Below, piece by piece: positions 1-51,078 of a stretch of 51,078 nucleotides of DNA. The notes beneath the pieces were generated by a model. That model made no database searches. It was not told the DNA's origin and saw nothing but the letters and a program-made list of their open reading frames with translations. A program made the translations under genes and the position numbers. The first letter of the stretch is position 1. Every line of letters starts with the position of its first letter. The stretch is from an uncultured Opitutales bacterium (GTDB lineage: Bacteria; Verrucomicrobiota; Verrucomicrobiia; Opitutales; Seribacteraceae): the NCBI GenBank assembly GCA_938091675.1, contig CALKMX010000080.1, forward strand, positions 1-51,078, in the 5' to 3' direction.

Positions 1-315
1 TTTGCTCGGGCTGTAAATTAAAGTCCCAATAACATCGGCTGGCAAAAGATCTGGTGTAAACTGAATGCGTTTAAACTCTCCCTTAATGCATTTTGCCAAT
101 GTTTTAACTGCTAAAGTTTTGGCAAGTCCAGGAACCCCTTCTAGAAGTACATGACCGTTTGCCAGCAATCCAATGACAAGACGATCGATCAAATACTTTT
201 GCCCAACGATTACCTGTGCAATCTCTTGTTTTAGAAGAGAAACCCAAGCTGCCTCGTTTCTTATTTTATCCTGTTCTTCAGGGGTTGGAGGTGACGAAGA
301 TAAGTTTGTGCTCAT
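1..315 (-). CDS. MoxR-family AAA+ ATPase, N-terminal part (cut by window edge)
   Basis: The first 105 residues are visible; the gene runs off the left edge of the window. Residues 60-67 (GVPGLAKT) are the Walker A motif of the MoxR family. They follow the family's usual lead-in of an IVGQ motif (about residues 37-39) and a NGHVLLEG strand. The LLPADVIGT stretch near the end is also typical. MoxR ATPases are cytoplasmic chaperone-like ATPases, usually encoded beside DUF58 and von Willebrand A-domain proteins, and act in maturation of metal-dependent or envelope proteins. No such partner is visible here because the downstream side is missing. The start is the ATG at 315-313, transcribed divergently from the adenylate cyclase. 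Family assignment is firm; the specific partner is unknown. Confidence 0.88.
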   Translation of the reverse strand, partial: MSTNLSSSPPTPEEQDKIRNEAAWVSLLKQEIAQVIVGQKYLIDRLVIGLLANGHVLLEGVPGLAKTLAVKTLAKCIKGEFKRIQFTPDLLPADVIGTLIYSPSK

Positions 316-462
316 ATTATTTTAAAGGAATTAGCGTATCTGATAAGTACTTTTGTCCAAGGCAAAAGGACTTTATTTGTGGTTATGTTTTTCGGCTTGG
401 CTAATACTTAGCTCTTTAAGATGCTTAGCTGATGAGATTATTTGCACTTTGTTGCTTTTGCT

Positions 463-3400
463 ATGATTAAGATGAGTAAAGAATCCAAGGTTACCTTTTT
501 ATGCCTCTTATTTATACCGTTCCTTTGGATAGGTTTAAATCATTGGGGTTTTCTCGATTACCTAAAGATAAAAACATTAGATTGGAGGATGCAGTTTAGA
601 GGAGAAATTCCACAGGCCCACTATGCGCACAAGCAAGAAATTGCACTTCCAGACGGGAACAAGATCCCCCGTGTACCCAAGTTAATCTATGTAAATTTTG
701 ATGGTGGGACGCTTGAGATGGACGGGGTAGGAGAAAGACCGTGGGACCGGGCATTCTTTAGAGACACTGCTTTGGCGCTTATTGAAAAAGGAAAGGCGAG
801 GTCATTGGGTTTCGATTTTGGATTTACTCCAAAGAGTATGTCTAGAATGGTACCTAAGGAAAATTCATATCGAAGTGACATTGCTTTGGCTGAGCTTATT
901 CAAAAATATCCAGAGAGAGTGGTTCTTGGCTGTTTATATTCGGGAGTCCAAACATCATATGTAAAGCCAACTGGAGAGAGTGCATTTCCTCCCTTCTTTA
1001 AGGATGGTTATTCTATTAATTCTGGCAAATTTCACTATCCAGAGTCTCCCTCATACCCAATTCTTAGTTATGAGAACCAGTCCTATCTCGGTCGAGTCGG
1101 TTCCTTTACCGTTTCCCCTTACCGGGCGGTTGATGAAATACCAAGGTGGGTCCCCCTTTGGTATTATACAGGCGGCAAGGCACATGCCTATAATCTGTTG
1201 GGGGGTAAGCGAAGTGTATTAGCATACGAACTTCCACGGGATAACAAAGATGCCATTGATTCTCTTCAAAGAGAATTGGGTGGCTACCAAGAAAAAAAAT
1301 TACCGTATCAGCTCAAACTAGCCAGTTTAAATGAAGACCTGGAAGAATTAAAGACTGCCAAATTTGAAAGTGACGAAAGCTTGGAGTATTTCAACACCCG
1401 AAAAGCCAAAATTACTTTGCTAAATGAGGAGATTTCAAACTTTCAAAACACTCTGCAGGCAAACGATAGTCTGCAAGATATTATTGAACCGCAAATAAAC
1501 TCTCGAAAGGCAGAAGTTCAGCAAATCTTGTCCAATATCTTAACAAATGAATCGGAATCAGGGAACAGTGGTCAAAATGCGGAGGAGCTTGCGGTTGAAC
1601 TCCAGAATTTAGCAAGTGAAATTGAAAATTTTCAAAATACTTTGAATCAAAATCCTGTGCTTGCTGCGGTAATCCAACCGCAGTTGGAAATTCGTACAAA
1701 AAGAAGAGACGAACTTTTAGTGCTTATCGCTCAAAAACAAAATAGCTCTTCAGCTGAAATTTCTGGTGAGGAAATGAATCAGGCATTCCTTATTATAGAC
1801 GAAAGAATTGATCTATTGAATAACGCGATCATCTCCAACTTAAGCAAGCTCTCAGCCGTAGTCGAAGAAATCAGTGCTAACCAAGAAAACTTACAAAAGC
1901 TTGAGGATGAGGAGATGCAGAAAAAGCAGCAGTTGGCTAAGCTTACGGGTCAGGTAAAGGCACAGCTTTTCGAAACAAATGATAGTCTGAGGCTAATTTA
2001 TGAAGGAAGCGACAGCGGAGTGAGTGGAGGTATCCTGGTAGATAGTCTGCCCAATGAAGTTCCGCTGCGCCGAGATATAAAAATCTTTGCTTTAGGCGTT
2101 GAGACATTATTGGCGTATTATGGACTCGGGGAGGATGCAGTCGAAATTGATGAGCATTATAATAGTCTTTCCATTGTTCATCCCGAGCATGGAGTTTTGG
2201 TCCAGGCAAACCTTTCAGATGGTCAGTTCCTTGAGGTTAATTGGTTTTCCCAATGGTCTGAAACTCAGGAGGAAAAGCAGTTAACCTTTCAGGCTAAAAG
2301 AGCCTATGTTGATAAAAACTTTGCAGAATATTTAGCTTTAGTTCCCAGAATTATTCGTCTCTTACTATCAAAGGTCGAAAACATTGAGGTGCCTGAAAGC
2401 GATTTAGAACTCCCCAATTGCCTGCAAAACTTGGGTATCGAAAATGAAAAGGTCTTGACCGCGCAATCCCTAATTTCTGCAAAATCGGACGATATTAACA
2501 TCCCCTCTTTCGAAAGCTTTTTCTCCCTGCTCGGTTCTATAAGTTATTACTTCATTCCCCCTAGCATTTTATCTGAGTACAATCCAATGTGCGGCATGGG
2601 AGATGTTTTAGAATATTCCAAGTTTTATGACCAAGTATCCTCATCTATTGCGGATTTGGAAAATAAAATTACTACTCTCCAAAGTGACCAGTATTTGGGC
2701 AGAATTAATCAGGCTCTCGCAAAAGACCCTGACAACAAAACCTTGCTCGGTCAAAAGCAGCAAATATCTGAAGCGGTATCAATCAACCAACAAAACTTAG
2801 CTCTGCAAAAAGAGGAAATGCAAAGAATTCAAGATTTCTTCTCTGCCTTCAATGATTCCATCGTTTTGATCGGGCCGGAAGAAAAAACATTTCAGGACTT
2901 GGCTCCAACTCCACTTGATTCGACAGCTGTACCCAAAGTAAGCGTGCATGGAAATCTGATTAAAACATTAACTTCCGGGGTGTATTTAAAAAGACTCCCC
3001 CTTGCAATAGATCACTTTGCAACCCTTTTTGTCTGTGTCCTGATGGCATTACTGGCCGTGTATCAGGGAAAACGTGCCAGTTTGGTACAGGGTGCTGGAA
3101 TTCTCCTTTTGATTGGATATGTTTATCTCGGATTTGAAACCTTTTCCCAATCTCATATCGTGTGGCCCATTACGGCACCTGCATGTGCAGGCCTTAGTAC
3201 CTCTTTTATTGGGTTGGCTGCAATGGTGGTGATCGAACAAAAAGCAAAGGGGAGATTGAAAGGCATGTTTGGGAGTTATGTGTCGTCCGATTTGGTCGAG
3301 CAAATGGTTGCATCGGGTCAGGAACCTTCCCTTGGAGGTGAGGAAACTGCAATCACCGCCTTCTTTAGCGATGTTCAGGCCTTCTCCAGTTTTTCTGAGC

Positions 3401-4191
3401 TATTAACTCCGACTGGGTTGGTCGATTTGATGAACGAATATTTAACCGCTATGACCAATATTCTGCAGGAAGAGCGTGGAACTTTGGATAAGTATATTGG
3501 AGACGCGATTGTGGCCATGTATGGAGCACCCATTCCTATGGATGACCATGCTTACCAAGCGGTCAGAACTGCAATTCTTATGCAACAAAAGCAGATAGAG
3601 CTAAGGAAAAAATGGGTACCTGAAGTAGAAAAGTGGGGTAAGTGCCACAGTTTGGTCACTCAAATGCAAACCAGAATTGGGTGCAATACGGGAACGGCAA
3701 CGGTTGGTAATATGGGCGCTTTGGACCGTTTTAACTACACCATGATGGGCGATATGGTCAACCTGGCTGCCCGTTGTGAAAGTGGTGCAAAGGCATATGG
3801 AGCCTACATCATGGTGACCGAAGAAACCAAGCTTGCATCGGAGAAAACCCGGGACGACATTGCATTCAGATATTTGGATAGGATAGTGGTTAAGGGAAGA
3901 TCACAGCCCGTAGCCATGTTCGAACCAACCGGATTTATGAATGAACTTTCCCAGGAGACGCAGGATTGCTTGGATTGTTTCCGCCAGGGAATTGATAAAT
4001 ACTTATTACAAGACTGGGATGGGGCTTTAAGTCTTTTTGAAAAAGCAAAAGAAATGGAACCCAACAAACCTGGAGTTACCCCCGGAGTAAAAGACAACCC
4101 ATCGATGATTTTAATTGATCGCTGCAAGGTTATGAAAGAAAATCCTCCAGGCGATGAATGGGACGGGGTTTATGTGATGACCACAAAATAA
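463..4191 (+). CDS. CHASE2-domain class III adenylate cyclase with long coiled-coil insertions
   Basis: Predicted to make cAMP from ATP in response to an extracytoplasmic signal. From the ATG at 463 it has 1242 residues (another ATG is at 472; no clear Shine-Dalgarno for either). TM1 is at about 10-30. A CHASE2 sensor begins near 72 and ends near 845 with the family signature IVLIGP...TP. Three TM segments follow (about 850-925), then the cyclase domain (about 930-1140). Metal ligands are D970 (FFSD) and D1014 (YIGD). K1010 occupies the adenine-specifying position, T1093 (YTMMGD) the place where class IIIa enzymes have Asp, and N1100/R1104 form the NLAAR motif. The Thr is typical of class IIIb, which is often bicarbonate-stimulated. 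The C-terminus (about 1165-1200) looks TPR-like. CHASE2 is normally about 300 residues. Here it is split by coiled-coil material at about 265-515 and a second insert at about 630-795. Confidence 0.9.
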   Translation: MIKMSKESKVTFLCLLFIPFLWIGLNHWGFLDYLKIKTLDWRMQFRGEIPQAHYAHKQEIALPDGNKIPRVPKLIYVNFDGGTLEMDGVGERPWDRAFFRDTALALIEKGKARSLGFDFGFTPKSMSRMVPKENSYRSDIALAELIQKYPERVVLGCLYSGVQTSYVKPTGESAFPPFFKDGYSINSGKFHYPESPSYPILSYENQSYLGRVGSFTVSPYRAVDEIPRWVPLWYYTGGKAHAYNLLGGKRSVLAYELPRDNKDAIDSLQRELGGYQEKKLPYQLKLASLNEDLEELKTAKFESDESLEYFNTRKAKITLLNEEISNFQNTLQANDSLQDIIEPQINSRKAEVQQILSNILTNESESGNSGQNAEELAVELQNLASEIENFQNTLNQNPVLAAVIQPQLEIRTKRRDELLVLIAQKQNSSSAEISGEEMNQAFLIIDERIDLLNNAIISNLSKLSAVVEEISANQENLQKLEDEEMQKKQQLAKLTGQVKAQLFETNDSLRLIYEGSDSGVSGGILVDSLPNEVPLRRDIKIFALGVETLLAYYGLGEDAVEIDEHYNSLSIVHPEHGVLVQANLSDGQFLEVNWFSQWSETQEEKQLTFQAKRAYVDKNFAEYLALVPRIIRLLLSKVENIEVPESDLELPNCLQNLGIENEKVLTAQSLISAKSDDINIPSFESFFSLLGSISYYFIPPSILSEYNPMCGMGDVLEYSKFYDQVSSSIADLENKITTLQSDQYLGRINQALAKDPDNKTLLGQKQQISEAVSINQQNLALQKEEMQRIQDFFSAFNDSIVLIGPEEKTFQDLAPTPLDSTAVPKVSVHGNLIKTLTSGVYLKRLPLAIDHFATLFVCVLMALLAVYQGKRASLVQGAGILLLIGYVYLGFETFSQSHIVWPITAPACAGLSTSFIGLAAMVVIEQKAKGRLKGMFGSYVSSDLVEQMVASGQEPSLGGEETAITAFFSDVQAFSSFSELLTPTGLVDLMNEYLTAMTNILQEERGTLDKYIGDAIVAMYGAPIPMDDHAYQAVRTAILMQQKQIELRKKWVPEVEKWGKCHSLVTQMQTRIGCNTGTATVGNMGALDRFNYTMMGDMVNLAARCESGAKAYGAYIMVTEETKLASEKTRDDIAFRYLDRIVVKGRSQPVAMFEPTGFMNELSQETQDCLDCFRQGIDKYLLQDWDGALSLFEKAKEMEPNKPGVTPGVKDNPSMILIDRCKVMKENPPGDEWDGVYVMTTK
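1432..1743 (+). repeat. 63-residue tandem repeat inside the cyclase coiled coil
   Basis: Two related units lie in the coiled-coil insertion of the cyclase. Both carry the core NFQNTL followed by an (I/V)I-x-PQ(I/L) element and a charged helix. The Phe of the core is encoded at 1441 and again at 1630, exactly 189 bases (63 codons) apart. The two copies differ clearly at the DNA level, so this is an old duplication and not a recent slippage product. Confidence 0.7.
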
Positions 4192-4226
4192 AGTTAGCTG
4201 CTTAGATCATTCGAAAAGGTGCAAAA

Positions 4227-4817
4227 TTATTCTTTAGGGACAAAATAGTAAGGCTCATTTCCTTTTTTCCATTTCAAATTGCAACCGAGGCTGGGCTTCT
4301 GGGTGCTGGGGGCAGATTTTCCAGAAATTAGCCTGTTGACCGCATTTGCTAAATCGTCCCCGTTTGGCTCGATCGAATTGCCGGGGCGAGATTCATCAAA
4401 CTGTCCGCGGTAATAGAGTAAATAATTTACATCAAAAAGAAAAAAATCAGGTGTGCATGCAGCACGATATGCATGAGCAACTCTTTGATCCTCATCATAA
4501 AGATAAGGAAAATCAAAGCCTTTTTCTTCCGCTAATTCTTTCATAAGATCTGGGGAGTCAGCTGGATAATTATCTACATCATTGGACGATATAAAAATAA
4601 TTTGCAGTTCTTTTTCCTGCCATTGGTTACACAGATCAGTCAGCGAATCAAGTATGTGGATTACATAAGGACAGTGATTGCAAATGAATGCAATCAAGCA
4701 CCCTTTGTGCAAGGTCTCGTGACTGAATCGAAAAGGAGAGTTATTTCTGGGATTAGGCAAAGTAAAAGCAGGAGCTTTTGTGCCGATTTCCAGCATTGTT
4801 GAATTTGTCGCAACCAT
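4227..4817 (-). CDS. Thioredoxin-fold (AhpC/TSA-like) redox protein
   Basis: A thioredoxin-superfamily protein of 196 residues from the ATG at 4817. The open frame extends further upstream, but only from a TTG inside the PBP2 gene; an ATG at 4796 is also possible. The domain opens with the peroxiredoxin-like GTKAPAFTLPN. It carries C46-N-H-C49-P in place of the thioredoxin CGPC, followed by a TPDFFLFD strand that supplies the cis-proline loop. Such CNHCP proteins are widespread in aquatic bacteria; substrates are largely unknown, and thiol-disulfide exchange or peroxide reduction is inferred. No signal peptide is evident, so it is probably cytoplasmic. It lies 35 bases after the PBP2 stop on the same strand and converges with the cyclase gene. 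Confidence 0.8.
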   Translation of the reverse strand: MVATNSTMLEIGTKAPAFTLPNPRNNSPFRFSHETLHKGCLIAFICNHCPYVIHILDSLTDLCNQWQEKELQIIFISSNDVDNYPADSPDLMKELAEEKGFDFPYLYDEDQRVAHAYRAACTPDFFLFDVNYLLYYRGQFDESRPGNSIEPNGDDLANAVNRLISGKSAPSTQKPSLGCNLKWKKGNEPYYFVPKE

Positions 4818-4851
4818 GGGTTTATCAAGTGATGAAGAGTGAGATAGAATA

Positions 4852-7425
4852 TTATTCAAGTTTAGAGACAGGAGGGGGGTATTTGGCAAAGTAAGCAGCT
4901 AGAAGATCACGAGCAATCGGAGTCGCGGTAAGACCTCCCTGCACCTGATCTTGGGGAATGACTCCTTCAATTAAAACCGAAACTGCAACTTTGGGAGAAT
5001 GGGCGGGAGCAAAACCAACAAACCAGGCCAAGTTTAATTTCATGTTATGATTACGCCACTGACCAGTGCCAGTTTTTCCAGCAATAGATATACCATCAAT
5101 CTGGCACCGTCTGGCTGTGCCCTCCTGAGTTGCTAATACCATACCCTCTAGGATAGCCTGGCGATCTGATTCATCGATAAGGCGGTCTGAATACTTTGGG
5201 CTCTTTTTATTGTTTAGGGTAAGGATCGGATCAAAGGATTTTAAATTCGTTGCTAACTTGGAAATAAAGCATGCCATTTGCAGAGGGCTTTGTCTTAAGC
5301 CACCCTGCCCAATGGAAATATTGAAAGTGTCTTCCATCGTCCATTTAACACCAAGATTATTTTTCTTCCATATTGGGTCTGGTACAATTGGGCTATCCCG
5401 CAGGGAAGGGAGGGTTAAAGAAGGCTTTTGATCCATGCCCACCCTCCTTGCCTCGGAGATCAGTTGTTCATGACCCATTTTCTCAGCACAGCGAAAAAAG
5501 TAGACATTACAGCTTTGGGCAATTGATTGATGGAGATCTAGTTCACCATGCTGTCCCGGATGAACATGGCATTTCATCCCCCGGTAAATGCCTTCACAAA
5601 GCAGCTTTTCTTTGGGGTCCAGTGTGTCAGTACGTAAGCCTGCAAGGGCAGTGACTAATTTAAATGGGGAAGCAGGTGCATAGCCTGGGTGCCAAGCCCT
5701 AGGCAACCAAGCTTCCCGTCTCTGGATTTCGTCGTATGCAGCCTGAGAAATGAAGGGAGTCAAACTGCTCAGATCATAATTTGGTTTACTGGCTAAAGCT
5801 AGAATCTCAAAAGATTCCAGATCTATTAAGACCGCGGCGCCTGGAGGAGGGGGAGGAGGGGCAAGGGTAAAGGCGTTCGGTTTGTTTTCGCCCCGTTGTA
5901 ATACGCCCTGTGCATATAAGTGCCTGAGCAGTCGATTTGCATCCACCTCTGTACCTTTAAAGCCTGCGACAGTTGAGGCTTGCTGTCCAGTTAAGGGAAA
6001 GGGGGCATCTTTAAATGCGGATAATAACAATTCGGCCCTGACCTCTGTTTCGTTGGTTCCAATTAAGGCACGCGCTGTTCTTCTTTCTAGCGTTTTTGCC
6101 CAGTCTTGATCGGGTAATATTCTTTGCTCCGCAACTTTATAAACCATTCGATCAATCGAATCTTCAGCAATCTTCTGGAGTTGAAGGTCCAGGGTTAGCT
6201 GAATGGATTTTCCTTTCTCGGAGGGCTGTCTTTCCACCCTCTCAAACCTTGAGCCCATTGGATTGACCAGCCAAATATCAACCCCGTCTTTTCCGCGCAG
6301 TTGATCATCAAAAGTTCTTTCAATGCCCGCTTTGCCAGTTCTGCCCTGTAATTCAAAAGTGGCTAAGTCTGACCCCGATTGAGTTTCAGGATTGGCTTCA
6401 TAACCGCTGCCAACATAGCCCAAAACATGAGATGCTAAGTAGTTATGAGGGTAATGCCTAACAGCTTTGGCTTGTACTTGAATGGGAGAGTCTGGAGGCA
6501 ATTTCTCAATTAATAGAGCATATTCTTCATTGGTTAAGTCTCCGCAAATTTCAAGTGGTAAGACCAACTTACTCCTCCAATGCTTTTGTAATTCGCTCAA
6601 ACTTATCTCACTATTTCGTCCCGTGAGCTTATTTACTTTGGCTAAATAATTCTGAACGACTGTATATCTTGCTTCCCAGGAGTGCGAAAATCCACTAGCC
6701 GAAAACTTTAAATAATCTGTCCCTGAATGATTAAAGATACGGTCATACCAGTTGAGGTCTTTCTCAATAATGCTGGTTTTAGGAACGGGGACACCGTTAA
6801 GGTCGAGGCCGAAATTTAATGCAAAAAGTCCAGCAACATTAACAATAATTTCTTTTTCTGCTCCTTCAAAGCGAACTAATGAAGAATAAGAATTAACTAA
6901 ATTAGATTTAGAGATCTCAGCACTCCACAAGTTTCCCTTTCTGCTGGTATGGATAGGTTTGTTATCAATCCACAATTGTGCCCGTTTTGATGAGGGTGAT
7001 ACTTTCCCAGAAATTTTAATCTTTCTTTTGATTACATGGTCTTGCTGAAAACAAAGGGTCAGGAGTTTTTCCAAGCTTATCTTATTAAATTGGCTCAATT
7101 GATCCCTCATCGCATAGGAGATTCTCCTTATGTTAATTTTTTCTGCCCATATTTCTTGAGCAAGAAGTTCAAGATGTAGGTTTGCGGAATAATGTGCACG
7201 GTTTCCGATGAGTAGATGGTTATGCCGGTCAAAAACATCTCCCCTCGCTCCGGGTCTTACAATTCTTCGCTGTCCTTGTTTCCTTTCTTTTTCTGCATAT
7301 TCATCTTGCTCGACCACCTGTCTAAAGAAAAGAACGCTCAGTAGACTCATGAACAGCATAAGATAAATCCAGGCAAATATCCTGAACCTTCTGGCTTCAG
7401 GAAAGTATTTCTCAAAAAATTTCAT
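4852..7425 (-). CDS. mrdA: Penicillin-binding protein 2, elongasome transpeptidase
   Basis: Class B PBP that cross-links peptidoglycan during rod elongation, working with RodA and MreBCD. The start is set by the ATGA overlap with the mreD stop (ATG 7425-7423), giving 857 residues; the open frame continues upstream but has no need of it. A TM helix lies at about 15-35, followed by the pedestal domain with the RPGARGDVFDRH motif. The catalytic motifs are intact: S586-P-F-K589, S638-C-N, K784-T-G. At 857 residues it is well above the usual 600-650. Extra sequence sits in the N-terminal region (about 130-230) and between the TLDLQLQKIAE helix (about 410) and the GAAVLID strand (about 528). That second insert ends in a run of six prolines. 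Confidence 0.95.
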   Translation of the reverse strand: MKFFEKYFPEARRFRIFAWIYLMLFMSLLSVLFFRQVVEQDEYAEKERKQGQRRIVRPGARGDVFDRHNHLLIGNRAHYSANLHLELLAQEIWAEKINIRRISYAMRDQLSQFNKISLEKLLTLCFQQDHVIKRKIKISGKVSPSSKRAQLWIDNKPIHTSRKGNLWSAEISKSNLVNSYSSLVRFEGAEKEIIVNVAGLFALNFGLDLNGVPVPKTSIIEKDLNWYDRIFNHSGTDYLKFSASGFSHSWEARYTVVQNYLAKVNKLTGRNSEISLSELQKHWRSKLVLPLEICGDLTNEEYALLIEKLPPDSPIQVQAKAVRHYPHNYLASHVLGYVGSGYEANPETQSGSDLATFELQGRTGKAGIERTFDDQLRGKDGVDIWLVNPMGSRFERVERQPSEKGKSIQLTLDLQLQKIAEDSIDRMVYKVAEQRILPDQDWAKTLERRTARALIGTNETEVRAELLLSAFKDAPFPLTGQQASTVAGFKGTEVDANRLLRHLYAQGVLQRGENKPNAFTLAPPPPPPGAAVLIDLESFEILALASKPNYDLSSLTPFISQAAYDEIQRREAWLPRAWHPGYAPASPFKLVTALAGLRTDTLDPKEKLLCEGIYRGMKCHVHPGQHGELDLHQSIAQSCNVYFFRCAEKMGHEQLISEARRVGMDQKPSLTLPSLRDSPIVPDPIWKKNNLGVKWTMEDTFNISIGQGGLRQSPLQMACFISKLATNLKSFDPILTLNNKKSPKYSDRLIDESDRQAILEGMVLATQEGTARRCQIDGISIAGKTGTGQWRNHNMKLNLAWFVGFAPAHSPKVAVSVLIEGVIPQDQVQGGLTATPIARDLLAAYFAKYPPPVSKLE

Positions 7426-7955
7426 TTTGAGGGAGTGATGATTCGACGTAATGAAGGTTCGAAACGATAGACAAGTTCGTTGCAAAACTTAATATACCAA
7501 TACGAAATAGGAATAAGAAGTAAGGCAGAAATAAGAATATCGCTCATAAACCTGCTTAAATACCAGTTCCCATTTTCAGGGTTGTCCAATCCACATAAAA
7601 GAAACCACAGGACCGCTAGGATAAAATTAGTGGTCTGTTGATAAAGGATTATAAATTTAGGATTTTGTTTACCCGAACGAATGAATTCCTTGGAAACAAG
7701 AAAGATTAATCCAAAGAAGAAAGCATGAAACCCAAGACTATGATTTAAAAAATGATCCCAAATAAAACCGCTTAAAAGCAAAGATACCACGCCACGATAA
7801 GAATCCAGCAATTGATATTGAGGAATAATAAGTAAACCGGGCAGATAGACAAAAATGCCCCATGGATTAAACACAGAATTTAGCAGGGCAACACACCATA
7901 TCACAAAAAAGTTAGAGCCTGTTAGTAAAAGCAGATAAAGGTTAGATTTATTCAT
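7422..7955 (-). CDS. mreD: Rod shape-determining protein MreD
   Basis: A small polytopic inner-membrane protein of 177 residues with about five hydrophobic segments, starting at residues 5-25. Sequence alone is weakly conserved in this family. The identification rests on size, topology and position between mreC (8 bases upstream) and PBP2 (overlapping by 4 bases). It probably links the MreC/MreB scaffold with the RodA-PBP2 synthase. Confidence 0.85.
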   Translation of the reverse strand: MNKSNLYLLLLTGSNFFVIWCVALLNSVFNPWGIFVYLPGLLIIPQYQLLDSYRGVVSLLLSGFIWDHFLNHSLGFHAFFFGLIFLVSKEFIRSGKQNPKFIILYQQTTNFILAVLWFLLCGLDNPENGNWYLSRFMSDILISALLLIPISYWYIKFCNELVYRFEPSLRRIITPSK

Positions 7956-7963
7956 CTGTCCAC

Positions 7964-8827
7964 TTACCTGCCTTCTTCGGGTACAAGTACGGTGACCTCA
8001 GAAACTTTGCCTAGATTTTGGGATAAATAAACTTTGCCAGTCTTGAACAAACCGTCGCCACTATCCTCAAGGAAGTTGACCATACCAATTGGCAAACCTC
8101 CAGGAAAGGTCCCACCAAGTGCTGAGGTTTCCAGAAGCAGTCTACTGTTATTAGGTATTTGAATATCATGGGGCACATCGAGGACCACGCCCATAGGTCG
8201 CCCACCTAATAAAATCCCCGAACCCTGAAAAGTAACAGGTCTGTCATCTCCTTTAAAATGCGCAACAATTCGGAAACTTGGATTTGTGGCAAGTTCAACC
8301 CCAGATGAATTTAAACCTGCTTGATGGACACGCCCGACAATACCGTCTGAGTGAATTACGCCTAAACCCGGAGAAAGTTTTTGTTTAGTTCCTTTCCGAA
8401 GAGATAACTCTTGCCACCACGAGCTCAGGTGGCGATGGGTCACTCGGGCAATTACAGGTCGATAAGCAATCTCAGCATCCAGGCCAATTTTTTGTTCCAA
8501 GGCTTCTAACTCGGATTGTATGGTGTTAAGCTTTACAAGTTCATTTTCCCATTTTTCAAGAAGGTTTTCCTGAAGATTCCAATCTGCCCTAATCCTGGAA
8601 AGGTCTCGGTTCTTTGCTATGAGCGTTTTTTTTGAATCCGAGCGATGTCCCCAATAATCGGTTAGGTCTTTAATTCTTGAGGTGATTTCCCACGCGGGTG
8701 CCTCAAACTCTTCGAATGTCGATTGAATTAATGCCTTCCAAGCGGAGGGCATGGTAATAAAGACCAAAAAGAATAACCCTAAAGCCAGAAAGGGTCCGAA
8801 TTTGGGCCTGTCCTGCGGAGCGGCCAA
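7964..8827 (-). CDS. mreC: Rod shape-determining protein MreC
   Basis: Bitopic protein of 287 residues: a short cytoplasmic tail, a TM at about 12-32, a coiled coil at about 60-115, then the periplasmic double beta-barrel domain with the typical VIARVTHR entry, SPGLGVIHSDGIVGRV loop and a G-S-G-ILLGG turn. MreC scaffolds PBP2 and couples it to MreB. The start codon appears to be TTG (8827-8825), because the next Met lies inside the TM; there is no clear Shine-Dalgarno. It begins 9 bases after the mreB stop. Confidence 0.93.
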   Translation of the reverse strand: MAAPQDRPKFGPFLALGLFFLVFITMPSAWKALIQSTFEEFEAPAWEITSRIKDLTDYWGHRSDSKKTLIAKNRDLSRIRADWNLQENLLEKWENELVKLNTIQSELEALEQKIGLDAEIAYRPVIARVTHRHLSSWWQELSLRKGTKQKLSPGLGVIHSDGIVGRVHQAGLNSSGVELATNPSFRIVAHFKGDDRPVTFQGSGILLGGRPMGVVLDVPHDIQIPNNSRLLLETSALGGTFPGGLPIGMVNFLEDSGDGLFKTGKVYLSQNLGKVSEVTVLVPEEGR

Positions 8828-8836
8828 AAGGAAAAA

Positions 8837-9880
<1,044 letters not shown>

Positions 9881-9921
9881 TTAGAAGAGAAAGATATGAT
9901 TTGTTTCTTATTTCGATTAAC

Positions 9922-9927
9922 TGTCAA
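9922..9927 (-). promoter_or_regulatory. Candidate -35 element for mreBCD
   Basis: The minus strand reads TTGACA here, in the 106-base gap between the lgt stop and the mreB start. A good -10 at 16-18 bases spacing is not visible (the best match is about 3 of 6), so this is only half a promoter by the sigma-70 consensus. Confidence 0.3.
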
Positions 9928-9983
9928 AGCCAAACCATTCACAAAGTCACTATGTTGGGAAAAACCTGATGCAAAAAATTCAA

Positions 9984-10823
9984 TCAGCTGGATAGAGATC
10001 GCCTTTTTTCTGCAATAAAAATTACGAAAAATCCACCCAAGAGAAGGAAGATAGAATAAAATTGTCCGCGTGAAATTCCCATAATTAAAGAGGCATCTGG
10101 TTCCCGAAAAAATTCCCCCAATATTCTGGCTATGGCATAAGCAATCAGGAACTCTCCTCCTAACCTTCCCGGAGAGGTTTGGCATACATTTGATTTCCAA
10201 AACCTAAATTGAATGAATACGAAAACAAGAAACCCCTCGAGGAAAGCTGCATATAGTTGGGATGGATGCCTCGCAATTCCCTGAGCGAAATCAGGAGCTT
10301 TGGGAAATAATACTCCCCAAGGTACAGTCGTTGCCTTTCCCCATAATTCTCCATTTATAAAATTCGCCACCCTTCCAAACAAAAGCCCCGGAGGTACAAT
10401 AGTTGCGATCAGATCTGCAACTGGCCAAAAAGATTGGTGTGATTTCCGAGTATACCAAAAAGTAACCAGTATGACTCCAATAAAACCACCATGGCTCGCC
10501 ATACCTCCCTGCCAGACATAAAAAAGCATAAGTGGATCCTGGAAAAGTTCTTCAGTTCGGTAAAGCAAGGCGAACCCAATTCTACCTCCCAGCAAAACTC
10601 CCAGGATCTGAAAGGTCATGAGGTTTAGGATATGTTCCTTATCGTAGGGACTCCTTTTTTTTATGTAAGCCAAATATAACAAGTAATAAGCTGCCACAAA
10701 ACCAGCCAAATAAGAGAGTCCATACCACCTTATTCCTCCGGGGCCCCAGTCGCCCCAGGATTCGGGAAATTTCCAAAGAAAAGGGCTGAGGTTGTGTACC
10801 CATGTCGAAGATAGAATTTCCAT
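9984..10823 (-). CDS. lgt: Prolipoprotein diacylglyceryl transferase
   Basis: Inner-membrane enzyme that moves diacylglycerol from phosphatidylglycerol to the lipobox cysteine of prolipoproteins. The 279 residues form about seven TM helices. Family motifs are clear: GGMASHGG (essential His loop), GLLFGRVANFINGELWG (the Lgt signature, with the conserved Arg and Asn-Gly), and HPSQLYAA. It lies 3 bases after the CNNM/CBS gene and 106 bases before mreB. Two small lipoproteins encoded in this window (at 37606 and 46521) are plausible substrates. Confidence 0.97.
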   Translation of the reverse strand: MEILSSTWVHNLSPFLWKFPESWGDWGPGGIRWYGLSYLAGFVAAYYLLYLAYIKKRSPYDKEHILNLMTFQILGVLLGGRIGFALLYRTEELFQDPLMLFYVWQGGMASHGGFIGVILVTFWYTRKSHQSFWPVADLIATIVPPGLLFGRVANFINGELWGKATTVPWGVLFPKAPDFAQGIARHPSQLYAAFLEGFLVFVFIQFRFWKSNVCQTSPGRLGGEFLIAYAIARILGEFFREPDASLIMGISRGQFYSIFLLLGGFFVIFIAEKRRSLSS

Positions 10824-10826
10824 GGA

Positions 10827-11897
10827 TTAATGGGACGCGTCGAGTGGTTTGGTTGAGGACTTTGCAGATTGTACATCGTGTCTCCTCTTGGCCAATTCAC
10901 GCATATCTACAGCAAGATCGTCGTGTTCGAAAATCTCCTGCCCCAAAATACTCTCGATAATATCTTCCATTGCCAGCACCCCCGCAACGGAACCAAATTC
11001 GTCCACCGCAATAGATAATTGGGAATGTTCGGCAAGCAAAAGAAGGAGTGCTTTGTCCGCACTCACATTTTCAGGGACAAACAACGGGTGTAAAGCCAGG
11101 TCTTTAAGAATAATTTTAGATTTATCTTCCACCATGGCGTTGTGCAGGTCTCTTCTTCGGACAACCCCTGTAATGTGATCAATGTTATCGGAATAAACAG
11201 GTATCCGTGCAAAGGGGACATTGGGGTAAGTTTGAAATACTTTTTCAACTGTTAGGTTTTCATCCAATGCCAACATCACCGTTCTTGGAGTCATGATTTC
11301 ACGAACTTTAACCCCATCAAGCCTTAGGGCGTTGGTGACCCAATCACTTTCGTCCGAAGAAAGGGTCCCTTCTTTTGCACCTTTTCGGGCAAGCAAAATT
11401 ATCTCTTCTTCATCCTCCTCGTTTGATTTTTCTTTGGTTGGGACCACTGCCCTCATTGTAAATTTACAAATTTTAGAAACCGGAGACATTAAGAAACGGA
11501 CTAGCACAAGGGGAGGAACCAGAAAGCCAATCATGTCGGAACGATATATGACTGTGAGGTTTTTGGGTAGAATTTCAGAAAAGAACAAGATCCCCAAAGT
11601 CATTCCTCCCGCAAAAATGAGAATGGAGTTACTACCATCACCCAATGCCTTTTCGGCCAATCCTCCCGCCAAGGTAGCTCCCAGGGTGTTCGCGATAGTG
11701 TTTAAGCTGAGAATGGCTGAGCTTGTTTCATCAATTTCATTTCTGTACTTTTCGAAAAGCTTTCCTCTTTTAGGAGAAAGTTTTTTAAAATTTTCTATTT
11801 CTGCAGTGGTTACGCTTAAAACCATCGCTTCGAGCATCGAGCACAAAGCAGATACACCAATAGTTAAAACAACGGCGATAACTAACTGGCTAACCAT
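10827..11897 (-). CDS. CNNM (DUF21) and CBS-pair membrane protein, HlyC/CorC family
   Basis: Protein of 356 residues with an N-terminal DUF21/CNNM membrane domain (about 1-175, three to four TM segments, FFSEILPKN motif) and a cytoplasmic CBS pair (about 200-320; IMTPRTVMLALDE, ARIPVYSDNIDHITGVV, AGVLAMEDIIE). CNNM proteins transport or regulate Mg2+ or other divalent ions, the CBS pair sensing Mg-ATP. The C-terminal CorC_HlyC domain often found in longer relatives is missing; the protein ends in a short polar tail. It is transcribed divergently from gcvT and directly upstream of lgt. Confidence 0.88.
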   Translation of the reverse strand: MVSQLVIAVVLTIGVSALCSMLEAMVLSVTTAEIENFKKLSPKRGKLFEKYRNEIDETSSAILSLNTIANTLGATLAGGLAEKALGDGSNSILIFAGGMTLGILFFSEILPKNLTVIYRSDMIGFLVPPLVLVRFLMSPVSKICKFTMRAVVPTKEKSNEEDEEEIILLARKGAKEGTLSSDESDWVTNALRLDGVKVREIMTPRTVMLALDENLTVEKVFQTYPNVPFARIPVYSDNIDHITGVVRRRDLHNAMVEDKSKIILKDLALHPLFVPENVSADKALLLLLAEHSQLSIAVDEFGSVAGVLAMEDIIESILGQEIFEHDDLAVDMRELAKRRHDVQSAKSSTKPLDASH

Positions 11898-11917
11898 TAA
11901 ACAGGAAATCTTGTACT

Positions 11918-11946
11918 TTGACAGAGCAATGGCTCATCTCTTTATT
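11918..11946 (+). promoter_or_regulatory. Probable sigma-70-like promoter of gcvT
   Basis: A perfect TTGACA (11918-11923), a 17-base spacer, and TTTATT (11941-11946, 4 of 6 to TATAAT) lie in the divergent intergenic region. Transcription would start near 11953, about 32 bases before the gcvT ATG at 11985. Prediction from consensus only. Confidence 0.5.
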
Positions 11947-11984
11947 ACAAACAACTTATCCACCAACTTTGGCAAGCTCTGAAA

Positions 11985-13079
11985 ATGTCTGAACTAAAAA
12001 AACTCACGCTCCATGAGCATCACCTTTCACAGGGAGCTAAATTTACTCCCTTTGCGGGTTGGAATATGCCTGTTTCATATGGAAGCTCTTTGAGTGAACA
12101 CCTTCTTGTTCGCAACTCTGTTGGATTATTCGATGTATCTCACATGGGAGAAATCGAGGTGGCTGGAGCAGAAGCAGAAGATTTTCTTAATTTTGCATTA
12201 ACTAATGATTTAAAGAAGTGTGGCATCGGGCAGGCTCAGTATTCTATTTTATGTAATGAAGATGGGGGTACTTTGGATGACTTAATCGTTTATCGAAGGG
12301 AGCAAAACAAGTTTCTTCTTTGCGTAAATGCGTCCAATACATCCGAGGATTTTAAAGTTTTGTCTAACCGTGCTTCAGGATTTGATTGCGAATTAAAAAA
12401 CCTATCATCTTTTTGGGGACAACTTGCACTTCAGGGACCACAGGCAGAAGCTACTTTATCTAAAACTATTAATGAAAATCTCTCACAGCTATCCAAAATG
12501 CATTTTATTGAAGGTAGCTGGATGGGTTTTCACTCGATTATAGCTAGGACTGGTTACACCGGGGAAGATGGTTTTGAGATCTATTGTCCCGTTAACGAAG
12601 TAGGCAATTGGGCAAATGCCTTGGCAAGATTAAGTGTCCAATGGGTTGGTCTGGCAGCCCGTGATAGCCTGAGACTGGAAGCTGGGTTTCCTCTTTATGG
12701 ACATGAACTTTGCCCCGAGATTTCTCCAGTCCAGGCGGGATTATCTTGGGCAATTGGCTGGCATAAACTAAGGTTTTGCGGGCGTTCTGCTCTCTTAAAT
12801 GAAAAAGAAAACCAACCAATCAAGCGAATATTTTATTACCTTGCTAACGACCGGAGAATTCCCCGGGAGGGATGTCAAATTCTTGGTCCTGATGATGAGG
12901 TAGTCGGAAAAGTTCTATCCGGAGGTTTCTCACCTTTACATCAAAAGCCAATGGGCACTGGGCTCATCCAAAACAAGGGTATACAAAGTTCTGATGATCA
13001 AGGTTGGCATGCATTACTTCGCAATACTAAAATACCTCTTGTTCTAGGGAAACCGCCCCTGAAAAGACCTGTCGCTTAG
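11985..13079 (+). CDS. gcvT: Aminomethyltransferase, glycine cleavage T protein
   Basis: T protein of the glycine cleavage system; it transfers the aminomethyl carbon from H protein to tetrahydrofolate, releasing ammonia. Its 364 residues match the family length. The N-terminal LTLHEHHLSQGAKFTPFAGW and VGLFDVSHMGEIEVAG motifs, the ARTGYTGEDGFEIY motif and the LGLAARDSLRLEAG-like stretch (here VGLAARDSLRLEAG) identify it. It is alone on the plus strand; the gcvH and gcvP partners are not in this window. No strong ribosome binding site. Confidence 0.96.
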   Translation: MSELKKLTLHEHHLSQGAKFTPFAGWNMPVSYGSSLSEHLLVRNSVGLFDVSHMGEIEVAGAEAEDFLNFALTNDLKKCGIGQAQYSILCNEDGGTLDDLIVYRREQNKFLLCVNASNTSEDFKVLSNRASGFDCELKNLSSFWGQLALQGPQAEATLSKTINENLSQLSKMHFIEGSWMGFHSIIARTGYTGEDGFEIYCPVNEVGNWANALARLSVQWVGLAARDSLRLEAGFPLYGHELCPEISPVQAGLSWAIGWHKLRFCGRSALLNEKENQPIKRIFYYLANDRRIPREGCQILGPDDEVVGKVLSGGFSPLHQKPMGTGLIQNKGIQSSDDQGWHALLRNTKIPLVLGKPPLKRPVA

Positions 13080-13113
13080 CCTGACAATTTTGTACTTGGT
13101 ACGAATCTAGTAA

Positions 13114-13548
13114 CTATTTTGTGTCCTGGAAACCTTTTATGATTATATCAATCCCACTGAAGTTGGCGAAATTTAGATTTTCAATCATAACTTCTTCCAG
13201 AGTAACCTTCAATTGAGACCTAACTTCTTTAACTTTGCAATGGGGGTCTACTCGAAGTTTTACCTGTAACCTAATGAGCTTCGATCTTTGGGAAATTTTG
13301 GTGGTGGGCAGGTGTACTCCTGGAATATTTGCACAAGTCTTACGGACGAGTTCTCTTAATGCCTGAGGAGTAATATGTACTGTACCGTCGTCGTCAGAAA
13401 AAACCGTTACCAGTTCTGTCTTGGTTCGCTTGATGACCCACCAAGATAAACCCAGTAAAAATATTATAAGTAAGGAATAATAGAATAATGGGGCGGTTAG
13501 AGCCTCTTGGGGGTCAAGACTGAGATAGTCTTGAAAATCAGCAAACAT
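13114..13548 (-). CDS. AmaP-like membrane anchor, Asp23/Gls24-associated
   Basis: Protein of 144 residues with a hydrophobic helix at about 20-40 and then a soluble domain. The soluble part follows the pattern HITPQALRELVRKTC...PGVHLPTTKIS...LRLQVKLRVDP, which is a diverged alkaline-shock (Asp23) fold. In Firmicutes, AmaP anchors Asp23 at the membrane; the same role is inferred here from the adjacent Asp23-family gene 8 bases upstream. Last gene of the accB-accC-asp23 run. Its exact function in Gram-negatives is unknown. Confidence 0.7.
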   Translation of the reverse strand: MFADFQDYLSLDPQEALTAPLFYYSLLIIFLLGLSWWVIKRTKTELVTVFSDDDGTVHITPQALRELVRKTCANIPGVHLPTTKISQRSKLIRLQVKLRVDPHCKVKEVRSQLKVTLEEVMIENLNFANFSGIDIIIKGFQDTK

Positions 13549-13556
13549 AAGAAAAC

Positions 13557-14009
13557 TTAATCAGTATCCTGACTAGACCAAGTATCATCCTCGTCATCTT
13601 GGTCAAGGGACTCCTGTTTAATGTCGTCAATGACCACATCGATTACGGAAGCATGGTTACCTGTCATCGCAAGAATCTGATCACGAATGGCTTCCTGAAT
13701 TAGCCCCCCTGTTTTAGCAAGGTCTACCCCGAATCGTAAGACTACACGTACCTCAATTTTGTAGGTCCCGTCATCATTTTCACTTACTGAAACCCCGCGT
13801 TCTGACTCTTTTTTGGAAAAGAAATCTGTAAGTCCTTCAACTACTCCCGCCCCGCCTACATTTATAACGCCTTTGACAGATTGAGTTGCAAGTCGAACTA
13901 TTCCAGCAACTACGCTGTGGTTAATTCGTATAGTTCCCAGCGTACCACTCTCTTCAGAGAAGGTAGGAATACTTTCATCAGGTTCGGGATTAATTTTCTT
14001 TTTGGTCAT
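13557..14009 (-). CDS. Asp23/Gls24 family envelope stress protein
   Basis: Protein of 150 residues with the Asp23 core: GTIRINHSVVAGIVRLAT, then VKGVINVGG, then a VSENDDGTYKIEVRVVLRFG strand and a C-terminal acidic tail. Soluble. Asp23 proteins of Gram-positives form a membrane-associated scaffold with AmaP and respond to cell-wall stress. The gene sits between accC and the AmaP-like gene. A good Shine-Dalgarno (AGGAG, 14019-14023) overlaps the end of accC, which suggests coupled translation. Confidence 0.85.
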   Translation of the reverse strand: MTKKKINPEPDESIPTFSEESGTLGTIRINHSVVAGIVRLATQSVKGVINVGGAGVVEGLTDFFSKKESERGVSVSENDDGTYKIEVRVVLRFGVDLAKTGGLIQEAIRDQILAMTGNHASVIDVVIDDIKQESLDQDDEDDTWSSQDTD

Positions 14010-14021
14010 ATTTACACTCTC

Positions 14022-15395
14022 CTAGTGAGTTTTCTTAAAAACATCTTTGGGGGCTCTGGACAGAAACTCTGCCACATAAGATGTGGTAGCTTCGCCTTGG
14101 CGAAAGCCCGGATCAAGCACAATGGCTTTAAGGAATTCTATATTCGTATCGATACCGCGTATCAAGTACTCGCTTAATGCCCTGTACATCCTGTCCAACG
14201 CAATTTTACGGGTGCTTCCATAAGTGATAAGCTTGGCGATCATACTGTCATAGTAGGGAGACACCGTATAGCCACCATAAGCATGGGAGTCTACTCGAAC
14301 GCCATGACCCCCGGGTGCATAATACAGTCCAATAGTGCCAGGAGAGGGCGCGAACCCATTTGCAGGATTTTCAGCACAAATACGGCATTCGATAGCATGT
14401 TTGTTAAACGAAACTTCCTTTTGTGAAATGCTAAGTCGGTTACCCGATGCAATGTTTATTTGTTCTTTAATCAGATCAATGCCTGTAACCTCTTCAGTCA
14501 CCGCATGCTCAACCTGAATTCGCGTGTTCATTTCAATAAAGTAGAAATTGCCCGTTGAATCCACTAGAAACTCGATCGTTCCAGCATTAACATAATCAGC
14601 CGCCTGGGTTGCCTTTATGGCCGCTTTACCCATGCGTGCCCTTAAGTTTTTATCAAGAAAAGGGGAGGGTGCTTCCTCAATAACCTTTTGATGCCTTCTT
14701 TGTACTGAACAATCTCTTTCTCCCAGATGTATTACATTTCCGTGTTTATCTGCTAACACTTGAAATTCTATATGTCTAGGGTTCTCCAAGTATTTCTCAA
14801 CATAGAGAGCACCGTTACCAAATGCTTTGGTCGCCTCGAGGCGGGCAGATTGAAATTCCTTGGCAAAGCTTACTGCGTTGTGGGCAATCCTCATCCCTCG
14901 GCCACCTCCACCAGCAACAGCTTTAATTATAACGGGAAAGCCAATCTTCTGGGCAATTTTGATGGCATCTTTTTCATTCTCAATGGGACCATCACTTCCA
15001 GGAATAATGGGAACTCCAGCCTTGCTAACAGTCTCACGAGCCATGGCTTTGTCGCCCATTTTACCAATTGTTTCAGGTTTTGGACCAATGAAGTTGATAT
15101 TACAGGATGCACATTGCTCAGCAAATTCAGCATTTTCAGATAAAAATCCGTAACCAGGGTGAATTGCATCCACATCGGCTATTTCAGCAGCACTTAGAAT
15201 TCGGTCAGCACGGAGATAACTTTCGGCACCTGGTGCAGGACCGATACAGATTGCTTCATCGGCCAATTGGACATGTAGTGACTGTTCGTCTGCCTCCGAG
15301 TATACGGCAAGGGTTTGAATGCCAAGCTCACGGCATGCCCGGACAATTCTAAGAGCAATTTCTCCCCTGTTTGCGATGAGGATTTTACGAATCAT
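14022..15395 (-). CDS. accC: Biotin carboxylase subunit of acetyl-CoA carboxylase
   Basis: Carboxylates biotin on AccB using ATP and bicarbonate, the first step of fatty-acid synthesis. The 457 residues start with the diagnostic [18 protein letters not shown], followed by the ATP-grasp glycine loop ([13 protein letters not shown]), the [12 protein letters not shown] active-site stretch and the biotin carboxylase C-terminal domain. Length and motifs are fully normal. It begins 5 bases after the accB stop. The carboxyltransferase genes accA and accD are not in the window. Confidence 0.98.
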
Positions 15396-15400
15396 TTGGG

Positions 15401-15859
15401 CTATGCAGGACGAAACTTGAATAAGGGTTGGCCAAACTCAACGCTTACACCATCTTCGATCAAAGTCTCGATTATTTCACCTGAGAAATCTGATTGAATT
15501 TCGTTCATCACTTTCATTGCTTCAATGATACAAAGGGTGTCTCCTTTTTTCACTTTCTGTCCGACTTTAACAAATTCAGGGTCTTCAGGGGATGGACGAC
15601 GGTAAAAAGTCCCAACCATCGGAGAAGTAAATAATTTCGAATTATCATCTTCTTGTGCAGAAGCTTTGGGAGTCTCAGCTTGTACGGCAGGCGGAGCTGA
15701 GGTCATGGGCGGAGAATGCAAAACAACTTCTCTTGCGGGTGCTGCTCCGGAGCCTGGGCGGGCCATTCTTAATTTCAAGTCTTTTAGCTCGATCTCCAGT
15801 TCAGTGAGATCTGATTTCTGCATTATGGATACAATTCCTTTAAGTTCGCTTAAGTCCAA
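15401..15859 (-). CDS. accB: Biotin carboxyl carrier protein of acetyl-CoA carboxylase
   Basis: BCCP of 152 residues: an N-terminal helical region, a proline/alanine-rich linker (about 40-75), and the biotinyl domain with EAMK(116)[14 protein letters not shown]116 being the biotinylated lysine. The start is a TTG at 15859-15857 preceded at 8 bases by the strong Shine-Dalgarno GGGAGG; no ATG fits. It leads an operon with accC and the Asp23 pair. The BirA ligase that should biotinylate it is encoded about 9 kb upstream on the same strand. Confidence 0.97.
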
Positions 15860-15867
15860 TCTATGGT

Positions 15868-15873
15868 CCTCCC
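15868..15873 (-). promoter_or_regulatory. Shine-Dalgarno that sets the TTG start of accB
   Basis: The minus strand reads GGGAGG, 8 bases before TTG. It is one of the strongest ribosome binding sites in the window and the reason for choosing a non-ATG start. Confidence 0.75.
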
Positions 15874-15962
15874 TGTTTGAAGATTAACATTACTACTATC
15901 AAACCTGTTTTACATTTTCATGCAATGTTTGATTTGAATGATTTTTCTAAAAAACAAATTTT

Positions 15963-18662
15963 CTAAGGCTTCAGAAGGTTTGTACCTAAATGAATAGACC
16001 ATTCAGGATTATCCCAATTTCCTTGAATTTTCAGTTTGCTGAGTTTCGATAAAGGATCCGCCCAATTTATAATTTGCTTCAATACAGGAATACCTAGATT
16101 TCCAGCCAACTTGAAATCAGCCATAAGATCTACCTCTTGCTTTACCCAATTAACTTCTCCCTTTGCTTCAATTCTGGACACCGGGCCAGAAAGGATCGCT
16201 TGATCAAAAATCAAACGATCCTGTTCGAGAGCAAAAGGGGCTTCCAGGTTTGAAAAATAAAGAGCGTCTGAAGGTAGGGGGAAATTAAAAGACCCTAGCC
16301 GCTCTCTGATACCACCAAGAAAATGGATAGATCCAATATCGACATCATAAAAATGAATATTTCCAGTACCTTCATAAAACTTTATGTCAGAAGACGGACC
16401 TTCTGCAAAGATAGAAAGGTCAACTTTGCCACGAATCTCTTTGTTTTCATCATTCTGATCATTTAAAGAACTTGAATCTTGGGATGGGGTAATGTTTCCC
16501 AAAGGAGAAGATTTAGATAAATTGTTAAACAATTCATTACTTTCCGCATTTTTAAGATCCATGGAAAATGAGATCTGGTTGGATTGAGTAGATGTCTCAT
16601 AAAAATTTAGCTTTCCTTGGCCTGAAGCCATGCCAAATTCATCAAAATTTGCTTTGATGAGGCCCTCAGAACTAAAGATTTTCCCACGGGCGTAATCAAT
16701 GTTTATTCCAGAATAAGAAAATGGTTCAGCTGTGGAGACATCCAACTCGTACCAACTCTTATTTCCCTCGAGAATTCCAGATGCCGTATCTTTCATAATT
16801 TCTCCCTTGGCTTCACAATAAATTGAAGCGGCATTGAATTCACTTAACACCTCTTGAACTCTTTCCCCAAATACTTCATTTGCTTCGTTTATGGGGAGAT
16901 CCCCCTTGAGTGAAAAAGAAAAAAGGGTATCGCTTTTTTCGGATGTCCTTGGGAACGACAAACTACCATCGAGGGTGCCAAAATGGTGTTTGATCTTTTC
17001 TCCAAGTAAATCCGTAGATTGACCATTAACTGCTACCTTTATTTGCGAACTGATAAGGGGGAAATTTCTAAAAATTAAATCTTTTGTTTTAACCTGACCA
17101 ATGGTTACGGAATTACCAGCGGGCCCTGCCCATATTCCCTCAATGGAAAAATTGCCCCAAGGAATCTCATTTCCAAATGAAAAATCCTCCCAGAGCGGAG
17201 GCCACCAAACTCCTAACCAGTTGCTAATGTCAGGAGGATGGCAGGTGCCATTGATCAGAAAGCGGTAATTTAGAGGGTGCCAATATTGGTGATATGATCC
17301 AGAGACTTCACTTCTACCTAGTTTTCCATAGGCATGATTGATAAAAATCGATAGATCCGATAGCATTTCACCGGTGAAATAGAAATCACCAGGCGGTGTT
17401 TGAAGAACCGAAAACTTGCTGGCATTAAGAGAGAATTGAACTTTTGATTTTTTTGTTATGGGGGTCAGGTTTTCGAAGGCCTTAACATACAACCGTTCAC
17501 CATCTAGTATTTTTAATTCTCCTTGGGGCAATTGTGCTCGAAAATTATAATGGTTTGGGATCAATTCAATAAACCCATCCACATTCCATTCACTGTCATC
17601 TTTTATAACAGTCAGAGAAACATCTGAATGTTCAGTATCTGCAAATAAATAAGCCCTCCAAATGTTAAATTCTTTTGAGATTGATAAGCTAATTGGATGT
17701 AAATTCCCTGAAACTTTGCCAGATGCAGTAAGTTTTTGAAAAGTGAAATTAGTATGAGTAGAACGAAGATCAAATTTTTCTAAATCAACAGTTCCTTTCC
17801 CTTGAACAAAAGGAAAGGAGAAATCTAGTCCAATCCCCAAAGTATTAAGAACTAATTTTTCTGCTTTTGTTTGAAAACTAAAATTAATCAAAGGGACATT
17901 TGCCAAGTTTACTTGCCAATTTAATTCAGATAAAAAATTCTTAATGTCCGGGTCTGCTTTGTCATTTCTATAATTTTGAGAGATAAAAACTCTTCCATTA
18001 GTGCTATTTACTACACCTTGGAATTCGGTACTGAGAGGTGGCAGGGAGGTTGTCCATAAACTGATCTCATTTTTTGCAGAAACTAATGAATTAAAAAAAC
18101 TTTCATAATTAGGAGTAGAGCTTTTGGGGGCACTTAAGATATTCTCAAATATCTTGTTAATGTTCTGAAATTCAAGATTTAGGTCTGCCTGGACGTTACC
18201 ACTCTTAATAATTGCATGCAAAAATGAGGGGTGATCCATGTGATAATTTTTTAATGAAAAATCAAGAATTTCAAAATTTCCCACTTCTGTTTTATCTGGT
18301 AGAACTTTTACTTTTGAGAAATTCAATCCACTAAAAAAAGACAAATAATTATCTAATGGCCAAGTAGGCTTAATGGGAAGGGAAAGATCGTTGAATTCTA
18401 AAACAACCATTTCATTACTTCGAACTACTAAGGTTTTACATCCAATTCTTGAAATGCCGCGAATATAGGGTTGACCAATAGATACTTCAAAATTTTCGGG
18501 AAGAAATGAATTTATGGAAATCTCAGAGATTCTTGAAGGAAGAGAAAATTTTAACGTCCCTAAGGAAATGTAAAAAACTTGGGCGAGCAAGCACATGAAA
18601 AGAAATAACCGAACCTTATTTCTTGAAGGATACAGGGATAAGTAAGTACTTACAGGCTTCAT
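15963..18662 (-). CDS. Large AsmA/YhdP-like envelope protein
   Basis: Protein of 899 residues with one N-terminal TM (about 17-37) and otherwise a long, beta-rich periplasmic region without catalytic motifs. The N-terminal part (ISINSFLPENFEVSIGQPYIRG) resembles the start of AsmA-type proteins. The C-terminal 150 residues (GRERLGSFNFPL-like stretch, ISGPVSRIEAKGEVNW-like stretch, IQGNWDNPEWSIH) resemble the AsmA-like C-terminal domain. AsmA/TamB/YhdP proteins are thought to bridge the periplasm and carry phospholipids to the outer membrane. Here it ends a run with a GldAFG-type ABC transporter and a DUF4340 protein, 15 bases after the latter, so a shared envelope role is inferred. Family level only. 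Confidence 0.65.
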   Translation of the reverse strand: MKPVSTYLSLYPSRNKVRLFLFMCLLAQVFYISLGTLKFSLPSRISEISINSFLPENFEVSIGQPYIRGISRIGCKTLVVRSNEMVVLEFNDLSLPIKPTWPLDNYLSFFSGLNFSKVKVLPDKTEVGNFEILDFSLKNYHMDHPSFLHAIIKSGNVQADLNLEFQNINKIFENILSAPKSSTPNYESFFNSLVSAKNEISLWTTSLPPLSTEFQGVVNSTNGRVFISQNYRNDKADPDIKNFLSELNWQVNLANVPLINFSFQTKAEKLVLNTLGIGLDFSFPFVQGKGTVDLEKFDLRSTHTNFTFQKLTASGKVSGNLHPISLSISKEFNIWRAYLFADTEHSDVSLTVIKDDSEWNVDGFIELIPNHYNFRAQLPQGELKILDGERLYVKAFENLTPITKKSKVQFSLNASKFSVLQTPPGDFYFTGEMLSDLSIFINHAYGKLGRSEVSGSYHQYWHPLNYRFLINGTCHPPDISNWLGVWWPPLWEDFSFGNEIPWGNFSIEGIWAGPAGNSVTIGQVKTKDLIFRNFPLISSQIKVAVNGQSTDLLGEKIKHHFGTLDGSLSFPRTSEKSDTLFSFSLKGDLPINEANEVFGERVQEVLSEFNAASIYCEAKGEIMKDTASGILEGNKSWYELDVSTAEPFSYSGINIDYARGKIFSSEGLIKANFDEFGMASGQGKLNFYETSTQSNQISFSMDLKNAESNELFNNLSKSSPLGNITPSQDSSSLNDQNDENKEIRGKVDLSIFAEGPSSDIKFYEGTGNIHFYDVDIGSIHFLGGIRERLGSFNFPLPSDALYFSNLEAPFALEQDRLIFDQAILSGPVSRIEAKGEVNWVKQEVDLMADFKLAGNLGIPVLKQIINWADPLSKLSKLKIQGNWDNPEWSIHLGTNLLKP

Positions 18663-18677
18663 TGAGAAGCAGACATG

Positions 18678-20438
18678 TTAAGGCACAGTTCTGTCTGATA
18701 TGGCCCGTTTCGCCAGCACATCAATTATAGAGATAGGCAAGTTGCAGACTAATCCAAGTTCCTCTGAACCAGCATACCATTTGGTTCCTCCAATACGGTC
18801 AGATAGTTTAAAAATGATTGGGTTCTCTCCGTTGGAATTAATTGATTCAAAACTTACAGAATAAATCCAGGGCAACCAGTCGCCATCCACCCAAGTACCT
18901 TCCTCATTAAAGGAAAGATCAACAAAATATTCGGCTTTGAATCCGAGGAGTTTCTCGTAGTCTTCACCTGAAGAATCATAGGTAAAGTTAAAAATCTCTT
19001 TATTTTCGCTCAGCGATTTTAATACGATTTGATCTGATGAAAAATGAGTCGGTAAAAGACTACGATCCCTGTAATCGATTGCTTCTACGGATAGCAATTT
19101 GTCCCACTGGGTATTAACCAAGCAAATCAATGATTGTTCAGTTACATAAGTGCTCCATAGGGAAGTCTCTGAATTAGACCTAGATATCAAAATTGTGTTT
19201 CGGATACTATTATTTTCCTCAATTTCAAGTTGAAACTGGGGTCGATCAAACCCCTGTTGCTCCACACTAATTGAATTTGGATTCATTTCCGTGATGGTAG
19301 TGACTTCAACCGCATTAAGATTGTGAGTAAAATCCCGAACAACTCCCATATCCGATTGGAAAGAAAATGTATTTGTGCCATTATCTTCCAGACCAATCCA
19401 ATCATTCTCATCGTTCTTTCTTAGAGTGAGAGAGCGATTGTTTTCCATTATCTTGATGCGATTTAAACTATCTAATTCCAGAGAAAACAGACGCTTCTCT
19501 CTTAGCTTAAGAGATAAATGATTAAAATTCTCTAAGAACTCTTCCTGTACATAAAAAATTTGTTGGTGGTTGGTTGATCTCACAATTATCTTGGGTGTTT
19601 CTCCCTGTAATGTACGATTAAAAGAGAAACTGTATCTTTCCCCCATTGCCTCTACAGTAAGGTGCAAAACTTCTTGAAGCTCATTTTCTAAACTATTTTC
19701 AGCAAAGCCAATTAGTTTGTAAGATACTAATTTATGGAGGAAAGAATTTACCTCTCCTTCATCGGCCTGCAGACCTGATGGTAAGGAAAAATACCAGTCT
19801 TCCTTCTGCTTTTGAAGGGATGTAGTGATATTTCCTTCGTCGTTTTTAATTTCAGTTACTTGAAAGCTGTCAATTGCGAAAAGAGGTATATCTAAAAATG
19901 TCAATTTAGCCCATTCATTGACTGGGCGGTTTGCCAGTTGATCAATTTGACGAGGACCAAGCCAAATTGATTTATTGCCCCCATCTTCAACCAGCAAATA
20001 GCGACCAGTTTGGTCACGAGTTGCGTCACCTATGGTGAGTTTTAGCGATGAATTATTACCAAGCAGGCAAATAGATGAGGAATTCTCATCAAATCCATAA
20101 TCTTGAGGTAATTCACCCTTTACATCCAACTCGCTAAAAGTGCTTATTAGAGTTAGGTTTAAATGTGAAAGCTTCGAAATCAGGTTTGCGATGGAGATCG
20201 GTTCTGCAGGCCATGAAATTGGCTGGGTAATTTGCCAATTCATTTGATTTTTTTTCAGGATGATCGTCTGTTCGTTCAGAGGTTGCAAAAGCTCGATTTC
20301 ATGCATCCTGGAGATCATTTCAGCAAATGTGGAATTTATGTTTTCATCTGTGCCGCCTTCATCTTGAAAATAAATAAAAATCCATATTGCCAGTAAGAGG
20401 TTTGCAGATAGCAGCAGGAATGTGCGATTTTTAAACAT
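18678..20438 (-). CDS. DUF4340 domain protein, membrane-anchored
   Basis: Protein of 586 residues with one N-terminal TM (about 5-25) and an exported remainder. It shows at least two DUF4340-like units. The first runs from about residue 60 to 200 (QITQPISWPAEPISIANLISKLSHL, then an IGDATRDQTGRYLLVE strand pair). A second similar unit follows at about 210-330, and a more diverged one after that. DUF4340 proteins are of unknown function. They are typically encoded immediately after GldG-like genes, as here (4 bases after it), which is the main support. Probably a periplasmic accessory of the ABC transporter. Confidence 0.8.
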   Translation of the reverse strand: MFKNRTFLLLSANLLLAIWIFIYFQDEGGTDENINSTFAEMISRMHEIELLQPLNEQTIILKKNQMNWQITQPISWPAEPISIANLISKLSHLNLTLISTFSELDVKGELPQDYGFDENSSSICLLGNNSSLKLTIGDATRDQTGRYLLVEDGGNKSIWLGPRQIDQLANRPVNEWAKLTFLDIPLFAIDSFQVTEIKNDEGNITTSLQKQKEDWYFSLPSGLQADEGEVNSFLHKLVSYKLIGFAENSLENELQEVLHLTVEAMGERYSFSFNRTLQGETPKIIVRSTNHQQIFYVQEEFLENFNHLSLKLREKRLFSLELDSLNRIKIMENNRSLTLRKNDENDWIGLEDNGTNTFSFQSDMGVVRDFTHNLNAVEVTTITEMNPNSISVEQQGFDRPQFQLEIEENNSIRNTILISRSNSETSLWSTYVTEQSLICLVNTQWDKLLSVEAIDYRDRSLLPTHFSSDQIVLKSLSENKEIFNFTYDSSGEDYEKLLGFKAEYFVDLSFNEEGTWVDGDWLPWIYSVSFESINSNGENPIIFKLSDRIGGTKWYAGSEELGLVCNLPISIIDVLAKRAISDRTVP

Positions 20439-20442
20439 TATG

Positions 20443-22053
20443 CTACAATTCTTTTCTTAGCCAACTAACAAAAACTCCCAAAAATAAAACCACAGCTGGT
20501 ATGCTAGCAAAATAGTAAAAAACCAGATCAAATTGCTCATCTGACATCGTAATACTGTATGATTGAAGAATCCTTGGAGGTACATCAAGCATGCCATCAT
20601 TTTGATCCATCCAATATATGATGTTTCTTGCAAGTGCTTGGTTGCCGGCACCAGATCTCAGTTTTTCGTTGGACAATATTGATGACGATCCTAGCACAAT
20701 CATTTTGCCGGCAGAGGCAAGACCTGTTTGAGCAGCCTTAGATGGATTGGGGACGGACAAGGAGACTACAGGTACTGGGCCTGCAAGATCTAATAGGGGG
20801 TTTTTTTCGGGGGGGATATTTCTCTCGGTCCAACTGGAAAGTGCCCAAGATTCTCGGGAGGAAAAAATCAGCTCATGATTAATGAAGGCAGAGTCCAAAC
20901 TAGGGTCAATTTCAACTGGTCTACATCTGTCAGCTAAAATTGAAAACCCCTCGTTCATCAAGTTTTTGACCAATGGGTGGGGAGTTTCTCTTTGATAAGT
21001 TCTCAAAAAATAAGATCCAGAAAATAAATCAAAGTTTTCTCTTTTGGGGTCATAAATAAGCATATCATGACAGCGAAGTCCCCACTCTTTCAGTAATGGC
21101 CTTAACCCAAAGGCGGGGCGATCCGTCAGGGCAATTTCTTCAACTGGATCAAGGGCAACGAGTAAACAGCCCTTATCCTGGTTTATAAAGTTTCTAATCA
21201 TAGCAATTTCTTTGTCCTGAAAAAAGGATTTCGGTCCTGATATAATTAAAGCAATTGAATCATCAGGCATTCTTTCAATAGTTCCTAAATCTAAAGTCGA
21301 TACACCAATATTTCTATCTTCGATTAAGCCTCTGAGGACTGAATTGCCAAGACGGGGATCCAAGTCTTCTGGGCTCGCTTCCCCATGACCACGGGTAAAG
21401 TAAATCACTTTACGATTTTTGGAAGGGATTGCTAGTTCGAGAATGGATTTTAACAGAGTTTCTTCTCCTCTAAACTTGCCAGGTTCTAAAATGCCATTTT
21501 TAACTTCTTTCCAATCAGAATAAAATCCCGCCTCCCATATCGCTTGCCTTGCAAGAGACTCAGCAGATCTGAATGCCTGACTAGAATTATATGGATTGAC
21601 TCCATTCTCTTCTTTATAGCGAAAAAGAATACGGTTCCCATTTTTTTGGGCAGCTGCGATCAGAAGATTCGGTTTTGAGATTTTGTATTTATCTAGAATG
21701 TCCTTATTTTTACGGGGAGCATAAACATCCACACGATGAACTCTTATCGGATATGGAGTATCGGCTCTTTCAAATGCGTCCAGCAACAGTTCAAGGTCGT
21801 GCATAAACCTTTGCATAATTTTAGGCATCCGAGAGTTTTCGGGAATGGTAATGACAATATCGACAGGTTGTTCCATCCGATTCAACAGAGCCATACTCTC
21901 TCTGGATAAACTAAATTTTTTCCCCGCTGATAAGTCCAATTGAGTATCCAAACGAGAAATTATAAAGTTTAAACCAAATGAAAAAGTAAAGAGAAGGGTT
22001 ACAATGATCCAAAGATCAAGTCTACGATTTCTCTTGGCGTATTTAAAATCCAT
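20443..22053 (-). CDS. GldG-like ABC transporter auxiliary protein
   Basis: Protein of 536 residues with TMs at about 13-32 and 508-530 enclosing a large periplasmic domain. It has the ABC_transp_aux/GldG hallmarks: LDLSAGKKFSLSRESMALL after TM1, the EPVDIVITIP-like strand (here QPVDIVITIP), YFTRGHGEASPEDLD at about 220, and LLVALDPVEEI. In Bacteroidota, GldG works with GldA and GldF in gliding motility; homologues in non-gliding phyla have no settled role. It lies 5 bases after the permease gene and 4 before the DUF4340 gene. Confidence 0.85.
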   Translation of the reverse strand: MDFKYAKRNRRLDLWIIVTLLFTFSFGLNFIISRLDTQLDLSAGKKFSLSRESMALLNRMEQPVDIVITIPENSRMPKIMQRFMHDLELLLDAFERADTPYPIRVHRVDVYAPRKNKDILDKYKISKPNLLIAAAQKNGNRILFRYKEENGVNPYNSSQAFRSAESLARQAIWEAGFYSDWKEVKNGILEPGKFRGEETLLKSILELAIPSKNRKVIYFTRGHGEASPEDLDPRLGNSVLRGLIEDRNIGVSTLDLGTIERMPDDSIALIISGPKSFFQDKEIAMIRNFINQDKGCLLVALDPVEEIALTDRPAFGLRPLLKEWGLRCHDMLIYDPKRENFDLFSGSYFLRTYQRETPHPLVKNLMNEGFSILADRCRPVEIDPSLDSAFINHELIFSSRESWALSSWTERNIPPEKNPLLDLAGPVPVVSLSVPNPSKAAQTGLASAGKMIVLGSSSILSNEKLRSGAGNQALARNIIYWMDQNDGMLDVPPRILQSYSITMSDEQFDLVFYYFASIPAVVLFLGVFVSWLRKEL

Positions 22054-22058
22054 TTAAA

Positions 22059-22838
22059 CTAATGCTTGAGGCGTTCGATTTTTAAGGTAGCTAAAGTAAG
22101 AAATAATAAGGAAAGTACAATTTGATGAAGTACGGTTGATACATCAATTATACCAACCGCAAAATGTTGAGCTTTACTAAGGCCTTGGTTTAGCGATCCA
22201 AGGCAAATATCAATAAATTCATCCAATCCTTCAGGTGAACCAAAATCCCTATACTCCCCAAAATTAAAAGCCATTACTGCTAAATATAAAGTGAGCAGGG
22301 TAAAAGTAAGCATGCCGGCAACCATTTGATTTTTGGTGAGTGAACTAGAAAAGATGCCAACGGCAGTGAAACTGGCACCAAATGCCGAAAGAAAAATAAA
22401 GCCACCAACCCAGTGTTCAACCTGATTGAAGCCCAAGCTGATAGCTTGATCAGGGAATCCCAGCCATAGGAGCAAGGGGAAACAAAATGCCAACATACAA
22501 ATTAAGATAAAGAAAATCAGAGATGCGGACCATTTCCCCAACACCAGAGCAAAGGGGTCAACGGGAGCAGACATTAAGGTCTCTAATGTCCCCAATCGTC
22601 TTTCTTCAGCAAAAGATCTCATAGTTAGAAAGGGCACCAATGCGGGTGCACCAAAAGTAAGACCAACGATTAAGGAGGAGATGGGAGGCAGTATCCAATC
22701 CGTTCTGGCAAAACCTTCTATAAAAAAATTAAATCCAATCCCTAACAAAGCGAGGAAATAAAAGCTTGCTACATAAGTCGCAGGAGAAATGAATAGACCA
22801 AAAAGTTCGTGCCTAAAGATATGCCAATATCCGCTCAT
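22059..22838 (-). CDS. ABC-2 type permease, GldF-like
   Basis: Six-TM inner-membrane permease of 259 residues. The N-terminal HIFRHELFGLFISPATYV and the first cytoplasmic loop RSFAEERRLGTLETLMSAPV are the standard ABC-2/GldF coupling-helix motifs. Its ATG overlaps the ATPase stop by 4 bases (ATGA), and it is followed by the GldG-like gene, so these three should form one transporter. The substrate is not deducible from sequence. Confidence 0.88.
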   Translation of the reverse strand: MSGYWHIFRHELFGLFISPATYVASFYFLALLGIGFNFFIEGFARTDWILPPISSLIVGLTFGAPALVPFLTMRSFAEERRLGTLETLMSAPVDPFALVLGKWSASLIFFILICMLAFCFPLLLWLGFPDQAISLGFNQVEHWVGGFIFLSAFGASFTAVGIFSSSLTKNQMVAGMLTFTLLTLYLAVMAFNFGEYRDFGSPEGLDEFIDICLGSLNQGLSKAQHFAVGIIDVSTVLHQIVLSLLFLTLATLKIERLKH

Positions 22839-23884
22839 TTTAAATGAATAGAAGGAGAGTCGAGTAATTTTGGGCGAGATATCTTCCTTCTCCCTAAGTA
22901 GTCTTGATTTTCCCAGTTCTTTTTTGTTGCTCTTAGGAAAATTGTCTCCAAATCGGGCCGTGAAATTTGAAACTCAGAAATACTGAGCAGTTCATTTTGA
23001 ACAAGTGCTCTTAATATCTCTTCTGCTTTTCCTTCTCCTTCAGTTGTGGAAAAAGTATACCTTGACTTCTTCGAAATTTCTACAGGATCATCATACAACA
23101 ATTCGCAATTTTGATCAATTTGGCGTACTGCACGGTGGAGGTCTATCCTACGATTGGAGGATACAATTTCAAAAACCGTTTTGTTAATGAACATTTTTTG
23201 TAAATCGTGCATCGTTCCTTCGGCCACAATTTGTCCGTGACTTAATATGATCATCCGGTCACAGCATGCCTCCACTTCCGAAAGAATATGGCTCGAAAGA
23301 ATAAAAGACACATCACCCCGTAATCTTTCCATCATTTTTCTGGTTATGGCTGATTGCCTTGGGTCTAGCCCAATGGTTGGCTCGTCTAAGATGACCAACC
23401 TGGGTTCTGCAAGCAACGCATCCGCAATACCAACGCGTTGTCGAAAACCTTTGGAGAGATTCCCAATTTTTCTTTCTGAGATTCGCCTTTCCAAATCGCA
23501 AGCGTCCAGAGCTAAGCGGATTCTCTCTCGTTTTCTGCTGCCCGCTAAGCCCTTGAGGTTTGCACGGAAATTTAAATATTCGATAACACGTAAATCTTCG
23601 GGAAGTGGGTTATTTTCGGCAAGGAAACCAATATGTTTGCGAACCTCGCCTTCTTCCTCGGCTAAGTCTACTCCACATACTTTTGCCTCGCCAGAATCTG
23701 CCGCAATAATGCCAGAGAGTATACGCAGGGTTGTACTTTTCCCCGCCCCATTGGGTCCTAGGAATCCTACAATTTCTCCATTCCCTATAGAGAAACTAAT
23801 CCCTTTGAGTGCTTGAACCAATCCATACCTTTTGCGAAGGTTAATTACATCAACTATGGGTAATCGTTTCGCTTCAGCATTCAT
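22835..23884 (-). CDS. ABC transporter ATP-binding protein, GldA-like
   Basis: ATPase of 349 residues from the ATG at 23884 (a TTG at 23890, abutting the coaX stop, is less likely). Walker A GPNGAGKST, Q-loop region HIGFLAENNPLPEDL, signature LSKGFRQRVGIA, Walker B LVILDEPTIGLD and the switch His (SSHILSEVE) are all present. The LSKG signature is typical of the ABC-2/GldA branch. A C-terminal extension (about 230-349) carries the regulatory domain. It pairs with the downstream permease and GldG-like protein. Confidence 0.92.
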   Translation of the reverse strand: MNAEAKRLPIVDVINLRKRYGLVQALKGISFSIGNGEIVGFLGPNGAGKSTTLRILSGIIAADSGEAKVCGVDLAEEEGEVRKHIGFLAENNPLPEDLRVIEYLNFRANLKGLAGSRKRERIRLALDACDLERRISERKIGNLSKGFRQRVGIADALLAEPRLVILDEPTIGLDPRQSAITRKMMERLRGDVSFILSSHILSEVEACCDRMIILSHGQIVAEGTMHDLQKMFINKTVFEIVSSNRRIDLHRAVRQIDQNCELLYDDPVEISKKSRYTFSTTEGEGKAEEILRALVQNELLSISEFQISRPDLETIFLRATKKNWENQDYLGRRKISRPKLLDSPSIHLK

Positions 23885-23890
23885 GGTCAA

Positions 23891-24661
23891 TCAGGCCCGA
23901 TCTTGTTGATCTAAGCAAGCGAAGGCAAGACCTTCCAAAGTAAGTGAATTATGGATGAGTGCCCGTTCCAGTAAAAAGTTTTTGGCCTCTCCTCCGGTTT
24001 GAACAATTGAAAGGATTTTTTCTCCGTTTTTTTCTAGCTCAAGATTAATCGAATGCAAAATGCCATGGAGCATAGGTAAATATCCATGGCAAAGACCACT
24101 CATCATTGCCAAGCCAGTACTTTGGCCAATCGCTGAAACTGTACGGTTTTGATTGGTTAAATCGATTTGGGGAAGCATAGCCGTTCGGTTCCCTAAATAA
24201 TCGAGCATTCCCTGAGGGCCTGGAACGATTACTCCTCCAATATAGCCTGCTGTTTTAGTAACGACATCAAAGGTAGTGGCAGTACCCAAATCTATCACTA
24301 CTGCGGGAAGAGGATATTTTTTATAAACGGCGTATGAATTGGCGATCCGGTCCGCTCCAATTTCACTCGGTTTAGGGTATGCGATGGGTAAATGCGATAA
24401 AGTTCCTGCATTCAAACAATATGTATTTTGCATATTGAGTGCAGCAAGTGCGGCCTTTAGGGATTGCTCGGCAGTGGGAACAACTGAGCAATAACAAACT
24501 TTTTCATAAATCTTCCATCTCTCGATCCACTTTTTTGCAGACAAGGAAAATTCTTGTGTTGAAATAGTATTTTCATCCTGAATTTTGCCCTCCAACCAAA
24601 TTCCTCCCCGACAAGTGGTGTTGCCCAAATCCAGGCATAAAAGAGGAGATGTAAAGTTCAT
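23891..24661 (-). CDS. coaX: Type III pantothenate kinase
   Basis: First step of coenzyme A synthesis: phosphorylates pantothenate with ATP. The 256 residues carry the type III acetate-kinase-fold motifs DLGNTTCRGG (phosphate 1), GADRIANSYAV (pantothenate pocket) and VIDLGTATTFDVV (phosphate 2). The start is the ATG at 24661, which overlaps the birA stop by one base (TGATG). A TTG one codon upstream is less likely. Coupled to birA, an arrangement known from several phyla. Confidence 0.95.
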   Translation of the reverse strand: MNFTSPLLCLDLGNTTCRGGIWLEGKIQDENTISTQEFSLSAKKWIERWKIYEKVCYCSVVPTAEQSLKAALAALNMQNTYCLNAGTLSHLPIAYPKPSEIGADRIANSYAVYKKYPLPAVVIDLGTATTFDVVTKTAGYIGGVIVPGPQGMLDYLGNRTAMLPQIDLTNQNRTVSAIGQSTGLAMMSGLCHGYLPMLHGILHSINLELEKNGEKILSIVQTGGEAKNFLLERALIHNSLTLEGLAFACLDQQDRA

Positions 24662-25710
24662 CAATGCAGGTTTACTTCTCCAGCTTGTACAATTCTTTCC
24701 CTGCCGTTCCTTAGCTTTATTCTAAGCCCGCCAGAAGAATCAATACCCAAGGCTTTTCCCGAAAAAGTTTCCTGCCCGTTGCGAATCTTTACTCTTTTGC
24801 CATACAAGTAGTCCATCTCTTGCCATTTTTGCTTAAGCTTATCATCTATATTTTGCTCCAAGCACTCGCGGGCTGCTTGAAGAGAAACTTTAATGATTTT
24901 GGCTGCCAGTTCATGGACTCGCCAATTTTTGCCAGACAAATCCTTTAATGTTGTGGAGCAATCACGAATTTCCTTAGGGAATGATTTCGCGGAAGAGTTT
25001 ACATTTAAACCAAAGCCAAAAACCATCGATCTTACCTGATCGCAGTCAATCGAGGCTTCTGTAAGCATTCCGGCAAGTTTTTGGTTATTATAAAATATAT
25101 CATTGGGCCACTTTACCGAAAGATCTTTTATGCCCGTTTGATCTTTAAGTAACTGACCAATGGAAATTCCCTGCCATAAGGTGAAGTTACGAAATTTGAC
25201 CAATTCTGCATTTGGTCGAAATGCGAGGCTTAAATAAAGGTTGCCCCCTTTCGGGCTGTGCCATTTTCTGCCCATCCTTCCTCTTCCCTCCTCTTGCTGA
25301 TGACTGAGCACAACAAATGGAGCTTTTTGTCCGCTAGCAAGGAGTCTTTCAGCTTCAGAATTAGTGCTGTCGGTATTTTTTAAAAGATAAAATGGAAGAC
25401 TGACTCCGCATTCCTTTAGCCATGCATTCAGCAGAGGTTTGACCAATAGATCAGGCTCACCAGCTAGACGATATCCCCGATTCTGGCTTGCTTCAATGGA
25501 TAAGCCGGCCTTTCGCAATTTATCAATTCTTGCCCAAACACCCACCCGGGACATTTTTAGACGCTCTGCCAAATAATTTCCAGACAAGTAATGCGGAGAT
25601 GCTTGAAGCAAGGCCCTTAGTACAAAAGAATCAGGATCCTGAGGTTTTTTCAAAGGCGATTTTGCCTTTGGTTTAAAAACTTTTTTTTGGCCTAATTCGT
25701 ACTTAGCCAT
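24661..25710 (-). CDS. birA: Biotin--protein ligase with N-terminal HTH
   Basis: Attaches biotin to AccB through biotinyl-AMP. Its 349 residues consist of an N-terminal winged-helix region (about 30-85; GNYLAERLKMSRVGVWARIDKLRKAGLSI), a catalytic domain with the GRGRMGRKWHS biotin loop (about 145-155) and KWPNDI, and the C-terminal SH3-like domain (about 300-349). The HTH suggests it can also act as a biotin-responsive repressor, as in E. coli. A lysine-rich tail precedes the HTH. It starts directly after the nadC stop (TGAATG). Confidence 0.95.
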   Translation of the reverse strand: MAKYELGQKKVFKPKAKSPLKKPQDPDSFVLRALLQASPHYLSGNYLAERLKMSRVGVWARIDKLRKAGLSIEASQNRGYRLAGEPDLLVKPLLNAWLKECGVSLPFYLLKNTDSTNSEAERLLASGQKAPFVVLSHQQEEGRGRMGRKWHSPKGGNLYLSLAFRPNAELVKFRNFTLWQGISIGQLLKDQTGIKDLSVKWPNDIFYNNQKLAGMLTEASIDCDQVRSMVFGFGLNVNSSAKSFPKEIRDCSTTLKDLSGKNWRVHELAAKIIKVSLQAARECLEQNIDDKLKQKWQEMDYLYGKRVKIRNGQETFSGKALGIDSSGGLRIKLRNGRERIVQAGEVNLH

Positions 25711-26643
25711 TCATCTAATCCAGTCCAGGCCTATATCAACCCACCTGGCCGCATGTGTGGGAGCTCCAGTCGATATAAAGTGAGGTTTAGCCTGAGCATA
25801 TTCCAGTAAATTATTTTGATTAATTCCTCCGCTCGCTTCCAAAACCACGCGATTTTTATTGAGATCGACTGCTTGGGCAACTTCAAGCGGAGAAAAATTA
25901 TCAAGCAAGATTGCATCAACTTGTCCCTCGATTGCAGCTTCGAGTTGGGAAAGATGATCGATTTCAACTTCGACTAATTTTTCGTTGGCTCTTTTTTTAA
26001 CATCTTTGAGAAAATGGCTTAATGAAAGATTGTCTGATAATTTTGCAGCACTCAAATGGTTGTCTTTGATAAGGATACGGTCAAAAAGTCCAAACCTGTG
26101 ATTGAAAGAACCTCCACACGCAGTGGCAAATTTTTCAAAAATACGAAGGCCTGGGGTTGTCTTGCGTGTGTCTAGAAGCCCGACGTTTTCCTGTTCAAGG
26201 ATTTGTACGAAATCAGCCGCTTTTGTAGCGATGCCGGATAGTCTCTGGATAAAGTTTAAGAGGGTTCTTTCCAAAGCGAGGATTTGAGGGATGGCTCCTT
26301 TGAGGATACCAACAATCTCTCCTGGGTTGCAAACTTCCCCGTCTTTGAGCATCCCTTCAAATTCGACCTCATTGCAGGAAAAGACGGGAATCATCAAATC
26401 GGGCAACTTGATTCCACATAACACAAACTTTTCACGTGCAATTAACTGAGCAACCCCTTCCCCTTGAAGCCCGCAAGCGGTCGAAGTTAAATCATTTTGC
26501 CAAGGCGGTTGACCAGCTTCAGGTCTAAGATCCTCTTTCGCACAGCAAGTAAGAAGAGCAGAGTGTAGGTATGTGGCTTGTTCAACCTCACGCCAAGATA
26601 TTCTTTGGCGAAAATCGTCAATTCGGGATGGGGGATGGATCAC
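25711..26643 (-). CDS. nadC: Nicotinate-nucleotide pyrophosphorylase (carboxylating)
   Basis: Converts quinolinate and PRPP to nicotinate mononucleotide in de novo NAD synthesis. The 310 residues carry ERTLLNFIQRLSGIAT, LDTRKTTPGLR (quinolinate/PRPP site), GGSFNHRFGLFDRILIKDNHL, and VEVEIDHLSQLEAA. The start is a GTG whose last bases overlap the purA stop (GTGA). A slightly longer N-terminus than usual precedes the conserved domain. NadA and NadB are not in this window. Confidence 0.95.
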   Translation of the reverse strand: MIHPPSRIDDFRQRISWREVEQATYLHSALLTCCAKEDLRPEAGQPPWQNDLTSTACGLQGEGVAQLIAREKFVLCGIKLPDLMIPVFSCNEVEFEGMLKDGEVCNPGEIVGILKGAIPQILALERTLLNFIQRLSGIATKAADFVQILEQENVGLLDTRKTTPGLRIFEKFATACGGSFNHRFGLFDRILIKDNHLSAAKLSDNLSLSHFLKDVKKRANEKLVEVEIDHLSQLEAAIEGQVDAILLDNFSPLEVAQAVDLNKNRVVLEASGGINQNNLLEYAQAKPHFISTGAPTHAARWVDIGLDWIR

Positions 26644-28214
26644 GAAAGAACGGAAACTTGAACGGATTTACTCTCAAGGAAATCCCGGGTATGGGGAAGG
26701 TCGGAGATAATCTGTCCTGGATCTGGACCAATCCCAATAAATCGAATTTCGGGCAGTTTCTCATGCTTCCATCCATGCGGATAAGCTACTTCAATGAGTG
26801 AGATCAGCATTTCCGCAATATATTCCTTAGCCTGGGGAGGCAGCTGTTGAAAGGAGGTTAACCCCCGAAGGTCATCTTTCCAACCGGGTAAAGTTTTGTA
26901 AACGGGCTTCAATTTTTGGCGAAGTGATTCATTTCGAGGTACCGATCGGGTATGGGTGCCATCAGGCATTTTATAGGCAGTGCAAATTTTGAGCTCGGGC
27001 GGAACGGTATCATCTAAGGTCAGAGCATCTAGCTTGTTGATAACAATCTGGTCAAAGCCTCCATATCTTAGTGCGTTTCCTTTTTCTACCGCATCAAACC
27101 ATCCAACCATTCGTTGCCTCCCAGTCGAAGTGCCAAATTCTAACTTGGCCAATTTTGCTCCCCAAGGGTTTGCCAGATGGTCAACTTGGGTAAGGAAGTG
27201 ATGGGTACCCACTTTTGTGTCATAAGCTTTACAGCAACCAATTTGAGTAACGGGTTGTAGGGGGATTCCCCCAGAGTTGAAGAGTTCGGCACTGGTGGTA
27301 TGTGATGCGGTAACATTTGGGGTAAACCCATGACGTTTGTCTAGCCAGTAAGCCTGCCCAAATTCAGCCACCACCAATTTTTTCTTTCGCACCGAATGGA
27401 GAAGGAAGTCCCGCCCGTCCTGAATGCAATGTGCGAGTTCTTTACCCGCATTCCAGTAAACATCAATTAATTCATCTAGGTTAAGGGAAAACGGCTGCTT
27501 GCCCATAAATCTCCCAAAATCAAATTCATCGGGCGAAAAGATTCCGTCTTCAATAGAAGCCTTATTGGCTCGGGTTTCTGCTGAGGTCAGTGCATCAAAA
27601 AACTCATACCAAACTGATTCTTCCACCTTGCATACCCACCGAATCGTATCGATCGTTCGTTGACAACGTTGCTTAAGGGCGAGGGCGAAAAGATCCTTAT
27701 CTTCGAGGAAGCTTTGGTAAAATATTTGCCATTGACCTGTCTCGTCACAGTAAGCCGGACTTATCCCCCGACCCGTTGAACCGCGACTTTCCATGCCTAA
27801 TTGATTAATCCTATAATTTTCCCATGCTAAATCGAGCAGACGATGGCTCAAGTCACTCATTTGGCACTTCTCATCAATGAGTAAGCGGTTGATGACTTTT
27901 AGACCTCTGGATTCCAATGGCTTTGCTTCCCAAAGAAACTTTCGTGGGTCTGCTACCACCCCAGATCCAATAAAGAGCGTTTCAACATCTGGATCTCCCA
28001 CTCCTGACGGAAGCAAATTGAGTTTGAGACCAGCAGCGGTATGACCCGCATTGGCTCCTCCATTTACTTTCATTACCCCAGCAGCAGGTCGACCATAGGT
28101 AGATTTATGTTGCTCCAAAATTTCGTGTACAACTCGTCCTTTGCCTTCATCCCCCATACTTATCCCAATGACGGAGACCAAAGAGGATTCTGGAGATTGT
28201 TCAATCACTGACAT
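26640..28214 (-). CDS. purA: Adenylosuccinate synthetase, enlarged and diverged
   Basis: Joins IMP and aspartate with GTP to give adenylosuccinate, the first step to AMP. 524 residues from the ATG at 28214, about 95 more than the usual 430. The P-loop MGDEGKGRVVHE, GGANAGHT (catalytic His), GSTGRGISPAYCDE, STGRQRMVGWFDAV and the C-terminal LPGWKDDLRG and GPDPGQI are recognisable. Several sites differ from the norm: WGDEGKGK is MGDEGKGR, the FEGAQG-LLDID loop is AEFGQAYWLDKRHG, and TKLD is NKLD. The catalytic Asp of the P-loop is kept, so it is not the PurZ type. It follows guaB by about 15 bases, which places both IMP-consuming branches together. Confidence 0.88.
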   Translation of the reverse strand: MSVIEQSPESSLVSVIGISMGDEGKGRVVHEILEQHKSTYGRPAAGVMKVNGGANAGHTAAGLKLNLLPSGVGDPDVETLFIGSGVVADPRKFLWEAKPLESRGLKVINRLLIDEKCQMSDLSHRLLDLAWENYRINQLGMESRGSTGRGISPAYCDETGQWQIFYQSFLEDKDLFALALKQRCQRTIDTIRWVCKVEESVWYEFFDALTSAETRANKASIEDGIFSPDEFDFGRFMGKQPFSLNLDELIDVYWNAGKELAHCIQDGRDFLLHSVRKKKLVVAEFGQAYWLDKRHGFTPNVTASHTTSAELFNSGGIPLQPVTQIGCCKAYDTKVGTHHFLTQVDHLANPWGAKLAKLEFGTSTGRQRMVGWFDAVEKGNALRYGGFDQIVINKLDALTLDDTVPPELKICTAYKMPDGTHTRSVPRNESLRQKLKPVYKTLPGWKDDLRGLTSFQQLPPQAKEYIAEMLISLIEVAYPHGWKHEKLPEIRFIGIGPDPGQIISDLPHTRDFLESKSVQVSVLS

Positions 28215-28229
28215 CAAAAAGGGAGCGGT

Positions 28230-29783
28230 TTAGGAGCGATTTAGGTCGCTGCGTTTTATTTCCACAACATCGTGCGGAGCGGACTCTCTTTGCCCGGCTG
28301 GAGTGACCCGGATAAAGCGTGCGTTTTTCGAAAGAGCAGACAGGTCAGAGGCACCAAGATATCCAAGCCCTGCCCTAATTCCGCCTGCAAGGTTTTCCAA
28401 TACTTCTCGAAGGGAGCCGGAAACTTCTTTTAATGCTTCTATGCCCTCAGGGGCACTCTTTCCTCGTAAATCTTTTTGGCTATGTCCGTATCGGGCAGCA
28501 GACCCCTCTCGCATGGCTTCTAAACTGCCCATTCCACGATATTGTTTGTAATACTTACCCTCAATTTCGATGATTGCTCCGGGTGCTTCTCGACACCCGG
28601 CAAGCAAACCTCCGCAAATTACCCCGTCCGCGAGGGTCAGGGCTTTTACGATATCTCCGGATTTATTAATTCCACCATCTGCCAATAAGGTAACACCCGA
28701 CTTTTTCTTGGCAATTGATGCCGCATATAAGGCGGTCATTTGGGGAGTTCCTACACCTGCAACAATCCGCGTAGTGCAAATCGATCCGGGACCCTGTCCA
28801 ATTTTAATAATATTAGCCCCAGCATTTCCAAGAAATTCTACTCCTTCTCCAGTCGTAACATTTCCAGCCATAATGGGAAGGTCAGGAAATGCCTGCCTCA
28901 GAAATTTCACTGAGTCTCCTACGCCCTTAGTGTGGCCATGTGCGGTCGATACTGCCACCAGGTTAAGTCCCTGCTCTAACATTTCACCCACATGCTCAAT
29001 AAGAGAATCTTTGAGGATAATACCTTGTTCATCTCGGGGCACAGAGACGGCGGCACCGCAGAGTAATCGAAAGTTGGCATCTCTGGAAGGCTTCAAATGG
29101 TCACTCGATTCATCCATGATCCTTTCGATATCACTCAATGTGTAGAGCCCTTTCATCCTGTCCTCGTTATCGACCACCAGGAGTTTATGGATACCCATGT
29201 GTTTGCTGAAAAATTTGTCTGCTGTAGCAATCGGATCATCTCCCACTTCTGATTCCCGAATGGCAAATACCTTATCCCGTGTGAGCATTCCATCAGTAAC
29301 TTTATGGTCTCGGTATCTATCCTTCACCACCCGGCCAGGGAGCAAGCCAAGCAATTTGCCTTTTTCGTCAACAATGGGGAAGGTCCGAAATTGAAAATTC
29401 TTTTCCTCAATTGTTTTGAGAACATCGCCGATTAATTTATCTGCAGTAAAGCAAATTGGATCCTGAATTAATCCATGAACATGGTGTTTGACTCGGGTTA
29501 CTTCCTTTATCTGTTGGCGCTGGCTCATGTTGTAATGAATCAGTCCAAGTCCACCATTTAATGCCATTCCAATCGCCATTTCTGACTCGGTGACCGTATC
29601 CATGTCGGAGGAAACCATGGGTAAACTAAGCTGGATTGAATCACAAAGCCTGGTATCAAGCTTTACCTGACTGGGGAGAACCTCTGAGTAACGGGTGACT
29701 AAGGAAACATCATCAAAAGTTAGCCCATTAGGTAAAGAACGGGAAAAAAACTCGTTCGCTCCGAGAAATAACTCGTTATCCAT
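28230..29783 (-). CDS. guaB: IMP dehydrogenase
   Basis: Oxidises IMP to XMP with NAD+, the committed step to GMP. 517 residues with the CBS pair at about 105-225 inserted in the TIM barrel, as usual. Catalytic Cys336 lies in [15 protein letters not shown], the flap carries [13 protein letters not shown] and the following Arg-Tyr, and the potassium loop is intact. N-terminal LTFDDVSLV is standard. First gene of a ten-gene co-directional run, with a divergent promoter region of 71 bases shared with menC. Confidence 0.98.
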
Positions 29784-29793
29784 GATTGATGAT

Positions 29794-29822
29794 TTGGTTG
29801 TCCATCGACTATGCTTTATATG
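29794..29822 (+). promoter_or_regulatory. Candidate promoter of menC-menE
   Basis: TTGGTT (29794-29799), a 17-base spacer, and TATATG (29817-29822). Predicted start near 29829, 26 bases before the menC ATG. It overlaps the opposing guaB promoter candidate, so the two may compete. Consensus match only. Confidence 0.4.
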
Positions 29823-29845
29823 ATCTAATCAGCTATTATTCTCAA
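29815..29845 (-). promoter_or_regulatory. Candidate promoter of the guaB operon
   Basis: On the minus strand TTGAGA (29845-29840), a 19-base spacer, and TATAAA (29820-29815, 5 of 6). Predicted start about 25 bases before the guaB ATG. The spacer is longer than optimal. Confidence 0.4.
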
Positions 29846-29854
29846 GGATATTAA

Positions 29855-30805
29855 ATGAAACCGCAAAGAAGCTATCTGCTCTTTAAACAGCCTTTTGTAA
29901 ATCCCCTGCAAACATCCAAGGGCATTTGGGAGGAGAGAACAAGTTTGGTCCTTCGCAGTGATCATGGGGATGGAAATGTTTCTTTCGGTGAAGTTGGTTC
30001 TTTGCCAGGATTTTGGAACTTCGATTTAAATGCGGCTGAAAAGGAGGCAAGGTTTTGGTGTGAAGGAGGATGCACAGAAGATGAATACACCTATATTAAC
30101 CCCGCCATAACGGCGATTAAATCTTCGATTTGGAAAGAAGGATTAGCTAGTTCAGTTTTACCTCAAACTGCTAAAATTTGGAAAAGTAATCTTTCCATGA
30201 AAAAAGGGGTAATTAAGCGTAAAATCGGAATATTTCCTTTAGAAGACGAAATACCGGTCGTTCTCGATTGGCTCCAAAAACTACCCGTTGGGGTTCGAGT
30301 CAGGCTTGATCCAAATGAGAGTTTTTCGCGAGAAGATTTACTTCGTTGGACAGATGCACTTTCAGGATATTCTTCAGTTGAATTTATCGAGCAACCAACA
30401 GGACCCAAAGACGATGAATGGCTGATCGAGTTTTCTTCAACCTCCCCAATCCCCATTGCTCTGGATGAGGCCCTTTTACGTATTAATTTAAAAGGAGACA
30501 TGTTTGCAATACCCTCTAATTTATATTTTGTAATTAAACCGATTCTTTTTTCAGATTGGCAGGACTTACATAATTTTTGTTCTGACAATTCTAGAAAGAT
30601 AATTTTTTCAACTTCTTTTGAAAGTCCTTTCGGATATGAAGCATTGATCAGGATGTCTACAATGTCATCCCATTCGCCAGGCCTCGACAGGTCATTTTTT
30701 TGCGGGAATGTTCATGAATTCCCTGAACATCACCAACCCATTCTTTCCAGCCCCGCTGTCACAAATATAAAATTGGCAAAATTATGGGATTCTTTAGCAA
30801 AATGA
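29855..30805 (+). CDS. menC: o-Succinylbenzoate synthase
   Basis: Dehydrates SHCHC to o-succinylbenzoate in menaquinone synthesis. 316 residues of the enolase superfamily. The N-terminal capping domain (SFGEVGSLPGF) is followed by the barrel with the KRKIG lysine motif, the metal ligands D (RLDPNES), E (EFIEQP) and D (IALDEAL), and the second catalytic Lys (FVIKPIL). Shine-Dalgarno AAGGA sits 6 bases before the ATG. Its stop overlaps the menE start (ATGA). Other men genes are not in the window. Confidence 0.88.
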   Translation: MKPQRSYLLFKQPFVNPLQTSKGIWEERTSLVLRSDHGDGNVSFGEVGSLPGFWNFDLNAAEKEARFWCEGGCTEDEYTYINPAITAIKSSIWKEGLASSVLPQTAKIWKSNLSMKKGVIKRKIGIFPLEDEIPVVLDWLQKLPVGVRVRLDPNESFSREDLLRWTDALSGYSSVEFIEQPTGPKDDEWLIEFSSTSPIPIALDEALLRINLKGDMFAIPSNLYFVIKPILFSDWQDLHNFCSDNSRKIIFSTSFESPFGYEALIRMSTMSSHSPGLDRSFFCGNVHEFPEHHQPILSSPAVTNIKLAKLWDSLAK

Positions 30806-31932
30806 AAAATCCTTACCAACAAATTTTGCCTCTCTGGAGTTCTTCCGGAAGTGCAAAAGGGGATATGTTTTTAAAATATGCTCAGGATGCACTGCACCTT
30901 TTAAAAAAAGGAAAATCAATAAAGTTTATTTCCGATGGCCCAGTTTCAATGAATGCCAATGGCAAGAAACAAACCCTTGGTTTCTTTTCGGGGGGAACAA
31001 GCGGACCGCCTGAGATGGTGACACACAGTCCTGCAACCTTACACGCCGCGGTCAATGGATTGTTGGGACGCATTGGGTCAACCCCATTAAATAGCATATG
31101 TTGCCTCCCTCTTTGGCATGTTGGTGGGTGGATGCAATTGGAGAGAGCTTGGGCAACAGAAGGCGAGGTTCTATTTTGCGATTATCGGGACTTAATAGAA
31201 ATCGAATTTAGAAAATGTTTGGATGGCAAGTGGATATCTTTGGTCCCTACACAATTACAGGAACTTGTAAAATATAAGCATGCGGTTGAACACCTGAAAC
31301 AGATAAACGGTATATTTGTGGGAGGGGCCGCAATGAGCAACCGACTGATTGAGACCTGTCGAGCATTGAAACTAAATGTCATTCCTTGCTATGGTTCGTC
31401 CGAGACTGCGGGAATGGTTACCCTTTTGGATTCGATCTCTTTCTTACAAGGCGTCGCTGGGGTAGGGAGACCTCTTTCTCACGCTCAAGTCCGTATCAAT
31501 CCGCAAAACAGCCATGTGCAAATCAAATCCTCAAGTCTTTGTCTTAGCAGGGGAAAAAAGAAATTCGTTCAAGACTCCTGGATCGAAAGCCCAGACTTTG
31601 GAGTACTCGATCATTGTGGTAACTTGTTAATAAAGGGAAGGTCTGATCGGGTAATTAATACGGGTGGAGAAAAAATCCATCCCTCCATTATTGAACAGAT
31701 TCTGTATTCGAGCGGATTGGTAGATCAATGCCTTGTCTATGGGGCGGCAGATGAAAAATGGGGTCAGCGTGTGGTGGCGGTGGTTACTCCCAAAAATATT
31801 GATCTGACGCATCTTAGAAAAGTGCTCAAAAAAGACCTGGTCGGTCCATTGGAACCGAAGGAATGGAAGGTTGTCGAAAATATCCCCACTTCAGAAATGG
31901 GAAAATTAAGACAAGATTGTAATAACGGATGA
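30802..31932 (+). CDS. menE: o-Succinylbenzoate--CoA ligase (short form)
   Basis: Adenylate-forming ligase activating o-succinylbenzoate to its CoA ester. The start is the ATG overlapping the menC stop (ATGA at 30802), giving 376 residues; an ATG at 30784 in the same frame lies well inside menC. Motifs: P-loop-like FFSGGTSGPPEMV, PCYGSSETAG (A5 region), GRSDRVINTGGEKIHP (A8 hinge), and the A10 lysine region EMGKLRQD. It is about 80-100 residues shorter than typical MenE, lacking most of the N-terminal subdomain. Such compact forms exist. Adjacency to menC supports the call. Confidence 0.88.
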   Translation: MKNPYQQILPLWSSSGSAKGDMFLKYAQDALHLLKKGKSIKFISDGPVSMNANGKKQTLGFFSGGTSGPPEMVTHSPATLHAAVNGLLGRIGSTPLNSICCLPLWHVGGWMQLERAWATEGEVLFCDYRDLIEIEFRKCLDGKWISLVPTQLQELVKYKHAVEHLKQINGIFVGGAAMSNRLIETCRALKLNVIPCYGSSETAGMVTLLDSISFLQGVAGVGRPLSHAQVRINPQNSHVQIKSSSLCLSRGKKKFVQDSWIESPDFGVLDHCGNLLIKGRSDRVINTGGEKIHPSIIEQILYSSGLVDQCLVYGAADEKWGQRVVAVVTPKNIDLTHLRKVLKKDLVGPLEPKEWKVVENIPTSEMGKLRQDCNNG

Positions 31933-31940
31933 GGATCTAA

Positions 31941-32522
31941 TTAGATCTTATCAATAATTTTATCTGCCAAGCCATATTCAATGGCTTCTTCGGCATTTAA
32001 ATAGAAATCACGATCTGTGTCTTGTTGAATTTTTTCCATTGGCTGACCGGAAGTCCGGGCCAAAATTGTGTTAAGTTCCTCCCTCAACCGTTCCATTTCC
32101 TGAGCCTGAATGTTAATATCCACGGCAGCGGCAACCATTCTTCCAGTTATAAGAGGTTGGTGAATAAGTACTCTTGAATGAGGGTAGAGGTAACGAAGCC
32201 CCTTGGATGCTCCACATAGCAGAATCGACCCCATGCTCGCAGCCATTCCTGTAACCACTACTTTGATCGGCGAACTGATCAATTGCATTGTGTCAAAAAT
32301 AGCCATTCCTGCGGTGATAGAACCCCCTGGAGAATTAATGTAAAAAGTGATCTCTTTACCAGGATCAGTTGCTTCGAGGTGGAGGAACTTTTCGGTGATG
32401 TCCCGGGCAGATTTGTCGCTTACCTCGCCCCAAAGGAAAACTTTTCGGTCTTCGATAAACTTGGATTGGATGGCCTCAGCGACCGATCCTGATTTCTTTT
32501 CCTTTTCGTTGTCTTCGCTCAT
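31941..32522 (-). CDS. clpP: ATP-dependent Clp protease proteolytic subunit
   Basis: Serine protease subunit that works with a Clp ATPase. 193 residues, the normal length, with catalytic Ser96 (GMAASMGS), His121 (LIHQP) and the Asp in the DTDRDFYLNAEEAIEYGL stretch. The VFLWGEV N-terminal hydrophobic patch and INSPGGSITAG oxyanion loop are intact. No Clp ATPase gene is adjacent; the gene follows rpiB by 20 bases at the end of the suf run. Many PVC bacteria carry several clpP paralogues, so this need not be the only one. Confidence 0.97.
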   Translation of the reverse strand: MSEDNEKEKKSGSVAEAIQSKFIEDRKVFLWGEVSDKSARDITEKFLHLEATDPGKEITFYINSPGGSITAGMAIFDTMQLISSPIKVVVTGMAASMGSILLCGASKGLRYLYPHSRVLIHQPLITGRMVAAAVDINIQAQEMERLREELNTILARTSGQPMEKIQQDTDRDFYLNAEEAIEYGLADKIIDKI

Positions 32523-32542
32523 GTAAAAGTTTGTATATCTAA

Positions 32543-32977
32543 TTAAGATTTTTTGTCGAGCATCTCGATTCTACGGGTGTGCCGACCACCTTCAAATTCC
32601 GCCTGCAACCAGGCATCAATGATTTTTAAAGCAAGTTCTTCGCTTATTTGCCTCTGCCCTATGGATATAACGTTTGCATTATTATGTTCTTTGGCGAGAC
32701 GGGCAGTCTCTTCGCTCCAACAAAGAGCGCAGCGAACTCCAGTAACCTTGTTGGCTGCCATAGCTTCCCCATTTCCACTGCCTCCAAAAACCACACCTAG
32801 ATCACACAAGCCGTCCGCCACACTTTGGGCGGCAGGTCGGACAAATTCTGGGTAATCAACTGATTCGTCAGAAAATGTCCCAAAGTCCTGAACCTCATGA
32901 CCAAGGGTTTGAAGATGTTTTTTTACCGCTTCTTTGTAATCATATCCGGCATGGTCTGTACCAAGTGCAATCTTCAT
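32543..32977 (-). CDS. rpiB: Ribose-5-phosphate isomerase B
   Basis: Interconverts ribose 5-phosphate and ribulose 5-phosphate. 144 residues with TDHAG (about 7-11, His9), VVFGGSGNGEAMAANK (62-77) and KEHNNANVISIG. The catalytic Cys of E. coli RpiB is absent; position 65-66 is Gly-Gly and Glu71 lies where the mycobacterial-type enzymes have their catalytic Glu. It is therefore the GGSGNGE (Glu-base) subclass and should be active. It lies between sufT and clpP. Confidence 0.92.
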   Translation of the reverse strand: MKIALGTDHAGYDYKEAVKKHLQTLGHEVQDFGTFSDESVDYPEFVRPAAQSVADGLCDLGVVFGGSGNGEAMAANKVTGVRCALCWSEETARLAKEHNNANVISIGQRQISEELALKIIDAWLQAEFEGGRHTRRIEMLDKKS

Positions 32978-33024
32978 CTTCTCAAAATTATTTTTACTAG
33001 TTATGTTAATCTAAAGAGGCCTTG

Positions 33025-33570
33025 TTAAATAAGACCTAATTCCATTTTACCTTCTTCAGAAATCATGTCCTGAGTCCAAGGTGGATCCCAGACAATTTCA
33101 ACTTCTGCATGATTAATCCCGGGAAGTTCTAAAACTTTGCTTTTGCAATCATCTGCGATGACCGGGCCCATGCCGCAACCTGGGGCGGTCAGGGTAAGGT
33201 CAACATAAGCAACCCTTCCATTTTCCTTGGTGTCTTCAATCTCCACGCGGTAAATTAGACCAAGGTCGACAACATTTACCGGGATCTCTGGGTCAAATAC
33301 AGATTTCAGGTTTTCCTTGATTTCATCCACTCCCGCAGGAGCTGCATTTCCATCGTCAGGCAATTTTGAAGCCTGTTCCAGATCTTCACCCAAGGCATCG
33401 GCGTCGCGAGCGGCAATACGGTACATTCCCTGAAGGGTCATGACTGTAAAATTTCCGCCCAATCGATGAGTGATGGTAACTTTCTCACCCCGGCCGAGGG
33501 TAAATTCTTCCCCGTGAGGAATGAGAGTGGCAACTACATCCCTGTTCAATTCAACTTCTTGTTGGCTCAT
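33025..33570 (-). CDS. sufT: Fe-S assembly protein SufT (DUF59/MIP18 family)
   Basis: Protein of 181 residues. The C-terminal two thirds (about 80-181) are a DUF59/MIP18 domain with [20 protein letters not shown], the APGCGMGP loop holding the conserved Cys, and the [11 protein letters not shown] motif. The N-terminal 75 residues are the extension characteristic of SufT. SufT aids maturation of Fe-S proteins after cluster assembly. It lies 12 bases after sufD, so it is part of the suf operon. Confidence 0.9.
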
Positions 33571-33582
33571 CGGCTTAGGTTT

Positions 33583-34839
33583 TTAGGATTCAAGGGAATC
33601 GGCCAAAGAATTCAATATCCACTCCCGGGTTGGTTCGTGGGATACACTGTTTAAAGGTCCGCTGAGAAATCCTAGGGCAATCAGTTTCTCTGCGTCCTTT
33701 AAAGACATTCCACGGCTTTGCAGGTAAAATAATTCCTGAGGATCAATTCGGCTGGTAGTTGCCCCGTGACTGCATTTTACCTCATTTGCCAGAATTTCCA
33801 ACCCTGGGAGAGAATCTGCTTTCGCCTCGGAACTGAGTAAGAGGTTACGGTTGGTCTGATACGCATCGGTGTGTTGTGCTTCTTTCCTGACTTTGATCAA
33901 TCCTGAAAAGATTGATTTTGCTTCATTTCGTAAGACATTTTTACAGAGTAAATTGCTGGTACAATTTGGAGCCTCATGTACCTGAATAGTTCTTTGATCG
34001 AAAAGTTGATTAGAATCTCCGGAATGAGCTGAACCATATTCGAAATGGGAACCAGGCCCGTTAAGCACTCCTTTGGATTCTACTCTTGTCTGACCACAAC
34101 CCAAATGAAGATTGGTTGAACTTAGGTATCCATCTTTACCAATTATGAAATTTTCTAGTTGTACAAGGGTGGCACTTTTTGAGCATTGTTGAAGCACAAT
34201 CCGGTGCAGTCTTGCACCATCTCCCAGCCTGACTTTTAAAAGGCTGGAAATGGTCCCTCCAGGATTAGTCTCATTAGCAATAAATTTCTCTACAAGAGTA
34301 ACCTCGGTGTTTGCTTCCAGTTCAATTAAACTATGATGAAAGGCAATCTTTCCAGCCTCTGGTTCAATGTGTTTGACGATTATAGGCTGGCCGGAATGAA
34401 CTGATCTGTTCGCACGCAGTAAATAACCTGTTTCAGCAAATGCACCAGTGAGTAGAGAATAATCATTTGCACCTAAGTCAGGTCCAGCAATTTTGGGAAG
34501 TAGAGAGAGGCAGTGGGGTTGGTCGAGGATCAAACGGTCGAAAAGATCGATGGAAACTCCGTCCTTCGAACTATTCTCTTCAATGATTAACGATTCCTTG
34601 GGGTCAGCAAGTCCGTTAATTTTATTAAGTCCAAAGCGTGCCCGTGGGGAAAAGCGCCAAGTTTCGTCCTTTAATAAGCGTTCAGGAAGGGAGGCGAAAC
34701 TGTCCCAACATTCTTTTCTGTAATCAGCGAGCCATCCAGGCTCCCATGATCTGCTTTCTGCAAAATGGGTAAAAGTTTCAGGTTGCTTAAAAGAGTAGGA
34801 ATCCATCGAAGAGATAATTGAAAGCGTTTCTTGACTCAT
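33583..34839 (-). CDS. sufD: Fe-S cluster assembly protein SufD
   Basis: Component of the SufBC2D scaffold that builds Fe-S clusters. 418 residues with the right-handed beta-helix core and the C-terminal SufBD signature VKCSHGATTSRIDPQELFYLQSRGMS (read in parts), where the HGAT His is conserved. It follows sufB by 5 bases. Sequence is more variable than SufB, as usual for the family. Confidence 0.95.
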   Translation of the reverse strand: MSQETLSIISSMDSYSFKQPETFTHFAESRSWEPGWLADYRKECWDSFASLPERLLKDETWRFSPRARFGLNKINGLADPKESLIIEENSSKDGVSIDLFDRLILDQPHCLSLLPKIAGPDLGANDYSLLTGAFAETGYLLRANRSVHSGQPIIVKHIEPEAGKIAFHHSLIELEANTEVTLVEKFIANETNPGGTISSLLKVRLGDGARLHRIVLQQCSKSATLVQLENFIIGKDGYLSSTNLHLGCGQTRVESKGVLNGPGSHFEYGSAHSGDSNQLFDQRTIQVHEAPNCTSNLLCKNVLRNEAKSIFSGLIKVRKEAQHTDAYQTNRNLLLSSEAKADSLPGLEILANEVKCSHGATTSRIDPQELFYLQSRGMSLKDAEKLIALGFLSGPLNSVSHEPTREWILNSLADSLES

Positions 34840-34844
34840 GACAG

Positions 34845-36251
34845 TTATCCAACGGATCCTTCCATTTCCAGCTCGATAAGTCGTTTCAGCTCAACACTAT
34901 ATTCCATGGGGAACTCTCGAATCAAATCGTTTACAAATCCATTTACGCACAGGCTCATCGCTTCAGCTTCACTCAGACCACGCTGTTGCATGTAAAAGAT
35001 TTGCTCCGCACTCACTTTAGAAACGCTGGCCTCGTGTTGTACTGAATTGTCATCTCCCTGTACGGTAATAGCGGGGTAAGTATCGGTCTGACTGTTATTA
35101 TTTATAAGGAGGGCATCGCACTCTGTATTGTTTTTACACCCTTTCAAATGTCCGGGCATTTGAACCAGACCACGGTAGGAAGATCTGCCTTTGCCTATCG
35201 AAATAGATTTGGATACCACATTGCTGGTAGTTTCATCGGCGGCATGGACCATTTTTGCACCAGTATCCTGATGCTGTCCATCATTTGCCAGAGCGATCGA
35301 AATAACTTCTCCCCGGGCTTTTCTCCCCCGAAGAATGACGCCAGGATATTTCATCGTGAGCCGGGAACCAATATTACAGTCAATCCACCGCACTTCTGCC
35401 TCCTCTTCAGCGAGTGCCCGCTTGGTCACCAAATTGAACACATTGTTAGACCAGTTTTGTACGGTTATGTACTGAATTTTTGCCCCTTTTAAAGCAACCA
35501 ACTCAACCACGGCACTGTGGAGGGTGGATGTCTCAAACTTTGGAGCAGTGCATCCCTCCATGTACATCACCTCAGAACCTTCGTCTGCAATGATAAGCGT
35601 TCGTTCAAACTGGCCGAAATTTTCGGCATTTATTCGAAAATACGCCTGGAGTGGTTGGGCAAGTTTAACGCCTGGAGGTATATATATGAAACTACCTCCG
35701 GAAAATACCGCACTATTAAGGGCTGAGAACTTATTGTCCGAGGTTGGAATTACTTTACCAAACCATTTACGAAAAATTTCCGGATACTCTTTTAATCCCT
35801 CGGTTGAACCAACAAAAATGACTCCCTCCTTCTCCAGATCCTCTTTCATCCGGGAATATGCAGCCTCACTGTCAAACTGTGCCTCCACCCCCGCCAGGAA
35901 TTTCCTTTCCTGCTCAGGAATGCCGAGCCTTTCAAAAGTCTTTTTGATGTCATCAGGAACTTCTTCCCATGTTCGGCTGGGCTTTTGGCCTTTAGCTAAA
36001 TAATACCGAATGACATCGAAATTAATATTTTTAAGATCATCTGTAGCCCAATGTGTGGGCATAGGTTTTTTGAGAAATGTATCAAGTGCTTTTAACCTAA
36101 AATCAAGAACCCAAGGCTCTTCATTTTTGACCTCAGAAATGTAACGCACAACCTCTTCGGATAATCCGACACCGGCATCAAAGGAATAATCTGTGTCGTA
36201 ATGAAAATTTCCTTTATCTCGATCTACAGCAACTTGGGATGGATTTATCAT
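34845..36251 (-). CDS. sufB: Fe-S cluster assembly protein SufB
   Basis: Scaffold subunit on which the nascent Fe-S cluster forms. 468 residues, normal for the family. It shows the [20 protein letters not shown]-terminal region, the [20 protein letters not shown] stretch, the EGCTAP motif with its conserved Cys, and the C-terminal [20 protein letters not shown] signature. It is 19 bases after sufC. Confidence 0.97.
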
Positions 36252-36270
36252 ATAATTTTTAAAAAGGGGA

Positions 36271-37023
36271 TTAAGCGACTGCTTCCTGTTTTACCCAGTC
36301 GTATCCACGATCTTCTAATTCCAGGGCAAGGTCTTTTCCGCCAGTCCGTACAATTTTACCTTCTGACATGACATGAACGAAATCGGGCACTATGTAGTCC
36401 AGAAGCCTTTGATAGTGAGTAATTACAAGAATTCCTCTTTCCGGATTGCGCATCCGGTTTACTCCTTCTGATACAACACGAAGAGCATCGATATCTAATC
36501 CACTGTCTGTTTCGTCCAGTATACAATACTTCGGGTTCAACATGGACATCTGCAAAATTTCACAGCGTTTCTTTTCACCGCCCGAAAATCCATCGTTGAG
36601 GGAACGGGAGGTGAATTTTCGATCCATGCCCAATGCATCCATGTGTTCATACAGCTCTTTGTAGAAATCGACTGCTTTGACCTTTTCGTCCTTACCCAGT
36701 CGTGCATTTCGGGCAGCTCGAATGAAGTTTGCAATGCTTACACCAGCAACTTCCATTGGGTATTGAAAGGCGAGAAAAAGGCCTAGCCTGGATATCTCGT
36801 CAGGTTCCATACCAATGAGGTTTTCATTGTCCAAGATTGCGGTTCCACCGGTTACCTTGTAGTCAGGATGGCCTGCTAAAACTTTTGCCAATGTGCTCTT
36901 GCCGCTACCGTTGGGCCCCATGATTGCATGAACTTCCCCTTTGGGGATTTCCAGAGTTAATCCGTTAAGGATAGGCTTATCCTCGATCGAGGCTTGTAAG
37001 TTTTCAATTTTTAAGGAATTCAC
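36271..37023 (-). CDS. sufC: Fe-S assembly ATPase SufC
   Basis: ABC-type ATPase of the SufBC2D complex. 250 residues: Walker [10 protein letters not shown], signature [11 protein letters not shown], Walker [16 protein letters not shown], and the SufC-specific [17 protein letters not shown]. The start appears to be a GTG (37023-37021). It follows the Fur-family gene by 26 bases and is first of the assembly genes. The cysteine desulfurase partners SufS and SufE/U are not in this window. Confidence 0.97.
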
Positions 37024-37049
37024 AATTTGTAAAAGAAGGTTTGGGGAGA

Positions 37050-37487
37050 TTAGTTTTCAAGGGCATTTCCAGTACCGGAAAAAGACAGATCAATATTTTC
37101 AGCCTCGAACCCTTGGGGCACGAGTGCGTTCATTCTTGATAAAGTATCCTCATCAATTTGAATATCGTAAATCCTGCCCGTTTTGTTGCATTTAAAATGA
37201 GCATGGGGAGTAAGGTTCGGGCAGTATCGGGTGGGGGAGCGATCCATATTTACTTGTCGCACAAGACCACACCCTACCAATGTTTCTAAACAATTGTAAA
37301 CGGTGGCAAAGGATGTGCCTGGTAAGTATTTCTTAACCCGGTAATAGATGTCATCCGCAGTGGGATGATCTCTTTTATCTAAAATAATTCCGTATACACA
37401 CTCACGCTGTTTAGTGGGGCGCAGGCCTTTCTCTCGTAGGGAGTTTGAAAATGTTTTTCTAAACGGTGAGGTTAATGAGAATGTCAT
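37050..37487 (-). CDS. Atypical Fur-family transcriptional regulator
   Basis: Fur/PerR-fold regulator of 145 residues, probably controlling itself and the suf genes that follow. The winged helix is at about 15-85 ([28 protein letters not shown]). Lined up with B. subtilis PerR at a constant offset of four, the sensing ligands H37, H91, H93 and D104 are kept as H41, H95, H97 and D108. The Asp85 position is Cys89, followed by Pro90. Of the four structural-zinc cysteines only C100 remains (C99 position is Thr103; the C-terminal pair is absent). The usual zinc-stapled dimer is therefore unlikely, and the signal may not be Fe or peroxide in the ordinary way. Family firm; ligand unknown. Confidence 0.9.
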
Positions 37488-37494
37488 GCAAAGG

Positions 37495-37511
37495 ATTATA
37501 ATTATGTAAAT
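37495..37511 (-). promoter_or_regulatory. Candidate Fur/PerR-like operator and -10 of the suf operon
   Basis: An AT-rich, partly dyad element lies directly upstream of the Fur-family gene. The plus strand contains TTATAATTATGTAAA, which matches 11 of 14 fixed positions of the B. subtilis PerR box by eye. On the minus strand the same bases hold a perfect TATAAT (37500-37495) whose start point would fall at about the ATG (37487). Autoregulation is inferred; the site could also be just a -10 in AT-rich DNA. Confidence 0.35.
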
Positions 37512-37569
37512 TTAAAACAATCACAAGTTATAAATGGAATTATTCTAATTATTAAGTAATACTCAAACC

Positions 37570-37592
37570 AGCCAACCTCAAGAGAATTGGCT
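37570..37592 (-). terminator. Weak hairpin after the small lipoprotein gene
   Basis: AGCCAA (37570-37575) pairs with TTGGCT (37587-37592) around an 11-base loop, 14 bases beyond the lipoprotein stop at 37606. There is no proper T-run after it on the minus strand, so a rho-independent terminator is doubtful. Confidence 0.25.
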
Positions 37593-37605
37593 TAGTTCAG
37601 AAAAC

Positions 37606-37878
37606 TCAATAATCGGTGTAAGTGAACAAACCCCACAGCAGAGTGGTTTTTCCACCCTGATGATCGCGACGGTTTACCAGTTCATCTGAGCTTACCCGAA
37701 AGGTACCTGTTTCCACCGGGGTATAAGAGGATGGCTCGTGGGTAAGTACTCCTCCCAGATTGACTTTTTTAGTAAAATATTTTTTGGGGTTAAAACCGCA
37801 GCTGCTCGACATAAAACATGCCCCCAAGAGAGCAATGATTAGTGCTGTTAATCTGAGTTTATTTCCAAAAAATCCCAT
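37606..37878 (-). CDS. Small predicted lipoprotein, unknown function
   Basis: Ninety residues from the ATG at 37878 (a TTG five codons upstream also keeps the frame). A signal peptide (basic KLRL, then a hydrophobic stretch) ends in a lipobox-like MSSSC, leaving a mature lipoprotein of about 64 residues starting CGFNPKKYF. No family recognised. The C-terminal TTLLWGLFTYTDY is rich in aromatics. It is divergent from glyS and lies upstream of the Fur-suf run. Confidence 0.65.
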   Translation of the reverse strand: MGFFGNKLRLTALIIALLGACFMSSSCGFNPKKYFTKKVNLGGVLTHEPSSYTPVETGTFRVSSDELVNRRDHQGGKTTLLWGLFTYTDY

Positions 37879-37886
37879 CTTCAAAT

Positions 37887-37916
37887 AATACAAGATTCTT
37901 CTATCCTAAGAGTCAA
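37887..37916 (-). promoter_or_regulatory. Candidate promoter of the small lipoprotein gene
   Basis: Minus strand TTGACT (37916-37911, 5 of 6), an 18-base spacer, and TGTATT (37892-37887, 4 of 6). The predicted start falls near 37880, only about two bases before the ATG at 37878, which would make a nearly leaderless mRNA. Confidence 0.35.
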
Positions 37917-37980
37917 CCTGAAGTTTGGTGGAATTATTCATAGTTAAAAGATTGTCGAGGAAGGTAGCTGGGAGTAAGTT

Positions 37981-37986
37981 GGAAGG
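37981..37986 (+). promoter_or_regulatory. Shine-Dalgarno of glyS
   Basis: GGAAGG with 6 bases to the ATG at 37993; it fixes the glyS start. Confidence 0.65.
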
Positions 37987-37992
37987 TTTGAT

Positions 37993-39498
37993 ATGACTAA
38001 GGAAAACAGCTTGATCGAGGAAATCATTTCTCTGTGTAAACGCCGCGGTTTTGTATTTCAATCCTCCGAAGTTTACGGCGGTTTTAACGGTTTTTTTGAT
38101 TATGGTCCTCTAGGGGTAGAGTTACGAAAAAACATCAAGGATGCCTGGTGGGAAGACATGGTTAGAAGGCGCGATGATATGGTAGGGCTTGATTCCAGCA
38201 TTATCATGAATCCAAGAATTTGGCAGGCATCTGGTCATGTGGATGGCTTTACTGACCCAATGGTGGATTGTAAGGAATCTAAAATGCGCTACCGAGCCGA
38301 TCAGCTCTTTGCCGCCGAAGTTTTGGTTGATGGCGATGCTCTTGGTTGGATTTCATTGCTGGAATCGGAAAGTATGGATGAGGAAGCAGATAAAAAGGCG
38401 GACTTACTCAAAAGGAAGGCATCCAGGCAGGGAAACCTTGAGCCAATCAACCTTCGCCCTTATGACGAATTATCTCCTGCTGAGCAGCTGCTCGTCCCTT
38501 CACCATCAACGGGAAAACCAGGATCATTAACCCCTCCACGTGAATTCAACATGATGTTTGAGACTCATGTGGGTGCATTGAGGGATGGATCTTCCAAATG
38601 TTATTTACGGCCAGAAACAGCCCAGGGGATTTTTGTTAACTTTAAAAACATTGTCGATACCGGCCGGGTGAAAGTGCCTTTCGGAATTGCCCAAATAGGG
38701 AAGGCATTTCGGAACGAGATTACTCCACGAAACTTTATCTTCCGCTCCCGCGAATTTGAACAGATGGAAATTGAGTATTTTATTCCGCCGGGAGACGAAC
38801 ATTGGCCCCGTTACCACCGGGAATGGATCGATGCGAGAAAACAGTGGTTTCAGACAGTCGGTCTCACTGCGGACATGCTGGGTGAAGAAGTACACCCCAA
38901 AAACAAGCTCGCTCACTATGCCCAGGCCTGTACTGACATCACATTCAAATTTCCCTTTGGCGAGCATGAGCTGGAAGGAATCGCAGCCCGGGGAAACTTT
39001 GATCTTACCCAACATCAGGAATCTTCAGGCAAGAGCCTCGAATATTTTGACGAAGGGTCCAAGCAACGCTATCTGCCCCATGTGATCGAGCCCAGTCTTG
39101 GAGTTGACCGTACCTTCCTTGCCATTCTTTGTGCTGCCTATCAAATTGATGAAGTGGACGGAGAGAAAAGAACAGTAATGAAATTTCATCCGCGTGTTGC
39201 ACCGATCAAAGCATCTGTATTCCCCTTGGTTAAAAATAAGCCGGAACTGGTAGAGAAAGCCCAGGGCTTGTACCGTCGTTTGCAGCGTAAATGGAATGTC
39301 ACCTATGACCAGGGAGGCGCGATTGGACGCAGATATCGCCGGGCAGATGAAGCGGGAGTTCCCTTTGCCCTTACTGTAGACTTTGAAACTCTGGAAGGAG
39401 ATGGATCAATCACCCTTCGAGATCGAGATTCTACCAAGCAGGTAAGAATGTCGGTGGATGAAGCTGTTGGTTATCTGGAGGAACGAATCAATCCGTAA
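37993..39498 (+). CDS. glyS: Glycyl-tRNA synthetase, alpha2 type
   Basis: Charges tRNA-Gly. A single-chain class II enzyme of 501 residues of the dimeric type (found in Gram-positives, archaea and eukaryotes), not the alpha2beta2 form of most Gram-negatives. It shows the [23 protein letters not shown]-terminal motif (read in parts), the class II motif 2 region [21 protein letters not shown], motif 3 region [14 protein letters not shown], and the C-terminal anticodon-binding domain (about 395-495). Normal length. It converges with recJ 11 bases later. Confidence 0.97.
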
Positions 39499-39509
39499 CT
39501 TCATTGGGA

Positions 39510-41267
39510 TCAACGACGGTCGCTTGTCTCACTAAGCTTCCAATCCTCCAGGACTAATTGTAGGGAACTGGTCCCATTCCAATAATTTCTTCTTAGCTTA
39601 AAGGCGAGGTCGAGCTCAGTGGTTTGCGGGGGCACATGTTCTCCCATCCTCCAGGCTATTCCCCGAATAAAGCCATTTCCGTTATGGAATGAAAATTGAA
39701 AGTGCTCACCGTTACCTATCTTTCTGGGGGGAGAATCAAGGATTACACTTTTAACACCGAGAACTGGTTCCGGGTTATCCTGCCCAAACGGGCCAAGATC
39801 ATTTAATTCGTCTAACAGCTCGTATCTAATTTCATTTTTATGAACAAAAGCATCTACCACCAAGGGGAGGCCTTGCTCCTGTTTAATTTGAGATGAAGTT
39901 TTTTCTACTGATTCTAAAAATTCTAAAATAAAGCCGTTTAATTCTTTTTCTAATAGTCCAAGACCTACGGCAACAGGGTGTCCACCCCAGTGGGTAAGCC
40001 TTTCCTTACATTGAGATAAGATTTCCACCAGGTTTACTCCCGGCACACTTCTGCCCGACCCGCAGTACTCGCCATTTTCTGACCGGGCAAGCACGAGGCA
40101 AGGTTTATTGAGGGAACTTGCTAATTTTCCTGCTACAATTCCAACTACACCAGGGTGCCATGCATCCCCATCTCCGGTTACGATTACGGCTGGTTTGTCT
40201 CCAAAATTTTCTTCTGCCTGTGCAATTGCATCTGCAGTAAGTTTTGACTCAATGCCTTTTCTTTCCTCGTTAAATTGCGTCAGTCTTTTCGCTAGGTCCT
40301 TACAAATACCAACCTCTTTTTCCAGAAGTAAAGAGACCGCAGTCTCCGGCATATTTAATCGGCCGCATGCATTGATCCGGGGAGCCAATTTATAAGTAAT
40401 ATCTTCGGTTTCCGGCTCAAAAGCACCGTCCAGTCCACATTCCTTGAGGAGGGCAAGAAGCCCTGGGGATGCGTCCATAAACAGCCGCTTGATTCCGAAT
40501 CTTGAAAATATTCGACTTTCCCCTTTGAGGGGAACGAGGTCTGCAAGAGTACCAATCGCACAGAGGGGAAGGAAATCTCTAGGGGTAAGGTTTTCGGATC
40601 CTGGCAGTTCTCTTTCCCGTGCTTTTTTGTAAAGTGCATGAATTAACTTGAAGCACAAGCCTGCCGTGCAAAGAGAGCGCCAGGGTTCCCCATTATCAGT
40701 TTGCAGGTGAGGGTTAACCAGAATGGCATCTGGTAACACTTTGGTTTTTAATTGATGGTGATCCACCACAATTAGATCGATTCCGTTTTCTTTGAGGAAT
40801 CCCGCTTCCGTAATCGAATTCGTTCCACAATCCAAGGCAATTACCAAGCGGTGATTTCCATTTCCCAGGCCGCGCGAAAGCACTTCACGGGTTAATCCGT
40901 ATCCCTCGCTGAGCCTTTTGGGGATGACAATATCTGCCTGCAAACCGATCGAATCAAGAGCCTGCTGGATCATGACTGTCGAGGTGATCCCGTCCACATC
41001 ATAATCTCCCACCAGTAAAACCCCTTCCTTCTCTTCCCTCGCCTTAAGAATCCGGGAAATCGCACCATCCATATTTTTGATGGCAAAAGGATCTTCCAAA
41101 TGCTTGAGTTTTGGTTTTAGGAATTGTTCGGCATCCGAGGGGTCATGTAAACCTCTTTGGACCAATAAATCGGCCAAAAAGGAAGAAATGCCTAATTCTT
41201 GTTGAAGAATAGTAACAGATTTTAGATCTGCTTCCTGCTCGATCCAATCTTTCAAAACCGAGCCCAA
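39510..41267 (-). CDS. recJ: Single-stranded-DNA-specific exonuclease RecJ
   Basis: 5'-3' single-strand exonuclease in recombination and mismatch repair. 585 residues with the DHH-superfamily motifs VGDYDVDGITSTVM (motif I), IALDCGTNS (II), VVDHHQ (III, the DHH signature) and the DHHA1 region with the GGHPVAVGLGL glycines. Start appears to be TTG (41267-41265); no nearby ATG fits and no ribosome binding site is clear. It follows secDF, as recJ does in many bacteria. Confidence 0.95.
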   Translation of the reverse strand: MGSVLKDWIEQEADLKSVTILQQELGISSFLADLLVQRGLHDPSDAEQFLKPKLKHLEDPFAIKNMDGAISRILKAREEKEGVLLVGDYDVDGITSTVMIQQALDSIGLQADIVIPKRLSEGYGLTREVLSRGLGNGNHRLVIALDCGTNSITEAGFLKENGIDLIVVDHHQLKTKVLPDAILVNPHLQTDNGEPWRSLCTAGLCFKLIHALYKKARERELPGSENLTPRDFLPLCAIGTLADLVPLKGESRIFSRFGIKRLFMDASPGLLALLKECGLDGAFEPETEDITYKLAPRINACGRLNMPETAVSLLLEKEVGICKDLAKRLTQFNEERKGIESKLTADAIAQAEENFGDKPAVIVTGDGDAWHPGVVGIVAGKLASSLNKPCLVLARSENGEYCGSGRSVPGVNLVEILSQCKERLTHWGGHPVAVGLGLLEKELNGFILEFLESVEKTSSQIKQEQGLPLVVDAFVHKNEIRYELLDELNDLGPFGQDNPEPVLGVKSVILDSPPRKIGNGEHFQFSFHNGNGFIRGIAWRMGEHVPPQTTELDLAFKLRRNYWNGTSSLQLVLEDWKLSETSDRR

Positions 41268-41291
41268 GAAATGAGTGGTTGTACAGGGATT

Positions 41292-43970
41292 TTATTTGGA
41301 GGTTTGCCAATCGTACTTTGGCAAAAGTTCTCCATCTTCCACATGCTTGCGGTCGCCACGGTGCCAGAAATAGAAAATCGGGCTGGCAATAAAGATGGAA
41401 GAGAAGGTCCCCGTCAAAATGCCAATTACAAATACAAAGGCAAAATCATTGATAATTCCGGCACCAAATATCCACAAGGATGTGGCAGCCAGAAGAGTGG
41501 TGAAACTGGTCAGGATGGAGCGGGAAAGCACCCGATTAATCGCAATGATTACGATTTTTCTCAGGTTTGTTACCGGGTTGAGTTCAAGCTCCTCACGAAT
41601 CCGGTCAAACACAACTATCGTATCATTGATTGAATACCCCACAATCATCAGAATGGAAGCGAGCATGGGTGCAGTAAATTGACCGGAGCAAATCATTCCA
41701 TCGGAAAGATGTCCAATCAGCACAAATAGACCAACGGTCATCAAGATATCGTGGATAGTGGCTACAACCGCACCAATCGCATAGCCCATTTCAAATCTCA
41801 GGGCAACATAGAGCAAAATTCCCAGAAGTGCAACGGAGACAGAAAGGATAGCATCGCTCTTAATTTGATCGCTCACCGATGCCCCAATGTTGCTGAGCCC
41901 TTCTTCCGATAAAGACGCATCAGGGAATTGTTCCTGCAAATGTGCCAGAGCCTGGCGGGACTTTCCTTCTTCTGTTTGTAACACCAAACGGCTGGCTCCT
42001 TCCCCAGATCCAACTTCAGAACGGTAGACATGTTGAACCTCACCAAGTAGAGGATTGAGATTGAGAGACTGCTCCAGGTCTTCCGCATCGATAGCTTGGG
42101 AGAAACCAGCGACCAGCTCTTCACCCCCTCGAAAATCAATCCCGAGGATAGTGTCTTGTTTAGAGTAAACCGAAAATATGCCTATTCCTACGATCAGCCA
42201 GGATGCCAAAAAAGCCACCTTCCGGTAGCGATGGAAATCGATGGAGTCTTTGGGAGAAGATTTTGAAATACTCCTAAGGCTGATCAGGTTATTCACGCCA
42301 GATTTGAGCAGTAAGTTAAGGAACATTCGACTCACAAACAAAGCACAAAATACGGAGGTTGCGATACCGATTGCCAGAGTAATACCAAATCCCTTAACCG
42401 GTCCGGTGCCCAACCAAATCAAAATACTTGCCGTGATTAGAGTAGTAAGGTTTGCATCAATGATGGTAGAGAATGCTTTGGCATATCCACCCTCCAATGC
42501 ATTTTCAGGGCTTTTGCCGGCTCTCAACTCTTCCCTAATCCGTTCAAAGATTAAGATATTGGCATCCACGGCCATCCCAATGGTTAGTACGAGTGCAGCC
42601 ATCCCGGGAAGGGTAAAGGTTGCCTCAAAAATTCCAGCAAGGGTGGCAATTACAAGAAGCACATTTAATCCAACCGAAAGCACTGCAACCAGACCACCTG
42701 CCTTGTACCACACAATCATGAAGGCTACTACCAGAAAGGCTCCAAGCAAACAAGCATTGAGGCTGCTGGATAGCGCTCCTGCAGCCAGTGTGGGAGAAAC
42801 CTCATACTGCTCACCAATGGAAAGGGAAACTTTGAGGGGGTTATTGAGAATATCGGAAAGCATCTTTGCTTCCCTGAAACTAAAGTTCCCCGTAATCACG
42901 GCGCTGCCACCTCCTATACGCTCCTTAACGGTGGGGGCACTTTCTAATTTTCCGTCCAGCACAATCGCCAGCCTTCCAGGCATACCGCTGGACAAGTCGG
43001 TCATGTCTGCGATTCTTCCTGTTAAGTCGGCAAAAGCGTTTCCTCCCTCTGGAGTAAAGTCCAAGCCAACTTCCCACCCGCCCATTTGGTCTTGGCGTGG
43101 GTAGGCTTCAGCAATGATTTCTCCGTCTGCAGACCATAAACGGCGAACCCAGATGGGACGCTCATTGGGTTGGGCATCGCTACGGAGTAAAGCAACATAA
43201 GGTATGCCTTCATCATCCGTCCATTCCTCGCCTTCCTGTACGGGAACGGGTGCTTCACTGTTTGCATTGACAATTCGAAACTCGAGCTTGGCTGGCTTTT
43301 GCAGTTCGTTGATAATGCCGGGATCCGGCTTTGTGGTAAGGTCAGGAATTTGGACTTCGATAGCACGGTCCCCCTTTTTCCGGACTACGGTTTCGGCTAC
43401 TCCAAAGGCATTGAGACGCTCGCTCATGATTTCCACGACTTTGTCCATGGGTGATGCACCGGACGCCTGATCGAGATCAGAAGATACATTCAAGTCGGTT
43501 GCCTCCATTGTAAATGCGATTCCTCCGCGGAGGTCTAAGCCTTTCTTGATCGCAGCCTGTGATTTTTTAAGCAGGGTCCGTAAAATCAGATCATTACGGT
43601 TGTCTCTGTCTTTAAGATGAGCCGCCCGGATACCAGGTTTTACCACAAATGGAAACAGCCGAGATCCCACCGTGCCAAGCACGCCTTGTGGGGGGTTAAA
43701 GTAAGCAGCATAATCCAAACGGTTGCGTTTACCATAATCTCTCAGGGCAGAGTAGTCTATGGGTGCGTCGTTGGGTAGTTGAAGCCTAAGGTTGTCAATA
43801 ACTTCGGAAAAGTTTTCATGGCCCGCATGATTTGATGCATTGGCATCGGAGGTTACTTGCGACAATGCATACTCTCCCAGTTCCCGATCTTCGAAAGGTA
43901 GGATTAGGGATATACTAATCGCTGCGAGAAAGAAGGTAAAAATGAGCTTCCAAGTATTTGAACGGTTCAT
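41292..43970 (-). CDS. secDF: Fused protein-export membrane protein SecDF
   Basis: Proton-driven accessory of the Sec translocon that pulls proteins out on the periplasmic side. SecD and SecF are joined into 892 residues, with twelve TM segments expected. SecD half: TM1 (about 8-26), GLDLRGGIAF (about 143), TIGMAVDANILIFERIREEL (D-N motif, TM4). SecF half begins near 565: ILGIDFRGGEELVAGF and VGYSINDTIVVFDRIREELE. About 110 residues separate TM1 from the DLRGG motif, more than in E. coli SecD. It follows yajC by 71 bases. Confidence 0.97.
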   Translation of the reverse strand: MNRSNTWKLIFTFFLAAISISLILPFEDRELGEYALSQVTSDANASNHAGHENFSEVIDNLRLQLPNDAPIDYSALRDYGKRNRLDYAAYFNPPQGVLGTVGSRLFPFVVKPGIRAAHLKDRDNRNDLILRTLLKKSQAAIKKGLDLRGGIAFTMEATDLNVSSDLDQASGASPMDKVVEIMSERLNAFGVAETVVRKKGDRAIEVQIPDLTTKPDPGIINELQKPAKLEFRIVNANSEAPVPVQEGEEWTDDEGIPYVALLRSDAQPNERPIWVRRLWSADGEIIAEAYPRQDQMGGWEVGLDFTPEGGNAFADLTGRIADMTDLSSGMPGRLAIVLDGKLESAPTVKERIGGGSAVITGNFSFREAKMLSDILNNPLKVSLSIGEQYEVSPTLAAGALSSSLNACLLGAFLVVAFMIVWYKAGGLVAVLSVGLNVLLVIATLAGIFEATFTLPGMAALVLTIGMAVDANILIFERIREELRAGKSPENALEGGYAKAFSTIIDANLTTLITASILIWLGTGPVKGFGITLAIGIATSVFCALFVSRMFLNLLLKSGVNNLISLRSISKSSPKDSIDFHRYRKVAFLASWLIVGIGIFSVYSKQDTILGIDFRGGEELVAGFSQAIDAEDLEQSLNLNPLLGEVQHVYRSEVGSGEGASRLVLQTEEGKSRQALAHLQEQFPDASLSEEGLSNIGASVSDQIKSDAILSVSVALLGILLYVALRFEMGYAIGAVVATIHDILMTVGLFVLIGHLSDGMICSGQFTAPMLASILMIVGYSINDTIVVFDRIREELELNPVTNLRKIVIIAINRVLSRSILTSFTTLLAATSLWIFGAGIINDFAFVFVIGILTGTFSSIFIASPIFYFWHRGDRKHVEDGELLPKYDWQTSK

Positions 43971-44041
43971 CGATTCGAGGCTGGCTAAGGGCGGATGGTA
44001 AGGCGGTATTTCCGCTTTAAATTTATTGAGAAAGGCAAAAA

Positions 44042-44377
44042 TCAGTCAATCTTTGCGGAGATTGCTTCCCGGGCCACTTCCACTTTAACATTCTCTGCAA
44101 TCCTAACCACAAAACGGTCATCCTTTACCCCGGTTACCGTACCAAAAACTCCGCCGACAGTTTTTACCTTGGCTCCTTTTTCAAGGGCTTTGATCATTTT
44201 ATCATGCTCTTTTTGCTTTTTCCTTTGAGGAGCAATGAGCAGAAACCAAAAGGCAACGAAGATCAGGATCATGGGCAAAAAGCCCATCAAACCACCTCCT
44301 GGTGCTGATGGATCACCCGAAGGTGCCATAGCCAGTGCATGAATGAAAGAAAATGAATCTAAGCTTGTAGGAGTCAT
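44042..44377 (-). CDS. yajC: Preprotein translocase subunit YajC
   Basis: Small single-TM partner of SecDF. 111 residues from the ATG at 44377 (a TTG at 44419 would lengthen it). An N-terminal Met/Pro/Gly-rich lead precedes the TM (about 32-52, LPMILIFVAFWFLLIAP), then QRKKQKEHDKMIKALEKGAKVKTVGG, the classical YajC signature (read in parts). Gene order yajC-secDF is conserved widely. Confidence 0.95.
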   Translation of the reverse strand: MTPTSLDSFSFIHALAMAPSGDPSAPGGGLMGFLPMILIFVAFWFLLIAPQRKKQKEHDKMIKALEKGAKVKTVGGVFGTVTGVKDDRFVVRIAENVKVEVAREAISAKID

Positions 44378-44465
44378 GACAAAAGAATTTATCAAACAGA
44401 TAATCTCCCTTATTGGCAAGCTTGGAAGGCATGCTTAAATTGCAGGAAACTTAAAGGATCAAGGT

Positions 44466-45770
44466 CTATGTAAGGCTCTTTTCGCCTCCCGGAAATCCAT
44501 CTGGCCAAGTGCGCAAATGGAGGTCTCGTTGCGGAAAGGGGATCGAAATTCCTGATTCTTTAAATCTGTCCCAAATACTGAGCAATACTTCACTTCTTGC
44601 ATTGCCCACGCCGTTGGATGGATCATTGATCCAAAACCGAAGCTCAAGATTCACCGAGTTATCGCCAAACCCAATTAATAGGCAACGGGGTTCCGGGTCG
44701 TTGAGCACACGTCCGGAGGAACGGGCGGCATCTACGCACAATTCCATCGCCAATCTGGGGTCGGAATCATAAGAAATTCCAACTGGAACACGGACCCGGA
44801 TATTTTTATCACTAAACGACCAGTTGACCACACGGTTAGTGATTAAATCCTCATTGGGGATTAAATGCTCCTTACCGTCCCTGGTGATAATGGATGCATA
44901 GCGGGCACGGAGGGAATTTATCCATCCATATGTGTTATCAATTTCGATCACATCACCGGGCTTGATAGAACGGTCCAAGAGCAGGATTAAGCCACTGACC
45001 AAATTGGAAACAACTTTTTGCAGACCAAATCCAATACCAACACCAATTGCACCACCGAGAAGGGCGAAAGACGATAAATCTAGCCCAATGGTTGACATAG
45101 CCACCAAGAAACTAAGGAAAATTAGCAATACCCGAACCACCTTTGCCAGAAGCACCTGGAGGGAGGGAGGCAGGTTGGGGAGTTGCCGGATTTTTGTCTC
45201 CCCCGCACTCCCCAACAAGGAGCTCATCCAGAGAAGAAAAAGTAAAATAAAAATACCGTTTACTAAATCGAGTACTGAGAGCGTGCTCTTTCCTACCGCA
45301 AAAGAGGCAGATTCAAGAAAGTCAAAAGTTGGCTCGAGCAAACCAAAGCTTTGCAGAGCGGCCATTCCAAATGCCAAAACTGCCGCCAGTCTAAGCCAAA
45401 ACCTATTGTGGGTAAGTCCGGAAACTAATCGATAGATCAGCCAGGCCGTGGTTGCGTTTACAAAAGGGTTAAGCAGATCGGTGGATGCAAGATCGAATCG
45501 GTCTAACAGCCCGCGCCCAAGCAAAGATAAAAGAAGTAAGAGTAGGGGAAGGAGCAAGGGAACAAAGAGGCGAACGGATCGCTCGATCCAGACCGGACGG
45601 GTGGGGTCCCGGGTAAATTTAAGAATTTGGGGCTTTGCCCGGTTGCTCAATACCCAGGCGAGTAGGATAGACAGTCCAATAACTAGGGTCTGGATGCGGA
45701 CAGATGGAGTTGTCCAAAATTGATGAGCGTTTTCCCAAACTTGAGCAACAGTACCAGGCAGGTCAGTCAT
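44466..45770 (-). CDS. Mechanosensitive channel of the MscS family
   Basis: 434 residues. Five to six TM segments occupy about 25-270, followed by the conserved pore/beta domain. Key motifs: GGAIGVGIGFGLQKVVSNLVSGLILLLDRSIKPGDVIEI (Gly-Ala pore helix, read in parts), GWINSLRARYASIITRDGKEHLIPNEDLI, and a C-terminal cytoplasmic domain to DLHLRTW. Larger than E. coli MscS (286) because of extra N-terminal helices, like the MscM-type branch. Predicted to release solutes on hypo-osmotic shock. Confidence 0.93.
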   Translation of the reverse strand: MTDLPGTVAQVWENAHQFWTTPSVRIQTLVIGLSILLAWVLSNRAKPQILKFTRDPTRPVWIERSVRLFVPLLLPLLLLLLSLLGRGLLDRFDLASTDLLNPFVNATTAWLIYRLVSGLTHNRFWLRLAAVLAFGMAALQSFGLLEPTFDFLESASFAVGKSTLSVLDLVNGIFILLFLLWMSSLLGSAGETKIRQLPNLPPSLQVLLAKVVRVLLIFLSFLVAMSTIGLDLSSFALLGGAIGVGIGFGLQKVVSNLVSGLILLLDRSIKPGDVIEIDNTYGWINSLRARYASIITRDGKEHLIPNEDLITNRVVNWSFSDKNIRVRVPVGISYDSDPRLAMELCVDAARSSGRVLNDPEPRCLLIGFGDNSVNLELRFWINDPSNGVGNARSEVLLSIWDRFKESGISIPFPQRDLHLRTWPDGFPGGEKSLT

Positions 45771-45828
45771 TAGGATTTCTTTTTGCTAAGTGTCCACCCT
45801 CTTGGCAATCCACAAAGAATAAAAGTTT

Positions 45829-46440
45829 TTAAAGTCCCGTTACCAGGACGAGCTGTATGCAACCAATTATGAAACCCAAAACCGCTCCAATTTTTTCAAT
45901 AAAGCGGAATTCTTGTTCCATAAATCCAAGCAGCAATTCTTCCACCTTGTTAGATGAAAATGCCTGCACCTTTTCTCTAACCAAGGCTTGCACATCAACC
46001 GATTCTTCCAACTTCGAGGAAAGACCTTCTGCAGATACCCGCAAGAAGTCTTCCAGTTCCCCCTTAAAAAGACTAGTTACTTTTTCGATCATTTCATCGC
46101 TAAGAAACATAGAAAGCATAGGGAAGGCGGCCATTAACTTGCCCCGTATGGTTTTTTCTATCCTTTTGCCAACTTCCTCAAGGGCTTCCGGTTGAGTTGA
46201 CAGATCTTCAATCTTCTTGGCCACATCTTTGATCGAAAAAAGTTCATTGGCCACAAGTTCTCCAAGTTTTTCTGCAATTTGTGCCTGCCTTTTGGGAAAA
46301 ACACCGTGAAAGGTTAAGCCAATAATTTTTTTGGGTTCGTGCGGGTGAAACAGCATCTTGATCGCCAAATAATTAGTTGCCCATCCAATCAATGCGGCAA
46401 TAAACGGGAGCAGATAAATAAGGGGAGAAGATTCAGTCAT
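45829..46440 (-). CDS. DUF445 family membrane protein
   Basis: 203 residues: an N-terminal TM with GWATNYLAIKMLFHPHEPKKIIGLTFHGVFPKRQ (read in parts, the DUF445 signature), an amphipathic helical middle, and a C-terminal TM (about 182-202). DUF445 proteins (YheB/YjiN relatives) have no settled function. It is short for the family but seems complete. It lies 58 bases upstream of the MscS gene. Confidence 0.85.
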   Translation of the reverse strand: MTESSPLIYLLPFIAALIGWATNYLAIKMLFHPHEPKKIIGLTFHGVFPKRQAQIAEKLGELVANELFSIKDVAKKIEDLSTQPEALEEVGKRIEKTIRGKLMAAFPMLSMFLSDEMIEKVTSLFKGELEDFLRVSAEGLSSKLEESVDVQALVREKVQAFSSNKVEELLLGFMEQEFRFIEKIGAVLGFIIGCIQLVLVTGL

Positions 46441-46520
46441 AGGGTATGATCAAATTTGCTGCTTGGTCTGGTAAAATTCGTTAAAAAAAGTGATTTTTGA
46501 TTGCGAAGGCTAGCTGATTA

Positions 46521-46754
46521 ATGCTTGTCAGATGCATGATCAAGGCTGTTTTGACTGAAACTTTGTTAATTCTTTGCGTTTTATGCCTCTGTGGGTGTGC
46601 TAGTATGATCACCAAGCCAATAAACTTAGCTACCAAAGCAGTGGTTACTCCAATTAAAGCAGTTGCGGGGGTAACGGCAGATGTGGTGGGGAAACCATTA
46701 GGAAAGGCAGCACGGTTAGTCCGTCCGATTACTCCGGTTATCCAGGTTCGTTAA
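46521..46754 (+). CDS. Tiny cationic predicted lipoprotein, unknown function
   Basis: 77 residues from the ATG at 46521 (an ATG at 46536 is equally possible). A hydrophobic signal sequence ends in the lipobox LCGC, giving a mature lipoprotein of about 52 residues starting CASMITKP. The mature part has eight Lys/Arg and only one acidic residue, with short repeats of the type K-A-V-V-T-P-I. No family recognised. Its stop overlaps that of the convergent helicase gene by 4 bases. Confidence 0.6.
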   Translation: MLVRCMIKAVLTETLLILCVLCLCGCASMITKPINLATKAVVTPIKAVAGVTADVVGKPLGKAARLVRPITPVIQVR

Positions 46755-47968
46755 CGCTTACGCCTGCCTCCAAAAGTTAACTGCCCGCCAAATCCACGGT
46801 TTCTCTTACGGGAAACTACCGGCACAGTTTGAGTAAGGGTACTCGGTTCACTTCGGTAGGGAAAGTCTTCCACTATTTTTCTCGGTAAGGGATTGCCCAA
46901 TAATTTCTCAATCGAATCCACGAGCGATAATTCTTCTGGCTTGCAAAGGGTGAATGCTTCTCCTTCGGTACGGGCACGCCCAGTACGGCCAATTCTGTGC
47001 ACATAATCTTCGGAGTGCTGAGGGACATCATAATTAATCACATGGGTGACATTGGTAATATCCAGTCCCCTGGATGCCACATCGGTCGCACACAAAATTT
47101 TAACCTTCCCCTGTTTGAATTCCTCCAGGGCACTCATTCTGTCCCGTTGCTTTAAATCTGAGTGGAGCACGCGGACGGTTTGTCCATGCTCAGTCAGCCA
47201 ATGGCTGATTTTATCTGTTCCCCTGCGGGTCTGAAAGAAGATGATTAAGTTGTCGAAATTTACCTTCTCAAGCAATGCGATGAGCAAATCAAACTTCTGG
47301 ATGGCCGGTACAGGATACAGGGCATGACTTACCGTATCCGCAGCAGAAATCTTGATATCGATCTTTGCTTCGGCTGGGTTATTTAATGCCCAGGAGGAAA
47401 GCCGCCTTACGGAATCTGGGATCGTGGCAGAGAAAAGTAGGGTTTGCCTGGAACGCGGAGTTTTCTGGATAATTTTGGTAACATCCTCAATAAATCCCAT
47501 GTCCAGCATCCGGTCCACTTCGTCCAGGATCAAGATTTCAATGTTTTTCAGGCTTACATTTCCCTGGCTTAAATGATCCAGTAATCGCCCTGGAGTGGCC
47601 ACCACCACATCTGGCTCATTGCTTAATTGCTCTAATTGTTTTCCATATTTCACCCCGCCGTAGAGCAAGGCCATTCGAAGATCGAGAAATTTTCCGTATT
47701 TAATAAAATTCTCTTCAATTTGAATCGCCAGTTCCCGGGTTGGGGCAAGAGCGAGAGCCCTGCAACCTCCATGTTCTCCAAGTCGATGCAAAGCGGGCAA
47801 GGCAAAGGCGGCAGTTTTCCCGGTTCCTGTCTGGGCAGACCCCACCAAGTCTCGACCTTCGAGTATTGGCGGGATTGCATTTTCCTGAATCGGGGTTGGG
47901 GTCTCGTATCCAAGCTCTTCGATAGCTTGCAAAATTTTAGGGCTTAATCCCAGGTCACTAAACTTCAT
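46751..47968 (-). CDS. DEAD-box RNA helicase, RhlE-like
   Basis: 405 residues, ATP-dependent RNA unwinding. Motifs: Q motif (GYETPTPIQENAIPP), Walker A AQTGTGKT, PTRELAIQ, TPGRLLDHL, DEVD (the DEAD motif, here LDEVDRMLDMGF), SAT, and C-terminal ATDVASRGLDI and HRIGRTGRA. The short basic tail (RKRNRGFGGQLTFGGRRKR) is typical of RhlE/CsdA-type helicases, which act in ribosome assembly and RNA decay in the cold. DEVD in place of DEAD is a common variant. Confidence 0.95.
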   Translation of the reverse strand: MKFSDLGLSPKILQAIEELGYETPTPIQENAIPPILEGRDLVGSAQTGTGKTAAFALPALHRLGEHGGCRALALAPTRELAIQIEENFIKYGKFLDLRMALLYGGVKYGKQLEQLSNEPDVVVATPGRLLDHLSQGNVSLKNIEILILDEVDRMLDMGFIEDVTKIIQKTPRSRQTLLFSATIPDSVRRLSSWALNNPAEAKIDIKISAADTVSHALYPVPAIQKFDLLIALLEKVNFDNLIIFFQTRRGTDKISHWLTEHGQTVRVLHSDLKQRDRMSALEEFKQGKVKILCATDVASRGLDITNVTHVINYDVPQHSEDYVHRIGRTGRARTEGEAFTLCKPEELSLVDSIEKLLGNPLPRKIVEDFPYRSEPSTLTQTVPVVSRKRNRGFGGQLTFGGRRKR

Positions 47969-47990
47969 ATTTCTAAGTGTGGGTGGATGG

Positions 47991-48012
47991 TCTCTTCTTC
48001 TTTCTTCTTCTT
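47991..48012 (-). promoter_or_regulatory. 22-base polypurine tract upstream of the helicase gene
   Basis: All purine on the minus strand, ending 23 bases before the helicase ATG at 47968. It could be part of its 5' leader. No function is assigned. Confidence 0.3.
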
Positions 48013-48049
48013 AATGTTTCTGGAATGCTTTAAAGCTTACTTTTAAAGA

Positions 48050-48862
48050 ATGAGCGAGGAGAATCCGAAGCAAACTTACCGGGGAAGGCTTGCCCCAACT
48101 CCATCCGGTTTTTTGCATGCCGGTCATGTCCGTACCTTCCGAACCGCATGGGAGCGTGCCCGGGCGAGCAACGGGCAATTGATTTTCAGAATGGATGACC
48201 TTGACCCCACCCGTTGCACCTCGGAATTTGCTCATGCTTGTATCGAGGATATGAAAGGGATGGGCCTTGATTGGGATGAGGGCCCAGATCGAGGAGGCCA
48301 ATTTTATCCTTATGAGCAAAGCAAACGCTCAGATTATTATCGGAAAGCCCTGCGAAAATTATATGACCTTGGATTCATTTATCCGTGCACTAAATCACGC
48401 AAAGAAATTCGGGAAGCTGGTTTGCTGGACTCATCGGGAAAGGAATATCTTTATCCTGAGAGCTTTCATCCCCAATCAAAAGATATCCCCCACAATGATT
48501 TCCGGGGAAATACCAATTGGCGCTTCCGGACAAACTGGGGAGAAATCGTTAAATTTACAGACACAAAAAAAGCCGAACAATCGTTCCTTGTGGGAGCCGA
48601 TTTGTCCGACTTTTTAGTGTGGCGAAAAGATGGGCTTGCCGCTTATGAGCTGGCAACCGTGGTGGATGATCAGCTCATGGCAATTACCGAGATTGTTCGG
48701 GGGGAAGACTTACTTGTTTCAAGTGCCCGCCAATGCTTGCTCTTCGATGCCTTAGGGTGGAGTCGCCCAAGATTTTATCATTGCGAATTGTTACTCGGGG
48801 AAGATGGCAAGAAATTATCAAAATCAACCCGTTCTTTACCCCGCTTATTTTCGGCTTCTTAA
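48050..48862 (+). CDS. gluQ: Glutamyl-Q tRNA(Asp) synthetase
   Basis: Attaches glutamate to queuosine at position 34 of tRNA-Asp. 270 residues: a class I catalytic core only, with RLAPTPSGFLHAGH (HAGH at 23-26 is the HIGH motif) and KLSKS (KMSKS equivalent) near the C-terminus, and no anticodon-binding domain. That is the difference from full glutamyl-tRNA synthetases. Its 3' end overlaps the convergent glycosyltransferase gene by 18 bases. It implies queuosine in tRNA. Confidence 0.9.
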   Translation: MSEENPKQTYRGRLAPTPSGFLHAGHVRTFRTAWERARASNGQLIFRMDDLDPTRCTSEFAHACIEDMKGMGLDWDEGPDRGGQFYPYEQSKRSDYYRKALRKLYDLGFIYPCTKSRKEIREAGLLDSSGKEYLYPESFHPQSKDIPHNDFRGNTNWRFRTNWGEIVKFTDTKKAEQSFLVGADLSDFLVWRKDGLAAYELATVVDDQLMAITEIVRGEDLLVSSARQCLLFDALGWSRPRFYHCELLLGEDGKKLSKSTRSLPRLFSAS

Positions 48863-49699
48863 GATTGCCTTTGCTTTTGCCAGAGAGAGAAATTCATATT
48901 GAGCGTGAAGCCTGGCAAACACATAGCCTGGCCAACCGTCCAGCATACCCCCTTGCCACAAGTAAACATAGAGAAAACGTAGGGTGGGGCGGAAGGGTAG
49001 TTTCCGAAAGATTCTGCGCAATCTGCGCTTCCCTTTGACCGCATCATGTTGCAGAGCAGATTCATCATCTCTTGCCGAGCTTTCAACCACTGCTTCCCAG
49101 TTGGAGTAGCGGTTATGTTTTTCCACGAAGCTATCGATTGTCGGGAATGCGTGGTGATCCATGATCGAATTTAATTTTCCTGTTGTCCCCTTAACCACCA
49201 CATGCTCATGTATTTCATGATCTCCACTATCTGTAGTAAGATCAGTAATTTTTTCGTAGCGTCCGAGCTTGTGTATGAATAAGCGAAGATTCCAATTTGG
49301 AAAGTAGGCATGCTTGAGTGGCTTACCTAAAAAGAAATACCTCCGATTTATCCAATACCCCGAATGCTTTTGATCAGGATTAGAAACAATTTTCCTGATT
49401 TCCTCCTCCGCTTCAGGAGGTAAGCATTCATCCGCATCTAAAATCAAAACCCATTCATGGGAAAACGGCAGATTTGCCAAAGCCCAGTTCTTTTTCTTGG
49501 GCCAACCACCTTGATACTCAAATTGTACTACCTTTGCCCCTAGACTTCCCGCAATATCTTTTGTTTGATCCGTACTTTGCGAATCAACAACAAAAATCTC
49601 ATCCACCCATTCAACCGAACGGATGCACCGAGCGATATTTTCTTCCTCATTTTTACAAGGAATAAACAAAGAAACGGGCACCTTTTCAGAGCTTTTCAT
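48845..49699 (-). CDS. GT2 family glycosyltransferase, WaaE/KdtX-like
   Basis: 284 residues, GT-A fold. FIPCKNEEENIARCIRSVEWVDEIFVVDSQSTDQT (read in parts) is the nucleotide-sugar binding start. ILDADECLPPEAEEEI carries the DxD-type metal site, and the C-terminal DGWPGYVFARLHAQYEFL matches the WaaE/LgtF branch that adds a sugar to lipopolysaccharide core. The final acceptor is not known. It overlaps the FkbM gene by 4 bases (ATGA). Confidence 0.88.
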   Translation of the reverse strand: MKSSEKVPVSLFIPCKNEEENIARCIRSVEWVDEIFVVDSQSTDQTKDIAGSLGAKVVQFEYQGGWPKKKNWALANLPFSHEWVLILDADECLPPEAEEEIRKIVSNPDQKHSGYWINRRYFFLGKPLKHAYFPNWNLRLFIHKLGRYEKITDLTTDSGDHEIHEHVVVKGTTGKLNSIMDHHAFPTIDSFVEKHNRYSNWEAVVESSARDDESALQHDAVKGKRRLRRIFRKLPFRPTLRFLYVYLWQGGMLDGWPGYVFARLHAQYEFLSLAKAKAILRSRK

Positions 49700-50538
49700 T
49701 TATGGATTATATTTTTTAGGCTTTTTTTCTTAAGTGGCCCATTGGGATGCCAGGCAAATAAATTATTCGTATTATCTTGAATGGTTGATAATCGATCAGC
49801 GTCCCAAATTTGATATCCGAGATTTTTCAAAGTTTCGATTACCTTGGTTTGTTTTGGTGCAAAAGATTCAATAATCATTAATGGTTTATATTTTCTAATG
49901 GTGCGAATACCACCTTCCAATACCTCATATTCATGACCTTCGACATCGATTTTTATCAGACTTGGGATTTTATTTTCTCCAACAATTGAGTCTAAAGTCT
50001 CTTTTTGAACAGTAATTTCCTTTGCGCTACCATTGAGGTATTGTTCGATCCACGGAGTATCTTCGCTTGAAAGACTACCGGTTGCTGAGGTTATTTGATC
50101 CTGATGAAAAATGGCTTTGCACGATTGATTACTGAGTGCATAAGGGCAAAGCTCAACATTATCTAGGCTGCTCCTTTCGAGGGTCATCTTTAAAAGTTCA
50201 AAGTTATTTGGGTCTGGCTCAAAAGATATGGTTTTAAGGGTAGGGCAGCTCATTGCTATCTGCCAAGTGTACAGGCCAATATTCGCTCCAATATCAAAAA
50301 AGTATTTTGTTGAGGGTTCTTTAGCTAATTCAGTACTGATCAAATTGATCAGTATGCGGATACCTTTTTCCAGTTTATTTCTTTGCCACAAAATGGAAGC
50401 ATGGGTAACGGGGCGAAGAGCAACCTTTTGGTCAAAACCAATATCATAAAAGTTCGGACTATTAAACCTGCTGGAAAGAAGAAATTTAAAAATTTTTGTT
50501 TTTCTTAATGTGTGCAAAGGTGCTTTGAATAAAAGCAT
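49696..50538 (-). CDS. FkbM-family SAM-dependent methyltransferase
   Basis: 280 residues. The SAM-binding motif I FFDIGANIGLYTWQIA lies at about 105, TISFEPDPNNFELLKMTLE is motif II, and IPSLIKIDVEGHEYEVLEGG is the FkbM signature. FkbM enzymes O-methylate sugars and other hydroxyls; here the neighbours suggest surface glycan methylation. Its start is 18 bases after the stop of the upstream GT4 gene. Confidence 0.88.
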   Translation of the reverse strand: MLLFKAPLHTLRKTKIFKFLLSSRFNSPNFYDIGFDQKVALRPVTHASILWQRNKLEKGIRILINLISTELAKEPSTKYFFDIGANIGLYTWQIAMSCPTLKTISFEPDPNNFELLKMTLERSSLDNVELCPYALSNQSCKAIFHQDQITSATGSLSSEDTPWIEQYLNGSAKEITVQKETLDSIVGENKIPSLIKIDVEGHEYEVLEGGIRTIRKYKPLMIIESFAPKQTKVIETLKNLGYQIWDADRLSTIQDNTNNLFAWHPNGPLKKKSLKNIIHK

Positions 50539-50555
50539 TGATATAAATGGATCGA

Positions 50556-51078
50556 TTAGTTTTTAACCAGTTGCTGGTATAGTTGATAATAATTTTCTCG
50601 GCACTGCTGATTATTGGGCAAAGTAACTTTTTCACATTTGCGTTCCTTGTTTCCTAGACTCTCACAAAGTGCCTGATTAATGGAATCCTGGTCATTGGGG
50701 TTCACATACTTGGCATGCACTCCGAGTAAATCCTCAATTGCTCCGGTTGCAGTTGTAATAACAGGGCAACCAACGCTTGCCGCCTCTAACGGTGGCCAAC
50801 CAAAACCTTCCGCAAAAGAAGGGAAAAGCAAGGCATTTGCATGATGGTAAAGAATTTGCAGTGTTTCATCCGAAATATTTAGAAGGGGTAGGATATTACT
50901 TTTATTTAATCCTATCCAATCTGCCATTTGCTTATCAATCTCATGGGGTTGAGGCGCCGGTCCAACCAGGATCAATTTTAAATCAGGCCAACCATTTTCT
51001 TTTGCGAATCTGAATGAACGAAATAAAGCTTTTCGATTTTTATACCAAGCCGCACTTCCCACATGTAAGAGGAAATGA
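50556..51078 (-). CDS. GT4 family glycosyltransferase, C-terminal part (cut by window edge)
   Basis: Retaining GT-B transferase. The frame stays open to the window edge, so the N-terminal half is missing. The in-frame GTG at 51062 is not a true start, since HFLLHVGSAAWYKNR reads straight across it and is the usual GT4 strand before the donor domain. LKLILVGPAPQP, LFPSFAEGFGWPPLEAASVGCPVITT (read in parts, with the E-x7-E type donor site) and AIEDLLG identify GT4. Member of the surface glycan cluster. Confidence 0.88.
   Translation of the reverse strand, partial: HFLLHVGSAAWYKNRKALFRSFRFAKENGWPDLKLILVGPAPQPHEIDKQMADWIGLNKSNILPLLNISDETLQILYHHANALLFPSFAEGFGWPPLEAASVGCPVITTATGAIEDLLGVHAKYVNPNDQDSINQALCESLGNKERKCEKVTLPNNQQCRENYYQLYQQLVKN

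Follow-up and report, generated by a model that had tools for sequence, protein, structure and literature searches.

A family-wide insert with a predicted winged-helix fold in the transpeptidase domain of an Opitutales PBP2

The PBP2 gene and its surroundings

The window analysed here, a 51,078-nucleotide stretch of DNA from an uncultured Opitutales bacterium, encodes a class B penicillin-binding protein (PBP) next to genes of the mre cluster (Table 1). The probable start of the PBP is the ATG at 7425 (MKFFEKYF), and several relatives start alike. Pfam matched the product above the cut-off to both PBP_dimer (PF03717, E 3.6e-24) and Transpeptidase (PF00905, E 1.6e-44), and the catalytic part of a full-length model was similar to solved PBPs, including E. 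coli PBP3 (6i1i; Z 31.6, 284 residues, 2.7 Å). The SPFK, SCN and KTGT sequences represent the SxxK, SxN and KTG active-site motifs and are kept across the family. By far the best NCBIfam match was TIGR03423 (pbp2_mrdA), with a score of 372.5 bits against a cut-off of 455, which marks the protein as a diverged PBP2 and, by that rule, not as a TIGR03423 equivalog. Judged by its sequence, the protein, whose catalytic motifs are intact, is an Opitutales family's PBP2, the transpeptidase of cell elongation, and its partner would presumably be RodA.

Table 1. Features of the PBP2 locus; residues are numbered along the 877-aa open reading frame unless stated otherwise.
Feature	Position	Strand	Remarks
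PBP2 (MrdA-like class B penicillin-binding protein) ORF	4852-7485	minus	877 aa
Sole N-terminal membrane helix, residues 36-54	7324-7380	minus	hydropathy peak; helix 10-38 in MKFF-numbered model
Second, variable insert in head subdomain, residues ~136-255	6721-7080	minus	beta-rich core ~6805-7020
100-residue insert between first helix and first strand of transpeptidase domain, residues ~447-547	5845-6147	minus	
Helix preceding the winged helix, residues 460-474	6064-6108	minus	conserved W
Predicted winged-helix domain	5863-6045	minus	H1 481-492, H2 500-507, H3 513-525, wing strands 529-531 and 539-541
Proline-rich link PPPPPP, residues 543-548	5842-5859	minus	leads back into transpeptidase domain
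Catalytic motif span, SPFK (606), SCN (658), KTGT (804)	5065-5670	minus	all present
mreD	7422-7955	minus	directly upstream of PBP2, same direction
mreC	7964-8827	minus	upstream of PBP2, same direction
mreB	8837-9877	minus	upstream of PBP2, same direction

An AhpC/TSA redoxin gene (4227-4889) lies immediately behind PBP2. Each of the 15 further family loci compared has a match to it, which in at least 11 of them immediately follows PBP2; outside the family, a clear match was found in one of 32 stretches (L185), many of which are short, and there it likewise lies behind PBP2. A gene for a CHASE2-adenylate/guanylate cyclase of ~1250 aa (442-4191) runs convergent to the operon and also had a match in each of the 15 other family loci compared.

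Place and make-up of the inserts

The initial annotation had placed about 85–100 extra residues, ending in six prolines, between a DLQLQKIAE helix and a GAAVLID strand at positions 5820-6200, and these positions coincide with the insert and its flanks. In PBP2, DLQLQKIAE begins at residue 433, PPPPPP at 543 and GAAVLID at 549. The stretch from SIQLTLDLQLQ to LALASKPNY has a length of 144 residues, compared to 44 in each of the 21 non-family Opitutales genes recovered by script (22 tried), giving an excess of 100 residues at the top of the proposed range. Three alignments to solved PBP2 proteins, among the matches listed, end at residues 439–443 and resume at 548–549, skipping the stretch between, and full-protein matches from other Opitutales and other classes end near 445 and restart near 548, where both pieces were given among the matches listed. 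The insert consists of a helix with a conserved tryptophan, a compact core containing an ASTVAGF run and a proline-rich link; ASTVAGF and GVL are its invariant runs. The six consecutive prolines present here are missing from some family members, and the constant element is a short proline-rich link with two invariant prolines. No segment following the N-terminal hydrophobic one exceeded 1.6 in hydropathy, which would put the insert outside the membrane, in agreement with the location outside the cytoplasm proposed before.

A second insert, closer to the N-terminus and absent from the initial annotation, was found in the region for which we adopt the name head subdomain as used in PMC9974482. 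The head stretch comprises 193–224 residues in seven family genes, compared to 84–132 in 21 other Opitutales genes, and residues ~136–255 form eight short strands in the full-length model (block pLDDT 74–90). The modelled insert gives the impression, and only that, of an Ig-like domain; searches of Pfam and of PDB sequences returned no convincing relative.

Predicted fold of the transpeptidase-domain insert

AlphaFold2 modelling of the insert, using 27 sequences, gave a best model with a mean pLDDT of 75.0, and 60.0–63.5 for the other four. With core blocks at 76–88, the insert is predicted to be folded rather than disordered. The best model has two helices followed by a helix (48–59), a short strand, two helices (67–74 and 80–92) and two strands (96–98 and 106–108), and the modelled order H1-S1-H2-H3-S2-S3 is that of a winged helix. 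The same helices and wing appeared in the full-length model at lower confidence (pTM 0.48). Foldseek searches of the PDB returned mostly winged-helix regulators, with E values of 0.011–0.055 among the matches listed (best 0.011). When the Foldseek candidates were aligned with VIA-align, Campylobacter Fur (4ets_A) ranked first with Z 10.3 and 2.3 Å over 85 residues, followed by other Fur proteins and then by Z-alpha and IclR domains; most rows of this Z-ranked list are, judging from their titles, proteins that we take to be winged-helix proteins. VIA-align commonly yields a top Z of 7–8 even when no real match exists, and for helical bundles its caution line lies near 13. With Z at 10.3 against this caution line, and no Foldseek E below 0.01, the winged-helix fold suggested in the initial annotation is supported by topology and structural neighbours but, with one good model of five, not proven.

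Sequence comparisons gave no significant profile match to Pfam or PDB sequences. Among the 27 insert rows compared to Pfam at E ≤ 10, that of the source genome had no match, no Fur, MarR or IclR family was among the 12 listed, and the regulator-type matches were TrmB (0.16, one row) and CtsR_C (0.0056, two rows). Eight sub-threshold matches to PDB sequences (E 0.075–1.6) include four to proteins that contain winged helices, namely SelB twice, FtsK gamma and an ADAR Z-alpha chimaera. A search of viral structures gave no E below 0.0086, with generic helix-turn-helix proteins among the rows. The net charge of helix 3 is close to zero (mean +0.5, range −2 to +2, 27 rows), and that of the whole insert averages +2.8 (range −3 to +7). 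DNA binding is thus unlikely, given the near-neutral helix 3 and the predicted outer-side location, and the mean charge of the insert would by itself be compatible with a polyanionic ligand.

Distribution, constraint and descent

A profile search detected the insert (E < 1e-40) in 38 of the 42 genomes of its own GTDB family within the Opitutales, an apparently marine family judging from sample names. The remaining four are explained by a PBP2 gene that is absent or broken off before the insertion site: two had no PBP match (G025 and G028), one an FtsI-like match only (G027) and one a fragment ending before the site (G036). With the same insert at the same site in 38 genomes, an artefact, a frameshift or a single-genome oddity was ruled out. 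In the most diverged genus (g4, two genomes) the insert is found at the same place with 28% identity and is 3–4 residues longer; the AST..GF run is lost there and the helix pattern is kept. One genome (G038) carries the insert in each of two PBP2 genes, which would reflect either duplication or contamination (3%).

Outside the family, no insert was found in 62 class B PBP genes, picked among the full-protein matches listed, from 61 other Verrucomicrobiota genomes, which have 0–10 residues at the junction. The insert is therefore no ordinary PBP2 feature as far as solved PBP2 proteins and the other Opitutales and Verrucomicrobiota genes examined are concerned, in line with the initial annotation, which had treated it as atypical. 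Several long class B PBP ORFs of non-family Verrucomicrobiota (790–933 aa; L134, L142, L139, L166 and others) lack the insert at this site and thus carry other extensions. At E ≤ 0.001, profile A1 matched eight of 103 genomes of the order, all eight in the family and none among the 95 from other families, and one of 188 genomes of the class, the source genome itself, with none of the 187 others; profile A3 at the same threshold matched one of 288 genomes of the phylum, again the source genome, and none of the 287 others (the three samples overlap). A scan for two conserved peptides in contigs of 84,980 species, which would overlook divergence like that of g4, returned 35 loci, all from Verrucomicrobiota by title (Opitutales, Opitutia or Verrucomicrobia). 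The insert is restricted to the family within the genomes searched.

A domain elsewhere from which the insert could have been borrowed was also sought, and was rejected on the matches found in other genomes of the class. Profile A4 at E ≤ 0.1 matched eight of 383 other genomes of the class, all weakly (best 0.0016), and three of these matches, identified by eye as an RNase R N-terminus and two ~1000-aa restriction-helicase-like ORFs, were taken as chance. Relaxed to E ≤ 10, this profile picked up five additional weak matches in four family genomes (E 0.24–0.68).

Conservation of the insert comes close to that of the catalytic domain: among 33 sequences (g4 left aside) the insert has a mean all-pairs identity of 0.595, the transpeptidase domain one of 0.639 and the pedestal one of 0.562. 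The head insert, at 0.267, is more variable. Across 32 sequences, distances in the insert correlate at r = 0.89 with those in the transpeptidase domain, and this, together with the high identity, fits a single gain followed by vertical descent under strong constraint. Most simply, a single insertion in the family's ancestor would have brought a winged-helix domain into the transpeptidase domain, and the head subdomain would have acquired its beta-rich domain in that lineage too.

A link between the insert and a loss of class A PBPs was considered and ruled out. The source genome (91% complete) encodes only two PF00905 proteins, PBP2 and a 606-aa ORF, and no Transgly domain (PF00912) was found in it. 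PF00912 was detected in 10 of the 42 family genomes (one a fragment) compared to one of 33 other Opitutales, leaving 64 of 75 without it; its lack is general in the order, independently of the insert. Because many of the genomes are incomplete, its absence from any single one carries little weight. PMC8406291 reports that class A PBPs have been lost in the PVC group.

Possible role of the insert

According to PMC10257715, RodA-PBP2 alternates between states with a closed and a raised catalytic domain, MreC is proposed to favour the raised state via the pedestal, and how the complex is activated is still being worked out. If motion of the transpeptidase domain controls RodA-PBP2, with MreC probably acting on it, a domain added there would have a target on which to act. 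We put at roughly 0.45, slightly below even, the probability that the insert is a family-ancestral winged helix, its fold predicted from models, that serves as a docking surface for a protein of the elongation machinery or the envelope. From its position outside the membrane the insert would dock another such protein, and RodA-PBP2 would be recruited or switched through a contact that other bacteria lack. A protein-protein module, as proposed in the initial annotation, is plausible. The proline-rich link, called a hinge there, would keep the winged helix apart from the catalytic core, and may equally well be a stiff spacer. Somewhat more tentatively, we suggest that a winged helix of the DNA-binding type was co-opted for an extracytoplasmic role, built into PBP2 as a module for docking or switching and providing family-specific control of RodA-PBP2. 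Judged by ORF length, a crude measure, the family's MreB, MreC and MreD are of normal size and show no added domain; the MreC comparison drew on 36 of 38 family loci and nine of 10 others. The source genome has two SEDS genes, and the RodA candidate, taken as the longer of the two SEDS ORFs per genome, has 406–428 aa in 15 family genomes compared to 419–477 aa in 10 others. With such ordinary MreB, MreC, MreD and RodA lengths, a partner, if there is one, does not stand out by such a domain, and the loss of the AST..GF run in g4 implies that a partner surface would not span the whole family.

The absence of a matching added domain from MreB, MreC, MreD and the RodA candidate counts against docking and would suit a brace internal to the complex, in which the winged helix packs on the pedestal, the head insert or RodA and thereby sets the height of the catalytic domain above the membrane. 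Such a brace would agree with the co-occurrence of both added domains throughout the family, its most diverged genus included, and with the insertion site, which follows the pedestal in sequence by one helix; raising of the catalytic domain is moreover the proposed control point in PMC10257715. However, a contact between the two inserts would predict similar constraint on both, in conflict with the weak conservation of one and the strong conservation of the other, and the full-length model is too weak for domain placement at its pTM of 0.48. We regard a brace as unlikely, though the nearest competitor, and rank docking above it, both being inferred. Less probable still is a structural extra with no specific partner, retained once it had become part of the fold. 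The helix and proline-rich link that tie the insert to the catalytic domain, and identity distances that track those of this domain, are what such an extra would be expected to show, but the long invariant runs (ASTVAGF and GVL) appear, in our judgement, to go beyond the needs of packing.

Binding of a non-protein ligand outside the cytoplasm, i.e. cell-wall glycan, peptide or nucleic acid, appears the most improbable of the readings: although the nearest folds are nucleic-acid binders, Z-alpha included, and the insert as a whole is slightly basic on average (+2.8), its recognition helix is not basic, its topology turns it away from the cytoplasm and Pfam gave no convincing match to a ligand-binding family. 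A further doubt concerns the fold itself and overlaps these functional readings, and our estimates are therefore not meant to sum to one. The insert could be some other small helical domain over-read as a winged helix, in keeping with the low mean pLDDT of four of the five AlphaFold2 models, the lack of any Foldseek E below 0.011 and a Z near 10, under the caution line for helical bundles. Against this, wing strands occur in both the insert and the full-length models, the Z-ranked list consists, by title, mostly of winged-helix proteins, and the g4 sequences keep the pattern by eye at 28% identity, and we consider a different fold quite improbable.

Comparison with known systems

Cell elongation centres on RodA-PBP2, which beta-lactams also target, and a conserved extra domain that a whole family carries in its PBP2, within the catalytic half, constitutes a natural experiment that may mark the site of a possible controlling contact. 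A winged helix outside the cytoplasm, within a cell-wall enzyme, would be in an unusual place. We found no published description of such a PBP2 insert in the literature on PBPs, RodA-MreC and winged helices, consulted mostly as texts available without subscription.

The family protein resembles PBP2/MrdA in its PBP_dimer and Transpeptidase domains, the SxxK, SxN and KTG motifs, its single membrane helix, the adjoining mreBCD genes and its best NCBIfam match, but differs in bearing two inserted domains of ~100 and ~120 residues and in scoring below the TIGR03423 cut-off. With the winged helices of Fur (Z 10.3), Z-alpha, IclR and MarR/ArsR, the insert shares its predicted succession of helices and wing strands; unlike winged-helix DNA-binding domains, it has no basic recognition helix and lies within an extracytoplasmic enzyme, and the insert of the source genome has no Pfam match (E ≤ 10). 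Other PBPs carry accessory domains such as UB2H and PASTA, extra folded modules on cell-wall synthases that are often regulatory and whose folds differ from that predicted for the PBP2 insert. In contrast to these, the module of the Opitutales family sits inside the catalytic domain itself, where it separates the first helix from the first strand.
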